Below are positions 1 through 64,000 of a stretch of 64,000 nucleotides of DNA, one piece after another. The stretch is from Clostridium sp. AT4. Its GTDB lineage: Bacteria; Bacillota; Clostridia; Lachnospirales; Lachnospiraceae. The stretch is from assembly GCF_001517625.2 (NCBI RefSeq), contig NZ_LN999828.1, positions 2,044,661 to 2,108,660 on the forward strand, given 5' to 3'. Each line of letters starts with the position of its first letter. The first letter of the stretch is position 1. Under the pieces are notes generated by a model. That model had not been told where the DNA came from, did no database searches, and saw only the letters and a list, made by a program, of their open reading frames with translations. Both the position numbers and the translations under genes were made by a program.

Positions 1-681
1 AATGTAGACGGTTCCGATGCCGGCGCTTACAATGGTACGGTTACTCCCGGATGGCAGACAGAAGCAGACGGCTCGAAAAAATACTTAAAGCCCGATGGAA
101 CCTATATTACAAATGGCTGGCTTACTCTGGAAGATGAGCAGTATTACATGGATGAACGCGGAGTAATGCTTAAGGATACCGTTACGCCGGACGGCCATTA
201 TGTAACGCCGGAAGGCAAGCGCGTGTCCTATATGCCAGGTTGGTTCCAGGATACGGACGGCTGGCGCTACATCCAGAAGAACGGCTATTATCTGGCAAAC
301 TCCTGGTTCCAGGATACAGACGGAAAATACTATTACTTCAATATGGCGGCCCTGATGGCTGTAAATACAGATACTCCGGACGGATATCATGTAGATGAAA
401 ACGGCGTATGGGACGGGAATGCTTCTACGGTTGTAAAAGAAACCGTAAATCTGGGGCCCGGCGTCGCAACCGGCTGGGAGCCTGTCGATATCGGCTGGAA
501 ATTCAGGCAGTCTGACGGCTCTTATCTCACCAACAGCTGGAAACAGGATCCGGACGGAAAATGGTATTATCTCAACGAGGACGGCTGGATGTTAAAGGAT
601 ACTACTACGCCGGACGGCTTCTATGTAGATGAAAACGGTGTATGGCAGCAGGATGCAGCTGCTCCTGAGACAGCTGAATAA
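1..681 (+). CDS. Cell-wall-binding-repeat surface protein, C-terminal part (5' end outside window)
   Basis: The reading frame is open from base 1 to the TAA at 679-681, so this is the last 226 residues of a larger protein whose start lies upstream. It consists of aromatic- and glycine-rich cell-wall-binding (choline-binding type) repeats with signatures such as GWQTEADGSKKYL, SWFQDTDGKYYYF and SWKQDPDGKWYYL, in places linked by TTPDGFYVDENGVW-type segments. Such repeats anchor exported proteins non-covalently to the envelope, often to choline-bearing polymers. The N-terminal functional domain cannot be seen. A strong terminator follows at once, and then the recombinase genes. Family assignment is secure; the exact role is unknown. 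Confidence 0.85.
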   Translation, partial: NVDGSDAGAYNGTVTPGWQTEADGSKKYLKPDGTYITNGWLTLEDEQYYMDERGVMLKDTVTPDGHYVTPEGKRVSYMPGWFQDTDGWRYIQKNGYYLANSWFQDTDGKYYYFNMAALMAVNTDTPDGYHVDENGVWDGNASTVVKETVNLGPGVATGWEPVDIGWKFRQSDGSYLTNSWKQDPDGKWYYLNEDGWMLKDTTTPDGFYVDENGVWQQDAAAPETAE

Positions 682-707
682 AACAAAATCAAATACCGAC
701 AAAATAG

Positions 708-741
708 AAAGGCATGGGCGAATCGTTCTCATGCCTTTTTT
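708..741 (+). terminator. Rho-independent terminator of the surface-protein gene
   Basis: A 9-bp perfect stem (AAAGGCATG at 708-716 with CATGCCTTT at 730-738) is followed by a T run, 27 bases after the stop codon. It separates the surface-protein transcript from the recombinase genes. Confidence 0.85.
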
Positions 742-920
742 CAGGCACATAAGATGACAGTTTTATTTATTTCTGTCTATCTTTGTTAAATTTTCATAAA
801 ACAGATGACAAATATACTATTTTTATATATTTTTTGTACTTTATTAACAATTTGACTATTTCATTTTCAATTGTATCTGTGATATTATCATTTTCAAAAT
901 TTATTTTAAGGAGGCACAGC
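742..920. other. AT-rich intergenic region before the recombinase cluster
   Basis: This stretch is much richer in A/T than its surroundings and holds no gene. It has a short inverted pair, TTGTTAA at 783-789 and TTAACAA at 844-850, and a TTGACT at 852-857, but no well-spaced -10 box, so no promoter is called with confidence. A possible TTG start at 783 would extend the first recombinase, but the AAGGAGG at 908-914 places the real start at 921. Confidence 0.4.
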
Positions 921-1772
921 ATGAAACAGCTGCCATCTAATGTCACAGGGAAAGACGCCATGGCGGAAACGCTGACCGCCTTTCAAATCTTTCTTCAAAA
1001 CCGTGATATGTCCCCAAATACAATTTCCTCTTACATGTTCGGAGCCAGGGATTTTCTTGAACGGTACGGCGAGATCACCCCGGAACATATCAGCCTTTAC
1101 AAAGCCTATCTTATCGATCACTACCGTCCGCAGACTGTAAATGCCAGAATACGTGCTCTGAATTCATTTCTCAGATTCCAGCAAAAAGAAAATATGAATA
1201 CGCGGCTTTTAAAAATTCAACAAAAAAAATATACCGAATATGTGATCAGCCAAGGAGACTATGAGTATCTGAAGCAACGGCTTCTGGAGGATGAACAATT
1301 GACCTTTTACTATATCGTGCGTCTGATCGCAGCCACAGGCGTACGGGTCAGCGAACTGGTGGAATTTAACTGCGAAGACGTCGCCCACGGATACCGGAAC
1401 ATCATTTCAAAAGGCAATAAAATAAGGCGTGTATATATTCCGTCAGGACTGCAAATCAGGCTGAAGGACTGGCTTTCCAATGAAGGCCGAAAAAAGGGGT
1501 CTCTTTTTTTGAATCACAGCGGATGCCGTATGTCTGTCTCAGGAGTACGCAAACAGTTAAAGGTACTTGGATGCCGCTATGGACTTGACCCAAGAGTTGT
1601 ATATCCCCATTCACTGCGCCACAGGTTTGCCAAAAATTTTATTGAAAGCGGCGGAGATATTTCTTTTTTATCCGATCTTCTTGGACATGAAAGCATTGAA
1701 ACTACCCGAATTTATCTGCGGCGGACCAGCACTGAGCAGGCGCGGATTTTCAATCAGGTCGTAAACTGGTAG
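921..1772 (+). CDS. Tyrosine recombinase 1 (phage-integrase family, type A)
   Basis: A 283-residue site-specific tyrosine recombinase. The N-terminal SAM-like core-binding domain (about residues 10-100) is followed by the catalytic domain. The catalytic set is visible: Arg in ATGVRVSEL, the His-x-x-Arg box in YPHSLRHRFAKNF, and LLGHESIETTRIYL with the second His and the Tyr nucleophile. The ATG at 921 is chosen because AAGGAGG lies 6 bases upstream; a longer TTG-started form has no such site. It heads four tandem recombinase genes and resembles gene 3 more than gene 2. Small recombinases of this kind often invert or excise local DNA, commonly near surface-protein genes; the target here is not visible. 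Confidence 0.92.
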   Translation: MKQLPSNVTGKDAMAETLTAFQIFLQNRDMSPNTISSYMFGARDFLERYGEITPEHISLYKAYLIDHYRPQTVNARIRALNSFLRFQQKENMNTRLLKIQQKKYTEYVISQGDYEYLKQRLLEDEQLTFYYIVRLIAATGVRVSELVEFNCEDVAHGYRNIISKGNKIRRVYIPSGLQIRLKDWLSNEGRKKGSLFLNHSGCRMSVSGVRKQLKVLGCRYGLDPRVVYPHSLRHRFAKNFIESGGDISFLSDLLGHESIETTRIYLRRTSTEQARIFNQVVNW

Positions 1773-1787
1773 GAGGCAGGATGTATC

Positions 1788-2663
1788 ATGGGACAACGAA
1801 AAAAACCGAAGGAGCCGGAGGAGGAATTTATCCTGTATCTGAAGGAGCATGGGGCATCAGAACACACCGTTGACAGCTGTCTGGCTGCTCTCCGGCTCTT
1901 TTTCAGGCTCTATGGAGAAATCAGCGCAGAGAATCTGGATGCATTCAGACGGTATCTGATGGAGCACTATAAAATTTCTACCGTAAACAGCCGGATCTAT
2001 GGTATAAACCGCTTTCTGGCTTACTGTTCTGAGTGTAAAAACTCTTATGAAACAAGTGGGAAATGGGCACTTCCGGAAAAAAATTTCCGCCTTGGCGTAA
2101 TCCGCAGCCAGAATCCTCCATTTCTGGATAATATTATTTCAGAAAAGGATTATGAAAAGCTTAGAGACAATCTGAAAAAAGACCGGGATATGAAATGGTA
2201 TTTTGCAGTGCGGTTCCTGGCCTGTACTGGAGCCAGAGTCAGTGAGCTGATCCAGATCAAACGGGAGCATATACAGCTTGGATATATGGATCTGTATACA
2301 AAAGGCGGAAAGGTGCGCAGGATTTATTTCCCCGACTATCTCTGTTCAGAAGCTTCCGGGTGGATGGACTCGCAGAACATGGGATCCGGTTTTCTATTCC
2401 GCAACCGAAAAGGCGGAGCCGTTTCTCCCCGCTGGATCAACAGCCAGCTTAAGCTTCGTGCCAGACAGTATGGTATTCCGGAGGAAACGGTATATCCACA
2501 CTCCTTCCGCCACCGGTTCGCTAAAAATTTCCTGTCCCGCTGCAATGATATTGCTCTGCTTGCGGATCTGATGGGACATGAAAGTATTGAAACCACGCGG
2601 ATCTATCTGACAAAATCTTCCCAGGAACAGCGTGAGATCATTGATTCTATCGTAACCTGGTAG
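1788..2663 (+). CDS. Tyrosine recombinase 2 (phage-integrase family, type B)
   Basis: A 291-residue tyrosine recombinase that begins 15 bases after recombinase 1 ends, with AGGAGG at 1771-1776 over the previous stop codon. The catalytic Arg (TGARVSELIQIK), the box YPHSFRHRFAKNF and LMGHESIETTRIYL are intact. It belongs to a different subtype from recombinases 1 and 3: its core carries CNDIALLADLMGHE and its tail is KSSQEQREIIDSIVTW, both shared with recombinase 4. A longer linker (about residues 85-115) joins the core-binding and catalytic domains. The tight spacing implies co-translation with gene 1, so the pair may act as a two-recombinase set (inference). Confidence 0.92.
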   Translation: MGQRKKPKEPEEEFILYLKEHGASEHTVDSCLAALRLFFRLYGEISAENLDAFRRYLMEHYKISTVNSRIYGINRFLAYCSECKNSYETSGKWALPEKNFRLGVIRSQNPPFLDNIISEKDYEKLRDNLKKDRDMKWYFAVRFLACTGARVSELIQIKREHIQLGYMDLYTKGGKVRRIYFPDYLCSEASGWMDSQNMGSGFLFRNRKGGAVSPRWINSQLKLRARQYGIPEETVYPHSFRHRFAKNFLSRCNDIALLADLMGHESIETTRIYLTKSSQEQREIIDSIVTW

Positions 2664-2732
2664 CTATCCAGCCCCCACACTTATAATTTCTAAAAAATCG
2701 GTCTAGGATGGATGAAAAAAGGAGAATTCATT

Positions 2733-3569
2733 ATGAATGCGATTACAAAATCATCATCTGTCCGGGGATTGGAGGTTTTCCTGGAGCACCTTCAGGAAAA
2801 AAATATGTCCGATAATACCATCTGCGTTTACCGCTATGCTGTGGAGCAGTTTTACAGGCTTTATCCCCAGCTTACTTCCAGAAATCTGCAGCTTTACAAG
2901 GTTTATCTGCTTGAGCATTATAAGCCCCAGACTGTAAACTTAAGACTCAGGGCAATAAACTGTTTTATAGAAGATAAAAAGCTCCGGTCTTCTCCTGCCC
3001 CCATGATACGGATCCAGCAGAAAACCTGGCTGGATAAGATTATCAGTCAGGCCGATTATGAATATCTGAAACAGAGGCTTTTAGAGGATGAGGAAATGGT
3101 CTATTATTTCCTCGTTCGTCTTATGGCAGCTACCGGAGTCAGGGTCAGCGAGCTTGTAACCTTTCAGGTAGGGGATGTACACTGCGGTTTTAAGGATCTG
3201 TATTCCAAAGGGGATAAGATGAGGAGGATTTATATTCCTTCAAATCTTCGAAAAGCCTTTTTTAAATGGGATGACTTTACAGCCCGTACAGATGGAGCCC
3301 TGTTTTTAAACCGCTTTGGAGCTCCTATTACTCCCTCCGGCATACGCTCGCGGTTGAAAACCTTTGCCGCACGGTATGGATTGGATCCGGAGGTAATGTA
3401 CCCCCACTCTTTCCGCCACCGGTTCGCCAAAAACTTTATTGAAGCCTGCGGGGATATTTCTCTGCTGGCAGATCTTTTGGGACATGAGAGCATTGAAACT
3501 ACGCGGATTTATCTGCGCAGAAGCAGCGCGGAGCAATACAGGATCGTAAATAAGGTAGTAGACTGGTGA
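2733..3569 (+). CDS. Tyrosine recombinase 3 (phage-integrase family, type A)
   Basis: A 278-residue tyrosine recombinase of the same subtype as recombinase 1 (shared stretches include DYEYLKQRLLEDE and DLLGHESIETTRIYLRR). All catalytic residues are present. An in-frame ATG lies at 2712, but AAAGGAG at 2718-2724 sits 8 bases before the ATG at 2733, which is therefore preferred. It is separated from recombinase 2 by 69 bases with no clear terminator. The A-B-A-B order suggests that an ancestral two-gene unit was duplicated. Confidence 0.92.
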   Translation: MNAITKSSSVRGLEVFLEHLQEKNMSDNTICVYRYAVEQFYRLYPQLTSRNLQLYKVYLLEHYKPQTVNLRLRAINCFIEDKKLRSSPAPMIRIQQKTWLDKIISQADYEYLKQRLLEDEEMVYYFLVRLMAATGVRVSELVTFQVGDVHCGFKDLYSKGDKMRRIYIPSNLRKAFFKWDDFTARTDGALFLNRFGAPITPSGIRSRLKTFAARYGLDPEVMYPHSFRHRFAKNFIEACGDISLLADLLGHESIETTRIYLRRSSAEQYRIVNKVVDW

Positions 3570-3584
3570 AAGGAGACATATGGG

Positions 3585-4440
3585 ATGAATGTGAACAATG
3601 GAAACTCCCTGCTCCCGGAGGATCGGATCAAAGAATTTAAAAGCATGCTTTCAGAAAATGGAGCGTCGGAAAATACGGTAAGGGTATATGCGGCGTCTGT
3701 GCGGGAATTTTATAAAAATCATCAGGAGCTGACCGTAGACGAATTACAGGACTATAAAAGAGAGCTTTTGAAAAAATACCGGCCTGCAACAGTAAATACA
3801 CGGATCTATGGGATCAACCAATATGTGAAGTACCAAAAAAAACAGTGGAATTCCGGAAGATTTCCGGCTTCCTCCTGTGCGGTGCCAGCAGAAACCATTT
3901 CTCAACAATATAATCTCAAAACGGGATTATGAAAAACTGAAAAAGGGACTTTTGAAGGATCAGGATCTATTCTGGTACTTTGTAGTGCGGTTCCTGGGCG
4001 CTACAGGAGCCAGAGTAAGCGAATTGGTTCAGATCAAGGCAGAACACATTGCCGTAGGCTGTATGGATCTGTACACGAAAGGGGGAAAAATGCGCCGTAT
4101 TTATTTTCCCAGACAGCTTTGCAGGGAAATGGCTGTGTGGCTAAAACAGAGAGAACTGTCATCCGGATATATATTTACCAGCCGCTGCGGAAAGCCCATT
4201 ACTCCCAGAGGGATCGGCTTACAGCTTAAAGTGCTTGCAAAACGATACCGGATCCGGCCTGAAACGGTATATCCCCATTCCTTCCGCCATCGGTATGCAA
4301 AGAATTTTCTTGAAAAATTCAATGATATTTCCCTGCTGGCAGACCTTATGGGACATGACAGCATCGAAACCACGCGCATCTATCTGACCCGTTCCTCACA
4401 GGAACAGCAAAAGGTGATTGACCGGGTAGTAACCTGGTAA
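3585..4440 (+). pseudogene. Tyrosine recombinase 4 (type B), split by a frameshift at an A8 tract
   Basis: The first frame (ATG 3585, stop 3932) encodes the core-binding domain. The second frame (about 3832 to the TAA at 4440) encodes a complete catalytic domain with TGARVSEL, YPHSFRHRYAKNF and LMGHDSIETTRIYL. Alignment by eye to recombinase 2 puts the switch at or just after the run of eight A at 3835-3842: beyond it the +1 frame reads SGIPEDFRLPPV, matching ALPEKNFRLGVI of recombinase 2. Seven A would restore one protein of about 285 residues. A GTG at 3877 could start the catalytic half alone. It may be a pseudogene, a phase-variable or slippage-expressed gene, or a sequencing error. Confidence 0.8.
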
Positions 4441-4471
4441 TATAATACAACCATTAATGGAGGATAATTAT

Positions 4472-5341
4472 ATGTATCAATACACCTGGTATCAATGGCT
4501 GTTTATTTTCTATCTATACTGTTTTTTAGGGTGGATCTTTGAATCATCCTATGTTTCTCTAAAAGAAAGGCGTCCTGTAAACCGGGGATTTCTGCGGCTG
4601 CCTCTGCTCCCTCTGTATGGTACGGGAGCTGTGATGATGCTGTGGGTATCCCTCCCTCTGAGAGAGCATCTCCTTTTGGTCTTTCTGGCTGGCATGACCG
4701 CTTCTACTGCTCTTGAATATATAACCGGCTGGTGCATGGAACAGCTGTTCCGGGTACGCTACTGGGACTACAGCAGCCAGGCTTTTAATTTACACGGATA
4801 TATCTGCCTTTCTTCTTCTATTGCCTGGGGGGTTCTTACCCTGCTTCTGACAGAGGTAATCCATAAGCCGGTGGAATTCTGGATCGTAAACACCTCACAA
4901 GCTCTGCTTTTACTCTGGGTTCTGTTTATATCCGTATTTTTCATCCTTGATACCATACAATCAGTACAGGCTGCCCTCAATCTGGCAAAGGTACTGGATT
5001 CCATGACCCATATGCTGGCAGAACTGGAAGATATACAGGTGCAGTTAGCCCTGCTCAAAGCAGAAACAAACCAGAAACTTGCCAATATCCAGGAAGAGGC
5101 TTCCCATAAGCTGGCTGCCGCAAAAGCCGAGGCTGCACTTTACAGGACTTCCAAAGAAGAGCAGATCCGCTCTCTTACCAGGAGGATGTCTGAGCTGGCG
5201 CATCAGAGACAGCATATGGCCCTCCACATAGATTTATACCAGAGAGGGATCCTGAAGCGTAATCCGGGAGCCCGTTCCACACGGTTCGAAACCGCATTTA
5301 AAGAACTGCGGGAGATTGCAGAAAAACAGCTTCACAAATAA
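4472..5341 (+). CDS. Putative ABC-transporter-type membrane protein (PF06541 family) with C-terminal coiled coil
   Basis: A 289-residue membrane protein. About five hydrophobic segments fill roughly residues 5-165, beginning WLFIFYLYCFLGWIFES, which is typical of the PF06541 'putative ABC-transporter type IV' family. A long charged helical tail follows, rich in heptad-like Ala/Leu/Glu, for example AELEDIQVQLALLKAETNQK. The ATG at 4472 is chosen over the one at 4457 because GGAGG (4459-4463) overlaps the earlier ATG and is correctly spaced for the later one. It begins 31 bases after the recombinase cluster and could be co-transcribed with it. The biochemical role of the family is not established. 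Confidence 0.75.
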   Translation: MYQYTWYQWLFIFYLYCFLGWIFESSYVSLKERRPVNRGFLRLPLLPLYGTGAVMMLWVSLPLREHLLLVFLAGMTASTALEYITGWCMEQLFRVRYWDYSSQAFNLHGYICLSSSIAWGVLTLLLTEVIHKPVEFWIVNTSQALLLLWVLFISVFFILDTIQSVQAALNLAKVLDSMTHMLAELEDIQVQLALLKAETNQKLANIQEEASHKLAAAKAEAALYRTSKEEQIRSLTRRMSELAHQRQHMALHIDLYQRGILKRNPGARSTRFETAFKELREIAEKQLHK

Positions 5342-5346
5342 ACGTC

Positions 5347-5386
5347 GATCAGCCGCCGGGAAGTGCGTACTGCCCGGCGGCTGATC
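5347..5386. terminator. Bidirectional terminator between convergent genes
   Basis: A perfect 14-bp stem (GATCAGCCGCCGGG at 5347-5360 with its complement at 5373-5386) has a 12-base loop. It lies between the ends of the plus-strand membrane protein gene and the minus-strand phosphoglucomutase gene. T-rich sequence follows on the plus side; the minus side is less T-rich. Confidence 0.8.
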
Positions 5387-5403
5387 TTTATACTGCTTTT
5401 ATA

Positions 5404-7140
5404 TTACATCATCTTATCTACCATAGCCATAACAGCTGCTCCAAGGTCTGCTTCCTTCTGGTCTGCATCCTCTAAGGAGGTTCCCTTTACGCCAAAGTAG
5501 AACTTGATCTTCGGCTCTGTACCGGAAGGTCTTACGCAGATCCATGCGCCGTCCTCCAGGTCATAGTACAGTACATTGGAGGCCGGAAGTCCGGTTGGCT
5601 TTACCGCTCCTGTCTCCATGTCCCTGATCGTATCCAGCTTGTAGTCTCTTGCTGATACTACCTTGTAACCGCCTACCTCTGCAGGGGTATTATTTCTCAG
5701 AGTTTCCATGATGGACTGGATCTTTGCCAGACCTTCGATGCCGGATAAACCGATAGACTTGACAGAATCCTTGTAATAGCCGTATTTCTCATACATGGCT
5801 ACCATGGCATCCCACAGGGTCATTCCCTTCTGCTTATAGTAGGCAGCTGCCTCGCAGAGAGCGGCCGTAGCGGAAATAGCGTCCTTATCACGGGCATAGG
5901 TGCCGATCAGGCAGCCATAGCTCTCTTCCATGCCAAAGAGATAGGTTCCTGTTCCTGTGGTTTCATTTTTAAGGATCTGCTTTCCGATCCACTTAAAGCC
6001 TGTAAGCACCTCGATCAGCTCTGCACCGTAGGCTTTGGCTACCGCGTCGATCAGATTGGTGGATACGATGGACTTTACAACCTGTCCGTCTGTCGGGATT
6101 TTGCCCTCAGCCTGCTTCTGGCTTAATACATATTCGCACAGCAGGGAACCGGACATATTTCCGGTCAGAGGAATGTATTCGCCGGACTTTGCATCCTTTA
6201 CATATACGCCCAGGCGGTCGGCATCCGGGTCTGTGGCAAGTACAAGGTCGGCGTCCTTTTCCTTAGCCAGCTTTAAGCCCAGTTCAAAGGCTTCTTTGGC
6301 CTCAGGGTTTGGGTAGCTTACAGTAGGGAAATTTCCGTCCGGAAGCTCCTGCTCGGGAACTACATATACGTGAGTAAAGCCGATCTCCTTCATCACTCTT
6401 CTGGCAGGAATATTTCCAGTGCCGTGAAGAGGGGTATATACAATGCGGATCTGATCCTGCATCTCATCAATGGCCTTCTGGTTTACAACCTGAGCCTTTA
6501 CCTGAGCGATGTACTTGTCATCGATCTCTTTTCCGATAACCTCATACTTGCCCGCTGCGATGGCAGAAGCCTCGTCTGTGGTCTTTACGCTGGACAGATC
6601 CTCGATGGCAAGAACCTCCTCTGTCACGCCCTTGTCGTGAGGCGGTGTAAACTGTGCGCCGTCCTCCCAGTATACCTTGTAGCCGTTGTACTCCGGCGGA
6701 TTATGGCTGGCAGTGATGTTAATGCCTGCCACGCAGCCCAGCTCGCGGACAGCAAAGGACAGCTCCGGTGTGGGGCGCAGGGATTCAAACTTGTATGCCT
6801 TAATTCCGTTGGCTGCCAGAGTCATAGCCGCCTCCATGGCAAATTCAGGAGACATATTGCGGGAGTCATAGGCAATGGCTACGCCCTTGTCTGCAGCGCC
6901 CTGCTTGATAATGTAGTTTGCCAGTCCCTGTGTGGCCCGTCTTACTACATAAATATTCATACGGTTGATTCCTGCTCCGATGATCCCCCTAAGGCCTGCG
7001 GTTCCGAACTCCAGATCCATATAAAAACGCTCTTTGATCTCGTTCTCATCGCCTTCAATGGCCTTTAACTCGGCTTTGGTGGCTTCATCAAAATACGGAT
7101 TGGACAGCCATTCCTGATAGATCTTCATGTAATCTTTCAT
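5404..7140 (-). CDS. pgcA: Phosphoglucomutase / phosphomannomutase (alpha-D-phosphohexomutase)
   Basis: A 578-residue alpha-D-phosphohexomutase, expected to interconvert glucose-1-phosphate and glucose-6-phosphate (some family members also use mannose phosphates) for glycogen, teichoic acid and polysaccharide synthesis. Family marks are the catalytic phosphoserine loop TASHNPPEYNGYK, the metal loop DPDADRLG, the sugar loop GMEESYGC and the phosphate-binding RPSGTEPKIKFY near the C-terminus. The length matches the long Firmicutes PgcA type. The start at 7140 (MKDYMKIYQEW) is chosen because GGAGGGAG lies just upstream; an ATG-like extension to 7170 lacks this. It is a single gene behind the rho terminator. 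Confidence 0.93.
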   Translation of the reverse strand: MKDYMKIYQEWLSNPYFDEATKAELKAIEGDENEIKERFYMDLEFGTAGLRGIIGAGINRMNIYVVRRATQGLANYIIKQGAADKGVAIAYDSRNMSPEFAMEAAMTLAANGIKAYKFESLRPTPELSFAVRELGCVAGINITASHNPPEYNGYKVYWEDGAQFTPPHDKGVTEEVLAIEDLSSVKTTDEASAIAAGKYEVIGKEIDDKYIAQVKAQVVNQKAIDEMQDQIRIVYTPLHGTGNIPARRVMKEIGFTHVYVVPEQELPDGNFPTVSYPNPEAKEAFELGLKLAKEKDADLVLATDPDADRLGVYVKDAKSGEYIPLTGNMSGSLLCEYVLSQKQAEGKIPTDGQVVKSIVSTNLIDAVAKAYGAELIEVLTGFKWIGKQILKNETTGTGTYLFGMEESYGCLIGTYARDKDAISATAALCEAAAYYKQKGMTLWDAMVAMYEKYGYYKDSVKSIGLSGIEGLAKIQSIMETLRNNTPAEVGGYKVVSARDYKLDTIRDMETGAVKPTGLPASNVLYYDLEDGAWICVRPSGTEPKIKFYFGVKGTSLEDADQKEADLGAAVMAMVDKMM

Positions 7141-7213
7141 TTCTATACTCCCTCCTGATTTCCCATGCATCGTAATACCTGCATTTTTATGCTTTTGATT
7201 ATACTACACCAGG

Positions 7214-7250
7214 AAAAAAAAGGGAAGTAGATGCCAAGTAAAACTTCCCT
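7214..7250 (-). terminator. Terminator of rho
   Basis: Read on the minus strand, AGGGAAGT (7250-7243) pairs with ACTTCCCT (7228-7221) and is followed by a run of T. The stem touches the rho stop codon. Confidence 0.85.
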
Positions 7251-8944
7251 TACAGCAGGCGTATCTTCTTTACCATTTCGCAGAATTCATAGTTATTTCT
7301 TGTCTTGGAGAAAAGATCCAGGATACGCTCTACGGCTTCATCGGGCTTCAGGGAATTGGTGGCTTTCCGCACTATGTCTACGGCCTCTGCTTCCTGCCGG
7401 TTAAGAAGAAGGTCATCCCTTCGGGTACCGGATTTTAAAATGTCAATGGCCGGGAAAATCCGCTTTTCTGACAGGCGGCGGTCTAAAACCAGCTCCATGT
7501 TTCCGGTTCCCTTAAATTCCTCATATACTACATCATCCATACGGCTTCCTGTATCTACCAGAGCCGTAGCCAGAATGGTAAGGCTGCCGCCCTCACGCAT
7601 ATTTCTGGCGGCTCCGAAGAAACGCTTCGGCATATAAAGAGCAGCCGGGTCAAGGCCTCCTGATAAGGTACGGCCGCTGGGAGCTACGGTAAGGTTATAA
7701 GCCCTTGCAAGACGGGTAATACTGTCTAAAAGGATAATCACATCTCTCCCGTGTTCTACCAGGCGCTTTGCCCTTTCGATCACCATTTCTGATACACGCT
7801 TATGACGGTCCGGCTGCTCGTCAAAGGTGGAATAGATAACCTCTACGTTTGGCCCTACGATCGCCTCTCGGATGTCCGTTACCTCCTCTGGCCGTTCATC
7901 AATCAAAAGGATCATCAGGTGCATATCCGGATGATTTACAGTAATTGCTCTGGCGACCTGCTTTAAAAGGGTGGTTTTTCCTGCCTTGGGCGGAGAAACG
8001 ATCATGCCTCTCTGGCCCTTTCCAATGGGCGATAAAAGATCCAGCACACGCATTGCTACAGAGTTACGCTCTCCCCGTGTTTCCATATGAAGACGCTCAT
8101 TTGGGAAAATGGGAGTAAGATCTTCAAAATTCGGACGGCGTTCTGTGGCGCTTAAGGGATATCCGTTCACTGTTTTGATATAAAGAAGAGCAGCGAATTT
8201 CTCCGTTACTGCTTTGATCCTTCTGTTTCCTACAATGATATCACCTGTTTTTAAATTGAACCGGCGGATCTGTGAGGGAGCCACATAAACGTCATTTTCT
8301 CCCGGAAGGAAATTTTCGCAGCGGATAAAGCCAAAGCCATCTGGCATAACTTCCAGAATACCGTTTGCCTCAATTCCGCTGTCAAGCTCTGCCATATCCT
8401 GACCGGCAATGCCGGAAGCGTCACTGCGAGGCTCTGGACGGGATTCGCGGACGTCTGCCCGTGTCTCTCTGGTGTCACGAATGTCTCCTGTTTCCCTGGA
8501 TTCCCGGCTCTCTCTTGACTCCCTGTTGTCTCTGGATTCCCGGCTCTCCTTTGGCTCCCTGCTTTCTGCTGAATCCCTGGAAGCTTCTCTGGAATTTTGC
8601 TGCCCGTATGAAGTCCGGGGCTGTCTGACAAAACGGGTTTGACGTGAGGAGTCACGCTGTGGGCGTCCATCGCGCGGCTTTCCGCTGTCCCGTGACTTTT
8701 CGCTGTCCCGCGGCTCACCGTTTTCTTTGCTGCTTTGGGGTTCACGGCTGCTTTGTGCCTCACGGCCTTCACTGGAACCGGAATCCGGCTGCAAAACAGC
8801 TTCAGACTGTGCGGCCGCCTCATTTTCCCGGCACAAAAGTTCTATGATCTCAGCTTTTCTGAGGGTGCTGATGCCTTTAAGCCCCTGAGATTTCGCCAAT
8901 TCCTTGAGCTCCGCTAAAGGAAGGGTCTGTAATTTTTCTCGCAT
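7250..8944 (-). CDS. rho: Transcription termination factor Rho with a long disordered insertion
   Basis: A 564-residue Rho: hexameric RNA-dependent ATPase that ends transcription. The N-terminal Rho_N helix bundle (residues 6-40, [17 protein letters not shown]) is followed by an unusual low-complexity insertion (about 45-178) of Ser, Arg, Glu and Asp with [10 protein letters not shown]-type repeats. Then come the cold-shock-like RNA-binding domain (about 190-265, [15 protein letters not shown]) and the ATPase, with Walker [12 protein letters not shown] near 317-327, [10 protein letters not shown] and the C-terminal KTRNNYEF region. The start is supported by AAGGAG just upstream. The catalytic parts look complete. 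Arg-rich disordered insertions occur in other clostridial Rho proteins; this one's function is unknown. Confidence 0.95.
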
Positions 8945-9115
8945 ATGATTCTCCTTAATTTTACGAACAGTTGTATTGATCCTGAATTATCTAAATGTAA
9001 TCAAAAGTGGGAATGGTACAAAACCGGAACGGTTCTGACCGTGAATGAGTCCGGGCGCTGATATCTCAGACAGAAAGCCCCTGGAATATGCGGGGAAAGC
9101 GCCCTGATTGCTTAT
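8945..9115 (-). promoter_or_regulatory. Structured 5' leader of rho
   Basis: About 170 bases lie between the predicted transcription start and the rho ATG. Near its 5' end a GGGCGC-type arm (about 9102-9095) can pair with AGCGCCC (about 9060-9053), enclosing a smaller CCCC/GGGG hairpin. A leader this long and structured fits the known tendency of Rho to regulate its own synthesis; no specific motif was recognised. Confidence 0.4.
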
Positions 9116-9121
9116 ACAGAC

Positions 9122-9151
9122 ATTATAAACGCTCTCCCCTGTGATTGTAAA
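9122..9151 (-). promoter_or_regulatory. Predicted promoter of rho
   Basis: On the minus strand, TTTACA (9151-9146), an 18-base spacer and TATAAT (9127-9122) form a good vegetative promoter immediately after the rarA stop codon. It would give rho its own transcript with a 170-base leader. Confidence 0.65.
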
Positions 9152-9153
9152 GT

Positions 9154-10470
9154 TTAATTTTTAAGCCATTCCATATGGGCTTTCATCTGTGTTTCATATC
9201 CATTGTCCGACGGCCTGTAAAAGATACGGCCCTCCATGCCATCAGGCAGATACTGCTGGCGTACATAATGCTTGGGATAATCATGGGCGTAGAGATAGCC
9301 GTCTCCATGTCCTAAGGCTCCTGCGCCCTTATAATGCCTGTCCTGAAGATGCACGGGAACAGGCATGGCACGCTCCGTCTTTACCGCCTCCATGGCATCC
9401 TGAATAGCGCAGCAGGCCGCATTGCTCTTGGGTGCACAGGCCACATAGGTCACAGCCTGCGAAAGGATGATCTGAGCCTCCGGCAGACCGATGCGCTCTG
9501 CGGCCTGAGCGGCGCTTACCGCTACTGTCAATGCCTGGGGATCCGCATTTCCCACATCTTCTGCAGCGCAGATCATAATCCGGCGGGAAATAAACTTAAT
9601 ATCTTCACCTGCATAAATCATCCGCGCCAGATAGTACACAGCTGCATCCGGATCAGAGCCCCTCATACTTTTTATAAAAGCGGAAATGGTATCATAATGG
9701 CTGTCTCCGTCCTTATCGTAGCGCACAGCCCGCTTTTGGATGCATTCCTGAGCCGCTGCCAGATCAATGTGGATCTTCCCGTCCGGGCTTCGGTCTGTAG
9801 TAAGTACACCCAGCTCGACTGCATTTAAGGCAGCTCTGGCATCTCCATTGGCCGCATCTGCCAGGAACCGGGCTGCATCCGGCTCGATCACTGCATCATA
9901 TGTACCCATCCCCCGTTCCACATCCGTAATGGCTCTTTGGATCAGTTCCAGAATATCCTGCGTTTCCAGAGGCTTCAGCTCAAAAATGCGGGATCTGGAG
10001 ATAAGAGCGCTGTTGACCTCGAAATAAGGATTTTCCGTCGTAGCGCCGATAAGGATCAAGGTGCCGTCCTCTACAAAGGGAAGAAGATAATCCTGCTGTC
10101 CCTTGTTAAAGCGGTGGATCTCGTCTACAAACAAAATGGTTCTTTTGCCGTACATTCCCCTGCTGTCCTTTGCGGCGGCCACAATCTCCTCCATATCCTT
10201 TTTTCCGGCCACTGTGGCGTTGATCTGCTTAAATTCAGCGCTGGTGGTGTTGGCAATAACCTTTGCCAGCGTGGTTTTTCCGGTCCCTGGCGGGCCGTAG
10301 AAAATAAGAGATCCAAGTTTGTCCGCTTTGATGGCGCGGTAAAGGAGCTTGTCCTTTCCAATGATATGCTGCTGCCCCACCACCTCATCCAACGTCCTTG
10401 GGCGGAGACGGGAAGCGAGAGGCGCTTCCTTTTCCATTGTATTTTCTCTCATATAATCAAACAGATTCAT
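9154..10470 (-). CDS. rarA: Replication-associated recombination protein A (AAA+ ATPase)
   Basis: A 438-residue RarA/MgsA-type AAA+ ATPase, thought to act at stalled replication forks. Visible marks are the N-terminal LASRLRPRTLDEVVGQQHI, Walker A YGPPGTGKTTLA, Walker B ILFVDEIHRFNKGQQD, sensor 1 GATTENPYFEVNSALISR, and the C-terminal MgsA oligomerisation region with DPDAAVYYLARMI and GHGDGYLYAHDYPKH. The ATG at 10470 (MNLFDYM) is chosen; a TTG at 10491 would overlap the upstream gene. It lies 13 bases downstream of the polysaccharide deacetylase gene and is probably co-transcribed with it. Confidence 0.93.
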   Translation of the reverse strand: MNLFDYMRENTMEKEAPLASRLRPRTLDEVVGQQHIIGKDKLLYRAIKADKLGSLIFYGPPGTGKTTLAKVIANTTSAEFKQINATVAGKKDMEEIVAAAKDSRGMYGKRTILFVDEIHRFNKGQQDYLLPFVEDGTLILIGATTENPYFEVNSALISRSRIFELKPLETQDILELIQRAITDVERGMGTYDAVIEPDAARFLADAANGDARAALNAVELGVLTTDRSPDGKIHIDLAAAQECIQKRAVRYDKDGDSHYDTISAFIKSMRGSDPDAAVYYLARMIYAGEDIKFISRRIMICAAEDVGNADPQALTVAVSAAQAAERIGLPEAQIILSQAVTYVACAPKSNAACCAIQDAMEAVKTERAMPVPVHLQDRHYKGAGALGHGDGYLYAHDYPKHYVRQQYLPDGMEGRIFYRPSDNGYETQMKAHMEWLKN

Positions 10471-10483
10471 CTTTATCTCTCTT

Positions 10484-11176
10484 TCAGTCAATCATCAGTT
10501 CATCGGCTGTAACAAAGGTATATCCTTCTCTCTGGAGGATATCGATCAGCTCCAGAGCCGCTGACACAGATGTATCAAATATATCATGCATCAATATAAT
10601 ATCCCCATCCTCAGCTTCTTTCAAGACCTTCTTTACGATACGCTTCTGGTTTCTGAGCTTCCAGTCCAGGGAATCCACAGACCAGAGGACTGTCGTCATG
10701 CCGGACTGACACTCCAGCTCCTCGTTCCAGTCTCCGTAGGGCGGACGCATATATTGAGGTCGGGAGCCCGTAATGTCCTCGATCATCCCGCTGGTGCGGT
10801 CTACCGCCTCACAGACAGCCGCAGGACCCGCTTTTGTAAGGCGCACATGATTATAGCTGTGATTTCCGATCAGGTGGCCTTCTTCCTGCATCCGTTTTAC
10901 CAGAGCCTCGTTTCCCGGTATACAGCTTCCCATGAGAAAAAAGGTAGCAGGTACTCCCCGTTCCTTTAAACCATCTAAAAGAACCGGCGTATGGACGGGA
11001 TGGGGGCCGTCATCAAAAGTAAGAGCGAGATATTTTTCCGGCTCAAACGTACCCTCAGGTGCTGATGCCTCCCTGACCGTAACCGGAGCAGCCAAAAGGC
11101 AGATCAGATATGCCAGAAGGATAAAATCGGCGGACAAAACAGCCGACAACAGATGGACCCTGTGTTTCCACTTCAC
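10484..11176 (-). CDS. Polysaccharide deacetylase (NodB/CE4 family), membrane-anchored
   Basis: A 230-residue CE4 carbohydrate esterase. Residues about 8-32 form a signal anchor (LLSAVLSADFILLAYLICLL), placing the catalytic domain outside the membrane. NodB motifs are present: LTFDDGPHP (catalytic base Asp and metal Asp), HSYNH (metal His pair), RPPYGDWN, LWSVDSLDW and IILMHD. Such enzymes remove N-acetyl groups from peptidoglycan or other polymers. GGAGG lies just upstream of the ATG. It precedes rarA in a two-gene unit. The substrate cannot be told from sequence. Confidence 0.9.
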   Translation of the reverse strand: MKWKHRVHLLSAVLSADFILLAYLICLLAAPVTVREASAPEGTFEPEKYLALTFDDGPHPVHTPVLLDGLKERGVPATFFLMGSCIPGNEALVKRMQEEGHLIGNHSYNHVRLTKAGPAAVCEAVDRTSGMIEDITGSRPQYMRPPYGDWNEELECQSGMTTVLWSVDSLDWKLRNQKRIVKKVLKEAEDGDIILMHDIFDTSVSAALELIDILQREGYTFVTADELMID

Positions 11177-11274
11177 ATTCAGGCCTCCGGGCAGATTGGT
11201 AGATTGATTTATTTATATGAGGGAGAATGTAGAAATAGACGGATCGCTTCAAATAATTTGAGGCCCTGTTTTTT
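11177..11274. other. Intergenic region with a weak hairpin facing the module
   Basis: This stretch holds no gene. An AT-rich palindrome (CTTCAAATAATTTGAGG at about 11248-11264) followed by CCCTGTTTTTT reads as a weak terminator pointing right towards the HipA-like module. The same layout of hairpin then CTGTTTTT occurs in mirror image at the right edge (13503-13532). Confidence 0.35.
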
Positions 11275-11330
11275 CATAAAAATGAAGCTGCTGCTCCAGT
11301 AGATTATTTATCTGCTTTTGCAACAGCCCC
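11275..11330. repeat. Left copy of a 56-60 bp inverted repeat bounding the HipA-like module
   Basis: The reverse complement of this 56-base block matches 13439-13498 with two substitutions and one 4-base insertion (CTGC) in the other copy. Its inner end reads ACAGCCCC and its outer end CATAAAAATG. The GGGGCTGTTGCAAAAG-like end resembles insertion-sequence termini, but no transposase or complete element is present. Confidence 0.85.
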
Positions 11331-11430
11331 GTTCCATATAACACCAGACAGCTGACACTGCCGGGACAAGATTAACGTTTGCTGAACTGAGAACGCTTGG
11401 CTTCTCATTACTCCTCAGAACACCTCGAAA

Positions 11431-11766
11431 CTACATGTGTTCAATATAAAATTCATCCTGACAACTTCTCCCTTCATTTTTTAATAGTAATTTATGCTCG
11501 TCATAGGAACGCATTCCATTCACCCGAAGTATTTCTCCTATATTCTGTCTGCTACTTGGAATAATTCTACTCTGTACCCAACGCATACTCCAGTCTGAAT
11601 TCATGGTCCGGATACCTTTTTTTAAAAATAGCGACATCATAAACGGAGTTTCCTTAGGAGTAACATTTTCTGGAATATCTATTGTGTATTTCTTTGTTCT
11701 TTCATCATAATTTAATATTCCGACGATTTTATTTCTATTATTTCTCTTGATTGCGTACCTGTTCAA
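11431..11766 (-). CDS. Small protein of unknown function beside the HipA-like kinase
   Basis: A 111-residue hydrophilic protein that I cannot assign to a family. It overlaps the 3' end of the kinase gene by 29 bases and uses a TTG start (11766) placed 6 bases after AAGGTGG, so translation is probably coupled to the kinase. Basic and aromatic patches such as MRWVQSRIIPSSRQNIGEIL and the acidic end CQDEFYIEHM are seen; there is no signal peptide, membrane segment or obvious HTH. By position it could be an N-terminal-lobe partner or antitoxin of a split HipA system, like the small partners in multi-part HipA systems; this is inference only. Confidence 0.65.
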   Translation of the reverse strand: MNRYAIKRNNRNKIVGILNYDERTKKYTIDIPENVTPKETPFMMSLFLKKGIRTMNSDWSMRWVQSRIIPSSRQNIGEILRVNGMRSYDEHKLLLKNEGRSCQDEFYIEHM

Positions 11767-12565
11767 AAAAACACCACCTTTTCCAAATCATTTCCCAGAT
11801 TTTATTCCTATGAACCTCTGATAAAACATGATCTATACCATTGAAAATATAATCCTGATCTTCTATTTTCAGTTTCCAAATCTGTAAATCGTATTCTTTT
11901 GGTATCAATAACAGATTATACTCTAGAGATTTTGAGCCGATATAATTATTAACTGGAAAATCTCTCATCACGTCTATTTCTTTCAGAAGTTTTTCATCAC
12001 CATATGTTGAAAACAATAACGATACTCCCTGATCAAACAAAGGTGCCATTCTCACACTGTCTTCTTCATCATTTCTTAACACTTCCAGATTGCTTCCGTG
12101 CCGATCTCTATTAGCAATCAAATAATCAATACAGAACATCTGGTACATATATAATCCCCAACCGTTTCTTATTGCAAACTCTAACGGAGATTCATTACCT
12201 TCTTTTTGCAAATCATAATACAAATCATACGCCAGCTTTTCTTCATTGTCCTTACGAAAATTTTCTGAAACAGAAACCCATGTTTCTTGTTCTTTACCAT
12301 CAATAACAATCCTTGCATGTATCAGTTTATACTTTACATGCGGAATTCTCAAAACATCCATCACCCGGCTTACAATCAATTCATTGACACACTCATGACC
12401 AAATACCCCACGATAACTATCATAATTCGATAATTTATAATATAATCTTTTCCCATTCACTTCTTCATACGCCTTCAAAAAGCACCCTGGAGTTCCCGGT
12501 GACATTTTTTTTGCCGCCCAGTCCAGATGTTTCATATCCTGTAATTCACAAATAATATCCTGCAC
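11738..12565 (-). CDS. HipA-like / CtkA-like protein kinase
   Basis: A 275-residue protein with the HipA C-terminal kinase fold (PI3/4-kinase-like). The ATP-binding lysine is probably K44 in LYYKLSNYDS, the catalytic loop is YLIANRDRHGSN (D154, N159) and the metal-binding aspartate is D178 in APLFDQGVSLL. It lacks the HipA N-terminal domain, and no HipB-type HTH antitoxin is nearby, which fits short CtkA-like kinases. HipA kinases of toxin-antitoxin systems phosphorylate targets such as glutamyl-tRNA synthetase; the target here is unknown. The start is GTG at 12565 behind TGAGGTGA. The gene is visibly AT-rich compared with its flanks, suggesting transfer. Confidence 0.8.
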   Translation of the reverse strand: MQDIICELQDMKHLDWAAKKMSPGTPGCFLKAYEEVNGKRLYYKLSNYDSYRGVFGHECVNELIVSRVMDVLRIPHVKYKLIHARIVIDGKEQETWVSVSENFRKDNEEKLAYDLYYDLQKEGNESPLEFAIRNGWGLYMYQMFCIDYLIANRDRHGSNLEVLRNDEEDSVRMAPLFDQGVSLLFSTYGDEKLLKEIDVMRDFPVNNYIGSKSLEYNLLLIPKEYDLQIWKLKIEDQDYIFNGIDHVLSEVHRNKIWEMIWKRWCFFEQVRNQEK

Positions 12566-12588
12566 TATGTCACCTCATCTCAAAGATT

Positions 12589-13326
12589 TTATTGTTCATC
12601 TGGCTCAAATTGATCTGGATAACTGTCACTTCCCCCATATCCGCACACCCTCATCCTAGGAGAATTACAAACAGGCAGCAAAAATTCCGGTTTATAATAT
12701 TCTCCCTCTTCATCACTTTCCGCCTTTAAACACTCATCACACCAAAAAGGCTCTCCTTCATAATATCCTTCTGGATTAACCCATTTCGCCTCGTTTTGTT
12801 CGCAGTTACTGCAAAGAATTTTAGGAGGATTATTTCTTGATAAAATTACAATTTCATTATTCTTTTTTTCTCCATCGCGACAGCTATGTATACTTAATAC
12901 CAATTCTGTGGTTGAACCAAAATCATATTCATATAAAAAGTTATCGCCGACATCCACAACGTCTTTTAATCGATAATTCATATTTCTGGAAGGTTTTCCC
13001 CAAAAAGGATCCGTATCCGGATTGCTTTCATATTGTTCTCCATGAATCGTGAATGCGCTCAGATGTCCGCAGCATTCTACCCATATGTCACGGATAAACA
13101 CATCCAGTTCTTTTAGCGTAGTATTCTCGCTTGCTTCTACGATTAACCAATAATCTTTTTGATATTTTCCAGTAATAACAACCTGAAAATATTGACATAT
13201 TCTTTTTCTTTTTTCTTCAGCAAGCTTTGCGCTTCTCTTTTTGCACGCCTGCAAATGGCGCAGCATACCGCTTTTTGTATACTCTTTTCCACAATACTTA
13301 CAAAATCCTTTTGTTTGAACCGCCAT
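12589..13326 (-). CDS. pRiA4b ORF-3-like protein with N-terminal zinc finger
   Basis: A 245-residue protein. Residues about 8-30 form a C2H2-like finger (CKYCGKEYTKSGMLRHLQAC). A PRiA4_ORF3-type domain (about 42-150) follows, with VVITGKYQKDYWLIVEASEN, NTTLKELDVFIRDIW and HLSAFTIHGEQY, a fold reported in mobile-element and plasmid proteins (also annotated 'IS1096 passenger TnpR-like'). A further Cys-x-x-Cys pair set (CSNCEQN...WCDECL) suggests a second zinc site near 170-200. It is first in the minus-strand module, 23 bases ahead of the HipA-like kinase. Its molecular function is not established; a DNA-binding or regulatory role is a guess. Confidence 0.8.
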   Translation of the reverse strand: MAVQTKGFCKYCGKEYTKSGMLRHLQACKKRSAKLAEEKRKRICQYFQVVITGKYQKDYWLIVEASENTTLKELDVFIRDIWVECCGHLSAFTIHGEQYESNPDTDPFWGKPSRNMNYRLKDVVDVGDNFLYEYDFGSTTELVLSIHSCRDGEKKNNEIVILSRNNPPKILCSNCEQNEAKWVNPEGYYEGEPFWCDECLKAESDEEGEYYKPEFLLPVCNSPRMRVCGYGGSDSYPDQFEPDEQ

Positions 13327-13401
13327 TCTTTTATCTCCAATCCATCTGCTTTTTCGTGTATATTAGCATCTAATGCACATCTACCGTTTTTCCTATAAGA
13401 A

Positions 13402-13410
13402 AGTATAACA
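13402..13410 (-). promoter_or_regulatory. Possible extended -10 promoter of the HipA-like module
   Basis: TGTTATACT on the minus strand (13410-13402) has the TGnTATAnT form of an extended -10 element, about 75 bases before the first ATG of the module and inside the right repeat boundary. No clear -35 box is seen. Confidence 0.4.
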
Positions 13411-13438
13411 TTATCTTATTAAAAAATACATAGAAAAA

Positions 13439-13498
13439 GGGGCTGTCTGCTGCAAAAGCAGATAAATAATCTACTGGAGTAGCAGCTCCATTTTTATG
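13439..13498. repeat. Right copy of the inverted repeat bounding the HipA-like module
   Basis: This 60-base block begins GGGGCTGTCTGCTGCAAAAG and ends CATTTTTATG. It is the inverted partner of 11275-11330 (54 of 56 aligned bases identical, plus a 4-base CTGC insertion). Together the copies enclose three genes and about 2.1 kb. No target-site duplication is evident at the outer edges. Confidence 0.85.
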
Positions 13499-13502
13499 TC
13501 CT

Positions 13503-13532
13503 AAAAACAGAAAACGGACTCCGAAGAGTCCG
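13503..13532 (-). terminator. Terminator of the GH25 lysozyme gene
   Basis: On the minus strand a perfect 7-bp stem, CGGACTC/GAGTCCG with a TTCG tetraloop (13532-13515), is followed by TTTTCTGTTTTT. It lies 50 bases after the lysozyme stop and just outside the right inverted repeat. Confidence 0.85.
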
Positions 13533-13584
13533 CAATCCATAGTATAATAAGATCGGTCGAGTAAATTTTTTGCATATGCCCCTT

Positions 13585-15447
13585 CTACACTCCCGGCTTC
13601 TCCCCCGCCGCTACCTGCCCCTGGGAGGGAGCAGAGCTGACACCGGGGCCGCCGTTGATTCCTGTAACAGGAGCTGAGGGCTCTGGAACGTTTTGGGAGG
13701 AAGAGCTGTTTCCGCTTCCGTTTGACGGGATAATAATGGGGTTAGAGGATGTGCCGGAGCTGCCGGAAGCCGTTCCTGCACTGTCGGACGCGCTCTCCTG
13801 GTTTGTGGAACCGCTTTCCTCCTGCCCCTGAGGAATCAGATGGCCGTCTGCTGCTGCCTCATAAACAGCGCCGCCGATCTCCAGCGTCTGTCCTGCAGCC
13901 ATGCGTCCTGTGGAGGGATCCATATAATAATGGAGACCGTTTACCTCGATCATGCCCGTGGTCATCGCTCCGCTTCCGTCAAAATAATACCAGGCTCCAT
14001 CCATCTCACGCCAGCCGGTCGCCATCACGCCGGAGCCCTTCAGATAATACCGCTTTCCGCCTTCACTCAGCCAGCCGGTCTGCATCACGCCGTTTGTATC
14101 TGAGCAATACCAGGAGCCATTATCCTGGATCCAGCCCTTTGCCAGGGCACCTGATGCGTCCAGATAGTACCATTTGCCGTTTTGGTTTGTCCATCCAACC
14201 GCCATTTTTCCGGAAGACTCCATATAATACCGCTTTCCGTCTGCATCCAGCCAGCCGGTCTGCATGATACCGTTGGAGTCTGTATAATACCAGGCTCCAT
14301 TGTCCTCTATCCAGCCTTTTTTAACAGCTCCTGAGCTTCCCAGATAGTACCATTTTCCCTGATCCTGACGCCAGCCAGTCTGCATCTTTCCCGTGGTCTC
14401 GTCCAGATAATAACGGCTGCCGGATACCGTGATCCAGCCCGTGGACGCAAGGCCTTCGCTGTCCATATAATACCAGTCTGAACTATCCTGAGCCCAGGCG
14501 TTTTTCTGTTTGGCATAGTTGCTGTAATAATACCGTTTCCCGTTAATGGTACGCCAGGTATTGGCCGGAATCTGGCCGGAGAAATCCTTAAATTGGAAAT
14601 CAATATCCACATTTCCATTGATTCCCTTTACAGAACCGGTGCTGGTCGCCTGCCACATAACAGGGTTCTGGTAGCTGGGACGGGCAGAATAACGGGCTAC
14701 CCATACGGGATAATCCATCAGGCTCATATCCAGCTTATTTTTCAGCCAGTTTTCATTTGCATAGACAATCGGATAATATCCGGAATCGGATATCTTTTTG
14801 CAGAACGCATTTGCGATCGCTGCCAGCTCCTCTTTTGAAAGGTTTCCCTGAGTAGAATCCTCCATATCGAAAGCTACAGGATAAGAAACAGGATAATCAT
14901 GGATCAGATCCAGCACAAAATCGGCCTCTGCCTCTGCCATTTCCACCGTTACCGCCAATGAGTAAATATACACGCCCACCTTCACGCCGGCGGCGCTGGC
15001 CTGCTGGATATTCCGGTGAAAATAGGGATCTACCACTCCCTTGGAACGGGTTCCCAGCATCACGAAGGACACGTCATCTGCTGCGACCTGGCTCCAGTTG
15101 ATCTCCCCCTGCCATCTGGATACGTCAATTCCTCTGGCAAGCACATTTTGAATGGCACTTCCGTCCGGCATCTGATAGACGCCGTTTACCTTTTTCCATG
15201 CATTTGGATTGGTCTGGTCTGCTCCTTTTGCATTCTCAGAAGTGCTGGAGGCAGAAGGCACATTGCCGGTTCCTCCAGATCCTCCTGTTTCTCCCGGGCC
15301 TCCTGCAGCAGACGCTCCAACAGACGCCGGCATTTCTCCCGGCCCTGCAGCGTAGGCCGTATACGCAGACCCAAGGGTTCCTGCGCCCAGAATTCCAGCC
15401 AGGACAAGTGCCTGGCAGCGCTTTCTCATCTCCTGTCTCTTTTTCAT
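13585..15447 (-). CDS. Secreted GH25 lysozyme with cell-wall-binding repeats
   Basis: A 620-residue exported muramidase. A signal peptide (residues 1-34, ending AYTAYAA) is followed by a Gly/Ser/Pro linker and a GH25 domain (about 106-300) beginning GIDVSRWQGEINW and carrying the acidic catalytic motif FDMEDS near 193-198. About ten cell-wall-binding repeats (about 310-540) of the type GWRQDQGKWYYLGSSGAVKKGW come next, then a low-complexity Ser/Gly/Pro tail ending in a TGINGGPGVS-like motif. It should cut the glycan strands of peptidoglycan while tethered by the repeats. The ATG at 15447 is preferred over upstream codons because TAAGGAGAGG precedes it. Confidence 0.93.
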   Translation of the reverse strand: MKKRQEMRKRCQALVLAGILGAGTLGSAYTAYAAGPGEMPASVGASAAGGPGETGGSGGTGNVPSASSTSENAKGADQTNPNAWKKVNGVYQMPDGSAIQNVLARGIDVSRWQGEINWSQVAADDVSFVMLGTRSKGVVDPYFHRNIQQASAAGVKVGVYIYSLAVTVEMAEAEADFVLDLIHDYPVSYPVAFDMEDSTQGNLSKEELAAIANAFCKKISDSGYYPIVYANENWLKNKLDMSLMDYPVWVARYSARPSYQNPVMWQATSTGSVKGINGNVDIDFQFKDFSGQIPANTWRTINGKRYYYSNYAKQKNAWAQDSSDWYYMDSEGLASTGWITVSGSRYYLDETTGKMQTGWRQDQGKWYYLGSSGAVKKGWIEDNGAWYYTDSNGIMQTGWLDADGKRYYMESSGKMAVGWTNQNGKWYYLDASGALAKGWIQDNGSWYCSDTNGVMQTGWLSEGGKRYYLKGSGVMATGWREMDGAWYYFDGSGAMTTGMIEVNGLHYYMDPSTGRMAAGQTLEIGGAVYEAAADGHLIPQGQEESGSTNQESASDSAGTASGSSGTSSNPIIIPSNGSGNSSSSQNVPEPSAPVTGINGGPGVSSAPSQGQVAAGEKPGV

Positions 15448-15566
15448 TTTCCTCTCCTTATATCGTACTGATAGCAAAAACGGAGGATGCTGTCAGCCAG
15501 TCCCGCCGCAGCATCCCCCTTTATCAACTTGTCCTTGTCACATGTTTCCATATCGGATTTCTCTTA

Positions 15567-16595
15567 TCAGCCTGGTCCATCTGTGCGTCCGGCTTCCAGA
15601 GAGCCGCTGCTGGAAGGACCGCTGGAGCTGGTGGAACCTGGACCAGATGAGCTGGAACTGCCAGAAGTTTTTGATACGCCGGGGCCGCCGTTTTCACCGG
15701 TTACGCCGCCTCCGGAAGACTGGTTTCCTGCAGCCGGCGTCTGTGCAGATACGCCGTTTGCATTCTGGCATACGCCGGATGCGTCAAAATTGTAGGAGGT
15801 ACCGTTGATATTTAAGGTAGTTCCTGCTGTCATCACGCCGCCGTCTGCCGGATTTAAGTAATAATACTTGCTGTCGACCAGGATCCAGCCTGTCATCAGG
15901 TGACCGTTGCTGTTGAAGTAGTACCACTTGCCGTCGATCTGCTTCCAGCCTACAGACATCTTTCCGTTTGTCATATCCATATAGTACTTGCTGCCCTCGC
16001 TATCGCTGAGCCAGCCGATGAGCATACGTCCGTCTGTATTCAGATAGAAGTAATCCTGGTCTACCTTTGCCCAGCCGGTCATCATCTTTCCGTCTGTGCC
16101 GAACAGATACCAGTTGTCCTGAATCTGAGCCCATGCGTTCACAACACACTTGCCGTTTTCCTGGAAATAATACCAGGCTCCGTCCATCTCACGCCAGCCG
16201 GTTCCCATGCTGCCGTCGCCGCGCATAAAATAGTAATCATCGCCAATACGCAGCCAGCCCGTAACCATGGTGCCGTCCTCCAGCATATAGTACCATTTGC
16301 CGTATTCCGGATTGATCCAGCCCTTTGCCATCAGGCCGCCCGGACGGAAGAAATACCATTTTCCATCAATCTGCTTAAAACCAGTGGTCATATAGCCGGT
16401 AGAAAGATCCATATAGTAATAACCCTCGCTGGTCTGAAGCCAGCCTGTGTGGGTCTTTCCCTGGTTAATATAGGTCCAGTGATCGTTTGTCTTGGTCCAG
16501 CCGTCTGCCGCATAGGATGTAACCGCCATTCCCAGGGCCATGGCGCTGATCACGCCGGCTGCGGTCAAAGCCGCCAGACATTTCTTACGTTTCAT
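15567..16595 (-). CDS. Secreted cell-wall-binding-repeat protein
   Basis: A 342-residue exported protein made almost only of cell-wall-binding repeats. The signal peptide is residues 1-30 (AMALGMAVTSYAA). The repeats (about 31-265) include GWLQTSEGYYYMD, GWAKVDQDYFYLN and GWKQIDGKWYYFN. The tail is Ser/Gly-rich and carries VTGENGGPGVSKTSG, nearly matching the tail of the lysozyme downstream. There is no catalytic domain, so it may be a structural or scaffold choline-binding protein. AGGAGG lies just before the ATG. The lysozyme gene begins 119 bases further on, on the same strand. Confidence 0.9.
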   Translation of the reverse strand: MKRKKCLAALTAAGVISAMALGMAVTSYAADGWTKTNDHWTYINQGKTHTGWLQTSEGYYYMDLSTGYMTTGFKQIDGKWYFFRPGGLMAKGWINPEYGKWYYMLEDGTMVTGWLRIGDDYYFMRGDGSMGTGWREMDGAWYYFQENGKCVVNAWAQIQDNWYLFGTDGKMMTGWAKVDQDYFYLNTDGRMLIGWLSDSEGSKYYMDMTNGKMSVGWKQIDGKWYYFNSNGHLMTGWILVDSKYYYLNPADGGVMTAGTTLNINGTSYNFDASGVCQNANGVSAQTPAAGNQSSGGGVTGENGGPGVSKTSGSSSSSGPGSTSSSGPSSSGSLEAGRTDGPG

Positions 16596-16659
16596 GCCTT
16601 TTCCTCCTCATTCTTCTGTATATAAGCCCCTTTGTCTGTTTCGGGTTTTCATCCTTTTA

Positions 16660-16680
16660 ATTATAGCACAGATTATCTGT
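16660..16680 (-). promoter_or_regulatory. -10 box with adjoining palindromic operator-like site
   Basis: On the minus strand TATAAT (16665-16660) is preceded two bases upstream by the perfect palindrome ACAGATAATCTGT (16680-16668), which falls where the -10/-35 spacer would be. It lies about 65 bases before the cell-wall-binding protein gene. The -35 box is poor, which fits a regulated promoter. Confidence 0.5.
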
Positions 16681-16727
16681 AAGGAAGGTAACAATTTTAT
16701 TACAATTTCCGTAAATTTTCATACCTG

Positions 16728-18596
16728 CTACAGAGCCTTTAATTTTTTATAATAGCCCTTTGCATACCGGTACATGATGATAGTATATTCTCCAAATTCC
16801 TCTCCTAAAGCTGCCTTGTATACAGCCCACAAACACCAGAGGAAACCGCCCAGGGCCGCATTTGCAAATACGGAATAATATTCTTCTTCCGAAGGCTTTC
16901 TCTCTAAATAAATCTCCAGAAGCTTTTCTGTCTGTTCTGCGTCATAGTACGAATAGATCGCCGACATGGAAATGTCCATAATGGGATCGCACATTCCCGC
17001 ATATTCCCAATCCAGCAGTTTTGCACTGCCGTCTTCAAACATCAGGAAGTTATCCACATTTGCGTCAATATGGCAGAGACATTGTGGACGATCCATCTGA
17101 TCCAAATGATCCATCAGCTCATTCATCCAGCCTCTGACCTTCTCATAATCTTCAAAAGGGATTCCTCCATGCTGCAGGCAGAGCCTTTCATAAAAATCAA
17201 TCCGTTCCCGAATATCAAAGGAATGGCCGACAGTAAGACCGGACTGGTGAAGCTTTCTTACAATACCCATACAGATTTCCATATCTTTCCAGTTATCTGC
17301 CGCTGCATTCCGGGCGTTTTCATAGTACCGTGCAATCTTATAGCCGGTATCCGGGTTCATGTACAGCACTTCTTCCGTAATCCCCAGAGAGGCTACGGTA
17401 TCATAAACCTCTTTTTCCTCCCTGCGGTTGATTAAAAGCTCTGTCCCCGGCCCCGGAATCCTGCAGATGCAGTGAGCGCCATCCACCCGGAACAAGAAGG
17501 ATTTATTTGTCATTCCGGCTTTCAGGCAGCGGATATCTGTAATATGGGACTCAGGCACCTTAAATACCCTGGATACCAGATCCATTGCCGCATTATCCGA
17601 ATGATTCTGATAGCGTTCATCAAACAGGCGCAGCTCCTCCAGATTTTCAAATTCATACACCTGGTTTTCAGGCTGACGGTTTACATCCATCTCAATCTGA
17701 TCCCACTGAGACGCCTTCCAGCCGGAAGCCTCTTCTGCGCGGGCAAGAAGCGTTCCCCCTTCTGCCTCCAGACGGCGCTTTGCCTCTCCCTTGAGCATAT
17801 CTACAAAGGGCTGCTCCCAGTAAAACTGTTCCGTTCCCGGAGCTTCATAGTAGGCTTCTAATACCGGAAGGAACCGGGCTGAAAATTCTCTGGACAGATA
17901 GACCGGGCCGTACATCACCCACTGATCCCTTCCGCCTACATTTACATCTGTAATCCTTCCCTTTTTAGTAAAGGTAAAGCACCACTCCTTGGTATCCCCC
18001 TTCTGGAAGGAAGCGCTGTACCAGGCTCCGCACTCATAGGCGTGGTACATATTGTCCCGCAGCCAGTTATCAGAGGATAAAATGTACATATTGCGGCCCT
18101 TTAACAGATGTCTGGCTCTGTAAACCGTAGCCAGGGTATTTTTGCAGGAATACTCCGGATTGTAGAGAAGCTTTACATCATATTTGTCGATCAGATATTC
18201 AAATTTCTCTTTCAGATACCCGACTGCAATGGTAATATCATATACTCCGGCCTCATGGAGCTGGCGGATCTGGCGTTCGATCATACGCTCTCCAAATACC
18301 TCTAAAAGCCCCTTGGGCGTTTCAAAGGTAAGAGGGACAAAACGGGAGCCAAAGCCTGCGGCAATGATCAGAGCTCCGTCTACCTTATAGGGCGCTAAAA
18401 CAGCCTGTCCCGTTTCTGTAAGAGCAAGCCGTTTTCCTCTCTGATCCTCATCTTCTCTGATATAGCCTTTTTCTGCACATTCTTTTATCAGCCCGTTAAT
18501 GGTCCCTAAAGATAGCTCCATTCTCTTTGCCAGCTCCCGCTGAGTAATATATGGCTCCTCCAAAATGTTTCTGCATATCAACCCCAATCTGTCCAT
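16728..18596 (-). CDS. Fused winged-helix regulator, CTP:phosphocholine cytidylyltransferase and choline kinase (HTH-LicC-LicA type)
   Basis: A 622-residue three-part protein. Residues about 1-65 form a MarR-like winged helix (ITQRELAKRMELSLGTINGL). Residues about 74-310 form a nucleotidyltransferase with ALIIAAGFGSRFVPLT and PKGLLEVFGERMI, like LicC. Residues about 330-622 form a choline/aminoglycoside-kinase domain with the Brenner motif CHIDANVDNFL and LLDWEYAGMCDP, like LicA. LicA phosphorylates choline and LicC makes CDP-choline, so one chain could do both steps and sense the pathway. Neighbouring proteins carry choline-binding-type repeats. The ATG at 18596 is chosen because GGAGG overlaps the ATG at 18608. 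Ethanolamine or another amino alcohol remains possible as substrate. Confidence 0.85.
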   Translation of the reverse strand: MDRLGLICRNILEEPYITQRELAKRMELSLGTINGLIKECAEKGYIREDEDQRGKRLALTETGQAVLAPYKVDGALIIAAGFGSRFVPLTFETPKGLLEVFGERMIERQIRQLHEAGVYDITIAVGYLKEKFEYLIDKYDVKLLYNPEYSCKNTLATVYRARHLLKGRNMYILSSDNWLRDNMYHAYECGAWYSASFQKGDTKEWCFTFTKKGRITDVNVGGRDQWVMYGPVYLSREFSARFLPVLEAYYEAPGTEQFYWEQPFVDMLKGEAKRRLEAEGGTLLARAEEASGWKASQWDQIEMDVNRQPENQVYEFENLEELRLFDERYQNHSDNAAMDLVSRVFKVPESHITDIRCLKAGMTNKSFLFRVDGAHCICRIPGPGTELLINRREEKEVYDTVASLGITEEVLYMNPDTGYKIARYYENARNAAADNWKDMEICMGIVRKLHQSGLTVGHSFDIRERIDFYERLCLQHGGIPFEDYEKVRGWMNELMDHLDQMDRPQCLCHIDANVDNFLMFEDGSAKLLDWEYAGMCDPIMDISMSAIYSYYDAEQTEKLLEIYLERKPSEEEYYSVFANAALGGFLWCLWAVYKAALGEEFGEYTIIMYRYAKGYYKKLKAL

Positions 18597-18628
18597 ATGA
18601 TCCTCCATTCTTCATCCTGTATATGCAC

Positions 18629-18670
18629 TGTCAGCGGATAGAGGAATCTTTGTTCCCCTGTCCACTGACA
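18629..18670 (-). promoter_or_regulatory. Leader hairpin upstream of the HTH-LicC-LicA gene
   Basis: TGTCAGCGGA (18629-18638) and TCCACTGACA (18661-18670) form a 10-bp stem (one G-T pair), with partial further pairing inside. In the minus-strand transcript it has no T run after it, so it is a leader structure rather than a terminator for this gene. On the plus strand it is followed by TTTTTG. Confidence 0.45.
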
Positions 18671-18674
18671 TTTT

Positions 18675-18737
18675 TGTTCATTTGTATTATATTTTTATTT
18701 TATATGAACATTATAGCACGGACGCAGGGAAATGCAA
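18675..18737 (-). promoter_or_regulatory. Promoter and inverted-repeat operator of the HTH-LicC-LicA gene
   Basis: On the minus strand TTGCAT (18737-18732), a 16-base spacer and TATAAT (18715-18710) form a good promoter. Overlapping the -10 end, TGTTCAT (18675-18681) and ATGAACA (18704-18710) form an inverted pair 22 bases apart, a plausible binding site for a dimeric repressor, perhaps the gene's own HTH domain (inference). Confidence 0.6.
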
Positions 18738-18740
18738 GAG

Positions 18741-20171
18741 CTAATCCTCTGTATTTCCCAAAACAATGGTATTTACTGCCTCGATGAGATCCACTGCCTG
18801 AGATCTGGGAATCAGAGAGACTGTCTTTCCATCTGCCTCTGCCAGACAGCTGCTTCCGTCATAACGGTAAAGGACGATCGTTACCTGGGGAGAAACTTCA
18901 TTATCCAGATGGAGGGTCAGGTGGATTTCCTCCTTTTGTCCCGGTTCCTCTTCTGTAAAGCAATCTGCTTTTAAGCCTTTCAGAGCAGAGAACAGTTCAT
19001 CTGTCTCTATTTCCTCCTCCTGATACGTCCAGGTGCGGTCATCCTTTTTGCCTTTGGAAGTAAGGCTGTAGTCAGCTCCCTCTAAGGAAATGTCAATTCC
19101 TGTGATCTCCTCTGTATCGCCCCAGAATACTTCTTTATGGCGCAGGTCATCATATTTCATGGCCATCAGGCCTTTGTAATCCTCGGCAGTCAGCTTATAG
19201 GCGATCTGGGAATTATTTACTCTTGCGTATGCGGTAATTTCTTCCTCTTCCCCGCTGTTTTCCTCAGAGTTCTCCTTCTTCTCTGCCTTTTCTTTTTCCT
19301 TCGGATCACGGCTTACGCTTACGGTAAGCGTACCGGATACGTTCTCTTTGTCCTCATTTTCAAAGGTATAATCGGCCTCTAAGGACAGCTCCGGCGCATC
19401 CAGTCCATAGGTGCTCCACTCTTCCTCTGAAACATAGTAGGAAGCGTAGTCAGACAGATCCAAATTCTGGAGGGTTCTGATATATTCATTCACCTGCACC
19501 GGATCTAAGGGAAGCAGGTTTTCCTCATCCTTCTTAAAATAAACATCCTCGCTGCTGTAGGAAGCCCCGCTGTCCTCTATGCGGACTGCTTCATAGGTCT
19601 CCGGCCCTGTAAACCGCAGGCTGCTTACTGTCTCAAGCTCAGGGATCTCATCCTGCTTCAGCATATCCTTTAACACCGCGTCAAAATAATTCAGGGGATC
19701 GTCCTTTACCAGATAAGCTTTTCCGTCTCCGATGGACACATAGCGCTGGGAATCCATATTGCTGAAATTGCCCAGCTTTATTTCAAGCTCCTGTTCTCCA
19801 TTTTCCACATGGATGGTGCAGACAGGATCATCCAGACCGTACTGACTGTAATCCTCTACCTCTTCGATCACAAAGGCTGCTGCAAATTCCTCAAAGGGCT
19901 CTAAGAGTTCTTTTATCTTTTCTTCGCTCACAGGAAATTTTTCATCCTCGTCATAGGTCCAGACTCCGTCCTCTCCCTTATGGAACGAAAGGCTTTCCGA
20001 CTCATTTTCCCACGAAAGGGCCGTGACACCCTCATAGGGAATCTGAAGGATGGTTTCACCGCTGTCTTTGATCTTTTCCTTATGCTCCTCCCTCTGGATC
20101 ACCGCGATGGCCGCCACGGACAGCACCGCCAGAACTCCCAGAAGGATATATAACCGTTTAGCCCGCTTCAT
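18741..20171 (-). CDS. DUF4340 domain-containing membrane-anchored protein
   Basis: A 476-residue protein with one N-terminal membrane anchor (about residues 7-25, LYILLGVLAVLSVAAIAVI) and a large acidic outer region. It contains DUF4340-like stretches such as YSQYGLDDPVCTIHVENG and KLGNFSNMDSQRYVSI. Lys/Glu-rich low complexity occurs near the middle (EKKENSEENSGEEEEITAY). It is the last gene of a four-gene ABC operon, overlapping the GldG-like gene by 14 bases. DUF4340 proteins recur beside GldG-type transporters; their role is unknown. Confidence 0.85.
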   Translation of the reverse strand: MKRAKRLYILLGVLAVLSVAAIAVIQREEHKEKIKDSGETILQIPYEGVTALSWENESESLSFHKGEDGVWTYDEDEKFPVSEEKIKELLEPFEEFAAAFVIEEVEDYSQYGLDDPVCTIHVENGEQELEIKLGNFSNMDSQRYVSIGDGKAYLVKDDPLNYFDAVLKDMLKQDEIPELETVSSLRFTGPETYEAVRIEDSGASYSSEDVYFKKDEENLLPLDPVQVNEYIRTLQNLDLSDYASYYVSEEEWSTYGLDAPELSLEADYTFENEDKENVSGTLTVSVSRDPKEKEKAEKKENSEENSGEEEEITAYARVNNSQIAYKLTAEDYKGLMAMKYDDLRHKEVFWGDTEEITGIDISLEGADYSLTSKGKKDDRTWTYQEEEIETDELFSALKGLKADCFTEEEPGQKEEIHLTLHLDNEVSPQVTIVLYRYDGSSCLAEADGKTVSLIPRSQAVDLIEAVNTIVLGNTED

Positions 20172-21576
20172 TCTGCATTCTCCTCCTTCTCATTACCACA
20201 CAAATGCCAATTCCCAGGTATGCAAGCGGGAAAACACCGATCATTACCGCCTGAAGCATGGCAGAAGCAGATTCGCTGATGGTAAGATAATTATAGTTTA
20301 GGGATTTGCTCCGGATCGCCATAGCCTCGCTCTCTCCGATCATGGAAGAAAGACCATTCATTCCCAGATCCCCGTTTGCACCAGAGGAAAGGGCATTATA
20401 CATATCCTCTAAAAAGTCTGAGGAGCCAAACCAGAGGATCCGTCCTTCATTTTCACAGGAAATCGACACAGCTGCCGCAAAGGGGCCATCAACGTCTCCT
20501 TCCTCCCGTTCATAGGTGGAAAGCTCATAGCCTGCCATCTTGCTGAAGGCCTGGTCTGTGGTTGACAGAAGGGGTGTCACCCGGCCTGCGGCTTTCGTTT
20601 CATCTACCTTTAAACCCTGGACAATGGGAAGAATGGGATAATAGTGCTCTTCAATGAGAGCGTCTGTAATATCGCTGCTCTCCATCTGAGGAAGAAGGGC
20701 GTAAGGCGTCTGAAGAGCATAGCGCTCTCTGTCTCCCTCTACTACGATTCCGTCCTGTGCGGTAACGCCGTATTCCTCTAAAAGGCCGTGAAGGTTGTCA
20801 AGATTTCCTTCCTTTACAGGCCCTGCTGCCGCAAAAAGCTTTCCTCCCTTTTTGGTGTAATCTGCAAGCATGGTCTGTTCTTCTCCGGAAATGTCGCTGG
20901 AGGGCGCATAGATCATAATTCCGGCTGCATCCTCAGGAATGGAATCTACATTCAGAAGAGACAGCTGCTCTAACTGGATATTTTCCTTTTCAATCTGCTC
21001 CTTGAAGGAGGCGGGAAGTTCTCTTTCCCCATGTCCCTCTAAAAGATATACTTTGGGCTGCTCTTCATTTACCACATAGTCAATGGCAGAAGTAATGGCT
21101 CCCTCTCCGTCAAAGGAGGTATTGTAGGAATAGGAGTAGATATCTGCCTCCTGAACATAAATATCATCATAACCGATAAAACGGCTGCGTTCGCCGCATT
21201 CTACAACCAGGCTGTTGTTGGCGGCCTCTTCATCTGTGTACTGCTCTGCAAAGGTAGGATATACATCCGGATTTTTCTTTACGATCTGGATATGATCTGA
21301 AAGGCTGTCGTATTTATTTAACAGGTTTTCAATAACCGCATCCTCTTTGTCTGCCTGTACGATCCAGTAAATGGTTATATCCTCATCCAGCCCGTTTACC
21401 ACTGCCTTCGTATTGCTGGTAATGGAATAGAGCTTTGCCGCACTGATATCGTATTTTGTCAGATTCTCCGGCAGGGCGTTTACCAGTATATTGACCACAA
21501 TAAGGATTGTAAGAACCACTGCGGAAAGAATCAGGGAATAAGCTCCGCCGTGAAATGCATTACGGTTCTGCTTCAT
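20158..21576 (-). CDS. GldG-like ABC transporter auxiliary protein
   Basis: A 472-residue protein with membrane segments near the N-terminus (about 12-35, LILSAVVLTILIVVNILV) and the C-terminus (about 440-462). The intervening extracytoplasmic region begins LTKYDISAAKLYSITSNT, characteristic of the GldG/ABC-transporter-auxiliary family (PF09822). It includes the Rossmann-like stretch KVYLLEGHGERELP and later ISGEEQTMLADYTKKGGKLF. It shares one base with the permease gene before it and overlaps the DUF4340 gene after it. GldG works with an ABC pump in gliding bacteria; in Firmicutes such sets have no known motility role. Confidence 0.88.
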   Translation of the reverse strand: MKQNRNAFHGGAYSLILSAVVLTILIVVNILVNALPENLTKYDISAAKLYSITSNTKAVVNGLDEDITIYWIVQADKEDAVIENLLNKYDSLSDHIQIVKKNPDVYPTFAEQYTDEEAANNSLVVECGERSRFIGYDDIYVQEADIYSYSYNTSFDGEGAITSAIDYVVNEEQPKVYLLEGHGERELPASFKEQIEKENIQLEQLSLLNVDSIPEDAAGIMIYAPSSDISGEEQTMLADYTKKGGKLFAAAGPVKEGNLDNLHGLLEEYGVTAQDGIVVEGDRERYALQTPYALLPQMESSDITDALIEEHYYPILPIVQGLKVDETKAAGRVTPLLSTTDQAFSKMAGYELSTYEREEGDVDGPFAAAVSISCENEGRILWFGSSDFLEDMYNALSSGANGDLGMNGLSSMIGESEAMAIRSKSLNYNYLTISESASAMLQAVMIGVFPLAYLGIGICVVMRRRRMQNEAG

Positions 21577-22439
21577 CAGTTATACCTCCTTTTTTCCAGT
21601 GACTGCACCGATAAAAACAGGAAAAATGCGGCAAAGGTCACAAAATATACAATCGCAGTGAGATCAAAAACTCCGTTTACAAACACATAAAAACGTTCAA
21701 ACAGGGAAAGCGTTTTCATAACGGACGGCAAAAGCCCGGAAAAAGCTTCCGAATCTGCCAGATATAAAATAAGCACTGCGCCGCCGGCCGGGAAATAAAA
21801 TCCATAAGCCAGATGTTCATTTTTTGTTAAATGGCGTATTACCACTCCCAGGACGATCACCAGGGCAAAGGCTGCGATCAGGGCACCTGCTGGAGTGGAA
21901 GATACATACTCGGACAGACTGGCGCTGTAGTAGTTGAGCAGGATCACCGCAATGCCGATTCCTGCCGCAAAGCCCTGATTGTCTGTCAGGGAGGAAATGA
22001 ATACTCCCAGAGCGATCAAGGCTGCGCCCAAAACAAAAAAGGCAAAGATAGAGCCGTAGGAGGTTAAAAGGTATACATCTCCATAGCGGGCAAATATCAG
22101 CGGATATACGGAAACAACCGCCAAGGGGATCAGATATACAACAAGAAGCGCCAGATATTTTCCCAGTACAACCTCTGTGGTGGTAATGGGAAGGGAGTAT
22201 AACAGCTGGTCTGTTCTCTGCTTCTTCTCCTCTGCAATGACGCGCATGGTTAAAATAGGTACAATTACTACAAATACCAGGCTGCCGAAGCTTAATACAA
22301 ACTCAAAATTGCTTACTGCTGCCTGAAGATTATATAAGGTGGCTCCCAGACCGATAAAGGCCAGCAAAAATGCGCCGAATACATAGGCGGTCAGGGTATG
22401 GAAATAATTGCGGAGCTCATGCTTTAATACGGCGGTCAT
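21576..22439 (-). CDS. ABC transporter permease (ABC-2 / GldF-like)
   Basis: A 287-residue protein with about six membrane helices: LTAYVFGAFLLAFIGLGATL, FGSLVFVVIVPILTM, YLALLVVYLIPLAVVSV, IFAFFVLGAALIALGVFI, GIAVILLNYY and ALIAAFALVIVLGVVI. The motif MRVIAEEKKQRTDQLLYSLP is typical of ABC-2/GldF permeases. It overlaps the ATPase gene by 4 bases upstream and the GldG-like gene by 1 base downstream, so the three are translationally coupled. The substrate is unknown. Confidence 0.88.
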   Translation of the reverse strand: MTAVLKHELRNYFHTLTAYVFGAFLLAFIGLGATLYNLQAAVSNFEFVLSFGSLVFVVIVPILTMRVIAEEKKQRTDQLLYSLPITTTEVVLGKYLALLVVYLIPLAVVSVYPLIFARYGDVYLLTSYGSIFAFFVLGAALIALGVFISSLTDNQGFAAGIGIAVILLNYYSASLSEYVSSTPAGALIAAFALVIVLGVVIRHLTKNEHLAYGFYFPAGGAVLILYLADSEAFSGLLPSVMKTLSLFERFYVFVNGVFDLTAIVYFVTFAAFFLFLSVQSLEKRRYN

Positions 22440-23428
22440 GCCATTTCCTCCTCTCCTGCTTCGGATTCCTCGGTTTTAATATCTTCTGTTTGGGCGCTCT
22501 CTGTCAGCTCAATAAATATTTCCTCCAGATCCGCCTTTTTCACATTCATTTCAAGAAGGGGTTTGCCGGCGGCTGAAAAACGCTTAAACAGGGCTTTTGA
22601 CACCTCATAGATATCCTCGCAGTCCGAATGGAGGGTAGCTGCGGTCCGTCCTATCTCCTTTTCTTCTATGGTCTGTTCTGTAATGTGCTCCATACCGGAG
22701 AGAAGTTCTTCTGTTTCCCTGGCGTCCGCCTCTGCTACCAGAGTAATCTCTCCCGGTGAAAGGAGGCGTTTTTCAAGGTTTTCCGGCTCGTCAAAGGCGA
22801 TGAGCTTTCCTCTGGCAATAATAAGGATTTTCTCACAGATAGTCTGAACCTCGGAAAGAATGTGGGAGCTGAAAATGACCGTATGCTCTCTTCCCAGATC
22901 TTTGATCAAATCGCGGATTTCTATGATCTGTAAGGGATCCAGTCCTACTGTCGGCTCATCCAGTATGATTACTTTCGGGTCCCCCAGAAGGGCCTGAGCG
23001 ATCCCAACTCTCTGTTTATATCCTTTAGACAGGGCGCTGATCCTGCGGTTTCGCACATGGTCTAGACCTGTCCTCCCGATCACACTGTCAATCTGGCTGT
23101 GCAGCTCTTTTCCCTTAAGCCCCTTTGCTTCTCCTACAAAGCGCAGATACTCTGCCGGTGTCTCGTTCATATAAAGGGGCGGCTGCTCCGGAAGATAGCC
23201 GATCCGTTTCTTTGCCTGGGCCGGTTCTTCAAAAATGTCGAAGCCGTCAATCTTTACGCTTCCCTTTGTGGCTGACAGACATCCTGTCATGATGTTCATG
23301 GTGGTGGATTTTCCTGCGCCGTTTGGACCCAAAAAGCCGTATACATGGCCGCCTTCTATCTCAAAGGACAGATCATCTACCGCTGTCACATCCCCATAGC
23401 ATTTTGTTAAATGCTCTACCTGTATCAT
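22436..23428 (-). CDS. ABC transporter ATP-binding protein (GldA-like)
   Basis: A 330-residue ATPase with Walker A LGPNGAGKSTTM, Q-loop region YLPEQPPLYMNET, signature LSKGYKQRVGIAQAL, Walker B VIILDEPTVGLDP and switch His in IFSSHILSEV. A C-terminal extension (about 220-330) is acidic at its end. It is first of the four-gene GldA/F/G/DUF4340-type operon. AGGAGG precedes the ATG, and an extended -10 promoter lies just upstream over the end of the truncated MFS gene. Confidence 0.92.
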   Translation of the reverse strand: MIQVEHLTKCYGDVTAVDDLSFEIEGGHVYGFLGPNGAGKSTTMNIMTGCLSATKGSVKIDGFDIFEEPAQAKKRIGYLPEQPPLYMNETPAEYLRFVGEAKGLKGKELHSQIDSVIGRTGLDHVRNRRISALSKGYKQRVGIAQALLGDPKVIILDEPTVGLDPLQIIEIRDLIKDLGREHTVIFSSHILSEVQTICEKILIIARGKLIAFDEPENLEKRLLSPGEITLVAEADARETEELLSGMEHITEQTIEEKEIGRTAATLHSDCEDIYEVSKALFKRFSAAGKPLLEMNVKKADLEEIFIELTESAQTEDIKTEESEAGEEEMA

Positions 23429-23463
23429 GGTTAACCTCCTGATTGGATTTTTGTTTTTCTGGC

Positions 23464-23472
23464 ATTATAACA
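23464..23472 (-). promoter_or_regulatory. Extended -10 promoter of the ABC operon
   Basis: TGTTATAAT on the minus strand (23472-23464) is a perfect extended -10 element. It overlaps the stop codon of the truncated MFS gene, 36 bases before the ATPase ATG. Confidence 0.5.
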
Positions 23473-24181
23473 ATTTATGCTGAAATGGGGCTGAAAATTT
23501 ATGGAATACACCGCCTCCCGTCTGCTCCCTGAGGATTTTCCATGTGGACTGGGTTTCTTTTGCCTCTTCATAAATGGTTTGTTTTTCCTTTACCGGGGTG
23601 ATGTCCTTTATAAAAAGAAGGATCAAAATGGTGGACGACAGGGTCGTGAGCCCGTCAATGGCGTAAGCAAGGCCCAGATGGTTCTCAAACAGGATTCCTC
23701 CTATGGTTGGGGACAGAATAATCCCCAGATTGAGTCCCAGATACATAAGGCTGTAGGCCTTTTCCCTGTTTTCGGCGGTGCTCAGATCTGCTACCAGCGC
23801 GTCATAGGACGGATTTTCCATTGTCTGAAAGATTCCTGCTGAAAAAAACAGCAGGATCTGTGCCATGGATACAGGAAGAACCGCTGCTGTCAGGTAACAG
23901 ATGACCGTTACCAAATCGCAGATAATGATGAGCTTTTTCTTATTGCAGCAGTCTGCCAGCTTTCCTCCCAGCAGGTTTGCAGGAAACTGTACCACTCCCA
24001 TAGCTATAGTGATCTTGGCGATCTCCTGTGCATTCATTCCCAGCTTATTGCTTAAAATCAGCGTCAGCATGGGCCATATCATAGCTCCCATATTTGTTGC
24101 TGCCTTTCCCCAGAAAAGAATATATAATTCTCTTCTCATACCTCTGTACTGGCCGAACATTTTCTCAAATATTGTTTTCAT
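23465..24181 (-). pseudogene. Truncated MFS transporter (N-terminal half only)
   Basis: A 238-residue open frame with the first six membrane helices of a major-facilitator drug-efflux-type transporter (NLLGGKLADCCNKKKLII is the loop 2-3 motif; YLTAAVLPVSMAQILLFFSAG; GLNLGIILSPTIGGILFE). Members are normally about 400 residues with twelve helices. Here the sequence ends soon after the central loop with an unrelated-looking tail (FHKFSAPFQHKLL), and the ABC operon begins 36 bases later. The C-terminal half has been deleted, so the gene is probably non-functional. It retains a long structured leader upstream. Confidence 0.8.
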
Positions 24182-24255
24182 TTCTAATTATCCTCTTAAA
24201 ATATATGCTGCTATATGCTTTTCCACCTGTGTCAGACCGCACTTTCCTGTGAAAT

Positions 24256-24292
24256 AAAAAAACAGAGACCCTCTGCTGCCAAAGGATCTCTG
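24256..24292 (-). terminator. Terminator within the MFS leader (putative attenuator)
   Basis: On the minus strand CAGAGATCC (24292-24284) pairs with GGGTCTCTG (24271-24263; one G-T pair) and is followed by seven T (24262-24256). Its loop contains GGCAGCAG, which can pair with CTGCTGGC in the hairpin upstream, giving an alternative fold. It lies 75 bases before the MFS start. Confidence 0.7.
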
Positions 24293-24330
24293 CATAGTAT
24301 CTTCTCTTTTAGATAGGGCCTGGCCCAGCA

Positions 24331-24362
24331 GCCAGCAGCCCATTGAAAGATGGGCGGCTGGC
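24331..24362 (-). promoter_or_regulatory. Antiterminator-competing hairpin in the MFS leader
   Basis: Arms 24331-24343 and 24350-24362 match at 12 of 13 positions around a 6-base loop. No T run follows, so it is not a terminator itself. One arm includes the CTGCTGG sequence able to pair with the downstream terminator loop. Confidence 0.55.
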
Positions 24363-24494
24363 GTGTGCGGTATAATATACGGCATAAAAAGAGAGAACCT
24401 GATATCCGCTCCATTTTTGGTAGCATGAAATAACAGGACGCTTTCACGGTACTGCGCCTGCACAGACAAATCTTCATGCGTCAAAATAAATGGA

Positions 24495-24506
24495 TCAAAT
24501 TAACAT
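24495..24506 (-). other. Possible three-codon leader peptide (Met-Leu-Ile)
   Basis: An ATG-TTA-ATT-TGA frame lies about 7 bases after a near-perfect ribosome site (AAAGGAGAGG, 24520-24511), between the promoter and the leader hairpins. Very short leader peptides are known in antibiotic-responsive attenuators; translation here is only inferred. Confidence 0.4.
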
Positions 24507-24541
24507 CTGGCCTCTCCTTTAAAAATCTGAAGTATGGCTTC

Positions 24542-24570
24542 AGTATAGCACTGGAAATATATGGATGCAA
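24542..24570 (-). promoter_or_regulatory. Promoter of the MFS leader
   Basis: On the minus strand TTGCAT (24570-24565), a 17-base spacer and TATACT (24547-24542) form a strong vegetative promoter immediately after the histidine kinase stop codon. Confidence 0.7.
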
Positions 24571-24587
24571 GAGGGAATCATCCGACT

Positions 24588-25832
24588 TTATAGCCGGAAA
24601 CCGTAGCCCTGCACACCAGACCCCAGAACACAGGGCAGCTCTGCCCAGAACCGGTTGATCCCATCCCTGCTTTCAGCGTGTATTTTTCCTCGGTGAAGCT
24701 GTACGGTCTGTTCTGCAATGGAAAGGCCCAGGCCGTAGCTTCCGGAAGTATTGTGGGCGGGATCGGCGCGGTAGAAGCGTTTGAAAAGCTGGTTTAAGTC
24801 TTCGGGAGCAATCGGCGGGCCCTGGTTTTCTACACTGAGCACACAGTGGCTTTTTCCCTGCTTTTTAAGCTTTACCCAGGTGGTTCCTCCCTGGCTTGAA
24901 TATTTGCAGGCATTGTCTAAAAGGATGTCTAAAAGCTGACCCAGCCTGTCCTTTAAGCCCCAGATCAGAATACCTTCTTCTATCTCTGTATAAAGCGTTA
25001 ATCCCTGTTCAAAATAAAGAGGTTCAAAGAGAAGGATTCCATCTTCTGCAATCCGGCTTAAATCTACCTGCTCAAAGGCCGCTTCTGCCTGTCCGCTGTC
25101 TGCACGGGCCAGATCCAGCATCTGTTCGATCAGCCCCCGCATCTGCCGGGACATGGTAAGGATGGCTTCGGAAAAACGTCTCTGCTTTTCTTCCCCACAG
25201 CCGGAGGACTGCAGAAGCTCCGCATTGGTCATAATTACAGTCAAAGGCGTTTTTAACTCGTGGGAGGCGTCGGCCACAAACTGGCGCTGCTGTTTCCAGG
25301 CCTTTTCCACCGGCCGCACCGCCCAGCCGGAAAGCCAGATGCTGATGGCTAAAAATAGGATAAAACTCAGACCCGCGATCAGGGCGCAGGTTCTCACCAG
25401 CCCCTTTAGCGCCGCCGTTTCACTGGAAATATCCGCAAATACCAGGCTATACCTGTAGGGCGTATTGGTCTTATAGTACCGAAAGCTGTATTCCTTTATC
25501 ACTCCTACCTTTTGATGGGAGGAACGTGCCCTTACAATGAGATCCATGAGGAATTCCTGATCAGACAGATCAAAATAGCCGCCGCTGCTGGCGATCAGTT
25601 CTCCCCCGGTTCCCAGATACAGGATAAAAAAAGGAAGACGGATCTGCTCGCTCTGTTCTCCGGGCATCTCAATCTGAAAGGGTCGGTTTGCAATCTTTTC
25701 CATCATGCGGATGCTCTTTTCTTCCAGATCTGCTCTTGTAAAATGGTACACCAGGCCGAATACCACGCTCATCATCAGAACCACTATCGTCATGTTGATA
25801 ACTACAAACTTCACTCTCAGCCTATAAATCAT
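24588..25832 (-). CDS. Sensor histidine kinase
   Basis: A 414-residue two-component sensor. Membrane helices at about 9-30 and 148-171 flank an extracytoplasmic sensor domain. The H-box is DASHELKTPLTVI (His191), the N-box LLDNACKYS and the G-box region GSYGLGLSIAEQTVQLHRG. The ATG at 25832 (MIYRLRVK) is chosen because GGAGGTGG is 6-10 bases upstream; it overlaps the regulator gene by 11 bases, so the two are translationally coupled. The signal sensed is unknown. Confidence 0.92.
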   Translation of the reverse strand: MIYRLRVKFVVINMTIVVLMMSVVFGLVYHFTRADLEEKSIRMMEKIANRPFQIEMPGEQSEQIRLPFFILYLGTGGELIASSGGYFDLSDQEFLMDLIVRARSSHQKVGVIKEYSFRYYKTNTPYRYSLVFADISSETAALKGLVRTCALIAGLSFILFLAISIWLSGWAVRPVEKAWKQQRQFVADASHELKTPLTVIMTNAELLQSSGCGEEKQRRFSEAILTMSRQMRGLIEQMLDLARADSGQAEAAFEQVDLSRIAEDGILLFEPLYFEQGLTLYTEIEEGILIWGLKDRLGQLLDILLDNACKYSSQGGTTWVKLKKQGKSHCVLSVENQGPPIAPEDLNQLFKRFYRADPAHNTSGSYGLGLSIAEQTVQLHRGKIHAESRDGINRFWAELPCVLGSGVQGYGFRL

Positions 25833-26502
25833 GTTCTGCCACCTCCAGATGATATCCCATTCGCCGGATGGACTCAATACGTACATCTGACCCAATGCTT
25901 AACAGCTTTTTCCTCAAAAAACCAATATAAACCTCTACATGGTTTTCCACTGCATCTGAATCATAGCCCCACACCTTTTCCAGGATCATTTCCTTGGAGA
26001 GGTTTCCTGCACCGGACTGAAATAAAAGGCGCATAATATCAAACTCTTTCGCAGAAAGCCGGATCTGTCTGTCCCCGCAGCTTAAAACAGCTGTCGAAAG
26101 ATCCAAACAGGTCTTTCCCATCCCTACCTCATCCACCTGTCCTCCCTGGCGGCGAAGCAGGGCGCGGACGCAGGCAGTAAGCTCTCTGGCGTCAAAGGGC
26201 TTTGTCAGATAATAATCTGCCCCGGCATCCAGTCCTGCGATCCGATCCTCCAGAGCAGAACGAGCCGTAAGCATTAGAATGGGCGTTCCCAGACGGCTGG
26301 CCCGAAGCTCCCTTGCCACCTCATAGCCGCTTTTTCCCGGCATCATCACATCCAGTATGATCAGATCATAAATCCCGGTGCCTGCATATGTAAAACCGGT
26401 TTCTCCGTCATATACAGCCTCGGCCTCAAAACCCTGGATCTCTAAAAGATCTTTTATAGAACCGGCCAGCAACCGCTCATCCTCTATGATCAGAATTTTC
26501 AT
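25822..26502 (-). CDS. OmpR-family response regulator
   Basis: A 226-residue regulator with an N-terminal receiver (acidic pocket IIEDERLL, phospho-acceptor Asp in LIILDVMMPG, Lys in YYLTKPF) and a C-terminal winged-helix domain (LSAKEFDIMRLLFQSG, VWGYDSDAVENHVEVYIGFLRKK). The ATG at 26502 is as likely as that at 26508, two codons upstream; an AAGGGG lies before both. It is the partner of the overlapping histidine kinase gene. Its DNA targets are unknown. Confidence 0.92.
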   Translation of the reverse strand: MKILIIEDERLLAGSIKDLLEIQGFEAEAVYDGETGFTYAGTGIYDLIILDVMMPGKSGYEVARELRASRLGTPILMLTARSALEDRIAGLDAGADYYLTKPFDARELTACVRALLRRQGGQVDEVGMGKTCLDLSTAVLSCGDRQIRLSAKEFDIMRLLFQSGAGNLSKEMILEKVWGYDSDAVENHVEVYIGFLRKKLLSIGSDVRIESIRRMGYHLEVAEHDL

Positions 26503-26553
26503 ATACATCCCCTTACTTACTGATAATATCCCTATTATACAGCAAAGCGGCCA

Positions 26554-26597
26554 AAGAAAACAGCCTACAGCTATCCCCTTCCGGGCAGCCGCAGGCT
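26554..26597 (-). terminator. Terminator of glnN
   Basis: On the minus strand AGCCTGCGGCT (26597-26587) pairs with AGCTGTAGGCT (26572-26562) over 11 bp including two G-T pairs, followed by GTTTTCTTT. It lies about 40 bases after the glnN stop. Confidence 0.75.
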
Positions 26598-26633
26598 CTG
26601 TCTTCTAAAATGACCAGTTAAACAATTGTCGTA

Positions 26634-28748
26634 TTACACTTCAAAAATCAGATCGCCGTAGCTTGGCATGGGCCACAGATCCTTGTCCACCAGCATCTCC
26701 AGACGGTCTACAGGAGTCCTTAAGGCCTCCATGGCAGGAACGACCTCACTGTGGTATGCCAGTGCCTGATCCTTTCCGCTTTCCATGGCTGCGCAGCGAG
26801 CCGTTGCATCTTCCAAGGCAGACAGGGCTGTTTTTGTCTCAGCCAGAAGGTCTGATGATTCCAGCAAAAGCTCTGTCTGTGTGCTCACGTCTGCCTCCGG
26901 GCAGGCATTTCTAACCGCGGAAATGGAACCTGCCAGCTGGGTGGTGTAGCGGATCACTGCAGGAATGATCTGCTTTCCTGCCATATCGATCATGGTCTTT
27001 GCCTCAATGTTAATGCTCTTTGCATAGCTTTCGTACTCTACCTCGGCTCTGGACTCCAGCTCGGCTCTAGTGAATACGCCGAACTCCTCAAACAGCTTTA
27101 CCGCCTTGTCTGTCACAAGAGCCGGGATCGCGTCTACCATAGAGCGAAGGTTGGGAAGCCCTCTCTGTTCGGCTTCCTTTACCCACTCCTCAGAATAGCC
27201 GTTTCCATTGAAGATAACTCTTCTGTGAGCTGCCAGAAGCTCTTTAATGAGGTCATGGACTGCCATATCAAAGTCCTCGGCCTGCTCCAACTGATCAGCC
27301 GCTTCCTTAAAGGCTTCTGCCACAATGGTATTTAACACCGTATTGGCAGATGCTACGGAATCAGAGGAACCTACCATACGGAACTCAAATTTATTGCCTG
27401 TAAAAGCAAAGGGTGAGGTGCGGTTCCGGTCGGTGGCATCCTTGTCCAGATCCGGCAAGATATTTACGCCGGTGCGCAGAGTTCCGCCCTTCTTGGAATG
27501 GGTCGCTTCTCCGGTGTCGCAGAGCTGGTCGATCACATCCTCCAGCTGCTCTCCAAGGAAAATGGAAATAATTGCCGGCGGAGCCTCGTCTGCTCCCAGT
27601 CTGTGATCATTTCCCACATCAGAGGCAGATTCACGGAGCAGATCTGCATGGCGGTCTACGGCCTTGATGATGCAGGCTAAAACCAGAAGGAACTGGATAT
27701 TCTCATGGGGCGTATCGCCGGGGTTCATCAGGTTGGTGCCGTCGTCGGCAGTCAGGGACCAGTTGTTGTGCTTACCGGAGCCATTTACCCCATAGAAAGG
27801 CTTTTCATGGAGAAGGCAGGCCATGCCGTGGCGTCCGGCTACCTTTTTTAATGTCTCCATCACCAGCTGATTGTGGTCTACGGCCTGGTTCACGCCCTCA
27901 TAGATGGGAGCCAGCTCATGCTGGGCCGGGGCTGCCTCGTTGTGCTGGGTCTTGGCAGGCACTCCCAGCTTCCACAGTTCCTTATTTACATCGTTCATAT
28001 AGGCGCCGATCCGCTCTCTGATGATGCCGAAATAGTGGTCGTCCATCTCCTGCCCCTTTGGCGGCATAGCGCCGAATAAGGTGCGGCCGGTATAAATTAA
28101 ATCCTTTCTCTGCAGATACTTCTGGCGGTCAACCAGGAAATACTCCTGCTCCGGTCCCACGGAAGGATTGACCCGTTTTGCAGTGGTGTTTCCAAACAAG
28201 CGCAAGATCCGCAGGGACTGCTCATTGATGGCCTGCATGGAGCGCAGCAGAGGGGTCTTTTTATCCAGAGCCTCACCCTTATAGGAACAGAAGGAGGTAG
28301 GAATACAGAGGGTCACGCCGATAGCGTCCTCTTTTAAGAAAGCCGGAGAGGTACAGTCCCATACCGTATAGCCTCTGGCCTCAAAGGTTGCGCGCAGGCC
28401 GCCGGAGGGGAAGGAGGAAGCATCCGGTTCACCCTTTATGAGTTCTTTTCCAGAAAACTCCATGATCACACGGCCTTCAACGGGAGCGGAAACAAAGGAA
28501 TCGTGCTTCTCAGCCGTAACGCCTGTAAGAGGCTGGAACCAGTGAGTAAAATGGGTTGCACCATGGTCAATCGCCCAGTCTTTCATAGCATGAGCTACCA
28601 CATCTGCAATACTGGGATCCAGCTCTGCGCCATCCTCAATGGTCTTTTTCAGCTTCTTATATACGCTTTTAGGCAGACGGTCTCTCATCACGGCATCATT
28701 AAACACATCCTTGCCAAACATCTCTGTAACACTTATTACTTTGCTCAT
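26634..28748 (-). CDS. glnN: Glutamine synthetase type III
   Basis: A 704-residue GSIII, the large glutamine synthetase class that makes glutamine from glutamate, ammonia and ATP. The size and the N-terminal [17 protein letters not shown] region are typical. Core motifs include [40 protein letters not shown] and [19 protein letters not shown]. The ATG at 28748 ([11 protein letters not shown]) is chosen because GGAG lies close upstream; the 24 extra codons before it are not typical of the family. It is a single gene with its own promoter and terminator. Confidence 0.96.
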
Positions 28749-28822
28749 AGATTCTCCATCCTCTCTTTTCATGGTGTCCCCTTTCCCCAATGCACCCCAA
28801 AAGGCGGTTTTGTACAGCAAAA

Positions 28823-28854
28823 GGCGTTCTCTCCTTTTTCAAAAAGAGAACGCC
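28823..28854 (-). promoter_or_regulatory. Hairpin in the glnN leader
   Basis: A perfect 9-bp stem, GGCGTTCTC (28823-28831) with GAGAACGCC (28846-28854), has an inner TTTTT/AAAAA pairing. On the minus strand only TTTT follows, so it is a weak terminator at best. It begins about ten bases after the predicted glnN transcription start, so it could be an attenuator or an mRNA-stabilising hairpin. Confidence 0.45.
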
Positions 28855-28870
28855 CTCGTTCTTTTGTTAT

Positions 28871-28899
28871 AAAATAAACCATTTCCCGTGAAAATGCAA
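28871..28899 (-). promoter_or_regulatory. Predicted promoter of glnN
   Basis: TTGCAT (28899-28894), a 17-base spacer and TATTTT (28876-28871) on the minus strand. The -10 match is moderate (4 of 6). Confidence 0.5.
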
Positions 28900-28954
28900 G
28901 CGGTTTTTCCAAAAACAGAATCAGTTTATTCTAATAAGTTTTAATTCACAGAGC

Positions 28955-29824
28955 TTATGCATTTGCCTTTCCAACAGAACCAAACAGCTCCATCTTCTCT
29001 TTTACAGTTGCGCGGATTGCCTCTGCGCCGGGAGCTAACAGCTTTCTTGGGTCAAAGCCCTTGCCCTGCTGATCCTTTCCTGCCTCGATGTACTTTCTGG
29101 TAGCCTCTGCGAAGGAAAGCTGGCACTCTGTATTTACGTTGATCTTTGCAACGCCCAGGCTGATAGCCTTCTTGATCATATCCTCGGGAATACCTGTACC
29201 GCCGTGAAGAACTAACGGCATATCGCCGGTTGCTTCCTTAACCTTCTCCAGTACGTCGAAGTTTAAGCCCTGCCAGTTCTCCGGATACTTGCCGTGGATA
29301 TTTCCGATACCTGCTGCAAGGAAGTCAACACCCAGATCAGCGATAGCCTTGCACTCTGCAGGATCTGCACACTCGCCTGCGCCTACCACGCCGTCTTCCT
29401 CGCCGCCGATAGAGCCTACCTCAGCCTCTAAGGACAGGCCCATTGTATGAGCGATCTTAACCAGCTCTTTTGTCTTCTCCACATTCTCTTCGATCGGATA
29501 ATGAGAGCCGTCAAACATAATAGAGGAGAATCCGGCCTTAATGCACTTATAGCAGCCCTCGTAGGAGCCGTGGTCTAAGTGAAGTGCCACCGGTACGGTA
29601 ATATTTAATTCCTCAAGCATAGCAGAAACCATAGCTGCTACGGTCTTAAATCCGGTCATGTACTTGCCTGCGCCCTCGGATACACCCAGGATAACCGGGG
29701 ACTGAAGCTCTTCTGCAGTCAGAAGAACTGCTTTTGCCCACTCCAGATTATTGATATTGAAGTGACCTACTGCATATTTGCCTGCTCTTGCTTTTTCAAG
29801 CATATCTTTTGCTGATACTAACAT
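28955..29824 (-). CDS. fba: Class II fructose-bisphosphate aldolase
   Basis: A 289-residue zinc-dependent aldolase of glycolysis and gluconeogenesis, which reversibly splits fructose-1,6-bisphosphate. Family marks are the N-terminal GKYAVGHFNINNLEW, the zinc and catalytic segment ALHLDHGSYE, MFDGSHYP, the glutamate-bearing LEAEVGSIGGEEDG, zinc His in GNIHGKYP and LHGGTGIP, and the phosphate loop KINVNTECQ. AGGAGG precedes the ATG. It lies between thrC and glnN on the same strand with long gaps on both sides, so it is probably transcribed alone. Confidence 0.96.
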   Translation of the reverse strand: MLVSAKDMLEKARAGKYAVGHFNINNLEWAKAVLLTAEELQSPVILGVSEGAGKYMTGFKTVAAMVSAMLEELNITVPVALHLDHGSYEGCYKCIKAGFSSIMFDGSHYPIEENVEKTKELVKIAHTMGLSLEAEVGSIGGEEDGVVGAGECADPAECKAIADLGVDFLAAGIGNIHGKYPENWQGLNFDVLEKVKEATGDMPLVLHGGTGIPEDMIKKAISLGVAKINVNTECQLSFAEATRKYIEAGKDQQGKGFDPRKLLAPGAEAIRATVKEKMELFGSVGKANA

Positions 29825-29969
29825 AATATTTCCTCCTTATACTTGGGCGCTCCCCCAGCTGCATGAACCCGGAACCCGGATAACAGCCCTGGAACGCAGT
29901 TCTACTTTGTTATGTTTTTAACAGTTTCGCATTCATTATAAACCATACCATCCAAAAATGGAAGAACTT

Positions 29970-31466
29970 TTATGAAATCCCAAGGATATTCTTAACGGTT
30001 TCCTCCATCTCATCCACAGCGCACTCTCTGTCATGGCGGATGGGCGCAGTACGTATCTCCTCTACCGCTTTTGGAAGCACAAGGCCGGCAGCTGCAGCCA
30101 GCTCATCGGCCACATCAAACTCATCCTTTCCCTCTGTGGCCGCTTTACCCTTTACAGCATCCATTACACTGCGTGAGAACTTAAAGGGACTGGCCGTGGA
30201 CGCAATAACCGTCTTTGTCTGATCGCCTGTTTCCTTTTTATACTGTCCGTATACGGCCGCTGCCACGCCTGTATGTGTGTCGATGAGATAGCCTGTATCC
30301 TGGAAAATGGTCCGTATCGCAGCTTCATTTTCCTCCTCTGTGGCAAAACCGCCCTTAAAATCAGCCATAAAGGCCCGCATCTCATCCGTAATGGTATAAT
30401 GGCCATCCTCTGCCAGCTCCTTCATCAGAGCGGCGTTTGCTTTCGGATCCGGGCCTGTACTTAAATAGATCAGGCGCTCCAGATTGCTGGAGATCAAAAT
30501 ATCCATGGACGGAGAATTGGTAAGAATAAACTCCCTTCTGCGGTCATAAGTGCCTGTGGTGAAGAAATCGTACAGCACCTTATTATCATTAGAGGCACAG
30601 ATCAGAGTACGGATGGGAAGCCCCATTTTCTTGGCAAAATAGGCTGCGAGAATGTTGCCGAAATTGCCTGTGGGAACCACCACATTGATCTCCTCCCCGG
30701 CAGCGATCTCCTCATTTGCCAGAAGCTTTGCATAGGCGTATACATAGTACACAACCTGAGGCACCAGACGGCCAATGTTAATGGAATTGGCGGAGGAAAA
30801 CTGGAATCCCTTCTCTGCCAGCTCCTTTGCCAGCTCCTTGTTATTGAAAAGATTCTTTACTCCGGTCTGGGCGTCGTCAAAATTGCCGTGGATGGCGACA
30901 ACTGCCGTGTTCTCCCCCTTCTGGGTGCGCATCTGGCGCTCCTGCACCGGACTTACGCCGCCTTTGGGATAAAATACGATGATACGGGTGCCGGGTACAT
31001 CCGCAAAGCCTGCCATAGCTGCCTTTCCGGTATCGCCGGAAGTAGCCGTTAAGATCACGATTTCCTTATCTGCATGGTTCTTCTTTGCCGCAGTGGTCAT
31101 CAGATGAGGCAGAATAGATAATGCCATATCCTTAAACGCAATGGTGCTCCCATGGTAAAGTTCCAGATAATAAGCGCCATCGGCCTTTGCTAACGGAGCG
31201 ATCTCCTCTGTGTCAAATTTGCTGTCATAGGCTTTCGCAATACAGGACTTCAATTCCTCTTCCGTATAATCTGTGAGGAAAAGCTTCATCACCTCATATG
31301 CGGTCTCCTGATAGGTCATTCCGGCCAGCTTTTCAATAGAAACATCCAGCTTCGGAATTTCAGTGGGCATAAACAGGCCGCCGTCGGCAGCCAGACCCTG
31401 AAGGACGGCCTGGGATGCTGTGACCCCGGCCTGTCCGCCTCTGGTACTCTGGTAAGATAATGCCAT
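29970..31466 (-). CDS. thrC: Threonine synthase
   Basis: A 498-residue PLP-dependent threonine synthase (O-phosphohomoserine to threonine). The N-terminus MALSYQSTRGG is followed by ITASQAVLQGLAADGGLF-like sequence. The PLP lysine lies in GSTIAFKDMALSILP, and TSGDTGKAAMAGF and PTGNFGNILAAYFAKKMG are the substrate and phosphate-binding loops. The ATG at 31466 is chosen: the promoter at 31549-31577 excludes the longer frame, and an AAGG site precedes it. No T-box or other riboswitch is visible in the short leader. Confidence 0.96.
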   Translation of the reverse strand: MALSYQSTRGGQAGVTASQAVLQGLAADGGLFMPTEIPKLDVSIEKLAGMTYQETAYEVMKLFLTDYTEEELKSCIAKAYDSKFDTEEIAPLAKADGAYYLELYHGSTIAFKDMALSILPHLMTTAAKKNHADKEIVILTATSGDTGKAAMAGFADVPGTRIIVFYPKGGVSPVQERQMRTQKGENTAVVAIHGNFDDAQTGVKNLFNNKELAKELAEKGFQFSSANSINIGRLVPQVVYYVYAYAKLLANEEIAAGEEINVVVPTGNFGNILAAYFAKKMGLPIRTLICASNDNKVLYDFFTTGTYDRRREFILTNSPSMDILISSNLERLIYLSTGPDPKANAALMKELAEDGHYTITDEMRAFMADFKGGFATEEENEAAIRTIFQDTGYLIDTHTGVAAAVYGQYKKETGDQTKTVIASTASPFKFSRSVMDAVKGKAATEGKDEFDVADELAAAAGLVLPKAVEEIRTAPIRHDRECAVDEMEETVKNILGIS

Positions 31467-31548
31467 AATCAATTTCCTTTCTTTATGCGATGTATACTTT
31501 GAGGGACTGCCAGTCTGAACGCACAGCCCCGGACCCTTATTTGCAGAA

Positions 31549-31577
31549 AGTTTAGCATATTTTAATGAGAGGTGCAA
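31549..31577 (-). promoter_or_regulatory. Promoter of thrC
   Basis: TTGCAC (31577-31572), a 17-base spacer ending TGC, and TAAACT (31554-31549) on the minus strand. The leader would be about 75 bases. Confidence 0.65.
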
Positions 31578-31650
31578 CTGTTAAGGGGCAGGAACGGGAA
31601 TTTTTCTTGAAATTACTGTTGCAAAAGGAGGTAACGGCTGCAGGAACCAC

Positions 31651-31679
31651 TTGCGTGAACCCAAAATTTGCCTTATTAT
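31651..31679 (+). promoter_or_regulatory. Promoter of sfsA-feoA-MATE genes
   Basis: TTGCGT (31651-31656), a 17-base spacer and TATTAT (31674-31679) on the plus strand, about 47 bases before the sfsA start. It is divergent from the thrC promoter. Confidence 0.6.
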
Positions 31680-31725
31680 GATAGCCGAAACGAAAACCGG
31701 CTTTTTTCGGAAAAATGAGGTTGAC

Positions 31726-32493
31726 ATGAGATATGAACATACAGTGAAGGGACGTTTTCTGGAACGTCCCAATCGCTTTATCGCCTATGTGGATGTAAAC
31801 GGCCAGCGTGTTATCTGCCATGTAAAAAATACAGGACGCTGCAGAGAACTGCTTACCTCCGGCTGTACCGTGGTGCTGGAATTTCACCCCCACGCCAGGG
31901 AAATGGGAAGGAAAACAGAATTTGACCTAATCGCGGTCTATAAGGGAAACCTTCTGATCAATATGGATTCCCAGGCGCCCAACCGGGCTGCCCTGGAATG
32001 GATGGAGAACCTCTCCCAAAAGGAGCCAAACGACAACGCGCTCCGGATGCTCCAGCCCTTTGATCCATCCGGGAGCATCTGGCTGCCCCGTAAGATCCGG
32101 CGGGAGGTAGTTCACAAAGATTCCCGGTTCGATCTGGCATTTATGCTGGAAAACCAGCAGACCGGAGCCTTAAAACCTGCCTTCATGGAGATAAAGGGCG
32201 TAACCCTGGAAGAAAATGGAATCGTCCGCTTTCCCGATGCTCCCACAGAGCGGGGTGTAAAGCACCTTCAGGGCCTGTCCGAAGCTGTTGCCGAAGGCTT
32301 TGAGGCCTTTGTGCTCTTTGTCATACAGATGGAAGGAGTAAGGGAATTTCGTCCCAATGATGAAACACACAAAGCCTTTGGAGACGCCCTGCGGGCAGGA
32401 GCCAGAGCCGGACTGCATATTCTGGCCTATGACTGTGAGGTAGAGGAAGCTTCCATGAAAATCCGCAGAGAGGTAAAAATCAGTCTCTCTTAA
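31726..32493 (+). CDS. sfsA: SfsA family protein (DNA/RNA nuclease-like)
   Basis: A 255-residue SfsA homologue. Visible family features are an N-terminal OB-like part (GRFLERPNRFIAYVDVNG, CHVKNTGRCRELL) and a nuclease-like core with the acidic and lysine residues of PAFMEIKGVTLEENG and FPDAPTERGVKHL. The E. coli protein was first linked to sugar-fermentation regulation and later described as a nucleic-acid-binding nuclease-like protein; the true role is unclear. The ATG at 31726 (MRYEHTVKG) is preferred, with GAGG just upstream and the promoter ending at 31679. Confidence 0.92.
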   Translation: MRYEHTVKGRFLERPNRFIAYVDVNGQRVICHVKNTGRCRELLTSGCTVVLEFHPHAREMGRKTEFDLIAVYKGNLLINMDSQAPNRAALEWMENLSQKEPNDNALRMLQPFDPSGSIWLPRKIRREVVHKDSRFDLAFMLENQQTGALKPAFMEIKGVTLEENGIVRFPDAPTERGVKHLQGLSEAVAEGFEAFVLFVIQMEGVREFRPNDETHKAFGDALRAGARAGLHILAYDCEVEEASMKIRREVKISLS

Positions 32494-32542
32494 GTCCTGT
32501 TATCATATACTATGGTATCAGGGTCAAAAGGATGGATAAAAC

Positions 32543-32776
32543 ATGGTATTTCCCTTATGCGATCTGAAAGCCGGAGAAACAGCCCAGGTAGCCTGGATCA
32601 TATCCGAACCTGCCATGGAGCGCCGTCTGAGCCGCCTGGGCTTTCGCTTCGGAGAGCCGGTAACCTGTATTTTTAAAAGCAAAACGGCAGGCTTGTCGGC
32701 ATATCGTCTTCATAAACGGGTCGTTGGGATCCGCCAGCGGACCACCCGTGAAATTCTGGTACGGAAAAACACTTAA
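32543..32776 (+). CDS. FeoA-domain protein
   Basis: A 77-residue SH3-like FeoA-type protein (LCDLKAGETAQVAWI, LSRLGFRFGEPVTC, ending RQRTTREILVRKN). FeoA is a small partner of the FeoB ferrous-iron importer, but no feoB is in the window, so this is an orphan FeoA-like protein of uncertain role. An AAAGGATGG site precedes the ATG. It follows sfsA by 49 bases and precedes the MATE gene by 19 bases. Confidence 0.8.
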   Translation: MVFPLCDLKAGETAQVAWIISEPAMERRLSRLGFRFGEPVTCIFKSKTAGLSAYRLHKRVVGIRQRTTREILVRKNT

Positions 32777-32795
32777 AACACGAAAGGATTTACAT

Positions 32796-34109
32796 ATGAA
32801 GGATCTTACAAAAGGCACACCGGCCCGGATCATGATCAGCTTTGCTGTTCCCGTAGCCCTTGGAAATATGTTTCAGCTGTGCTACAGTCTGGCTGACACC
32901 CGCGTAGTAGGAAGCGCCCTGGGAGAAACTGCTCTGGCAGCTGTGGGGGCCACCGCCTCCATCAGCACTCTTTTTATCGGCTTTCTGTCCGGCCTTACAA
33001 ACGGCTTTTCTCTGCTGATCGCCAGAGAATTCGGCGCAGGAAACGAAGAAGGAGTAAAACGCTTTGCCGCAGGCAGCCTGCTCCTTGGAGCTGTGACTGC
33101 CCTGGCCCTCACACTGGCCTGTCTCGCAGGCCTCCCATGGATCCTCGGACTTTTAAACGTGCCCCAGGAGCTTCTTATCCAATCAGACAGCTATATCCGC
33201 GTCATTCTGTCCGGACTGTTTGTCACCATGCTGTACAATGCCTGCGCCTCTGTCCTGCGGGCTGTAGGCGATACAACAGCCCCTCTGCTGTTTCTGATTT
33301 TTGCAGCTGTACTAAATGTGGTTTTAGATCTGGTTTTTATCATGTACTTTGGCTGGGGCATAGAAGGCGCCGCCTTTGCTACGGTTCTGTCCCAGGGGGT
33401 GGCGGCCTGCTTAAGCCTGATCTATATGTTCTGCAGATACCGGATCTTCCGCTTCTGCCCGGCTGATTTTAAAATATCCGGAGAACAGGTCAAAAAACTC
33501 TACGCCTCCGGCCTCTCTATGGCTGCCATGATGTCCCTTGTATTTTTTGGCACCCTGTCGCTCCAGTGCGCCATCAATACCTTTGGCCAGGATATCATCG
33601 TAGCCCATACAGCCGCCCGGAAAATTACGGAATTTTGTATGCTTCCCTTCAGCGTCATGGGCGTAACCATGGCAAATTACTGCGGGCAGAATACGGGAGC
33701 CGGCCGCATGGACCGCATCCGGACGGGAATCCGCCAGTCCCTTCTTCTGACCTGGATCTGGGCCGTAGGAATGATCCTTTTAAGCTGGACCATTTCTCCC
33801 CGGCTGGCTTCTATGGTTACAGGCTCCCAAAACGAGACGGTTCTCAATACCGCAGCTCTGTATCTGAAGGTCAACACCCTGTTTTATTTTGCTCCAGCTG
33901 CTATTTCTATCTTGAGAAACAGCCTTCAGGGCATGGGCGATCATGTGACTCCCATATGCTCCAGCATGATCGAACTGGCTGGAAAAATCATTGCCGCCTT
34001 CCTTCTGGCGGATATTTTTAAGTACTGGGGAATCATCGTGGCAGAGCCTGTTGTATGGGTTTTAATGGTTATACCGCTGATCGTGAAAACGAGAGCGCTT
34101 CTGCGATGA
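32796..34109 (+). CDS. MATE family efflux transporter
   Basis: A 437-residue protein with about twelve membrane helices and MATE sequence features: the N-terminal PARIMISFAVPVALGNMFQL, DTRVVGSALGETALAAVG in the first loop, and the repeated pattern in the second half (MAAMMSLVFFGTLSLQCAIN, GVTMANYCGQNTGAGRMDRI). It should export cationic or drug-like compounds with Na+ or H+ coupling; substrate unknown. The ATG at 32796 follows GAAAGGA. Its last 48 bases overlap, on the opposite strand, the end of the Suv3-like helicase gene. Confidence 0.92.
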   Translation: MKDLTKGTPARIMISFAVPVALGNMFQLCYSLADTRVVGSALGETALAAVGATASISTLFIGFLSGLTNGFSLLIAREFGAGNEEGVKRFAAGSLLLGAVTALALTLACLAGLPWILGLLNVPQELLIQSDSYIRVILSGLFVTMLYNACASVLRAVGDTTAPLLFLIFAAVLNVVLDLVFIMYFGWGIEGAAFATVLSQGVAACLSLIYMFCRYRIFRFCPADFKISGEQVKKLYASGLSMAAMMSLVFFGTLSLQCAINTFGQDIIVAHTAARKITEFCMLPFSVMGVTMANYCGQNTGAGRMDRIRTGIRQSLLLTWIWAVGMILLSWTISPRLASMVTGSQNETVLNTAALYLKVNTLFYFAPAAISILRNSLQGMGDHVTPICSSMIELAGKIIAAFLLADIFKYWGIIVAEPVVWVLMVIPLIVKTRALLR

Positions 34110-36074
34110 ACGGCCCCGCTCAAAGCAGCGCTCACAGATGGAAAATGGATGATCCCAGGAAAGCTCTCTGCCGCAGATGGAACATTTCCGGGTATAGCTG
34201 CCGCATTCTGTGCGCAGGATACGGCTGATCTCCTCCTCTGTGCTCCGCCTTTCATGGAACAGGTTTTCTTCCTGGACAGGAAGTCCTGTCTTCCGTGAAA
34301 ACTGAAAATAAAGATCCAGCATTTTATAATAGCTTTCCATATCGTAAAGATCCGTTCCCGGACTGTAGGGAAATTCCAGTTCATCCACTTCTCTGTATTC
34401 CCGGCAGTAATCCTTCCACAGATCCATCACCAGACGGTTATCAATGTCTACCGAGCAGGTAATAAGCTTATAGATCTCCTGTTTGGTAAATTCTTCCAGA
34501 TGATCTCCGTGGATCCGCTCAAAGCTCATGTAGAGAGATAACAGCTCATCCACCTCCATTTTTTCATAAATGGCAGGCGCCTCCATACCGGCCCAGATCT
34601 TTACCAAAGTGTCAATCTCTGCAGGCAGGTTCAAAAGCTGCTCAGGAAAACCCACATAGGCTTTCATAATGGGAAGAGGGCGGGCGGATAAGCCGTCCTC
34701 AATGGTTTCTATATCGTCAATGGCCGTCACAAAGCCCTCGTCATAGAGGCCAAAGCGGCCCGCCCGTCCTGCGATCTGACGGATTTCCTCCGGCAGAAGA
34801 CTGCGTCTGGCCGTGCCGTCAAATTTTCTTGTTTCCACAAACACGATCCGGCGGATGGGAAGATTTAATCCCATCCCAATGGCGTCTGTGCTTACCACCA
34901 CCTCCGTCTCACGCTCCAGAAAACGGCGCACCTGCTCCCTCCGGGTAGCAGGCGGCAGGCTTCCGTAGATCACACTGCAGCGCACCCCCTGATTTTCCAG
35001 ATGGGCGGCCAGAGCCAGAACGGACTTCTTTGAAAATACGATCAGAGCGTCTCCCTTTTTCAGATCCCGCTTCAGGGAGTAGGGCTTCTTCTCAAGGGTA
35101 AGGCGCGTACTTCTTTTGTGGCGCACGATCTGAAAGGAATCCCCGCAGCGCTTGATCATCTGCACCATGATATCTTCTGCCTCAGGAGCCATGCACAGGT
35201 GGATCTCCTCCGCACGCAGCCCCAGCACAGCACGGGTCCAGTTATGGCCCCGGTAAGGATCTGCTGCCATCTGACATTCATCTACCACGGCTACGTCAAA
35301 GTATTCGTGATCATTTAACATTTCCACCGTACAGGCCTGACAGACCGCTCCGGGAACCTCCAGCGTCTCCTCTCCGGTAATCATGGAGCAGGGTACATGT
35401 TCACTGTTTAAACGGTCGTAAACCTCCAGCGCCAAAAGGCGAAGGGGGCCGAAATAGGCTCCGTGCTCTGCCTGTTTTAACCGCTCCAGTGCGTCATGTG
35501 TTTTTCCGCTGTTAGTAGGGCCGATATGAAGGATAAAACGGCGCTTCATGGCCCGTGTCTCCGGGTATTCATCCTCCGGACGGCGCTTGACCGACTCCCT
35601 GATCCCCTTTTTAATGGTTTTGGGGATATAGAAAAGCTGATAAGCCCGTTCCAGTGAATTCGTTAGAAGATATCTGCGGATCCCCTGCATTTTTAATACG
35701 TGCTCCAGCTCCTCCTGCGTAAGTTCCGGCAGAAATTCCAGATCCTTTTTTGCCAGATGCTCACAGAATTTCTCCATACACCGGCAATTCTCCTCCCACC
35801 GGGTAAGCTGAGGACCGGGCTTTATGCGTCCCTCTTTATGCATCAGGAACGCACAGACTTTTGCCAGCATGGCGTGTATATCGCTTAATTCGTTTGGTTT
35901 TATAATTTTTTCCAGACACGCATCATTTAACCGGGACAGACGATTTCGCAGCTCTGCCCCTGTCATGGCCCGGCAGCGTCTGTTGGACGGACCAAAAAAC
36001 AGTTCCTTATAGCAGTCGGCCAGACAGACGGCGCATTCATTTCTTATTTCCATTAACCGCTCTCTTTCAGACAT
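34062..36074 (-). CDS. Suv3-like superfamily 2 RNA helicase
   Basis: A 670-residue helicase with strong resemblance to the mitochondrial degradosome helicase Suv3. Walker A is GPTNSGKT (185-192), with YFGPLRLLALEVYDRLN and GEETLEVPGAVCQACTVEM, the Suv3-type DEAD variant DECQ (265-268) in VAVVDECQMAADPYRGHNW, motif V STDAIGMGLNLPIRRIVF and motif VI QIAGRAGRFG (432-441). The C-terminus carries a zinc ribbon (CSICGRELSW...CERCF), not part of classical Suv3. It lies 2 bases after the DUF6483 gene, implying one transcript. A role in RNA decay or remodelling is likely but not shown. Confidence 0.88.
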   Translation of the reverse strand: MSERERLMEIRNECAVCLADCYKELFFGPSNRRCRAMTGAELRNRLSRLNDACLEKIIKPNELSDIHAMLAKVCAFLMHKEGRIKPGPQLTRWEENCRCMEKFCEHLAKKDLEFLPELTQEELEHVLKMQGIRRYLLTNSLERAYQLFYIPKTIKKGIRESVKRRPEDEYPETRAMKRRFILHIGPTNSGKTHDALERLKQAEHGAYFGPLRLLALEVYDRLNSEHVPCSMITGEETLEVPGAVCQACTVEMLNDHEYFDVAVVDECQMAADPYRGHNWTRAVLGLRAEEIHLCMAPEAEDIMVQMIKRCGDSFQIVRHKRSTRLTLEKKPYSLKRDLKKGDALIVFSKKSVLALAAHLENQGVRCSVIYGSLPPATRREQVRRFLERETEVVVSTDAIGMGLNLPIRRIVFVETRKFDGTARRSLLPEEIRQIAGRAGRFGLYDEGFVTAIDDIETIEDGLSARPLPIMKAYVGFPEQLLNLPAEIDTLVKIWAGMEAPAIYEKMEVDELLSLYMSFERIHGDHLEEFTKQEIYKLITCSVDIDNRLVMDLWKDYCREYREVDELEFPYSPGTDLYDMESYYKMLDLYFQFSRKTGLPVQEENLFHERRSTEEEISRILRTECGSYTRKCSICGRELSWDHPFSICERCFERGRSSQKRSRFHDQRYNH

Positions 36075-36076
36075 GC

Positions 36077-36472
36077 TTATACCATAGTAGTGTCTACGAA
36101 ATTCTCAAAACCGGAGATGCCAAACTGAGCGCTGACACTGTTAATCCCTTCTGCAATTTCCTCTCTGGAAAAATTGGCGGTATAAAGAGCATCATCATCC
36201 AGCTGGTTTAAATACATATAAAATGCCAGAGCCATTTCCAAATACGCCCTGTCACTGGTATCCAGACATTCATACAGCTCATTCTCAGCCCCGTTAATGT
36301 CTCCTGCATCTGCAAGATCCTTTAAACGGCGGTAAGCCCGATCCACGGGCGTGTAAGCCGCCTCTGAGAGAGGAAGGTCATAATCAATTTCATTTTTCCC
36401 CAGTGCCAGTCCGGCAATGGCCCGAACAAGGTCGGTAATCGTACGCATTACATAATCATCCTGATATGCCAT
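36077..36472 (-). CDS. DUF6483 family protein
   Basis: A 131-residue acidic, mainly helical protein: MAYQDDYVMRTITDLVRAIAG is typical of DUF6483, followed by a TPR-like stretch (AYRRLKDLADAGDINGAENEL). There is no signal or membrane segment. It is the first gene of a two-gene transcript with the Suv3-like helicase, which begins 2 bases after its stop codon. The function of the family is unknown; the linkage suggests a helicase partner (inference). Confidence 0.75.
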   Translation of the reverse strand: MAYQDDYVMRTITDLVRAIAGLALGKNEIDYDLPLSEAAYTPVDRAYRRLKDLADAGDINGAENELYECLDTSDRAYLEMALAFYMYLNQLDDDALYTANFSREEIAEGINSVSAQFGISGFENFVDTTMV

Positions 36473-36546
36473 AGTTGTTCACTCCTGATTGTTTGCTGCC
36501 CATTCCAGTCCCAGAGAGCAGACCTTTGGGGACTTATTTTCTACTA

Positions 36547-36575
36547 AGTATAGGGGATACCGCCAGCTGAGTCAA
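36547..36575 (-). promoter_or_regulatory. Promoter of the DUF6483-helicase operon
   Basis: TTGACT (36575-36570), a 17-base spacer and TATACT (36552-36547) on the minus strand: a near-consensus promoter, 75 bases before the DUF6483 ATG. Confidence 0.75.
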
Positions 36576-36608
36576 GATGCTTCATTCCCCCTTTGCCTTT
36601 CCCTCCCC

Positions 36609-36637
36609 TTGACTCCCATTTTCCCAGCAATTATAAT
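36609..36637 (+). promoter_or_regulatory. Promoter of the DUF3810 gene
   Basis: TTGACT (36609-36614), a 17-base spacer and a perfect TATAAT (36632-36637) on the plus strand. It overlaps an ATG at 36636 and so shows that translation must start later, at 36669. Confidence 0.8.
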
Positions 36638-36668
36638 GGAAAAAATACGAAAGAGAACAAATGTGTAT

Positions 36669-37760
36669 ATGAAACTAAATGATAGGAATACAACCCCATT
36701 TTCCTTTATAAAAAAAACGGACAAAAAAATGACATCAAGTCTCATTCTGGCCCTTTTATCCGTTCTACTCTTGGGCTGTGCCAGAACATTTCCTGTATTT
36801 GCCCAGTGGTACTCCGTAACCATTTATGCCGGTCTTAAAAATACCATCGCGCGGTTTTCCGCTCTTTTTCCATTTTCGTTGTCTGAGGCAGGACTTTACC
36901 TTCTTCTGGCTTTCTGCCTGTATTGGATATTTTGCAGCTTAAAACGCCCTCTCCTGCTTTTTAAAAATGCCTTTTTTCTTGCCTCGCTTTTATTTTTTAT
37001 CTATACAATAAACTGCGGAATCAATTATTACAGAAAGCCCTTTTCCGAAGAGGCCGGATTTTCTGAAGAATTAAAAAAAGGCAGTACGGCTGCGGAGCTT
37101 TATTCACTCTGCGAATATCTGGTAAAGCAGGTAAATGAAACTGTGCCATGGGAAAACTCTCCCAAACGCAATGCTTCCTTTTTCCGTTCTATGGGGGAAT
37201 TGGGACAGGATGCTATGGCAAATTTAGGGGATAATTTTCCCCAGCTTGGGGGCTGGTATCCTTATCCCAAGCCATTACTGAATCCCCGGCTTCTATCTGT
37301 ACAACAGCTTACAGGAATCTACTCTCCCTTTACCATTGAAGCAAATTACAACAGCGAGATGCCATTTTACAATATTCCCCATACGATCTGCCATGAACTT
37401 TCTCATCTAAAAGGGTATATGAGAGAAGATGAGGCAAATTTTATCGGATATCTGGCCTGTATCGGATCCGATGCAGAGGCGTTTCAATACAGCGGATATC
37501 TGACCGGATGGGTTTATGCGGGAAATGCCCTGGCAAACGCGGATTTTGAGGGCTACTGCCGCCTGTATGAACAATTAGATCCTCAAGCAATAGAGGACTT
37601 AGGAGAAAACAACCGGTTCTGGGACCAGTTTGAAGGAACGGTGGCAGAGGTATCCACGAAAGTAAATGACACCTATTTAAAAGCCCACAGCCAGACCGAC
37701 GGGGTCAAAAGCTATGGGCGGATGGTGGATCTTATGCTGGTATACTACCGTTCTTTTTGA
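36669..37760 (+). CDS. DUF3810 family membrane protein with a HELSH metallopeptidase-like motif
   Basis: A 363-residue protein. The start at 36669 is set by the promoter at 36609-36637, which excludes earlier ATGs. About three membrane helices occupy the first 110 residues (SLILALLSVLLLGCA, EAGLYLLLAFCLYWIF, AFFLASLLFFIYTI). The outer region contains NIPHTICHELSHLKGYMREDEANFIGYLACI, in which HELSH plus the downstream ExE-type acidic residues look like a zinc peptidase site. The family is uncharacterised. Its last 29 bases overlap the end of the antiporter gene on the other strand. Confidence 0.8.
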   Translation: MKLNDRNTTPFSFIKKTDKKMTSSLILALLSVLLLGCARTFPVFAQWYSVTIYAGLKNTIARFSALFPFSLSEAGLYLLLAFCLYWIFCSLKRPLLLFKNAFFLASLLFFIYTINCGINYYRKPFSEEAGFSEELKKGSTAAELYSLCEYLVKQVNETVPWENSPKRNASFFRSMGELGQDAMANLGDNFPQLGGWYPYPKPLLNPRLLSVQQLTGIYSPFTIEANYNSEMPFYNIPHTICHELSHLKGYMREDEANFIGYLACIGSDAEAFQYSGYLTGWVYAGNALANADFEGYCRLYEQLDPQAIEDLGENNRFWDQFEGTVAEVSTKVNDTYLKAHSQTDGVKSYGRMVDLMLVYYRSF

Positions 37761-38943
37761 GAAACTTCTTATAGGTAAGATCCATTCCCAATGCTCCCAG
37801 AGGAGCTGTGATAACAATCGCCAGAACTGCTACGGACAGCACCAGTGCTCCGCAGGGAAGCCCCAGGGCCAGGGGCACGGAACCGATGGCAGCCTGAACC
37901 GTGGCCTTAGGCAGATAAGCGATGATGCAGAACAGGCGCTCCTTCAAATTCAAAGCGGTTCCGAACAGGCAGAACATGGTGCCCAGAGAACGGAACACAA
38001 GGGCTGCAGCAATCATGGCCAGTGCCGGAAGTCCGGCTTCAAGCGTATAGCGGATATCTACAGCGGCTCCAACCAGAACAAAAAGAATAACCTCTGCCGC
38101 GATCCACAGTTTTCCAAATTTTTCCGAAAGACGGGATGCTACATCTGGAATGCTCCTTATTTTCAGCACGCAAGCTGTACTTACTACAGCCAGAAGACCG
38201 GATATGGATACGATTTCCTTCAGCCATGTTTCCACTGCCATCAGCAGAAAGGATACTCCCAGAAGAATAATAACCTTTGTGCTGTTTCTCACATAACGGC
38301 CGCAGACATAGGCTTTTTCAAAAAACAGGCTTAAGGCGTACCCGGTTCCCACACCCAAAGCAACCCCAAGGATAATCGAAACAGGCACATTCAGCAGATC
38401 CGTTCCATGAACCGCTCCGCCCTGGGCCATGGTGACAAAGGTGGAGAAAAGAACAATGACGAAAATATCATCACAGGATGCTCCTGCCATGATCATCTGA
38501 GGGATGCTTTTATCTGTACCGTACCTCTCCTCCATGAGCTGAACCATCCTTGGGATTACCACCGCAGGCGAAACAGCGCTCAGTACAGCGCCCATGACAG
38601 CGGCTTCTACCCTTGTAACTCCCAAAATATGGGGTGCAAAAATAAGAAATCCCAAAATCTCAAAGCTGGCGGGAACGCAGGCCATCATAACGGCCGGACG
38701 GCCCACCCGTTTTAAATCTGCCAAATTAAGCGACAATCCGGCCTTTAGCAAAATAATGATCAGAGCCATCTGGCGCAGGTCTGCCGATACAGCCAATATG
38801 GAAGGATCCAGCAGATTCAGCGCATAAGGCCCCAAAAGGATGCCCGTTAAGAGCATACCGATGATGCGGGGCAGCTTAAGCCGCTGACACACAGCCGCCA
38901 TAGCCAGCCCCAGCAGAAAAATAAATGACAGGGATGTAAGCAT
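37732..38943 (-). CDS. Cation:proton antiporter (CPA family)
   Basis: A 403-residue integral membrane protein with about twelve helices. Family signatures are RLKLPRIIGMLLTGILLGPYALN, ADLRQMALIIILLKAGLSLN, GAVLSAVSPAVVIPRM and the conserved aspartate segment MIMAGASCDDIFVIVLFSTF (ion-binding Asp pair). It should exchange Na+ or K+ for protons. There is no C-terminal regulatory domain. It is a single gene, convergent with the DUF3810 gene and 37 bases from the end of the aminotransferase operon upstream. Confidence 0.92.
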   Translation of the reverse strand: MLTSLSFIFLLGLAMAAVCQRLKLPRIIGMLLTGILLGPYALNLLDPSILAVSADLRQMALIIILLKAGLSLNLADLKRVGRPAVMMACVPASFEILGFLIFAPHILGVTRVEAAVMGAVLSAVSPAVVIPRMVQLMEERYGTDKSIPQMIMAGASCDDIFVIVLFSTFVTMAQGGAVHGTDLLNVPVSIILGVALGVGTGYALSLFFEKAYVCGRYVRNSTKVIILLGVSFLLMAVETWLKEIVSISGLLAVVSTACVLKIRSIPDVASRLSEKFGKLWIAAEVILFVLVGAAVDIRYTLEAGLPALAMIAAALVFRSLGTMFCLFGTALNLKERLFCIIAYLPKATVQAAIGSVPLALGLPCGALVLSVAVLAIVITAPLGALGMDLTYKKFLKKNGSIPA

Positions 38944-38980
38944 GTTGGTTTCTCCTTAATAAATATGTACCGTCCCGGAC

Positions 38981-40192
38981 TTACCCCTGAAATACATACC
39001 TTCTCAGCCGTTCAAAGGCCTCCTTTACACGGCTTAAGGGAAGGGCCAGGTTCATGCGGATGCTCCAGGGACCGAAAAACATCTTTCCGTCCTGCCATGC
39101 CACGCCCACATCCCAGCCGGCTTTTTCCACTTCCTCTAGTGTCTTTCCATGTTTCCTGCACCATTCCTCCACATCAATAAACAGCATATAGGTGCCTTCC
39201 GGGCGTGAAACCTTTACTCCTTCAAAATGAGTTTCGATATAATCTGCCGCATAATCAATATTTCCCGTAATGGTCGCGCACAGCTCGTCCACCCACTCAT
39301 ATCCCTCCGGCCTGTAAGCACCGATCAGGGCGTGCATGGACAGCACATTCATCTCATTGTAGTGGGACAGGGAGGACTCCTTCTCTACCCGGTCGCGGAT
39401 CCAGTCATTGTAAATAATATGGTAGCTTCCGACCAGGCCTGCCAGATTAAAAGTCTTGCTGGGCGCATAGAGAGCCACGGTCCGCTGGCGGGCATCCTCG
39501 CTGACGCTCTGTGTGGGGATATGCTTATGGCCCAGAGTGATGATATCCGACCAGATTTCATCTGATACAACAAATACATTGTGCCTCTTAAAAATCTCCA
39601 TAGCACGTTCGATCTCATCCCGTGTCCACACCCGTCCGACCGGATTATAGGGGGAACAGAAAACAGCTGCATGGATCTTATATTCCACAATCTTTTTCTC
39701 CATGTCCTCATAATCCATGCGCCATACATTTTCCTCATCCAGATACAGGGGAGAGTGGACAGCGCGGTATCCGTTATTGGCAAGAGATTTGGTAAAGCCG
39801 ATATAGGTAGGAGAATTTAAAAGCACATGATCCCCTTTGGAGCAAAATACATTTAAGGCGCTGAGAAGGCCGCCCAGAACACCGTTTTCATATCCAATAT
39901 GCTTCTTTTCCAGATCCCTTACCCCGTTTCTCCTTTCCTGCCACCGGATAATTGCATTAAAATAATCATCGGACGGAGAAAAGTATCCAAACGCCGGATG
40001 TCCGATGCGTTCAGCCATAGCCTCCTGGACTGTAGGTACAGTAGGAAAATTCATATCCGCTACCCACATGGGGATGATATCAAAGCCTTCTTTTGGAGGA
40101 TCCGGTGCGAACCCCGGCATTGTGCCAAGTCCGTCAACTGCAATGGCATCTTTTCCATGACGTTCCATAATGCTTGTAAAATCGTACTTCAT
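38981..40192 (-). CDS. MalY/PatB-type PLP aminotransferase / C-S lyase
   Basis: A 403-residue PLP enzyme of fold type I with the MalY/PatB signatures: IIPMWVADMNFPTVP near the N-terminus, HIGYENGVLGGLLSAL, CSPYNPVGRVW, VSDEIWSDI and the PLP lysine in LYAPSKTFNLAGLVGS. MalY/PatB proteins are cystathionine beta-lyases or cysteine-S-conjugate lyases; MalY also acts as a regulator in E. coli. The ATG at 40192 follows AAAAGGAGGAG and overlaps the TatD gene's stop by 4 bases. It is the last gene of the TPP-riboswitch operon, so a link to sulfur supply for thiamine is possible. Confidence 0.92.
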   Translation of the reverse strand: MKYDFTSIMERHGKDAIAVDGLGTMPGFAPDPPKEGFDIIPMWVADMNFPTVPTVQEAMAERIGHPAFGYFSPSDDYFNAIIRWQERRNGVRDLEKKHIGYENGVLGGLLSALNVFCSKGDHVLLNSPTYIGFTKSLANNGYRAVHSPLYLDEENVWRMDYEDMEKKIVEYKIHAAVFCSPYNPVGRVWTRDEIERAMEIFKRHNVFVVSDEIWSDIITLGHKHIPTQSVSEDARQRTVALYAPSKTFNLAGLVGSYHIIYNDWIRDRVEKESSLSHYNEMNVLSMHALIGAYRPEGYEWVDELCATITGNIDYAADYIETHFEGVKVSRPEGTYMLFIDVEEWCRKHGKTLEEVEKAGWDVGVAWQDGKMFFGPWSIRMNLALPLSRVKEAFERLRRYVFQG

Positions 40193-41055
40193 CTGTTCTC
40201 CTCCTTTTGTCCGGTATTGTCTCCCCATACAAATCTGCGGAAATTCCGCTTAATTGCTTTTGCAAGCACATTCATCTCCACTCCCCGGAGCCGGGATACT
40301 TCCCGTAAGGTCTGCTCCAGAGAACTGCGGACTGTAAGTTCAGGCAGAGCTGTATGGAACTGTGACTCCATTATACCATGCTTTTCTCCTTCCTCCCAGG
40401 CCCATTTCACAGCCCCAAGACCATCTGTTTCTATGAGAAGCCGATCCTCAGGCACCTGTCTGGCTGCCTCCTGAACCGCCGGATTCCACACCACATCCGG
40501 CCCGATAGAGACATAGCAGTCCTGATCCAGATACTCCTCCAAATGCTGTCCGCAGGAATACCAGTGAGCCAGATAACGGTTAGGATATCTTCGCAGGATT
40601 CCGGCAATCTCAGCCTCCTGCTCTTTGGTGTGAAGAACTACCGGTTTGCGTTTTTTCACAGCAAAATCCAGCTGGCATTCAAACGCTTCTTTCTGTACGT
40701 TAAGAGGTACGTCACACCATAACGAGTCCAGACCGATTTCCCCCATGACCGGCCATTCTTCCATAAAGGGAAACATTTCCTCTGCCCGATACTTATCGCT
40801 GTTCCACGGATGAAGCCCTGCGGCGGGAATGATGACCGGATGCACCTCAAAACGATTGAACAGCCGTTTTAATTGCTCCGCCTCTTTTGGGCTTCCCGCA
40901 CATATCACAGAAGGGATTCCATCCCGGATGCGTTCCCGGATTTCCTCCTCTGTCCCTATATGAGCGTGGGCATCGATCAGGCCATCCCCTTCTTCCCAAA
41001 ACCTGCCTGCCTCTGCCACATATTGTTCTGCTGTGCTGTTTTCTCCTATTTTCAC
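40189..41055 (-). CDS. TatD family metal-dependent hydrolase
   Basis: A 288-residue TatD-like TIM-barrel hydrolase. Metal sites appear as LIDAHAHIG, GEIGLDSLW, VVLHTKEQ and LLIETDGLGA, with AHWYSCG between them. The start is a GTG at 41055 whose last bases overlap the stop of the ABC ATPase gene (GTGA) after GGGAG; a longer frame upstream runs inside the ATPase gene and is rejected. Its end overlaps the MalY start by 4 bases. TatD proteins are nucleases or hydrolases; the role inside a thiamine-transport operon is unknown. Confidence 0.9.
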   Translation of the reverse strand: MKIGENSTAEQYVAEAGRFWEEGDGLIDAHAHIGTEEEIRERIRDGIPSVICAGSPKEAEQLKRLFNRFEVHPVIIPAAGLHPWNSDKYRAEEMFPFMEEWPVMGEIGLDSLWCDVPLNVQKEAFECQLDFAVKKRKPVVLHTKEQEAEIAGILRRYPNRYLAHWYSCGQHLEEYLDQDCYVSIGPDVVWNPAVQEAARQVPEDRLLIETDGLGAVKWAWEEGEKHGIMESQFHTALPELTVRSSLEQTLREVSRLRGVEMNVLAKAIKRNFRRFVWGDNTGQKEENR

Positions 41056-41786
41056 GTTCTGTCTCCCATAATCTCTCTGTAAATCCTGCGGCGCAGTTCC
41101 CCCTGACTGTAAAGCCAGTCCCGGCTCCGGTTCTTTTCTGCAATCTCTATCTCGCTTCCGATCCTGCCTCTGCCGGGATCTAAGATCAGGATCCGATCGG
41201 ATAGATAGATGGCCTCGTCCATATCGTGAGTCACCAGAAGAACGGTGCGGTTTAATCTGGCTCGGACTCCCAGAAGCCAGTCCTGCATCTCTCCTCTGGT
41301 GATCACATCCAGCGCCCCAAATGGTTCGTCCAGAAGCAGGATATCCGCACGGCACAAAAGGGTTCTTAAAAATGCAGCTCTCTGGCGCATTCCCCCGGAC
41401 AGGGCAGAGGGGTATTCATTTTCATAGCCTTCCAGACCAAAGGCTCCCATCTGTGACAGGGCTTCTTTTTTTACCTGCTCCTGCCCTCCATGGATCCTGC
41501 CGTAAAGACACACATTTTCCAAAATGGTTTTCCATGGAAATAAAAGGTCGTTCTGGGGCATATACGCAAAATGCTCCGTAATCCCCCGGATTTCCTGTCC
41601 ATCTGTCAGGATATGGCCTTTTTCAGGAGCGATCACCCCGGTAAGAAGCTTTAAAAGGGTAGATTTGCCGCAGCCGGAGGGCCCTAAAAGGCTTACAAAC
41701 TCTCCTTCCCGGATGGAAAATTCCAGACTGTCAAATATTTTTTTGTTTTCATAGCTGAATGTAAGACCGGAAATCTCTAATTTCAT
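41052..41786 (-). CDS. Thiamine-precursor ABC transporter, ATP-binding protein (ThiZ-type)
   Basis: A 244-residue ABC ATPase of the nitrate/sulfonate/HMP type: Walker A LGPSGCGKSTLLKLL, Q-loop AYMPQNDLLFPWKTI, signature LSGGMRQRAAFLRTLL, Walker B ILLLDEPFGALD and switch His in LLVTHDMDEA. It follows the binding-protein gene by 69 bases and overlaps the TatD gene by 4 bases. The operon's TPP riboswitch assigns it to uptake of thiamine or its pyrimidine precursor. Confidence 0.9.
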   Translation of the reverse strand: MKLEISGLTFSYENKKIFDSLEFSIREGEFVSLLGPSGCGKSTLLKLLTGVIAPEKGHILTDGQEIRGITEHFAYMPQNDLLFPWKTILENVCLYGRIHGGQEQVKKEALSQMGAFGLEGYENEYPSALSGGMRQRAAFLRTLLCRADILLLDEPFGALDVITRGEMQDWLLGVRARLNRTVLLVTHDMDEAIYLSDRILILDPGRGRIGSEIEIAEKNRSRDWLYSQGELRRRIYREIMGDRT

Positions 41787-41855
41787 TGTATCTGCAGGGA
41801 AATGCTCCTGCCCCTCCTTTTTATGATCTGTCCTGTTTTATCATCCGCCGCATTT

Positions 41856-42875
41856 TTATTGGGGAAGAAATTCATTGGTATAACACTGATCTGCCGGGAT
41901 ATCCTCTTCAATTACGCCATATTCCACCAGAAAATCCGTGTAATTATCCCATACAGAATCCTTCATTTCGCCCCAACGTTTTGTATCCTCCATGTATTTG
42001 CCTGCCAGATATTCCTGTGACATGGTAAGCATTTCCAGAGAATAATCTGGTGCATATTTATGAAGGATCTCTGCGCTTTCCTTCGGATGTTCGATTGCAT
42101 ACCGATACCCCTTTGCAGTAGCCTCCAGGAATTTCTTCGTCATTTCCGGCTTATTTTTCAGCGTATCCTCACTGGCGATAATAACAGGGGTATAGTAATC
42201 CAGACGCTCGTCCAGCTGACGCAGCTCCATATAGTTGATAGGAAAATCATTCAGCCGGCATTTTATATTGTCCCATCCCTCAAAAAACCACATAACGTCA
42301 ACCTTATCCTTCAGCGCCTCAAAGCCGGAGCCGTCTGAAATCACCATATTCAGCTTTGAAAAATTCCCTCCGTCCTTTGCCATCACTGCCTTTAACACGG
42401 CCTCCTCTCCCGGACCGCCCCAGCCTGCATAGGTTTTTCCCTCAAAATCCTTCGGAGAATGGATATCCTTATCCCCATAGGTCACAAAGCCTGAGGTATT
42501 GTGCTGGATCAAAGCTGCAACCGCTTTAACCGGAAGAGGATCGGCCGAGGTTCGGGCTATGGTCACATCCTCCTGATAGCTGATGCCGAAATCTCCCTTT
42601 CCCACGGCAATCAGCGTAGCTGTGGCTCCCTCTGTAGGCTCCACGATACTCACATCCATTCCGGCCTCTTTGTAATACCCCTGATCCAGAGCCACATACA
42701 TTCCTGTGTGGTTGGTATTGGCAACATAATCCAGAATTACCGTAACATTCTCGGGGCTCTCTCCTTCTGCCGCCTTCTCAGAAGCAGTGTCTGCACAGCC
42801 GGACAATCCTGCTGCAACTGCTGCAGCCAAAATCCCTACCGCTATCTTTCTCACAAATATTCCATAGTTTCCCAT
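41856..42875 (-). CDS. Thiamine-precursor-binding lipoprotein (ThiY/NMT1-like)
   Basis: A 339-residue substrate-binding protein with a lipoprotein signal ending in the lipobox LSGC (AAAVAAGLSGCADTAS). The mature part has the NMT1/THI5-like pattern: VTVILDYVANTNHTGMYVAL, DQGYYKEAGMDVSIVEP, GDFGISYQEDVTIAR and YAGWGGPGEEAVLKA. It should capture a thiamine precursor such as formylaminopyrimidine or HMP for the permease encoded 3 bases upstream. Confidence 0.92.
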   Translation of the reverse strand: MGNYGIFVRKIAVGILAAAVAAGLSGCADTASEKAAEGESPENVTVILDYVANTNHTGMYVALDQGYYKEAGMDVSIVEPTEGATATLIAVGKGDFGISYQEDVTIARTSADPLPVKAVAALIQHNTSGFVTYGDKDIHSPKDFEGKTYAGWGGPGEEAVLKAVMAKDGGNFSKLNMVISDGSGFEALKDKVDVMWFFEGWDNIKCRLNDFPINYMELRQLDERLDYYTPVIIASEDTLKNKPEMTKKFLEATAKGYRYAIEHPKESAEILHKYAPDYSLEMLTMSQEYLAGKYMEDTKRWGEMKDSVWDNYTDFLVEYGVIEEDIPADQCYTNEFLPQ

Positions 42876-42878
42876 CTC

Positions 42879-43643
42879 TTATTTCCTCCTCTTTCTTTCA
42901 TAGGGAAGGCAGATCCGCCCAAGCAGGCGCACAGCCCCATTCACGCACAGGCTGAGACCAATGATCACAGCCACACAGGCAAAAACCTTGTCCAGCATAT
43001 ATCCGTTTTTTACCCGCAGCAGGTAATATCCAAGTCCCTGCTGGGAACCGATCCACTCTCCTACCACAGCCCCGCTGATACTGTAAGTTGCAGCCACCTT
43101 AAGACCGGACAGCAGCGCAGGAAGGGCAGCAGGAATTTTTACCAGACGGTACGCTCCCCATTTTCCCGCACCATAGGAACGTACCAGGTGAACGTATTCC
43201 TCATCCACACGGGACAGGCCGTCTGAAAAGCTCACCGCCACAGGAAAAAAGCACATCAAAACCACGGTAAGAATCTTCGGGCCGGGACCAAAGCCCATGT
43301 AGATAATCAAAATCGGGGCAAGTACGATCATGGGTACGGTCTGAGTAACGACCAAAAGAGGGTATATGCCTCTTTGCACTGCCGGAAACCGGTCCATAAG
43401 GATTCCCAGGGCCAGTGCCAAAATCAGAGAGATCAGAATACCGGCCAGTGCCTCCAATACCGTCACGGCCCCATGGGAAACCAGAACCGGCCATTCTTCT
43501 CCCAAAGCAGCAGCTATGGCTGTAGGTGCGGGAAGAATATAGAGAGGGATATGAAACAGCCTTACCGCCAGCTCCCACAGGAGTAAAATCACCAGAATAT
43601 AACCTGCCGGAGCCATCCGGCTGCTTACCTGCTTCATGTTCAA
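42879..43643 (-). CDS. Thiamine-precursor ABC transporter permease (ThiX-type)
   Basis: A 254-residue permease with about six helices and the BPD-transporter EAA loop (YGAGKWGAYRLVKIPAALPALLSGLK). A TTG at 43643 is 6 bases after AAGGAGG, while the ATG two codons later (43637) is 12 bases away; either could be the start. It is the first gene after the TPP riboswitch and its terminator, 3 bases before the binding-protein gene. Confidence 0.9.
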   Translation of the reverse strand: MNMKQVSSRMAPAGYILVILLLWELAVRLFHIPLYILPAPTAIAAALGEEWPVLVSHGAVTVLEALAGILISLILALALGILMDRFPAVQRGIYPLLVVTQTVPMIVLAPILIIYMGFGPGPKILTVVLMCFFPVAVSFSDGLSRVDEEYVHLVRSYGAGKWGAYRLVKIPAALPALLSGLKVAATYSISGAVVGEWIGSQQGLGYYLLRVKNGYMLDKVFACVAVIIGLSLCVNGAVRLLGRICLPYERKRRK

Positions 43644-43663
43644 TCTTATCCTCCTTATATGTT

Positions 43664-43693
43664 AAAAGGCCTCCATCCCGCAGGACAGAGGCC
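43664..43693 (-). terminator. Riboswitch expression-platform terminator
   Basis: On the minus strand GGCCTC (43693-43688) pairs with GAGGCC (43673-43668) and is followed by TTTT. It lies between the TPP aptamer and the first transporter gene, as expected for ligand-controlled termination. Confidence 0.8.
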
Positions 43694-43708
43694 AAAAGCA
43701 TTCATATA

Positions 43709-43800
43709 CTCTGTATTTCCCTACGTTGGCATTATCCAAATCAGGTTATGGGTCGAAATTACAATTTCCTCTCAGCCTGTATACAGGCTCCCCTGTTGTC
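43709..43800 (-). ncRNA. TPP riboswitch (THI element)
   Basis: The minus strand contains the conserved thiamine-pyrophosphate aptamer blocks in order: CAGGGGAGC, GGCTGAGAGGA, CGACCC, ACCTGATTTGGATAATGCC and AACGTAGGGA. A terminator follows at 43693-43664. It begins directly after the stop codon of the metallophosphoesterase gene, where I see no clear promoter, so it might lie on a longer transcript. TPP binding should switch off the transporter-TatD-MalY genes. Confidence 0.97.
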
Positions 43801-45354
43801 TTATTCCTCTGCCGCGGCATTTACCTCCGGCAGCAGCATGTAATTGTTGTCGCGGTCCGAGTCGTCGATCATGGCGTCCAGCTCCTTTAACAGATAACTG
43901 TCCGGCATATTTCTCTCCCACCAGCGGTAGCCCTTGGAACTTCTTATACCCTTTGCATCGATGCGGCGTCCGGCATAATAATCAATATAAACGGAAGCAT
44001 ACACCTCTGCCATGGAGTGCTCCACGTCATTTCCCAGATTCTTTACAACACCCCGGATCTGGTCAATGATCAGCTTCTGGATATAGAGCTCCGACCAACC
44101 CTCAAAATCCAGAAGATCCGGATTCTGGCTTCCGGTACGCGCCGCCCAGGCCGATACATCCACTGCCTTTGTACTGTATTCCATACTGCCGTCCCGCTTC
44201 CATTCCAGAAGTGCATACTGACAGGGCGGTATGCTGAGTGCGTCCGTGACAATCTCCATGATTCCGTATGAATCATCTGCCGCTCCCGGTTCTGCCTTAT
44301 GCTTGCGGATCCGCTGAACATGAAGGTGGCCGCTTAAGTACAGCGGCAGTTCATACTTCTGGAACAGCTCGATCACATCGCCATTGTTGTTCATGGCACA
44401 CTGGGTCGTGTACATCCGGCTCTGAGCCAGAAGATTGTGGTGGCCGATGGGAAGAACGTTTATCCCATCTTTCTTTGCCTTTTTAAGCTGTTCATCTGCC
44501 CACTGGAAGGTTTCCACCTTAAGCTGCCCTTCTACCATATTCTTAGGCTCATACTGGCAGGTATCCAGCATCAGGAGACGATTTCTCTCATCCAGCTGAT
44601 AGACATAGCTCAAAGAAGCATCATCCCGGCTGATAGCCTGGTCGTAGCCGTACATATGGTAAATATTGTAAAATTCTTCCGGCGTCACCGGATCTGTCTC
44701 TGCCTTTTCCTCACCGAAATACACGGCTGCATGGGGATTGTTGATATCATGGTTTCCGGGAACAATAAGTACCGGAATCCCGGCGTCCCGTACCCGCATA
44801 AGCCCTCTGGCCAGCTCCTCATGGTTTATCTTTTCCCCATTCATGGTGATATCGCCGCTTAAAACCAGAGCCGAGGGATGTTCCTCTATGACCTGATCCA
44901 TAAATGCTTCTAAAAGCTCCGGCAGATATTCCACCACCTTGCCGTCTCCCCGCTCCACAAAAAGCTGAAAGGCGGCTCCGCCGTCATCTGCCTGGGCGCT
45001 CTGATAGTGAAGATCGGTCGCAAGGATCAGCCTGGGCGGCTCATAGGGAACCTCCTCCGGAACAGAAGGAAAAATCTGGGGAAGCTCCTGCTTCCATCCA
45101 TAGTATCCTTCTTCCCTCTCTATGGGAACATCGCTTTCCTCTTCCTCCGGACCCGTCTCTGCTATGTCCTCTTTCGTTTCCTCTTCCTCTGCAAAATCGG
45201 TTTCCGGTTCTGTATGGTCTGTGCTTTCCTCAGCCACAGTCCCTGAGGGTGCATTGTTTTCTGTCATTTCCTTTAAAAGGTGCAGTACCCCGAGGCATAC
45301 CATGATAACCATGGCACACATCAGGGCACTTATGATCCAGGTTTTCTGTTTCAT
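43801..45354 (-). CDS. Membrane-anchored metallophosphoesterase
   Basis: A 517-residue calcineurin-like phosphoesterase. An N-terminal membrane segment (about 8-28, ISALMCAMVIMVCLGVLHLL) and an acidic linker of Glu/Asp/Thr (about 30-80) place the enzyme outside the cell. Metal motifs are LATDLHY, LSGDITMNG, PGNHDIN, IGHHN and SGHLHVQ. The C-terminal 150 residues are not recognised. The substrate is unknown. The TPP riboswitch begins at its stop codon. Confidence 0.88.
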   Translation of the reverse strand: MKQKTWIISALMCAMVIMVCLGVLHLLKEMTENNAPSGTVAEESTDHTEPETDFAEEEETKEDIAETGPEEEESDVPIEREEGYYGWKQELPQIFPSVPEEVPYEPPRLILATDLHYQSAQADDGGAAFQLFVERGDGKVVEYLPELLEAFMDQVIEEHPSALVLSGDITMNGEKINHEELARGLMRVRDAGIPVLIVPGNHDINNPHAAVYFGEEKAETDPVTPEEFYNIYHMYGYDQAISRDDASLSYVYQLDERNRLLMLDTCQYEPKNMVEGQLKVETFQWADEQLKKAKKDGINVLPIGHHNLLAQSRMYTTQCAMNNNGDVIELFQKYELPLYLSGHLHVQRIRKHKAEPGAADDSYGIMEIVTDALSIPPCQYALLEWKRDGSMEYSTKAVDVSAWAARTGSQNPDLLDFEGWSELYIQKLIIDQIRGVVKNLGNDVEHSMAEVYASVYIDYYAGRRIDAKGIRSSKGYRWWERNMPDSYLLKELDAMIDDSDRDNNYMLLPEVNAAAEE

Positions 45355-45388
45355 CCGTTATATCCTGCTTTCCATTTCCGAACCGGGG

Positions 45389-46171
45389 CTAAATAATCCC
45401 CAGCTCCTTCATGGCATACGCAATCCCGTCCTCCTCTACTGTCTTTGTAACAAAGGAAGCATAGGGCTCCAGCACCGGGCTGTGATGGCCCATAAGGACA
45501 CAGTTGGAAGCATATCGGAACATGGACAGGTCATTGCTGCTGTCTCCGAACACATAGGCGTCTTCCAGGGAAATGCCGCAGTGCTTTAACACCTGGTCAA
45601 TAGCGGTTGCCTTTGAATGACCTCTTGGCACACATTCATAAAAGCCATTTCCCCGGTCAATGATCTCCATGTCCTTCATTCGTCCAAAAAGTTCTTTGGG
45701 ACGGCTGTTTTCATCGGATCCAAGATAAATCTTGTCAAACACATAGCCTTCATCCTCCCAGTCATGGGGAATGACACAGCCGCCTGCCCGGATCGCATTC
45801 TTAAGCTCCTCAACTCTTGGGATGCGGGAAGGCGTTTTATGCATATAGCACCCTTCTGTTCCCTCCAGGATGCCGTCCAGGCCGCACGCATCAATATCGC
45901 TCTTCATCTGAAGCCCCCGTTCATAGGGAATCGCGTGGCGGTAGAGAATCTGATCCTGAACTACCACACAGGTGCCGCAGCCGCAGAGAAAGCCGTCTGC
46001 CTCTACCTCAGAGCGGATCTGAGACAGGTGGCAGTACACGCGGCCCGTATTGATAAATACAAGATGGCCTCTGCGTCTGGCTTCCTTAAGGGCTTCCTTT
46101 GCGCTCTCAGGAACCTGCCGCGTCTTTTCAGAAAGAAGGGTTCCGTCTATGTCAAAAAATAATGCCTTCAT
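45389..46171 (-). CDS. Cof-type HAD-superfamily phosphatase
   Basis: A 260-residue HAD hydrolase of the Cof/C2B type. Motif I is FFDIDGTLL, motif II FINTGR, a lysine region follows in the middle, and motif IV is FGDSSNDLSMF. Such enzymes dephosphorylate sugar phosphates or cofactors; the substrate is unknown. The start is uncertain: the ATG at 46171 (MKALFFDIDG) fits the family, while ATGs at 46180 and 46183 overlap the xpt gene end. It is probably coupled to xpt. Confidence 0.9.
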   Translation of the reverse strand: MKALFFDIDGTLLSEKTRQVPESAKEALKEARRRGHLVFINTGRVYCHLSQIRSEVEADGFLCGCGTCVVVQDQILYRHAIPYERGLQMKSDIDACGLDGILEGTEGCYMHKTPSRIPRVEELKNAIRAGGCVIPHDWEDEGYVFDKIYLGSDENSRPKELFGRMKDMEIIDRGNGFYECVPRGHSKATAIDQVLKHCGISLEDAYVFGDSSNDLSMFRYASNCVLMGHHSPVLEPYASFVTKTVEEDGIAYAMKELGII

Positions 46172-46172
46172 T

Positions 46173-46757
46173 TTATTCATCATCCCTGAATACAATGGTA
46201 TTTGTTTCCTCGTCCATGCTGTCTACGATCGCAAGGGACTCCAGACGGATCCCCTCGGAACGGATCAGATCTCCGCCTACCTGGAAGCCCTTTTCGATTA
46301 CAATACCGGCTCCTACCAACTCGGCTCCGGAATCTCTTACCAGTGCGATCAGTCCCTCCAGCGCCTTTCCATTTGCCAGGAAATCATCGATAATAAGAAC
46401 CTTATCGCCTTTTCCTAAAAATTCCTTTGCCACAATGATATCGTACACCCTACCATGGGTAAAAGACTCTACCTTGGTGGTGTGAACCTCTCCTGCGATA
46501 TTTTTGGTCTGGTTTTTCTTTGCAAATACCACCGGCACATCAAAATACTGGGCTACGATACATGCAATTCCAATACCGGATGCCTCGATGGTGAGGATCT
46601 TATTTACCTCAGCATCCGCAAATCTGCGCTTAAATTCCTTTCCGATTTCGCCAAAAAGCTTGATATCCATCTGATGATTTAAAAAACTGTCTACCTTCAG
46701 AACATTACCGCCCTTGATTTTTCCGTCTTTACGGATCCTGTCTTTTAAGATCTGCAT
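46173..46757 (-). CDS. xpt: Xanthine phosphoribosyltransferase
   Basis: A 194-residue purine salvage enzyme converting xanthine and PRPP to XMP. Family marks are the N-terminal LKVDSFLNHQMDIKL, ILTIEASGIGIA and the PRPP loop VLIIDDFLANGKAL. AAGGAGG precedes the ATG. It lies between the trigger-factor-like lipoprotein gene and the HAD gene. Many xpt genes have a purine riboswitch; none is visible in the 64-base gap upstream. Confidence 0.95.
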   Translation of the reverse strand: MQILKDRIRKDGKIKGGNVLKVDSFLNHQMDIKLFGEIGKEFKRRFADAEVNKILTIEASGIGIACIVAQYFDVPVVFAKKNQTKNIAGEVHTTKVESFTHGRVYDIIVAKEFLGKGDKVLIIDDFLANGKALEGLIALVRDSGAELVGAGIVIEKGFQVGGDLIRSEGIRLESLAIVDSMDEETNTIVFRDDE

Positions 46758-46821
46758 GCATAGTCCTCCTTTTTCTGTGGTATAACCTATGAAACGCTCC
46801 CGACGCTTCTCTTATTCCTTT

Positions 46822-47913
46822 TTATTCTGCCTCTGGGGAAGCCTCAGTCTCCTCCAGAACCCGCTCAGAAACCTTTGCCGGATTTTCTGCCTCATTGACA
46901 GCATTGGAAGCCAGATAGTAGAGTACCTTATCCTGAAGCACATACTCGTCTGCCTGCTCCTGTCCGTACATATTGATCAGGGTATCCTTTGACATACCGT
47001 TTTCCTGAGCAAAGAGTTCTCTGTCCTCATCTGTGATCTGATCCATTCCCTCGTTTGCTGCGATGGCTTCTACAGTCAGTTCTCTCTTGGCAGCTTCCTC
47101 TACGGAATCGTAGATATACTCCTTCATGGCCGGCTCGTTCATGCCGTTGGCCTGAGCCATCTGTGAAAAGCTCATTCCGTACATCTTAGCCTGATTGGTG
47201 TATTCTTTTACCATCTGATTGTAGCGGACAGAAAGGCCGTTTCTGGAAAGCTTAAATTCTGAACTGTTGATTACGCTCTGAAGGGCTCCTTCTTCCATGT
47301 CCAGCTCTGCTGCGGACTGCTTCTGATCCAGCAGATCCTCACGGATGCTTTCCTTATAAGCGTCTACGGTCTGATACTCTTCCTTTGACACTCTCTTTAC
47401 GAAATCATCGTTCAGCTCTGCCTCCTGCTCCTCCTTTACGGAATTTACAGTTACCTCAAATACAACCGGCTGTCCTGCCAGGGATTCCTCTCTGTAGTCC
47501 TCCGGGAAGGTAAGATTTAATGTCTTTGTCTCGCCCTTCTTTGCACCGATCAGGCCGCTCTCAAAGCCCTCGATCATCTTACCGGAACCCAGCTCCAGAT
47601 CCTGATCCTCTGCAGAACCGCCTTCAAAGGCTTCTCCGTCCTTTGTTCCCTTGAAGTCGATATTTACAATATCGCCCTCCTTGGCGGCCCGATCTACCTC
47701 TACCTCGTTGGGGTTCTGTGCCAGGATAGTCTCTACCTTTGTATCCACTTCCTCATCCGTAACCTCAGGAGCCTCAATATTAACAGTAACTCCCTTGTAC
47801 TCGGAAAGTGTAACGGTTCCCAAATTTACGTTGCCGTCTGCACTGCCGGAGCAGCCAGTCAGAATAGAAGCTGCCATAAGGCCGCACAGACAAAATAATG
47901 CGATTTTTCTCAT
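46822..47913 (-). CDS. Lipoprotein with FKBP and trigger-factor C-terminal domains
   Basis: A 363-residue protein resembling trigger factor but exported. A lipoprotein signal with lipobox LTGC (residues 1-21, LFCLCGLMAASILTGC) replaces the ribosome-binding domain. A central FKBP-type peptidyl-prolyl isomerase domain follows (EGDIVNIDFKGTKDGEAFEGG, LGSGKMIEGFESGLIGAKKG), then a helical trigger-factor C-terminal region (about 160-340). It is probably an extracytoplasmic folding chaperone or isomerase for secreted proteins. It could be misread as cytoplasmic tig, but the ribosome-binding GFRxGK motif is absent. Confidence 0.88.
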   Translation of the reverse strand: MRKIALFCLCGLMAASILTGCSGSADGNVNLGTVTLSEYKGVTVNIEAPEVTDEEVDTKVETILAQNPNEVEVDRAAKEGDIVNIDFKGTKDGEAFEGGSAEDQDLELGSGKMIEGFESGLIGAKKGETKTLNLTFPEDYREESLAGQPVVFEVTVNSVKEEQEAELNDDFVKRVSKEEYQTVDAYKESIREDLLDQKQSAAELDMEEGALQSVINSSEFKLSRNGLSVRYNQMVKEYTNQAKMYGMSFSQMAQANGMNEPAMKEYIYDSVEEAAKRELTVEAIAANEGMDQITDEDRELFAQENGMSKDTLINMYGQEQADEYVLQDKVLYYLASNAVNEAENPAKVSERVLEETEASPEAE

Positions 47914-47993
47914 AATGGTTTCCCTTTTCTATCATACTATTTTGGCCTGCTCTCAGGCAGGCGCTGTACATAGTTATACCATACAAGACGTTG

Positions 47994-48021
47994 AAAAAAA
48001 AGCCTTTTATGCATAAAATGC
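47994..48021 (-). terminator. Terminator of the M18 aminopeptidase gene
   Basis: On the minus strand GCATTTTATG and CATAAAAGGC form an AT-rich stem around the stop codon, followed by eight T (48001-47994). Confidence 0.6.
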
Positions 48022-49401
48022 CTTAAATGCCTTGTAGGTATTGTACACATCCAGCTTGGAAGCCAACTCAAAGGGTGAATGCATGGAAAGGATCGGCACA
48101 CCCAGGTCTACGGTATCCACATCCATATGGGCTACATACTTTGCAATGGTGCCGCCGCCTCCCACATCAACGGCTCCTAACTCTCCTGCCTGCCAGAATA
48201 CGCCTGCCTCCTCCATAGTAGCGATCACTTTTGCCATAGTCTCTGCACTTGCGTCATTGGAAGCGGATTTGCCTCTTGCACCTGTATATTTTGTCAAAAC
48301 ACAGCCTTTGTTGATGTAGCTTGCATTGCGGCTTTCAAATACATCTGCAAAGGTTGGGTCATAAGCGGCATTTACATCAGAAGAAAGGCACAGGGAGGCT
48401 CTTAAAATATCCCGTACCGGCGTATGCTCCAGCTCTGCCAGATCTTCGATATAGTGAAGCACATAGTCGGAATTAAGACCCGTATTTCCTTCAGAGCCGA
48501 TTTCTTCCTTATCTGTAAGAATGGTTACTGTGGTATGGGCCGGTTTCTTTGTCTCAATCTCTGCGGTAAGGGCTGTATAAGCGCATACCCGGTCATCCTG
48601 TCCATAGGCGCCCACAAGGCTTCTGTCCAGTCCGATATCTCTTGCCTTTGCGGCAGGAACCAATTCAAACTCTGCGCGGAAGAAGTCTTTTTCCTTAATG
48701 CCGTATTTCTCATGGAGAAGAGATAAAACCATCAGCTTTACGGCTTCCTTAATCTCCTCGCCCTCGTAGGGGATGGATCCAATGATCACATTCAGTTCTT
48801 CTCCCTTAAGACCTTCTCTTAAAGGACGCTCATTCTGCTTTCCGGCCAGATGAGGCAGAAGATCTGTAATGCAGAATGCAGGCTCATCCTCTTTTTCACC
48901 GATGCAGACCTCGATCAGCTCTCCGTTCTTTTTTGCTACAACGCCGTGGATCGCCAGAGGCACGGTTCCCCACTGATATTTGCGGATGCCGCCGTAGTAA
49001 TGGGTCTTAAAATAAGCGATATCTTCCTTTTCATAGAGCGGATTCGGCTTTAAATCCAGTCTGGGCGCGTCGATATGGGCTCCGTTGATGCGCAGTCCAT
49101 CCTTTAAAGGCTTCTTTCCAAAGGTTGTGGCGATCACTGCCTTTTCCCGATTTACAACGTATACCTTATCGCCGGGTACATAAGAAGCCTTGCGGTCAAA
49201 GGGCTTATAGCCTGCTTTTTTAAGCATCTTTACCGCTTCCTTTACGCACTCTCTTTCGGTCTTTCCTTTGTTCAGAAATTCCTTATAGCCCTCGCAGTAC
49301 TTAAATGCCTTTTCCTTCTGCTCCGGCGCTTCCTTGGCAATATGGAGTGCGGACCAGGTCAGCTCCTCCTGTAATTTCTGTGCTTCATTTTTCTTTGACA
49401 T
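48007..49401 (-). CDS. M18 family aminopeptidase
   Basis: A 464-residue zinc aminopeptidase of family M18. Metal and catalytic segments include NGAHIDAPRLDLKP (His-x-Asp), VGAYGQDDRVC, LTDKEEIGSEGNTG (Glu pair), SSDVNAAYDPTF and SMHSPFELASKLD. It removes N-terminal residues from peptides, probably in the cytoplasm, since there is no signal peptide. It follows the leucine-rich-repeat gene by 26 bases and could be co-transcribed with it. Confidence 0.93.
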   Translation of the reverse strand: MSKKNEAQKLQEELTWSALHIAKEAPEQKEKAFKYCEGYKEFLNKGKTERECVKEAVKMLKKAGYKPFDRKASYVPGDKVYVVNREKAVIATTFGKKPLKDGLRINGAHIDAPRLDLKPNPLYEKEDIAYFKTHYYGGIRKYQWGTVPLAIHGVVAKKNGELIEVCIGEKEDEPAFCITDLLPHLAGKQNERPLREGLKGEELNVIIGSIPYEGEEIKEAVKLMVLSLLHEKYGIKEKDFFRAEFELVPAAKARDIGLDRSLVGAYGQDDRVCAYTALTAEIETKKPAHTTVTILTDKEEIGSEGNTGLNSDYVLHYIEDLAELEHTPVRDILRASLCLSSDVNAAYDPTFADVFESRNASYINKGCVLTKYTGARGKSASNDASAETMAKVIATMEEAGVFWQAGELGAVDVGGGGTIAKYVAHMDVDTVDLGVPILSMHSPFELASKLDVYNTYKAFKAFYA

Positions 49402-49427
49402 CTTATATATTCCTCCTGTAAGTTAAT

Positions 49428-50378
49428 CTACAATTTAAAGATGCGGGTGGTCTTTTTTTCTTTTACCTGCCCGCCAAACCGGCTGTGTACCGCATCCAGC
49501 AAAACAGACGCAGCCTGGGGATCTCTCTGATCTTCAATCCCATTTAACAGCCCCTCCAGAAAGGCCTGATCTGCCTCTGTCTGCCAGGACAGCCATTTCA
49601 AAATCACTGTTTCCCGCCTGTCCGTCAGCCCTGATGCCGTTTCTCTTGGATGCTGCTTTAAAAATCCCCAGTATTGGTCTTTAAATTCATCGGTCAGACC
49701 CCAGGGCCAGTACAGACGGTACACTGCCATCTGAGCTGCCAGACCGGGCCGTTCCTGGATCACGGTATTAGGAAACAGATGGTCATACTCCCGGAACTGA
49801 AACTGCGTATCCTCAAAGCAATACCGGTACATATGGCCGCAACCGTGCATTTCTCTCATAATGATCCGAGCCGGGGTATTTTCCACCGATTCCTCAAAAA
49901 ACTCAGGAAATACCAGTCTGGCAAGAAGCCTTCCCTCCGGGTCCAGATAATCAGCCATAAGTTCCTGGCGCAGCTCGGAAAGAACCTCCTTAAAACAGGA
50001 CTTTCTGCCCGGTACCACCCGGATCTTCAGATGCTTTATCCCTGTGCAGCCGGTAAATACACCGGCTCCCCAGTCCTCCACCGTACTCCAGAAGGACAGG
50101 GTTTTCAAATGAAAGCAGTTGTAAAAGGCATAAGGGCCTATTTTTCTAAGATACTCCGGAAGAGTCAGCTCATCAAGCCCTGATCCGCAAAGCTCAGGCT
50201 CTCCATTAAGCTCTTCCGGAGGAACCTCCCGTCCTCTTACAGTCTGCGAAAAAAAATACCGATCCAGTTCTGTCACCGGCATTCCATCCATACGCTCCGG
50301 AAGAACGGGAGCGCCGTCCAGGGTATAACAGCGCTCCAAACAGATTCCTTCCGGTGTTTTTCTATATAATAAGTCCAT
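49428..50378 (-). CDS. Leucine-rich-repeat (BspA-type) protein
   Basis: A 316-residue protein with BspA-like leucine-rich repeat segments (ELTLPEYLRKIGPYAFYNC, LKTLSFWSTVEDWGAGVFTGC) in about residues 70-130. The rest is not recognised. It has no signal peptide, so unlike many BspA-like surface proteins it is probably cytoplasmic. It lies upstream of the M18 aminopeptidase gene on the same strand. Function unknown. Confidence 0.75.
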   Translation of the reverse strand: MDLLYRKTPEGICLERCYTLDGAPVLPERMDGMPVTELDRYFFSQTVRGREVPPEELNGEPELCGSGLDELTLPEYLRKIGPYAFYNCFHLKTLSFWSTVEDWGAGVFTGCTGIKHLKIRVVPGRKSCFKEVLSELRQELMADYLDPEGRLLARLVFPEFFEESVENTPARIIMREMHGCGHMYRYCFEDTQFQFREYDHLFPNTVIQERPGLAAQMAVYRLYWPWGLTDEFKDQYWGFLKQHPRETASGLTDRRETVILKWLSWQTEADQAFLEGLLNGIEDQRDPQAASVLLDAVHSRFGGQVKEKKTTRIFKL

Positions 50379-50444
50379 AGTACCAGTTTAATCAGTTTAA
50401 AGAATTTTTTCAAGATGATTTTTAACAGAAAGCCTTCAAACCTC

Positions 50445-50473
50445 TTGCCACAGCCCCGGTTCTCATGTACAAT
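50445..50473 (+). promoter_or_regulatory. Promoter of the ABC-F gene
   Basis: TTGCCA (50445-50450), a 17-base spacer ending ATG, and TACAAT (50468-50473) on the plus strand, 55 bases before the ABC-F start. Confidence 0.65.
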
Positions 50474-50527
50474 CGACTGGAATATACAGGACACTCAGCA
50501 AGCAGATATAAGGAGTTTAAAGGAAAT

Positions 50528-52084
50528 ATGAGTATTTTAAACGTAGAGCATTTAAGCCATGGCTTTGGAGACAGAGCTATTTTTCAGGACGTATCCTTCC
50601 GTCTCTTAAAAGGCGAGCATATCGGCCTGGTAGGAGCAAACGGCGAGGGAAAGTCCACCTTTATGAACATTATCACCGGAAAGCTGATGCCTGACGAAGG
50701 CAAGGTAGAATGGGCGAAAAATGTAAATGTGGGCTATCTGGACCAGCACACGGTATTGGAAAAGGGAATGACGATCCGGGAAGTCTTAAAGAGCGCCTTT
50801 GGGCCCCTCTTTGAAATGGAAGCAAACATGAATGCCATCTGCGACCGCATGGGCGAAGCAAGTGAAGAAGAAATGAATGAGATGATGGAGGAGCTGGGAA
50901 CCATACAGGATCTGCTGATGGCTCATGATTTCTATATCATCGATTCCAAGGTAGACGAGGTAGGCCGGGCTCTGGGCTTAGATGAGATCGGCATGGAGCG
51001 GGATGTAACAGAGCTTTCCGGAGGCCAGAGAACCAAGGTGCTGTTGGGAAAACTGCTGCTGCAGAAGCCCGATATCCTGCTTTTGGACGAGCCTACCAAC
51101 TATCTGGATGTACAGCATATCGAATGGCTGAAGCGATATCTTCTGGATTATGAAAATGCATTTATCCTCATTTCCCATGATATCCCGTTTTTAAACAGCG
51201 TTATCAATCTGGTGTACCATATGGAAAACCAGAGACTGGACCGTTATGTGGGCGATTACGACAAATTCCAGGAGGTCTATGCGGTAAAGAAGGCACAGCT
51301 GGAGGCTGCCTACAAGCGCCAGCAGCAGGAAATCGCAGAGCTGGAAGACTTTGTGGCCCGCAACAAGGCCCGTGTAGCAACCCGGAATATGGCCATGTCC
51401 CGGCAGAAGAAGCTGGATAAAATGGAAGTCATTGAGCTGGCAAAGGAGAAGCCAAAGCCTGAATTCCATTTCCTGGAAGCCCGTACCGCAGGAAAATACA
51501 TTTTTGAGACAAAGGATCTTGTGATCGGCTATGATGAGCCTCTTTCCCGGCCTTTAAACCTGGTGATGGAGCGGGGACAGAAGGCTGTGCTGGTAGGGGC
51601 CAACGGCATCGGAAAGACGACCCTTTTAAAGAGCATCCTGGGACTGACTCCTGCCTTGTCCGGTTCCGTAGAGCTGGGAGATTACCTGTCCATCGGATAT
51701 TTTGAACAGGAAATGGCTCCCGGCAATACCAACACCTGTCTGGATGAGATCTGGAAGGAATTTCCTTCCTATACCCAGTATCAGGTTCGGTCTGCCCTGG
51801 CAAAATGCGGCCTCACAACCAAGCATATCGAAAGCCAGGTGCGTGTTTTAAGCGGAGGCGAGCAGGCCAAGGTGCGTCTATGCAAACTGATCAACCGTGA
51901 ATCCAATGTGCTGCTTTTAGACGAGCCTACCAACCATCTGGATGTGGATGCAAAGGCGGAGCTGAAACGTGCATTAAAGGAATACAAAGGAAGCATCCTT
52001 TTAATCTGCCATGAACCGGAGTTCTATGAGGGACTGGCTACGGATATCTGGGACTGCAGAGACTGGGCGCTTCGGCTGTCATAA
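50528..52084 (+). CDS. ABC-F family ATPase
   Basis: A 518-residue protein with two ABC ATPase domains and no membrane part, of the YkpA/YbiT-like ABC-F type. Domain 1 has GANGEGKSTFMN, LSGGQRTKV and LLLDEPTNYLD; domain 2 has GANGIGKTTLL, LSGGEQAKV and LLLDEPTNHLD. A charged inter-domain linker (about 235-300, rich in Lys/Gln/Ala/Glu) is the segment that contacts the ribosome in ABC-F proteins. Members act on the ribosome in translation or antibiotic protection; this subtype is usually housekeeping. The ATG at 50528 (MSILNVEHL) is set by homology and the AAAGGA upstream. Confidence 0.92.
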   Translation: MSILNVEHLSHGFGDRAIFQDVSFRLLKGEHIGLVGANGEGKSTFMNIITGKLMPDEGKVEWAKNVNVGYLDQHTVLEKGMTIREVLKSAFGPLFEMEANMNAICDRMGEASEEEMNEMMEELGTIQDLLMAHDFYIIDSKVDEVGRALGLDEIGMERDVTELSGGQRTKVLLGKLLLQKPDILLLDEPTNYLDVQHIEWLKRYLLDYENAFILISHDIPFLNSVINLVYHMENQRLDRYVGDYDKFQEVYAVKKAQLEAAYKRQQQEIAELEDFVARNKARVATRNMAMSRQKKLDKMEVIELAKEKPKPEFHFLEARTAGKYIFETKDLVIGYDEPLSRPLNLVMERGQKAVLVGANGIGKTTLLKSILGLTPALSGSVELGDYLSIGYFEQEMAPGNTNTCLDEIWKEFPSYTQYQVRSALAKCGLTTKHIESQVRVLSGGEQAKVRLCKLINRESNVLLLDEPTNHLDVDAKAELKRALKEYKGSILLICHEPEFYEGLATDIWDCRDWALRLS

Positions 52085-52129
52085 TTATAAAGCCGGCGGG
52101 ACATCGTCCGGCATAACATCACGTTAAAA

Positions 52130-52200
52130 AACAGGCATATCAGCCCCAACCTGGTGTAAATGCACCTTGTCAGGGCTGATATGCCTGTTTTCTTGTTTTT
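52130..52200. terminator. Large bidirectional terminator
   Basis: A perfect 17-bp stem (52130-52146 with 52173-52189) encloses a smaller GGTG/CACC hairpin. TTTTCTTGTTTTT follows on the plus strand and TTTTTTAAC on the minus strand, serving the convergent ABC-F and DUF1275 genes. Confidence 0.9.
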
Positions 52201-52214
52201 GAGAACCCACAGTT

Positions 52215-52943
52215 TTATACCGCTGGAGCATGAACCTTTTTATCTTTTGCCGGAGAAGCAGTCCTGTCTTTGGAACTCTCGCCTTTTTCAATCTGCCGCT
52301 TTTTCAGGAAGCTCAAAACTCCTGCCGCCAAAATAAGCCCCAGTCCCCACACAACGCCGCGACCACCCATCCTCAGCACAGCCATGCAGCCAATGAGCGC
52401 CCCCACGGTGAAGGCCCCTACGGTTATGGTATAAAACCAGGCGCGGCGGCGCATGGTTTCCTCATGGTCTAAGAGATACTGAGTCCAGCTCAAAACACAC
52501 TGCTTTAAATTATTGGTTGTAAAGATAGTCGAGCTGTTATAGCCGTCTGTTCCGGAAAATGTTCCCCACTGAAAGCTTGACGCAATAAAAATAGGGTAAA
52601 GCCGGACCAGATCGGGAAGTCCCTTTGGAAGAAGCAGGCACAAAAGGAACCCTCCCACATCCACGATCAGACAGAGCCGTTCCATATCAGGCTTTACCAT
52701 ACGGTTTATCAGATAGGCTGCCGCAATGGAAAGACTGAATAAGACCAGAGCCCCCAGCCGGATTCCTGCCTGTATGAGATCGCACCCCGCCAGATCCTTT
52801 GTAAGACTCATGATGTTTCCCGTATGGGCCGAGGCAAAATTCCCTCCAAACCCGCAGACTGCAAAGGTTCCCATAAAACCGCCTATACAAGTCATATTAT
52901 AATGGAGGAGCCGTCCAAGCCCTGATTCTGATATCCGTTCCAT
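52215..52943 (-). CDS. DUF1275 (YoaK) family membrane protein
   Basis: A 242-residue protein with about six membrane helices and the DUF1275 hallmarks GGFMGTFAVCGFGGNFASAHTG-like N-terminal sequence (shortened here) and GTDGYNSSTIFTTNNLKQ. The start at 52943 (MERISESGLG) follows AAGGGG; a 30-residue extension lacks a ribosome site. The C-terminal tail is charged (KDRTASPAKDKKVHAP). The family has no settled function. Confidence 0.85.
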   Translation of the reverse strand: MERISESGLGRLLHYNMTCIGGFMGTFAVCGFGGNFASAHTGNIMSLTKDLAGCDLIQAGIRLGALVLFSLSIAAAYLINRMVKPDMERLCLIVDVGGFLLCLLLPKGLPDLVRLYPIFIASSFQWGTFSGTDGYNSSTIFTTNNLKQCVLSWTQYLLDHEETMRRRAWFYTITVGAFTVGALIGCMAVLRMGGRGVVWGLGLILAAGVLSFLKKRQIEKGESSKDRTASPAKDKKVHAPAV

Positions 52944-53035
52944 TTTCCCCTTACCTGCCTTTTGATCGATCCAAACCATTATAACAAAAAATAGTTGCAA
53001 CGTCATTCTGCAAAAGTACCATTTTTTCTTCACTT

Positions 53036-53791
53036 TTAAGATGGATTTTCCTTAAACCACTCAAAAGCGCCTCCGGACGGCTCCATTTCAAACTCCATCC
53101 GCTTTCCCGTTACAGGATGAGGGAAGGACAGACGGAAGGCGCACAGAGCCAATAGGTCAGGTTGTCCGGGAGCTGTCTTTTCTCCGTATTTATCATCCCC
53201 ATAAAGGGGCGTTCCATGGCCGGAAAATTGTACCCGGATCTGGTGGTGGCGGCCTGTAAGCAGACGTACCCTCACCAGACTGTATTCCCTGCTCTCCCCC
53301 GCGTCACAGCGCTCTGTCGATGCCTCTGCCGTATATGAAAGCTCTGCCCGTTTACTTCCTGCTGCCGATTTATCCACAATTTCAGACCGGTTCTCTCCCT
53401 GATTCTGTCTGAGATAATCCACATATACACCATGATTATCCACAGGTTTTCCACATACCACTGCCTTATACCATTTTTCCATTTTTCCCTGCTGCATCAT
53501 GGAACTAAGAGAAGCTGCAGCCTTTTGATTTCTGGCATACACCATAATTCCCGACACAGGCCGGTCCAATCTGTGGATAACTCCCACATAAGGCGGCTGA
53601 TTTTTCCCCTGCCCTTTTGAGGATAATGTGGTTAATTTGTGGATATTTTGTGGATTTCTGGCCTGAATAGTGAGATATCTGCGGATCTCGCTGACCATAT
53701 CCTTTGCAAAGCCCCTGGCTGACTGCGATTCCACTCCTGCAGGCTTTACCGCTACCAGAATATCCGAATCTTCATATAATACAGAAAGCAT
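53036..53791 (-). CDS. RluA-family pseudouridine synthase
   Basis: A 251-residue pseudouridine synthase. The catalytic aspartate lies in VIHRLDRPVSGIMVYA; other family segments are LVAVKPAGVESQ near the N-terminus, VRLLTGRHHQIRVQFSGHG and PLYGDDKYG near the C-terminus. There is no S4 domain. It should modify uridines in rRNA or tRNA; the exact site is not evident. It lies upstream of the DUF1275 gene on the same strand. Confidence 0.92.
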   Translation of the reverse strand: MLSVLYEDSDILVAVKPAGVESQSARGFAKDMVSEIRRYLTIQARNPQNIHKLTTLSSKGQGKNQPPYVGVIHRLDRPVSGIMVYARNQKAAASLSSMMQQGKMEKWYKAVVCGKPVDNHGVYVDYLRQNQGENRSEIVDKSAAGSKRAELSYTAEASTERCDAGESREYSLVRVRLLTGRHHQIRVQFSGHGTPLYGDDKYGEKTAPGQPDLLALCAFRLSFPHPVTGKRMEFEMEPSGGAFEWFKENPS

Positions 53792-53847
53792 ATCTTATCC
53801 CCTTTCTTCCCATTTACTTTGATAATCAAATAATTTTTTCAAATGTA

Positions 53848-53876
53848 TTGCATATTCCGTCCATTCCGTGTATAGT
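53848..53876 (+). promoter_or_regulatory. Promoter of the hemolysin III gene
   Basis: TTGCAT (53848-53853), a 17-base spacer and TATAGT (53871-53876) on the plus strand. Confidence 0.65.
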
Positions 53877-53959
53877 ATATATTACATCATAATGTAGTTT
53901 TGAATACTATATATCATAGTTATATCAGCCTTGTCATATTTTTAAAGGAGGTATCATTC

Positions 53960-54631
53960 ATGACACAGAAAATAAAACACAATTTACGAAAGATAAAGGA
54001 TCCGGGCAGCGCCATGACCCATTTTATCGCCATGGTTCTGGCAGCAGCCGCAGCAGTTCCTCTTCTTATTAAGGGTTCCCGGTCTCCTGAACAGTTTCAT
54101 CTGGCGGCTCTGGCTGTTTTTATTTTAAGCATGATCGGCCTCTATGGAGCCAGCACCATCTACCACACGCTGGATATTTCCCCAAAAATCAACCAGCTGC
54201 TGCGAAAGATCGACCACATGATGATCTTTGTGCTCATTGCAGGAACCTACACGCCCGTATGCCTGATCGTACTGGGAGATCAGACGGGATGGGCTCTTCT
54301 GGCACTGGTCTGGATCATCGCTGTCCTTGGGATCTTTATCAACGCCTTCTGGATCACCTGTCCCAAATGGTTTTCTTCCATGATCTACATTGCCATGGGC
54401 TGGGTCTGCATCCTGGCCTTTTCAAAGATACTGGCAGCGCTGCCAAAAGCAGGCTTTCTGTGGCTTCTGGCCGGAGGCATCATTTACACCCTGGGCGGCG
54501 TCATCTACGCCCTGAAACTGCCTATTTTCAATGCGAGACACCAATATTTCGGTTCCCATGAAATTTTCCATCTCTTTGTCATGGGCGGAAGTCTCTGCCA
54601 TTACATGATGATGTATCAGTTTGTTGCTTAA
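53960..54631 (+). CDS. Hemolysin III / YqfA (PAQR-like) membrane protein
   Basis: A 223-residue protein with seven membrane helices and the HlyIII/PAQR metal-binding residues: the Ser/His of [12 protein letters not shown], the Asp of [17 protein letters not shown], and C-terminal [27 protein letters not shown] precedes the ATG at 53960. Bacterial members were named for haemolysis, but the normal role is probably membrane-lipid related. Its last 53 bases overlap the GIY-YIG gene on the opposite strand. Confidence 0.93.
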
Positions 54632-54869
54632 AAATCAGCTCCTCCTTTTTCTTTCGGGGGAGCTGTTTTATTTCATATTCCCGTCTCATAGCCTCCTCTT
54701 TTGTAGAAAAGGCCTCATAATAGACAAGGGCCACCGGTCTTCGGGAACGTGTGTATTTGGCACCCTTCCCTTCATTGTGGGCCTTTAAACGCCTGTCCAG
54801 GTTATTGGTCCAGCCACAGTAATACGTTCCGTCCGCACACCGCAGGATATAGGTATAATTCTCATTCAT
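54579..54869 (-). CDS. GIY-YIG nuclease-domain protein (YhbQ/UPF0213-like)
   Basis: A 96-residue single-domain GIY-YIG protein: [20 protein letters not shown] holds the two diagnostic motifs, followed by the catalytic Arg/His region ([15 protein letters not shown]) and the Glu in [15 protein letters not shown]. Such small proteins bind or cut DNA; the cellular role is unclear. Its 3' part overlaps both the hemolysin III gene end and that gene's terminator. Confidence 0.9.
54636..54672 (+). terminator. Terminator of the hemolysin III gene
   Basis: CAGCTCCTCC (54636-54645) pairs with GGGGGAGCTG (54656-54665; one G-T pair), followed by TTTTATTT. It lies inside the antisense coding region of the GIY-YIG gene. 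Confidence 0.8.
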
Positions 54870-55031
54870 ATCGGTTCATCCGTTTTCTATGTAAACGGCG
54901 ATTGCGCAAAACGCGCCGTCACCGCCCGGACCTAAAAAGGTCTGTATCTATGATAAAGCACCAGCTGGATGCGCCAGACATTCTTTATACGATCAGTATA
55001 CGCCTGTTTTTAAAATGTGTGCCTCATCCTC

Positions 55032-55946
55032 TTATTTTTTTCTTTTTCCTTTCTTCTTCACAGGCTCCAGAAACTGCACTGCCTCCCAGAGAAGAAGCGC
55101 TCCTGCGGCAAGCTGTAGAAGAACGCTTAAAAGAACCCAGTGCTCCATCACAAAGCCTGTATTCTCCATTCCAAAATAGCTGCATACGCTGGCAAAGGAG
55201 GTGCTGCGCCCGGCCTGATTTCCAATGACTGCCATAAAGGTAAAGGCCGGATTCATCAAAAAGAGATAAAAAGCGCCTCCGGAAGAAGCACGGATGGCAG
55301 GCGCCTCCATCGCATATGCCGCTATGGTCTGGTCTAGATTCGCAGCAGACATCGAGAGGGCAAAACGGTTGATAAAATACGTTCCTGCCACAAAAGCGAT
55401 CAGAGTGCCGTATGTTACAGCCGTAGAAACCGTGGATCTTCGGAATACGGATGAAAAGAAGATCCCAAGACTTCCCGCCATAAAAGCCACTGCCACATAG
55501 CAGAAGATCAGTGACAGAGCATCCCACCAGGTAATGCCGCCATAGACAAAAACCATGGCTACCGCAGGAAAACTGGACAGGATCAGCACAAACAAGGAGC
55601 TTAAAGCACCCATCAGCTTACCTGTCACAATCTGAGCCGCTGTCATCTGGGTGGTAAGCATCAGATCTAATGTCTGCCTCTCCCGTTCGCCGCTGATGCT
55701 GGCTGCCGTGACGGCAGGCACAATGAACATCAGAAGGATAAACTCAATGGCTGTGACAAATTCGTAGATATCCATAAAACTGCTGTACTGAATCGTGGCA
55801 TTGGTACGGACCCGCAGAACCACCGAGTACATATTGATCAGAGCTGCCAGACACAGAATCCCGTTAAAAAGGGAAAGGATCAAAGGAAATCTGGGACTTC
55901 TGGCGCTGACCTTCATCTCACGGCTGTAAACCGGATTCTGCCTCAT
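55032..55946 (-). CDS. ABC transporter permease (ABC-2 type)
   Basis: A 304-residue permease with about six helices, including FNGILCLAALINMYSVVL, AIEFILLMFIVPAVTAASI and IFCYVAVAFMAGSLGIFF. ISGERERQTLDLMLTTQMTA is the typical ABC-2 permease motif. It overlaps the ATPase gene by 29 bases and is the last gene of the operon that begins with the two-component system. Substrate unknown. Confidence 0.9.
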   Translation of the reverse strand: MRQNPVYSREMKVSARSPRFPLILSLFNGILCLAALINMYSVVLRVRTNATIQYSSFMDIYEFVTAIEFILLMFIVPAVTAASISGERERQTLDLMLTTQMTAAQIVTGKLMGALSSLFVLILSSFPAVAMVFVYGGITWWDALSLIFCYVAVAFMAGSLGIFFSSVFRRSTVSTAVTYGTLIAFVAGTYFINRFALSMSAANLDQTIAAYAMEAPAIRASSGGAFYLFLMNPAFTFMAVIGNQAGRSTSFASVCSYFGMENTGFVMEHWVLLSVLLQLAAGALLLWEAVQFLEPVKKKGKRKK

Positions 55947-56886
55947 AAGACGTCACCACCCTTTCTTCTTCATGATCTGTCAGCTGCATAAAGACGGACT
56001 CCAGACTGCCCTTCTCACGGACAAAGCCATTTACCAGGACGCCAGCATCGATCAGCTGCTGAAGGAGCATCGCCTCATCGGCGCCATCTCCGGCAAAGCG
56101 GACGCAGATATCCTTTTCCCGCATGGAAATAGTCTGGACACAGGGATGGCGGCGCAGGACCGCCATGGCTTGCTCCATATTGCTGTATACGGAAATTACC
56201 AGAGGATTTGAGGCGTTGACCCGCGACAGGATCGCCGTTATGTTTCCCTCCAGCACCATCCGTCCCTGATCGATGATCCCGATATCCGTACACATCTCCG
56301 ACAGCTCTGACAGTACATGTGAACTGATAATAATGGTTTTTCCCGTACTCCTTAATTCACTGAGTATTTCTTTAAATTCAAACCTGGTTCTCGGATCCAG
56401 GCCTGAGGTAGGCTCATCCAGGATGAGGATCGCCGGATCGTGGATCAGAGCCCTTGCAAGACAGAGCCGCTGCTTCATTCCGCGTGAAAGTCCGTCCACA
56501 TAGAAATCCAGCTTATCCTCCAGTCCTACCTGCTCCAGAAGAGCCGTATACCGTTTTCTTGCCATCAGGCCGTCAAGCTGATAACAGGAGGCAAAAAAAC
56601 TCATGTATTCTGCCACAGTCAGGTTATCGTATACCCCAAAGAAATCCGGTACATAACCGATCATCCCCTTTAATTCCCCCAGATCCCTGAGTGCATCCTT
56701 TCCATTAATGGTCACACTTCCTTCTTCTGCGCCCAAAAGCCCTGTCATAATTTTTAATGTCGTTGTCTTTCCTGCGCCGTTGGGTCCTACAAAGCCGTAA
56801 AGTGCGCCATCGCCTACATTCATATCCAGGCCGCTTAAGGCATGGTATTTTCCATATATTTTGTGAAGATTTCTTACTGTAAGCAT
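55918..56886 (-). CDS. ABC transporter ATP-binding protein
   Basis: A 322-residue ATPase: Walker A VGPNGAGKTTTLK, Q-loop GYVPDFFGVYDN, signature LSRGMKQRLCLARAL, Walker B ILILDEPTSGLDP and switch His in ISSHVLSEL. The ATG at 56886 follows AAGGAG and shares one base with the stop codon of the exported protein gene (TGATG). It pairs with the overlapping permease gene. Confidence 0.92.
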   Translation of the reverse strand: MLTVRNLHKIYGKYHALSGLDMNVGDGALYGFVGPNGAGKTTTLKIMTGLLGAEEGSVTINGKDALRDLGELKGMIGYVPDFFGVYDNLTVAEYMSFFASCYQLDGLMARKRYTALLEQVGLEDKLDFYVDGLSRGMKQRLCLARALIHDPAILILDEPTSGLDPRTRFEFKEILSELRSTGKTIIISSHVLSELSEMCTDIGIIDQGRMVLEGNITAILSRVNASNPLVISVYSNMEQAMAVLRRHPCVQTISMREKDICVRFAGDGADEAMLLQQLIDAGVLVNGFVREKGSLESVFMQLTDHEEERVVTSYEAESGLQP

Positions 56887-59453
56887 CAGGGCTGTCTCCT
56901 TCCTGTAACTGTAAGAACCGGGAGCATGATATTCCATGTATACTCTCCGGCTGTATCATACACATATTTCACAGTGATCGTATTTCCAGGTGACAAATAG
57001 GAATCCAGTTCCTCCCTGTTATACTGGCTTACCGCACTGTCCATCCGATCATAAGAGCCTGTATTATAGTTGTAAAAATACATATTTCCTTCAAACGGTA
57101 CGGTATAATAATATCTTAAATTTGCAACCACCCCTTCGCTGAGACGATGAAAATGAAGCGTATCTACTTCCAGCTCATTTCCAAGATAATATTCCAGAAC
57201 CACCGGATTTATCCCGTAGATGGTGTTGCGCGCCGCATCGTACTCTCCTGCCAGCACATGCGGCTGCTTCTGCATCGCCGAACGGCTTACAAGGCCATCC
57301 TGTTCATAATTTACATCCAACTCCGAAGTTAAAAGCGTGCAGCCATAGGTTTCTGTTCCCGGATTTCTCAAAAATCCCGTTTCCTTCTGCTCCTGGCTGA
57401 AGGCTACCACCCGTGCCTGGGTATGATATCCGGAAAAATAATTTTCCACATAGAAGGAAAGGAGATTGGTCCGCTCCAGCGCCCTTACATAATCCGGATC
57501 CTCTATATTTACCTTCTGGCCGTACCGTGAAGCTCCGGTAATCTGAGCGGCCATAGCATATCCTAAATCCGTTGCGCAGTATATCAGCTCGCGTCCATCC
57601 AGGGAAATCGTCTGTCCAGGCTCTATGGTTCCGATCATTACCATCTGGTTATATAAAAGCAGCGCCGCATTTTCTACGGTCCACGGGTAATTATTCGTTA
57701 TCGTCCCTGTGATCGTTCCCTCAAAGGCCCGTATCTCCCCGGAAAATCCCTGCCCTGTTTCATTTGGCAGGTTACGCTCCATCTGGAAATAACTGGGATT
57801 GAAAGCGCCTGTATCTCTCGCTTCAATATACGTTTCATCCTCCTTATACCGGATCACCATATCCGGATCCTCAGAATCCACCAGGGCCGGAACCGTACCC
57901 GGATTGTAGTACGAGGAATCGCAGACAGGGAACAGACGGTACGAAGGATCCAGAGATACCCCATAGCTGTGATTATAGGGAGAGCGCATATTGATAAACA
58001 ACGTTTCTGATATATCCTCTTCTCCTGCATCCTGAATGGAGGCATAGGTAAAAAACGGGCCGTTAAACCGCGTGGGTATCCCCATCAAAAGCACCATACC
58101 GGTACAGCACAGGGACAAAATGGCTACTGCAGGCTGATAATACTGGCGCAGCTCCCTCTGCTTTAAAAAGAAGTAAAGCCCCGGCCCCGCAAGAGCCACG
58201 TAGGCAACTGCCAGCGTAACGTAAAGCCCTACTTTGGGAAGACGGTTTACATTCCCCGTATTGATCAGGCTCTGTACCTCCCAGTAACGGCCTGCGGAGG
58301 AGCCTCCGTTTCCGCTGCTTAAAAGATTCAGACGGTTTTCTCCTATAAGTTCTGTAAACAGGCGGTCTACATAGGAGGGATTATCAGTCCCGTATTCTTT
58401 CAGATCTCCAAAATCATAAATTGCCGCTGCCGCCATTCCTCTGCCCACCGGTGTGCTGGAAATAATTTCCATCTGCCCCTTTGTCATGACCTCCGTACTT
58501 CCCTTTAAGTCCACCTCTGTGCAGTTCAGAACAATCCGGCTGTCCCCATATTCTGAGGATTCCTGGCTGCTTTCCATATCCAGTTCAAATTCTACAGCCT
58601 GAGGAAGTGGGCTGGCTAAGAGCGCCTTGGAAAAGGCTCCCAGCGTTTCATTTGCATGCTCCCCTGTTCCGAACAGAAGGGTACCTCCGCTCTGGGTCCA
58701 CTCCCATACAGCCTCAAGCTGCCGGCCGTCCAGAGACCCGGTATCAAAATCATTGATCAAAAGCACATCCAGCTGATCCAGCTCCTGCCGGGATTTTGGC
58801 ATCGTATCCTGATCCAGCTCAATAAGACGGGTGCGGAGTGTACTGTAATTGATCCCCATATGATCCATATAGGAAAGGCGTTCCGGATGGTCGCTCAAAA
58901 CCCCCACATACAGCTCCGCTGTATCCAGGTTCAGATCCAGCCTGATCCGGCGTCCGGCTGTCTCCTTTCCTTCCTGATCTACTAAAGACAGCAGTACCTG
59001 ATCTACCTGAATGCTGAGGGAAATCTGAATCTTTTTTTCAACCGTTTCCCCTGCCTTTACCTCAATGGGGTATTCATACCGGTAAGTACCGTACTCTGAA
59101 AGAGAACTATTTCCATAAGGACTGTATTCCGGTTCAAGAGTTGCAGCCCGAAGCGTTCCCGTAAAGTCCTCCTTTGTAGAATTTGTAACCCGGATGGTCA
59201 TCGGAAGGATACGGCCGCTTCTGGCTGTGTTATCATAGCCGTACACCACTTCCATCTCCAATGGATGGGGTGAAGCCGGATCCTGCCAAAGCGCCTCTGT
59301 CTGTGCGCCTTCTTCCGGCACAGTCTCTCTGGGGCCTGCCACACCGCTTCCCGGACCGTCTGCCGTAATTGCAGCATAGGAAGGGAGCAGGGCGGAAAGA
59401 GAAAACAAAAGGGCAAAAAGGGCGCCTTTCAGCACCCGTGTATATCTGTACAT
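56886..59453 (-). CDS. Large exported membrane protein of an ABC operon
   Basis: An 855-residue protein with a signal peptide (about 1-28, ALLFSLSALLPSYAA). A beta-rich region follows, then a Rossmann or GATase-like segment (about 180-270: LDVLLINDFDTGSLDGRQLE, WTQSGGTLLFGTGEH). Two membrane helices lie near the middle (LYVTLAVAYVALAGPGLYFF; AVAILSLCCTGMVLLMG), and a long outer C-terminal half comes last. The layout recalls the auxiliary proteins of GldG-type transporters, but I cannot name a family. It is encoded between the histidine kinase gene (35 bases upstream) and the ATPase gene (1-base overlap), so it is probably part of the transporter complex. Confidence 0.8.
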   Translation of the reverse strand: MYRYTRVLKGALFALLFSLSALLPSYAAITADGPGSGVAGPRETVPEEGAQTEALWQDPASPHPLEMEVVYGYDNTARSGRILPMTIRVTNSTKEDFTGTLRAATLEPEYSPYGNSSLSEYGTYRYEYPIEVKAGETVEKKIQISLSIQVDQVLLSLVDQEGKETAGRRIRLDLNLDTAELYVGVLSDHPERLSYMDHMGINYSTLRTRLIELDQDTMPKSRQELDQLDVLLINDFDTGSLDGRQLEAVWEWTQSGGTLLFGTGEHANETLGAFSKALLASPLPQAVEFELDMESSQESSEYGDSRIVLNCTEVDLKGSTEVMTKGQMEIISSTPVGRGMAAAAIYDFGDLKEYGTDNPSYVDRLFTELIGENRLNLLSSGNGGSSAGRYWEVQSLINTGNVNRLPKVGLYVTLAVAYVALAGPGLYFFLKQRELRQYYQPAVAILSLCCTGMVLLMGIPTRFNGPFFTYASIQDAGEEDISETLFINMRSPYNHSYGVSLDPSYRLFPVCDSSYYNPGTVPALVDSEDPDMVIRYKEDETYIEARDTGAFNPSYFQMERNLPNETGQGFSGEIRAFEGTITGTITNNYPWTVENAALLLYNQMVMIGTIEPGQTISLDGRELIYCATDLGYAMAAQITGASRYGQKVNIEDPDYVRALERTNLLSFYVENYFSGYHTQARVVAFSQEQKETGFLRNPGTETYGCTLLTSELDVNYEQDGLVSRSAMQKQPHVLAGEYDAARNTIYGINPVVLEYYLGNELEVDTLHFHRLSEGVVANLRYYYTVPFEGNMYFYNYNTGSYDRMDSAVSQYNREELDSYLSPGNTITVKYVYDTAGEYTWNIMLPVLTVTGRRQP

Positions 59454-59488
59454 CTGTATTTTCCTCTCTTTTTATGGCCGGATCACCG

Positions 59489-60607
59489 TCATGATCCGAA
59501 CTGTTCTTTCTCAATATCAAAATGTACCTGAAGCTTTACCGTAAATACTGTACCATTTAAATCGCTGGCAACCCGGATGGTGCCTCCGTGCATATCCACA
59601 ATTTCCTTTGCAATCGCAAGACCAAGGCCGGTGCCTCCGGTTGTGGCAGAACGCGACTGCTCCACACGGTAAAACTTGTTAAATAAAAGAGGCAGCTCAT
59701 CTGCAGGGATCACACGGCCAAAATTCGTCACGGAAACCGTAACCGTGTCCTCCTCTCCGTGGATCTTTACCAGAACCCGCTTTCCATCAGCTCCGTACTT
59801 AATGGCATTTCCAATCAGATTGTCAAACAGACGGGCCAGAAGGTTTCCGTCAGCACTTATGATCTTTGCAGGCACATTGCTCTGAAGGTCATAGGACAGA
59901 TTTTTTTCCTCAAAGTTGGGATAGGCTTCCTCTAAGAGCTGCTCTAAAAGCTTTACAATATCGATCTGTCCTATGTGCATGGCGATTTTTCCGTAATTCA
60001 GCTTCGTAAAACCGAAAAGGTCTTCAATCAGCTTTTCCAGCCGTCTGGATTTGCTGTAGGCAATTTCTATGTACTTGTGCTGCATTTCCTGGGGGATCTG
60101 CGTATTCCCGGCCAAAAGCTCCAGATAGCCGATGATGGAGGTAAGGGGCGTTCTTAAATCGTGAGCCACATTTGTAATCAGTTCATTTTTCGTGCGTTCC
60201 GCTTCTCTCTCCTTATCCATAAGCTTTCGGATATCTGAGGACATCTTGTTTAAATTTGCCGCCATGGCGGAAAATTCGTCGTCCCCGGTCACATCCACTT
60301 CCGTATTTAAATTGCCCTGGGAAATGCTCTGAACCGCATCCGAAATCCTTCCCAGATAGCGGATCCCAGGCTCCTCCAAAATCATAAAGGTCACGGAAAA
60401 GATCACGATCCCCAAAAGCACATACAAAATGACCACTGCCAGATGCTGTCCTAAAATAAAATGGACCAGAGCCGATACCTTCCCGCTCTGCTGTATGTAG
60501 CGCGCCACCATGGAAAGATTTGTAATGAGAAATACTTCTACCAGGCAGGTAATAATGGCGCTGTACACGATATGGGTCAGCACACGGAACCGGTAACTGC
60601 TTCCCAT
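59489..60607 (-). CDS. Sensor histidine kinase (HAMP, VanS-like)
   Basis: A 372-residue sensor. Membrane helices at about 12-34 and 55-77 are separated by only about 20 residues, so the outer sensing loop is tiny. HAMP (about 78-130), the H-box NVAHDLRTPLTSII (His149), N-box LFDNLIGNAIKYG and G-box GGTGLGLAIAKEIVDMHGG follow. Kinases with such short outer loops often sense within the membrane or through a partner transporter. The ATG at 60607 follows the regulator's stop codon by one base. Confidence 0.92.
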   Translation of the reverse strand: MGSSYRFRVLTHIVYSAIITCLVEVFLITNLSMVARYIQQSGKVSALVHFILGQHLAVVILYVLLGIVIFSVTFMILEEPGIRYLGRISDAVQSISQGNLNTEVDVTGDDEFSAMAANLNKMSSDIRKLMDKEREAERTKNELITNVAHDLRTPLTSIIGYLELLAGNTQIPQEMQHKYIEIAYSKSRRLEKLIEDLFGFTKLNYGKIAMHIGQIDIVKLLEQLLEEAYPNFEEKNLSYDLQSNVPAKIISADGNLLARLFDNLIGNAIKYGADGKRVLVKIHGEEDTVTVSVTNFGRVIPADELPLLFNKFYRVEQSRSATTGGTGLGLAIAKEIVDMHGGTIRVASDLNGTVFTVKLQVHFDIEKEQFGS

Positions 60608-60608
60608 A

Positions 60609-61313
60609 CTATTTTTCAATCTTGTAGCCTACTCCCCACACAGTTGTAATAATCTTGCTCTGCCTGGTATCTTCCTTCATCTTTCCTCTTAAGCGTCTGA
60701 TATGTACCATGACCGTATTATTGGCCTCATATACCTTTTCATTCCATACGCGCTCGAAAATCTCATCTGTGCTGAACACCTTTCCAGGATTGGAGGCTAA
60801 GAGGTACAGGATATCAAATTCAATGGGAGTCAGCTTGATCTCCTCGCCGTCTACCACCACCTTGTGATTGTCCTTGTTGATGCTCATTCCCTTGATGGTG
60901 ATTTCGCTGCTTACCGCTTCCTTTGCCATGCTGTTGGGATTTAGCTGGGTATAGCGGCGAAGCTGGGATTTTACCCGTGCCGTCAGTTCTAATGGATTAA
61001 AGGGCTTTACCACATAGTCATCCGCTCCGGTCCCCAGTCCCAGGATCTTGTCAAGGTCGGTTGACTTGGCGCTGAGCATAATGATCGGGATATTGTTGGT
61101 TTCACGGATCTTTTTACACATCTCAAGGCCGTTCATCCCCGGCATCATGATATCAAGGAGCACCAGATGGATCTCCTCTTTTTCCAGGATCTCAAGGCCC
61201 TTTAAGGCATTTTCCGCCTTAAAAACCTTATATCCATCACTTACCAGATAAATCTCTATAAGATCTGCGATCTCCTTTTCATCGTCTACTACCAGAATGT
61301 TGATATCGGGCAT
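60609..61313 (-). CDS. OmpR-family response regulator (VanR-like)
   Basis: A 234-residue regulator with a receiver domain (VVDDEKEIADL, phospho-acceptor Asp in LVLLDIMMPG, Lys in YVVKPFNPLELTARV) and a winged-helix DNA-binding domain (LTPIEFDILYLLASNPGKVFS, VMVHIRRLRGKMKED). The ATG at 61313 follows GAGGAGGGG. It heads the operon RR-HK-exported protein-ATPase-permease and probably controls it. Confidence 0.93.
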   Translation of the reverse strand: MPDINILVVDDEKEIADLIEIYLVSDGYKVFKAENALKGLEILEKEEIHLVLLDIMMPGMNGLEMCKKIRETNNIPIIMLSAKSTDLDKILGLGTGADDYVVKPFNPLELTARVKSQLRRYTQLNPNSMAKEAVSSEITIKGMSINKDNHKVVVDGEEIKLTPIEFDILYLLASNPGKVFSTDEIFERVWNEKVYEANNTVMVHIRRLRGKMKEDTRQSKIITTVWGVGYKIEK

Positions 61314-61435
61314 ATGATTCCCCTCCTCATACGTTATCATTTCTTTGTAAAGTATATTTATGATTATCATACCATATTAACCAATGGTTTTCCTTACTTT
61401 TTTCTTGAAAAATTATGGGAAAATATGTTACGGAT

Positions 61436-61467
61436 AAAAAAAGCAGCCCTGCATCAGCAGAACCGCT
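61436..61467 (-). terminator. Terminator of ppk
   Basis: On the minus strand AGCGGTTCTGC (61467-61457) pairs with GCAGGGCTGCT (61452-61442) with three G-T pairs, followed by a T run. It lies 14 bases after the ppk stop. Confidence 0.8.
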
Positions 61468-61480
61468 CTTTTTATTGAAT

Positions 61481-63649
61481 TTATATATTTCCGCTTTCTA
61501 TGGGTTTAAAGATCCGGGTCACTGCCGGGTCGTCCTCTCCCCTGTATTCCTTTACCCGCTGCACCGCCTCCAGGCAGAACTGCTCCTGAGAATTTATTAA
61601 GACCTTTCCCCGCTTATCCTCCTTTTCGTAGGTGCCGTCCGGCTGTAAAATGTGGGCTTTTACATTATCTTCCAGTTCTACCTTCAGAATATGGATGACC
61701 TGCTCCTTTAAAGCTTCATCCTCTACCGGGAACAGAATCTCCACCCGGCGGTCCAGATTCCGCGGCATCCAGTCTGCACTTCCCATATAAACCTCAGGAC
61801 TTCCGTCATTGAGGAAATAAAAAATCCGGCTGTGCTCCAGGAAATTTCCCACAATGGAACGCACATGGATATGCTCGCTTAACCCTGGCACTCCGGCACG
61901 CAGACAGCAGATCCCGCGGATCACAAGCTCAATTTCCACTCCGGCACAGGAGGCCTCATAGAGAGCTTTGATGATTTCTTTGTCGCAAAGGGAGTTCATC
62001 TTTGCCATAATATGGCCTCTGCGTCCTTCCTTTGCGTGGGCTGTCTCCCGGCGGATCATTCGCAGAAACCGGTTTCTCAGCCACAGAGGCGCGACAGAAA
62101 GCTTATTCCAGGCCTTTGGCTCCGAATATCCGGACAGCATGTTAAAGACTGCCGTGGCGTCCTCGCCGATCTGGGGATCGCAGGTTAAAATGCCGCAGTC
62201 CGTATAAAGCTTTGCAGTGGAATCATTGTAATTTCCCGTACCCAGATGGACGTAGCGGCGGATTCCGTCCTCCTCCATGCGGACTGCCAGAGTGATCTTG
62301 CTGTGGGTCTTAAGTCCCACCAGGCCGTAGATCACATGGCAGCCGGCCTTTTCCAGCATTTTTGCCCAGTTGATATTATTTTCCTCATCAAAACGGGCCT
62401 TTAATTCCACCAGTACGGATACCTGCTTTCCATTCTCCGCCGCCTCTGCCAAAGCCGCAATGATGGGGGAATTTCCGCTCACACGGTAAAGGGTCTGTTT
62501 GATGGCTAAAACCTCCGGATCTCTGGCTGCGCTGCGCACAAAGTCCACCACCGGATCAAAGCTCTGATATGGGTGATGGAGCAGGATATCGCCCTTTCGG
62601 ATGTTGGTGAAAATATCATCCTCATTCATCAGGGCCGGTACCGGCTGCGGGATGTACTTGGGAGCCTTAAAGGCTTCAAAGCCTTCCAGACCATACATTT
62701 TCATAAGGAAGGTCAGATCTAATGGCCCAGGGATGCGGAAGATATCCTGACTGCTGATGGAAAGCTCCTTTTTCAGGATTTTAAGAAGCCGCTTATCTAC
62801 ATTGGATTCAATCTCCAGCCGGATTGCCTCGCCCCACTGGCGCTTTTTCAGCTGCTTCTGGATCTCCTCCAGAAGATCCACCGCCTCCTCCTCATCAATG
62901 GAAAGATCTGCATTCCGCATGATGCGGAAGGGATGAGAGGCCACAATATCATAATTTAAGAACAGGGAGGGCATATTCCGCTCAATGATCTCCTCTAAAA
63001 GGATCACCACCCTCTGCCCTGTGCCATCCTCCATTGTCTCTCTGGGAAGCTCTACGATTCTTGGCAGCACAGAGGGCACCTGCACCATGGCAAATTCCAG
63101 TTCTCCATCCCCGTTCTTTTTCTTTAACAGAGCCGCAATATTCAGGGTTTTGTTGCGGATCAGCGGGAAGGGCCGTGAGGAATCAAAGGCCATGGGGGTA
63201 AGCACCGGGTATACATTGGTCTGGAAATAGGAGTCCGCACAGGCCGCTTCCTCCTTTGTAAGATCCTCATGCTCCATGATGATCCGCAGGCCGTTCTGGC
63301 GCAAAGACGGCACCAGGGAACGGATATAGGTGGAATACTGCAGCTCCACCAGCTGATGGGTCTTTATGCTGATAGCGTCTAACTGCTCCTGAGCCGTCAT
63401 TCCTGCAATATCCTGCTTCATATATTTCGCGTGTACCATATCCTTTAGGGAAGCCACACGGACCATATAAAATTCATCCAGATTGGAGGCTGTAATGCTT
63501 AAAAATTTCAGTCGCTCAAACAAGGGCAGGCTCTTATCTCTGGCTTCGCTGAGAACCCGGTAATTAAATTCCAGCCAGCTCAGTTCCCGATTAACAAAAT
63601 TGGAGGGATCTGCTCCAAAATCTGTGGTATTTTTTTCTTTTTCTGCCAT
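61481..63649 (-). CDS. ppk1: Polyphosphate kinase 1
   Basis: A 722-residue PPK1, which builds inorganic polyphosphate from ATP. The N-domain begins NFVNRELSWLEFNYRVLSEA. The phospholipase-D-like core contains IRKGDILLHHPYQSF, VLAIKQTLYRVSGNSP, the autophosphorylated His segment LVGLKTHSKITLAVR, and HLGTGNYNDSTAKLYTD. The second His region is NFLEHSRIFYF and the end has MGSADWMPRNLDRRVEI. The length is normal. It starts 1 base after the stop of the upstream exopolyphosphatase gene, so synthesis and breakdown of polyphosphate are encoded together. Confidence 0.96.
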   Translation of the reverse strand: MAEKEKNTTDFGADPSNFVNRELSWLEFNYRVLSEARDKSLPLFERLKFLSITASNLDEFYMVRVASLKDMVHAKYMKQDIAGMTAQEQLDAISIKTHQLVELQYSTYIRSLVPSLRQNGLRIIMEHEDLTKEEAACADSYFQTNVYPVLTPMAFDSSRPFPLIRNKTLNIAALLKKKNGDGELEFAMVQVPSVLPRIVELPRETMEDGTGQRVVILLEEIIERNMPSLFLNYDIVASHPFRIMRNADLSIDEEEAVDLLEEIQKQLKKRQWGEAIRLEIESNVDKRLLKILKKELSISSQDIFRIPGPLDLTFLMKMYGLEGFEAFKAPKYIPQPVPALMNEDDIFTNIRKGDILLHHPYQSFDPVVDFVRSAARDPEVLAIKQTLYRVSGNSPIIAALAEAAENGKQVSVLVELKARFDEENNINWAKMLEKAGCHVIYGLVGLKTHSKITLAVRMEEDGIRRYVHLGTGNYNDSTAKLYTDCGILTCDPQIGEDATAVFNMLSGYSEPKAWNKLSVAPLWLRNRFLRMIRRETAHAKEGRRGHIMAKMNSLCDKEIIKALYEASCAGVEIELVIRGICCLRAGVPGLSEHIHVRSIVGNFLEHSRIFYFLNDGSPEVYMGSADWMPRNLDRRVEILFPVEDEALKEQVIHILKVELEDNVKAHILQPDGTYEKEDKRGKVLINSQEQFCLEAVQRVKEYRGEDDPAVTRIFKPIESGNI

Positions 63650-63650
63650 G

Positions 63651-64000
63651 TCATGCCCTCCTTTTCTGCTTTAACACCGGCCTTATTCCAAATATTTCCT
63701 CAAAAAAATCCGCCTTCTGTTCAAAGGACGCCCGCTCCAGAGCCAGATCTCCCGTGTATCCTGTGGTAATGACTAACTCTCCCTCCCGAATCGCCATCCG
63801 GCAGTCTGCCAGCTTGGACTTGTGGGTCTTGTCCATGGAATTTGCAAGGCGCAGGATTGCCGTCAGCTTGGCTATACGAATGGTAATGGCGCTTCGGTTT
63901 AGATTACCGCTTCCATCCTCTCCAATCTGCGTTTCCAGCTGAATGGTATCGTAATCAAAATCACGGATATTGTAGCGGACTACATTTGCGATAATCTCAC
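63651..64000 (-). CDS. Exopolyphosphatase / Ppx-GppA family protein, C-terminal part (5' end outside window)
   Basis: The minus-strand frame is open from base 64000 to the TGA at 63653-63651, giving about 115 residues of the C-terminal HD-like domain of a Ppx/GppA phosphatase. Reading on from the edge it contains AITIRIAKLTAILRLANSMD followed by KTHKSKLADCRMAI, a conserved segment of long exopolyphosphatases. The catalytic ASKHA domain is beyond the window. It is directly upstream of ppk1 with 1 base between them. Confidence 0.85.
   Translation of the reverse strand, partial: EIIANVVRYNIRDFDYDTIQLETQIGEDGSGNLNRSAITIRIAKLTAILRLANSMDKTHKSKLADCRMAIREGELVITTGYTGDLALERASFEQKADFFEEIFGIRPVLKQKRRA

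Follow-up and report, generated by a model that had tools for sequence, protein, structure and literature searches.

Insertion sequences (IS) of the IS1182 family, IS1272 and its kin, are the closest described relatives of the repeats treated in this study. According to PMC5678879, IS1272 replaces stem-loops without target duplication, and according to PMC4923244 it carries the gene sh-fabI as TnSha1 into terminators. The Tn3-derived TIME-COMP structures are of another kind, with passenger DNA between two short elements that lack a transposase, as described in PMC4133298 and PMC13367494.

The window analysed here, meaning the whole stretch of 64,000 nucleotides from Clostridium sp. AT4, carries a pair of inverted repeats around three genes. 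It agrees with the IS1182 family in the transposase family of an intact relative, in a GGGGCTGTTGCAAAA-type terminus and in stem-loops near the ends; target duplication was undetected, and one compatible stem-loop replacement was seen in the congener G002. It differs in having two end fragments only, without transposase. An IS1182-family element together with a passenger at terminators is also the arrangement of TnSha1 and TnSha2, the staphylococcal IS1272-borne sh-fabI transposons, but in TnSha1 (PMC4923244) a complete IS is combined with a second end that lies upstream of the passenger, whereas in the window there are two stubs, inverted to each other and with their intact tips turned towards the cargo. 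The layout of TIME-COMP is shared too, but the transposon family is another one, activity of the pair in the window would be hypothetical, and one of its ends is truncated. We know of no mini-element composite in the IS1182 family, and a literature search over titles and the first part of abstracts gave none.

The features of the locus, in coordinates of the window, are as follows.

10484-11176, minus strand: polysaccharide deacetylase, native neighbour on the left side of the site, followed by the presumed rarA gene (Pfam scan; synteny)
11246-11264, plus strand: left outer hairpin, outside the IS alignment (scan; weak alignment to the terminator region of G001, a congener)
11266-11330, minus strand: left repeat, IS1182-family 5' end, IS bases 1-68 (alignment to the intact IS in G324)
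11431-11766, minus strand: partner protein of 111 aa, overlapping the end of the kinase gene (weak PDC-M03B match; beside the kinase in relatives)
11738-12565, minus strand: HipA/CtkA-like kinase, 275 aa (PADLOC PDC-M03A; HipA_C below cut-off; CtkA by profile)
12589-13326, minus strand: PRiA4_ORF3-like protein, 245 aa, optional third gene (PF07929, 2.3e-9)
13439-13582, plus strand: right repeat, apparently an IS1182-family element with an internal deletion, made up of IS bases 1-125 (13439-13567) and a tip resembling a terminus (alignment to the G324 IS)
13514-13533, minus strand: IS-borne stem-loop that resembles a terminator and has a T-run, about 50 bp past the stop of the lysozyme gene (scan; same stem-loop in intact IS copies)
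13585-15477, minus strand: GH25 lysozyme with choline-binding repeats, native neighbour of the site (Pfam scan; synteny)

Identity of the inverted repeats

The stretches 11275-11326 and 13447-13498 are inverted copies with 94% identity over 52 nt without gaps. The gapped alignment gave 59 of 61 aligned bases with two substitutions and a CTGC insertion, just as an earlier note on this DNA had described, and a second 4-bp gap just past 56 bp. A search of the strain's own genome returned the second copy at E = 3.3e-17, so the likeness is not due to chance. The GGGGCTGT tips of both repeats point inward at the cargo, the left one (GGGG) at 11330. The bracketed insert of three genes is AT-rich, as was claimed: 500-base windows had a GC content of 32-38% inside and 47-58% outside.

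Judged by alignment, the repeats are the transposase-proximal (5') ends of an IS1182-family insertion sequence and no special boundary of a cassette, which bears out the earlier note in its comparison with inward-facing insertion-sequence ends. The intact related IS has a length of 1.86 kb, and its transposase matched NF033551 with 388.5 bits (curated cut-off 270) and, in Pfam, DDE_Tnp_1_6 and DUF772. Against the intact IS in G324 the alignment of the right repeat covers 129 bp, crossing the stem-loop and entering the transposase gene at its start, and that of the left repeat covers 65 bp, ending at IS base 68; the left repeat also matched IS copies in G002. Matches to the repeat occurred in 6 of 17 genomes of the genus, the own genome among the six, and the right copy was matched in 52 of 397 genomes of the family at E <= 1e-4 (two candidates were scored per genome, and copy numbers are lower bounds). 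The congener G002 had 12 matching places, ten of them near-full IS copies, and two IS copies there were 99.9% alike over 1.86 kb. Shortened derivatives were also present in congeners, with 312 bp (L170), 273 bp (L171, the span of two matches) and 117 bp (L011, whose ends were placed by eye). L025 (OY725878.1), a record of 248 kb that was deposited under the description of a Subdoligranulum plasmid, contains a full-length related IS; its transposase reading frame encodes a protein 82% identical.

Palindromic flanks as an insertion signature were considered and dropped, because the flanks of 13 IS copies had a mean palindrome score of 5.0 for own pairs against 4.9 for cross pairs. Direct flank scores (4.6 against 4.6) indicated no target duplication at the 13 copies.

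The two repeats of the window are unequal at their outer ends. The right outer tip, GGGGCATATGCAAAA read inward from 13582, stands 2 bp from the lysozyme stop and agrees with the 5' terminus of the IS at 12 of 15 positions (p ~0.006 per 50-nt stretch, picked post hoc), against p ~0.15 for the 3' terminus. The inner tip of the same repeat bears a 4-bp insertion. On the left repeat the tip scan detected no outer tip (p 0.96-0.98). A candidate for a decayed outer tip near 11219 was rejected, since this stretch aligns with congener DNA upstream of the deacetylase. Given the tip-like outer end on one side only, we read the right copy as an internally deleted mini-element (144 bp) and the left copy as a truncated stub (65 bp). 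The 5'-end sequence of the IS exists in two copies only in the own genome (3.41 Mb searched), both at this locus and 2.17 kb apart. Among 30 distinct copies compared they are each other's nearest or tied-nearest, the next-best copies reaching 60/63 to the left repeat and 61/65 to the right (59/61 for the pair itself).

Insertion site and outer hairpins

The deacetylase ortholog and the presumed rarA gene stand together in 11 congener loci, and in six of these the deacetylase is immediately preceded by a choline-binding gene that aligns with the lysozyme; the stretches compared for the other five gave no lysozyme match. Repeats and cargo were found in none of the 10 informative loci, so the site is empty in all ten (the eleventh, L117, has only 85 bases before the deacetylase and was left out as uninformative). 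The search for empty sites between deacetylase and lysozyme, which had been proposed as a check, succeeded in this way, and on this comparison the module is an acquired insert that the congeners lack at the corresponding place.

Homology on the deacetylase side reaches 11236 in G004 and G005, and 11264 with gaps in G001 (in each alignment, at most one shuffle out of 300 reached the score), so the insert occupies the space that begins 2 bp past the stop of the lysozyme gene and extends to the terminator region. The outer edge of the left repeat is within about 2-30 bp of native DNA, and this piece therefore sits at the junction of cargo and native DNA.

The mirrored outer hairpins that had been reported do exist, at 11246-11264 (plus) and 13533-13514 (minus), each followed by CTGTTTT, but they are probably not of one origin, because the right one is IS-borne and the left one lies beyond the left IS alignment. 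The left hairpin may be a remnant of the native terminator, for which its weak alignment is suggestive only, and the IS-borne stem-loop may serve as the terminator of the lysozyme gene. When the congener gaps were folded, a strong hairpin was found in 8 of 8 (-18.5 to -34.6 kcal/mol), the best one of G001 being without a T-run. The lysozyme-gene stop and the best hairpin are roughly 26-146 bp apart in congeners, against 2 bp from stop to insert in the own genome, which means that the loss went beyond a hairpin.

An IS copy of G002 (L188, G002:C1:3627400-3629260) stands in place of 21 bp that are present in G003, and these 21 bp, in a comparison without chance control, are one arm and the interior of a predicted G003 hairpin. 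Two G002 IS sites were tried for an empty-site ortholog, and L188 alone had one; the second copy (L189) had no match in the other 16 genomes. The reading frame that the L188 copy breaks in G002 looks, by eye, like that of an oxidoreductase.

Genes of the cargo

All three cargo genes are on the minus strand. The PADLOC candidate PDC-M03 also has a kinase gene and a partner gene, and both of its models were matched, though with partial coverage: the kinase matched PDC-M03A at 1.7e-11 over residues 136-193 only (58 residues), and the 111-aa protein matched PDC-M03B at 8.7e-05 with under half of the model covered. A literature search on the name PDC-M03 found no paper. The kinase shares a HipA_C-type catalytic region with HipA/CtkA kinases, and CtkA was its sole solved relative at E <= 0.1 in a profile search (7.9e-5); it differs from them in that the HipA_C match (20.3 bits) is below the Pfam cut-off of 30.5, the small partner gene lies downstream, and no HipB was recognised among the cargo proteins. 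The predicted structure of the kinase (mean pLDDT 82.4, pTM 0.86, from 18 sequences) supports a foldable domain and nothing further.

The 111-aa protein had no Pfam match. A profile search of its family against solved structures returned recA constructs, with no stretch passing alone, a reverse transcriptase at 0.019 and still weaker matches, none of which we judged meaningful. Near its N-terminus the PRiA4_ORF3-like protein carries a C-x2-C motif that resembles a zinc finger, with weak BED/C2H2 matches below cut-off.

The cargo was compared with 57 relatives, of which the family search supplied 29 and GTDB contigs 28; this family search matched the kinase in 143 of 397 genomes, and the best 30 became loci, one being the own genome. 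At least 600 bases on both sides were available in 51 of the 57 loci, and L057 and L058, 99% identical, are the one near-identical pair. A match to the 111-aa protein lay beside the kinase in 56 relatives (partial in L077 and L082), the exception being L075, where the locus ends inside the kinase. PRiA4_ORF3 accompanied the kinase in only 2 of 57. The kinase and the 111-aa protein are kept together down to about 41% identity (L027-L083), including loci titled Coriobacteriia and Eggerthellales. The cargo is probably a kinase-plus-partner pair of stress or phage defence, and we infer a defence or toxin-antitoxin-like role for it.

The repeats were found in none of the 57 relatives, which speaks against a moving or invertible cassette. 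A genome search for the repeat, as suggested earlier, did yield intact elements with the same ends, in G002 and G324, but no cargo relative with the repeats. The earlier note had held that its reading would fail if the repeats were widespread elements unrelated to the cargo and if no strain lacked the module; we found the repeats in genus and family as IS ends unrelated to the cargo, whereas congeners without the module at this site do exist.

In another genome the same three-gene module is flanked by direct repeats of 117 bp with 81% identity (L057:1499-1615 and 3932-4048), and the tail there is partly common to window positions 11392-11430 and to L119. The cargo tail at 11336-11434 was considered as the true boundary and rejected, as no more than 4 of the 397 family genomes and 2 of the 98 relatives had it, the own genome being counted in both.

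Transposase remnants in the genome

The Pfam scan identified no transposase among the three cargo proteins, in agreement with the earlier description of the module. Searched with the G002 transposase, the own genome gave no match at E <= 0.001. The IS1182 family model gave two fragments there, covering 64 and 45 positions and both interrupted by a stop, and gave 388 bits for G002 as positive control. A DNA search with the whole IS found relics only; 3'-end matches outside the window were located on contig C7 at 2124343-2124666, 813339-813388 and 153901-153940. G001 had no match in either the whole-IS DNA search or the family-model search. The own genome is rated 97% complete, and a transposase copy could lie in a gap.

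Origin of the locus

The repeats are 5' ends of an IS, the site is empty in congeners, the cargo differs from its surroundings in composition, and the cargo occurs elsewhere without the repeats. The history that we favour, with belief and doubt about evenly balanced, is an IS1182 insertion of composite-like build at the lysozyme terminator that has since decayed, not a working mobile or flipping cassette. Two opposite-facing IS1182-family elements and the kinase module would have arrived as one unit (IS - cargo - IS) and would have entered the lysozyme terminator, a stem-loop target of the type replaced by IS1272-like relatives; both transposase genes would later have been deleted, leaving the mini-element on the right and the stub on the left, and the unit would now be fixed in place. 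The reports of stem-loop replacement and of a passenger for IS1272, together with the L188 case, favour such an insertion at a terminator. One event is supported by the mutual likeness of the sole two 5' ends and by their closeness, for which random placement gives a chance of 2 x 2170 / 3,412,755, or ~0.0013 by arithmetic; the three 3'-end relics elsewhere show that IS copies once stood apart from the cargo, and weaken this figure. The two IS copies around the cargo, as expected of a composite, are present as inverted 5'-end fragments and not as whole copies, and with their tips facing inward the cargo lies outside both half-elements. Against a composite, the tip scan detected no outer end on the left; this result, the further native DNA that was lost and the IS relics elsewhere also count against one event. 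The flanks without palindromic signature at the 13 IS copies and the best G001 hairpin without a T-run likewise speak against the favoured history. No second genome with the same unit was found among the 57 kinase relatives.

The main rival is a serious one, which we regard as possible though on balance doubtful: two IS1182-family elements or mini-derivatives would have inserted independently, one in the lysozyme terminator and one in the kinase-operon terminator, with the cargo having come earlier by another route. The right copy is 2 bp after the lysozyme stop and the left copy about 100 bp after the last stop of the kinase operon, both at gene 3' ends; shortened derivatives exist in congeners (L170, L171 and L011), and the right copy resembles a two-tipped mini-element. 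If the family favours stem-loops, the bracketing of an operon between two terminators needs no composite. However, the chance adjacency of the only two 5'-end copies is improbable (~0.001, arithmetic), they are mutually nearest or tied-nearest, and the left piece sits where cargo meets native DNA. It is unlikely that two transposase-less IS1182 derivatives mobilised the kinase-type defence candidate in trans and placed it into a terminator by stem-loop replacement. We consider quite improbable a composite of mini-elements that is mobile at present, like the TIME-COMPs of Tn3 kin, with an IS1182 transposase acting in trans. The tip-like sequence on the right outer edge agrees with it, and composites of Tn3-derived mini-elements are described in PMC13367494, but the own genome yielded no match to the G002 transposase, only the two stop-bearing fragments and DNA relics, the left outer tip is missing, and the right inner tip is interrupted. 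Least credible of all is an invertible switch, in which recombination between the 56-bp inverted repeats would flip the kinase operon and alter its expression: inverted repeats of such length are present, yet the scan of the three cargo proteins and the two flanking ones found no recombinase (the deacetylase matched Resolvase at E 0.17, chance level), and the repeats are already accounted for as IS ends. The mobile or invertible cassette of the earlier note is thus unsupported, given the inward-facing tips that put the cargo outside both half-elements, the 4-bp insertion in the right inner tip, the undetected left outer tip and the fragmentary transposase, and nothing that we saw supports present mobility or inversion.

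Under the decayed composite-like insertion as well as under two insertions, a puzzling pair of repeats would receive an ordinary history, in which the ends of an IS family that reportedly seeks terminators stayed behind on both sides of an acquired module. The conserved kinase-plus-partner pair, with both genes in 56 of 57 relatives, is in turn linked to a candidate defence system.
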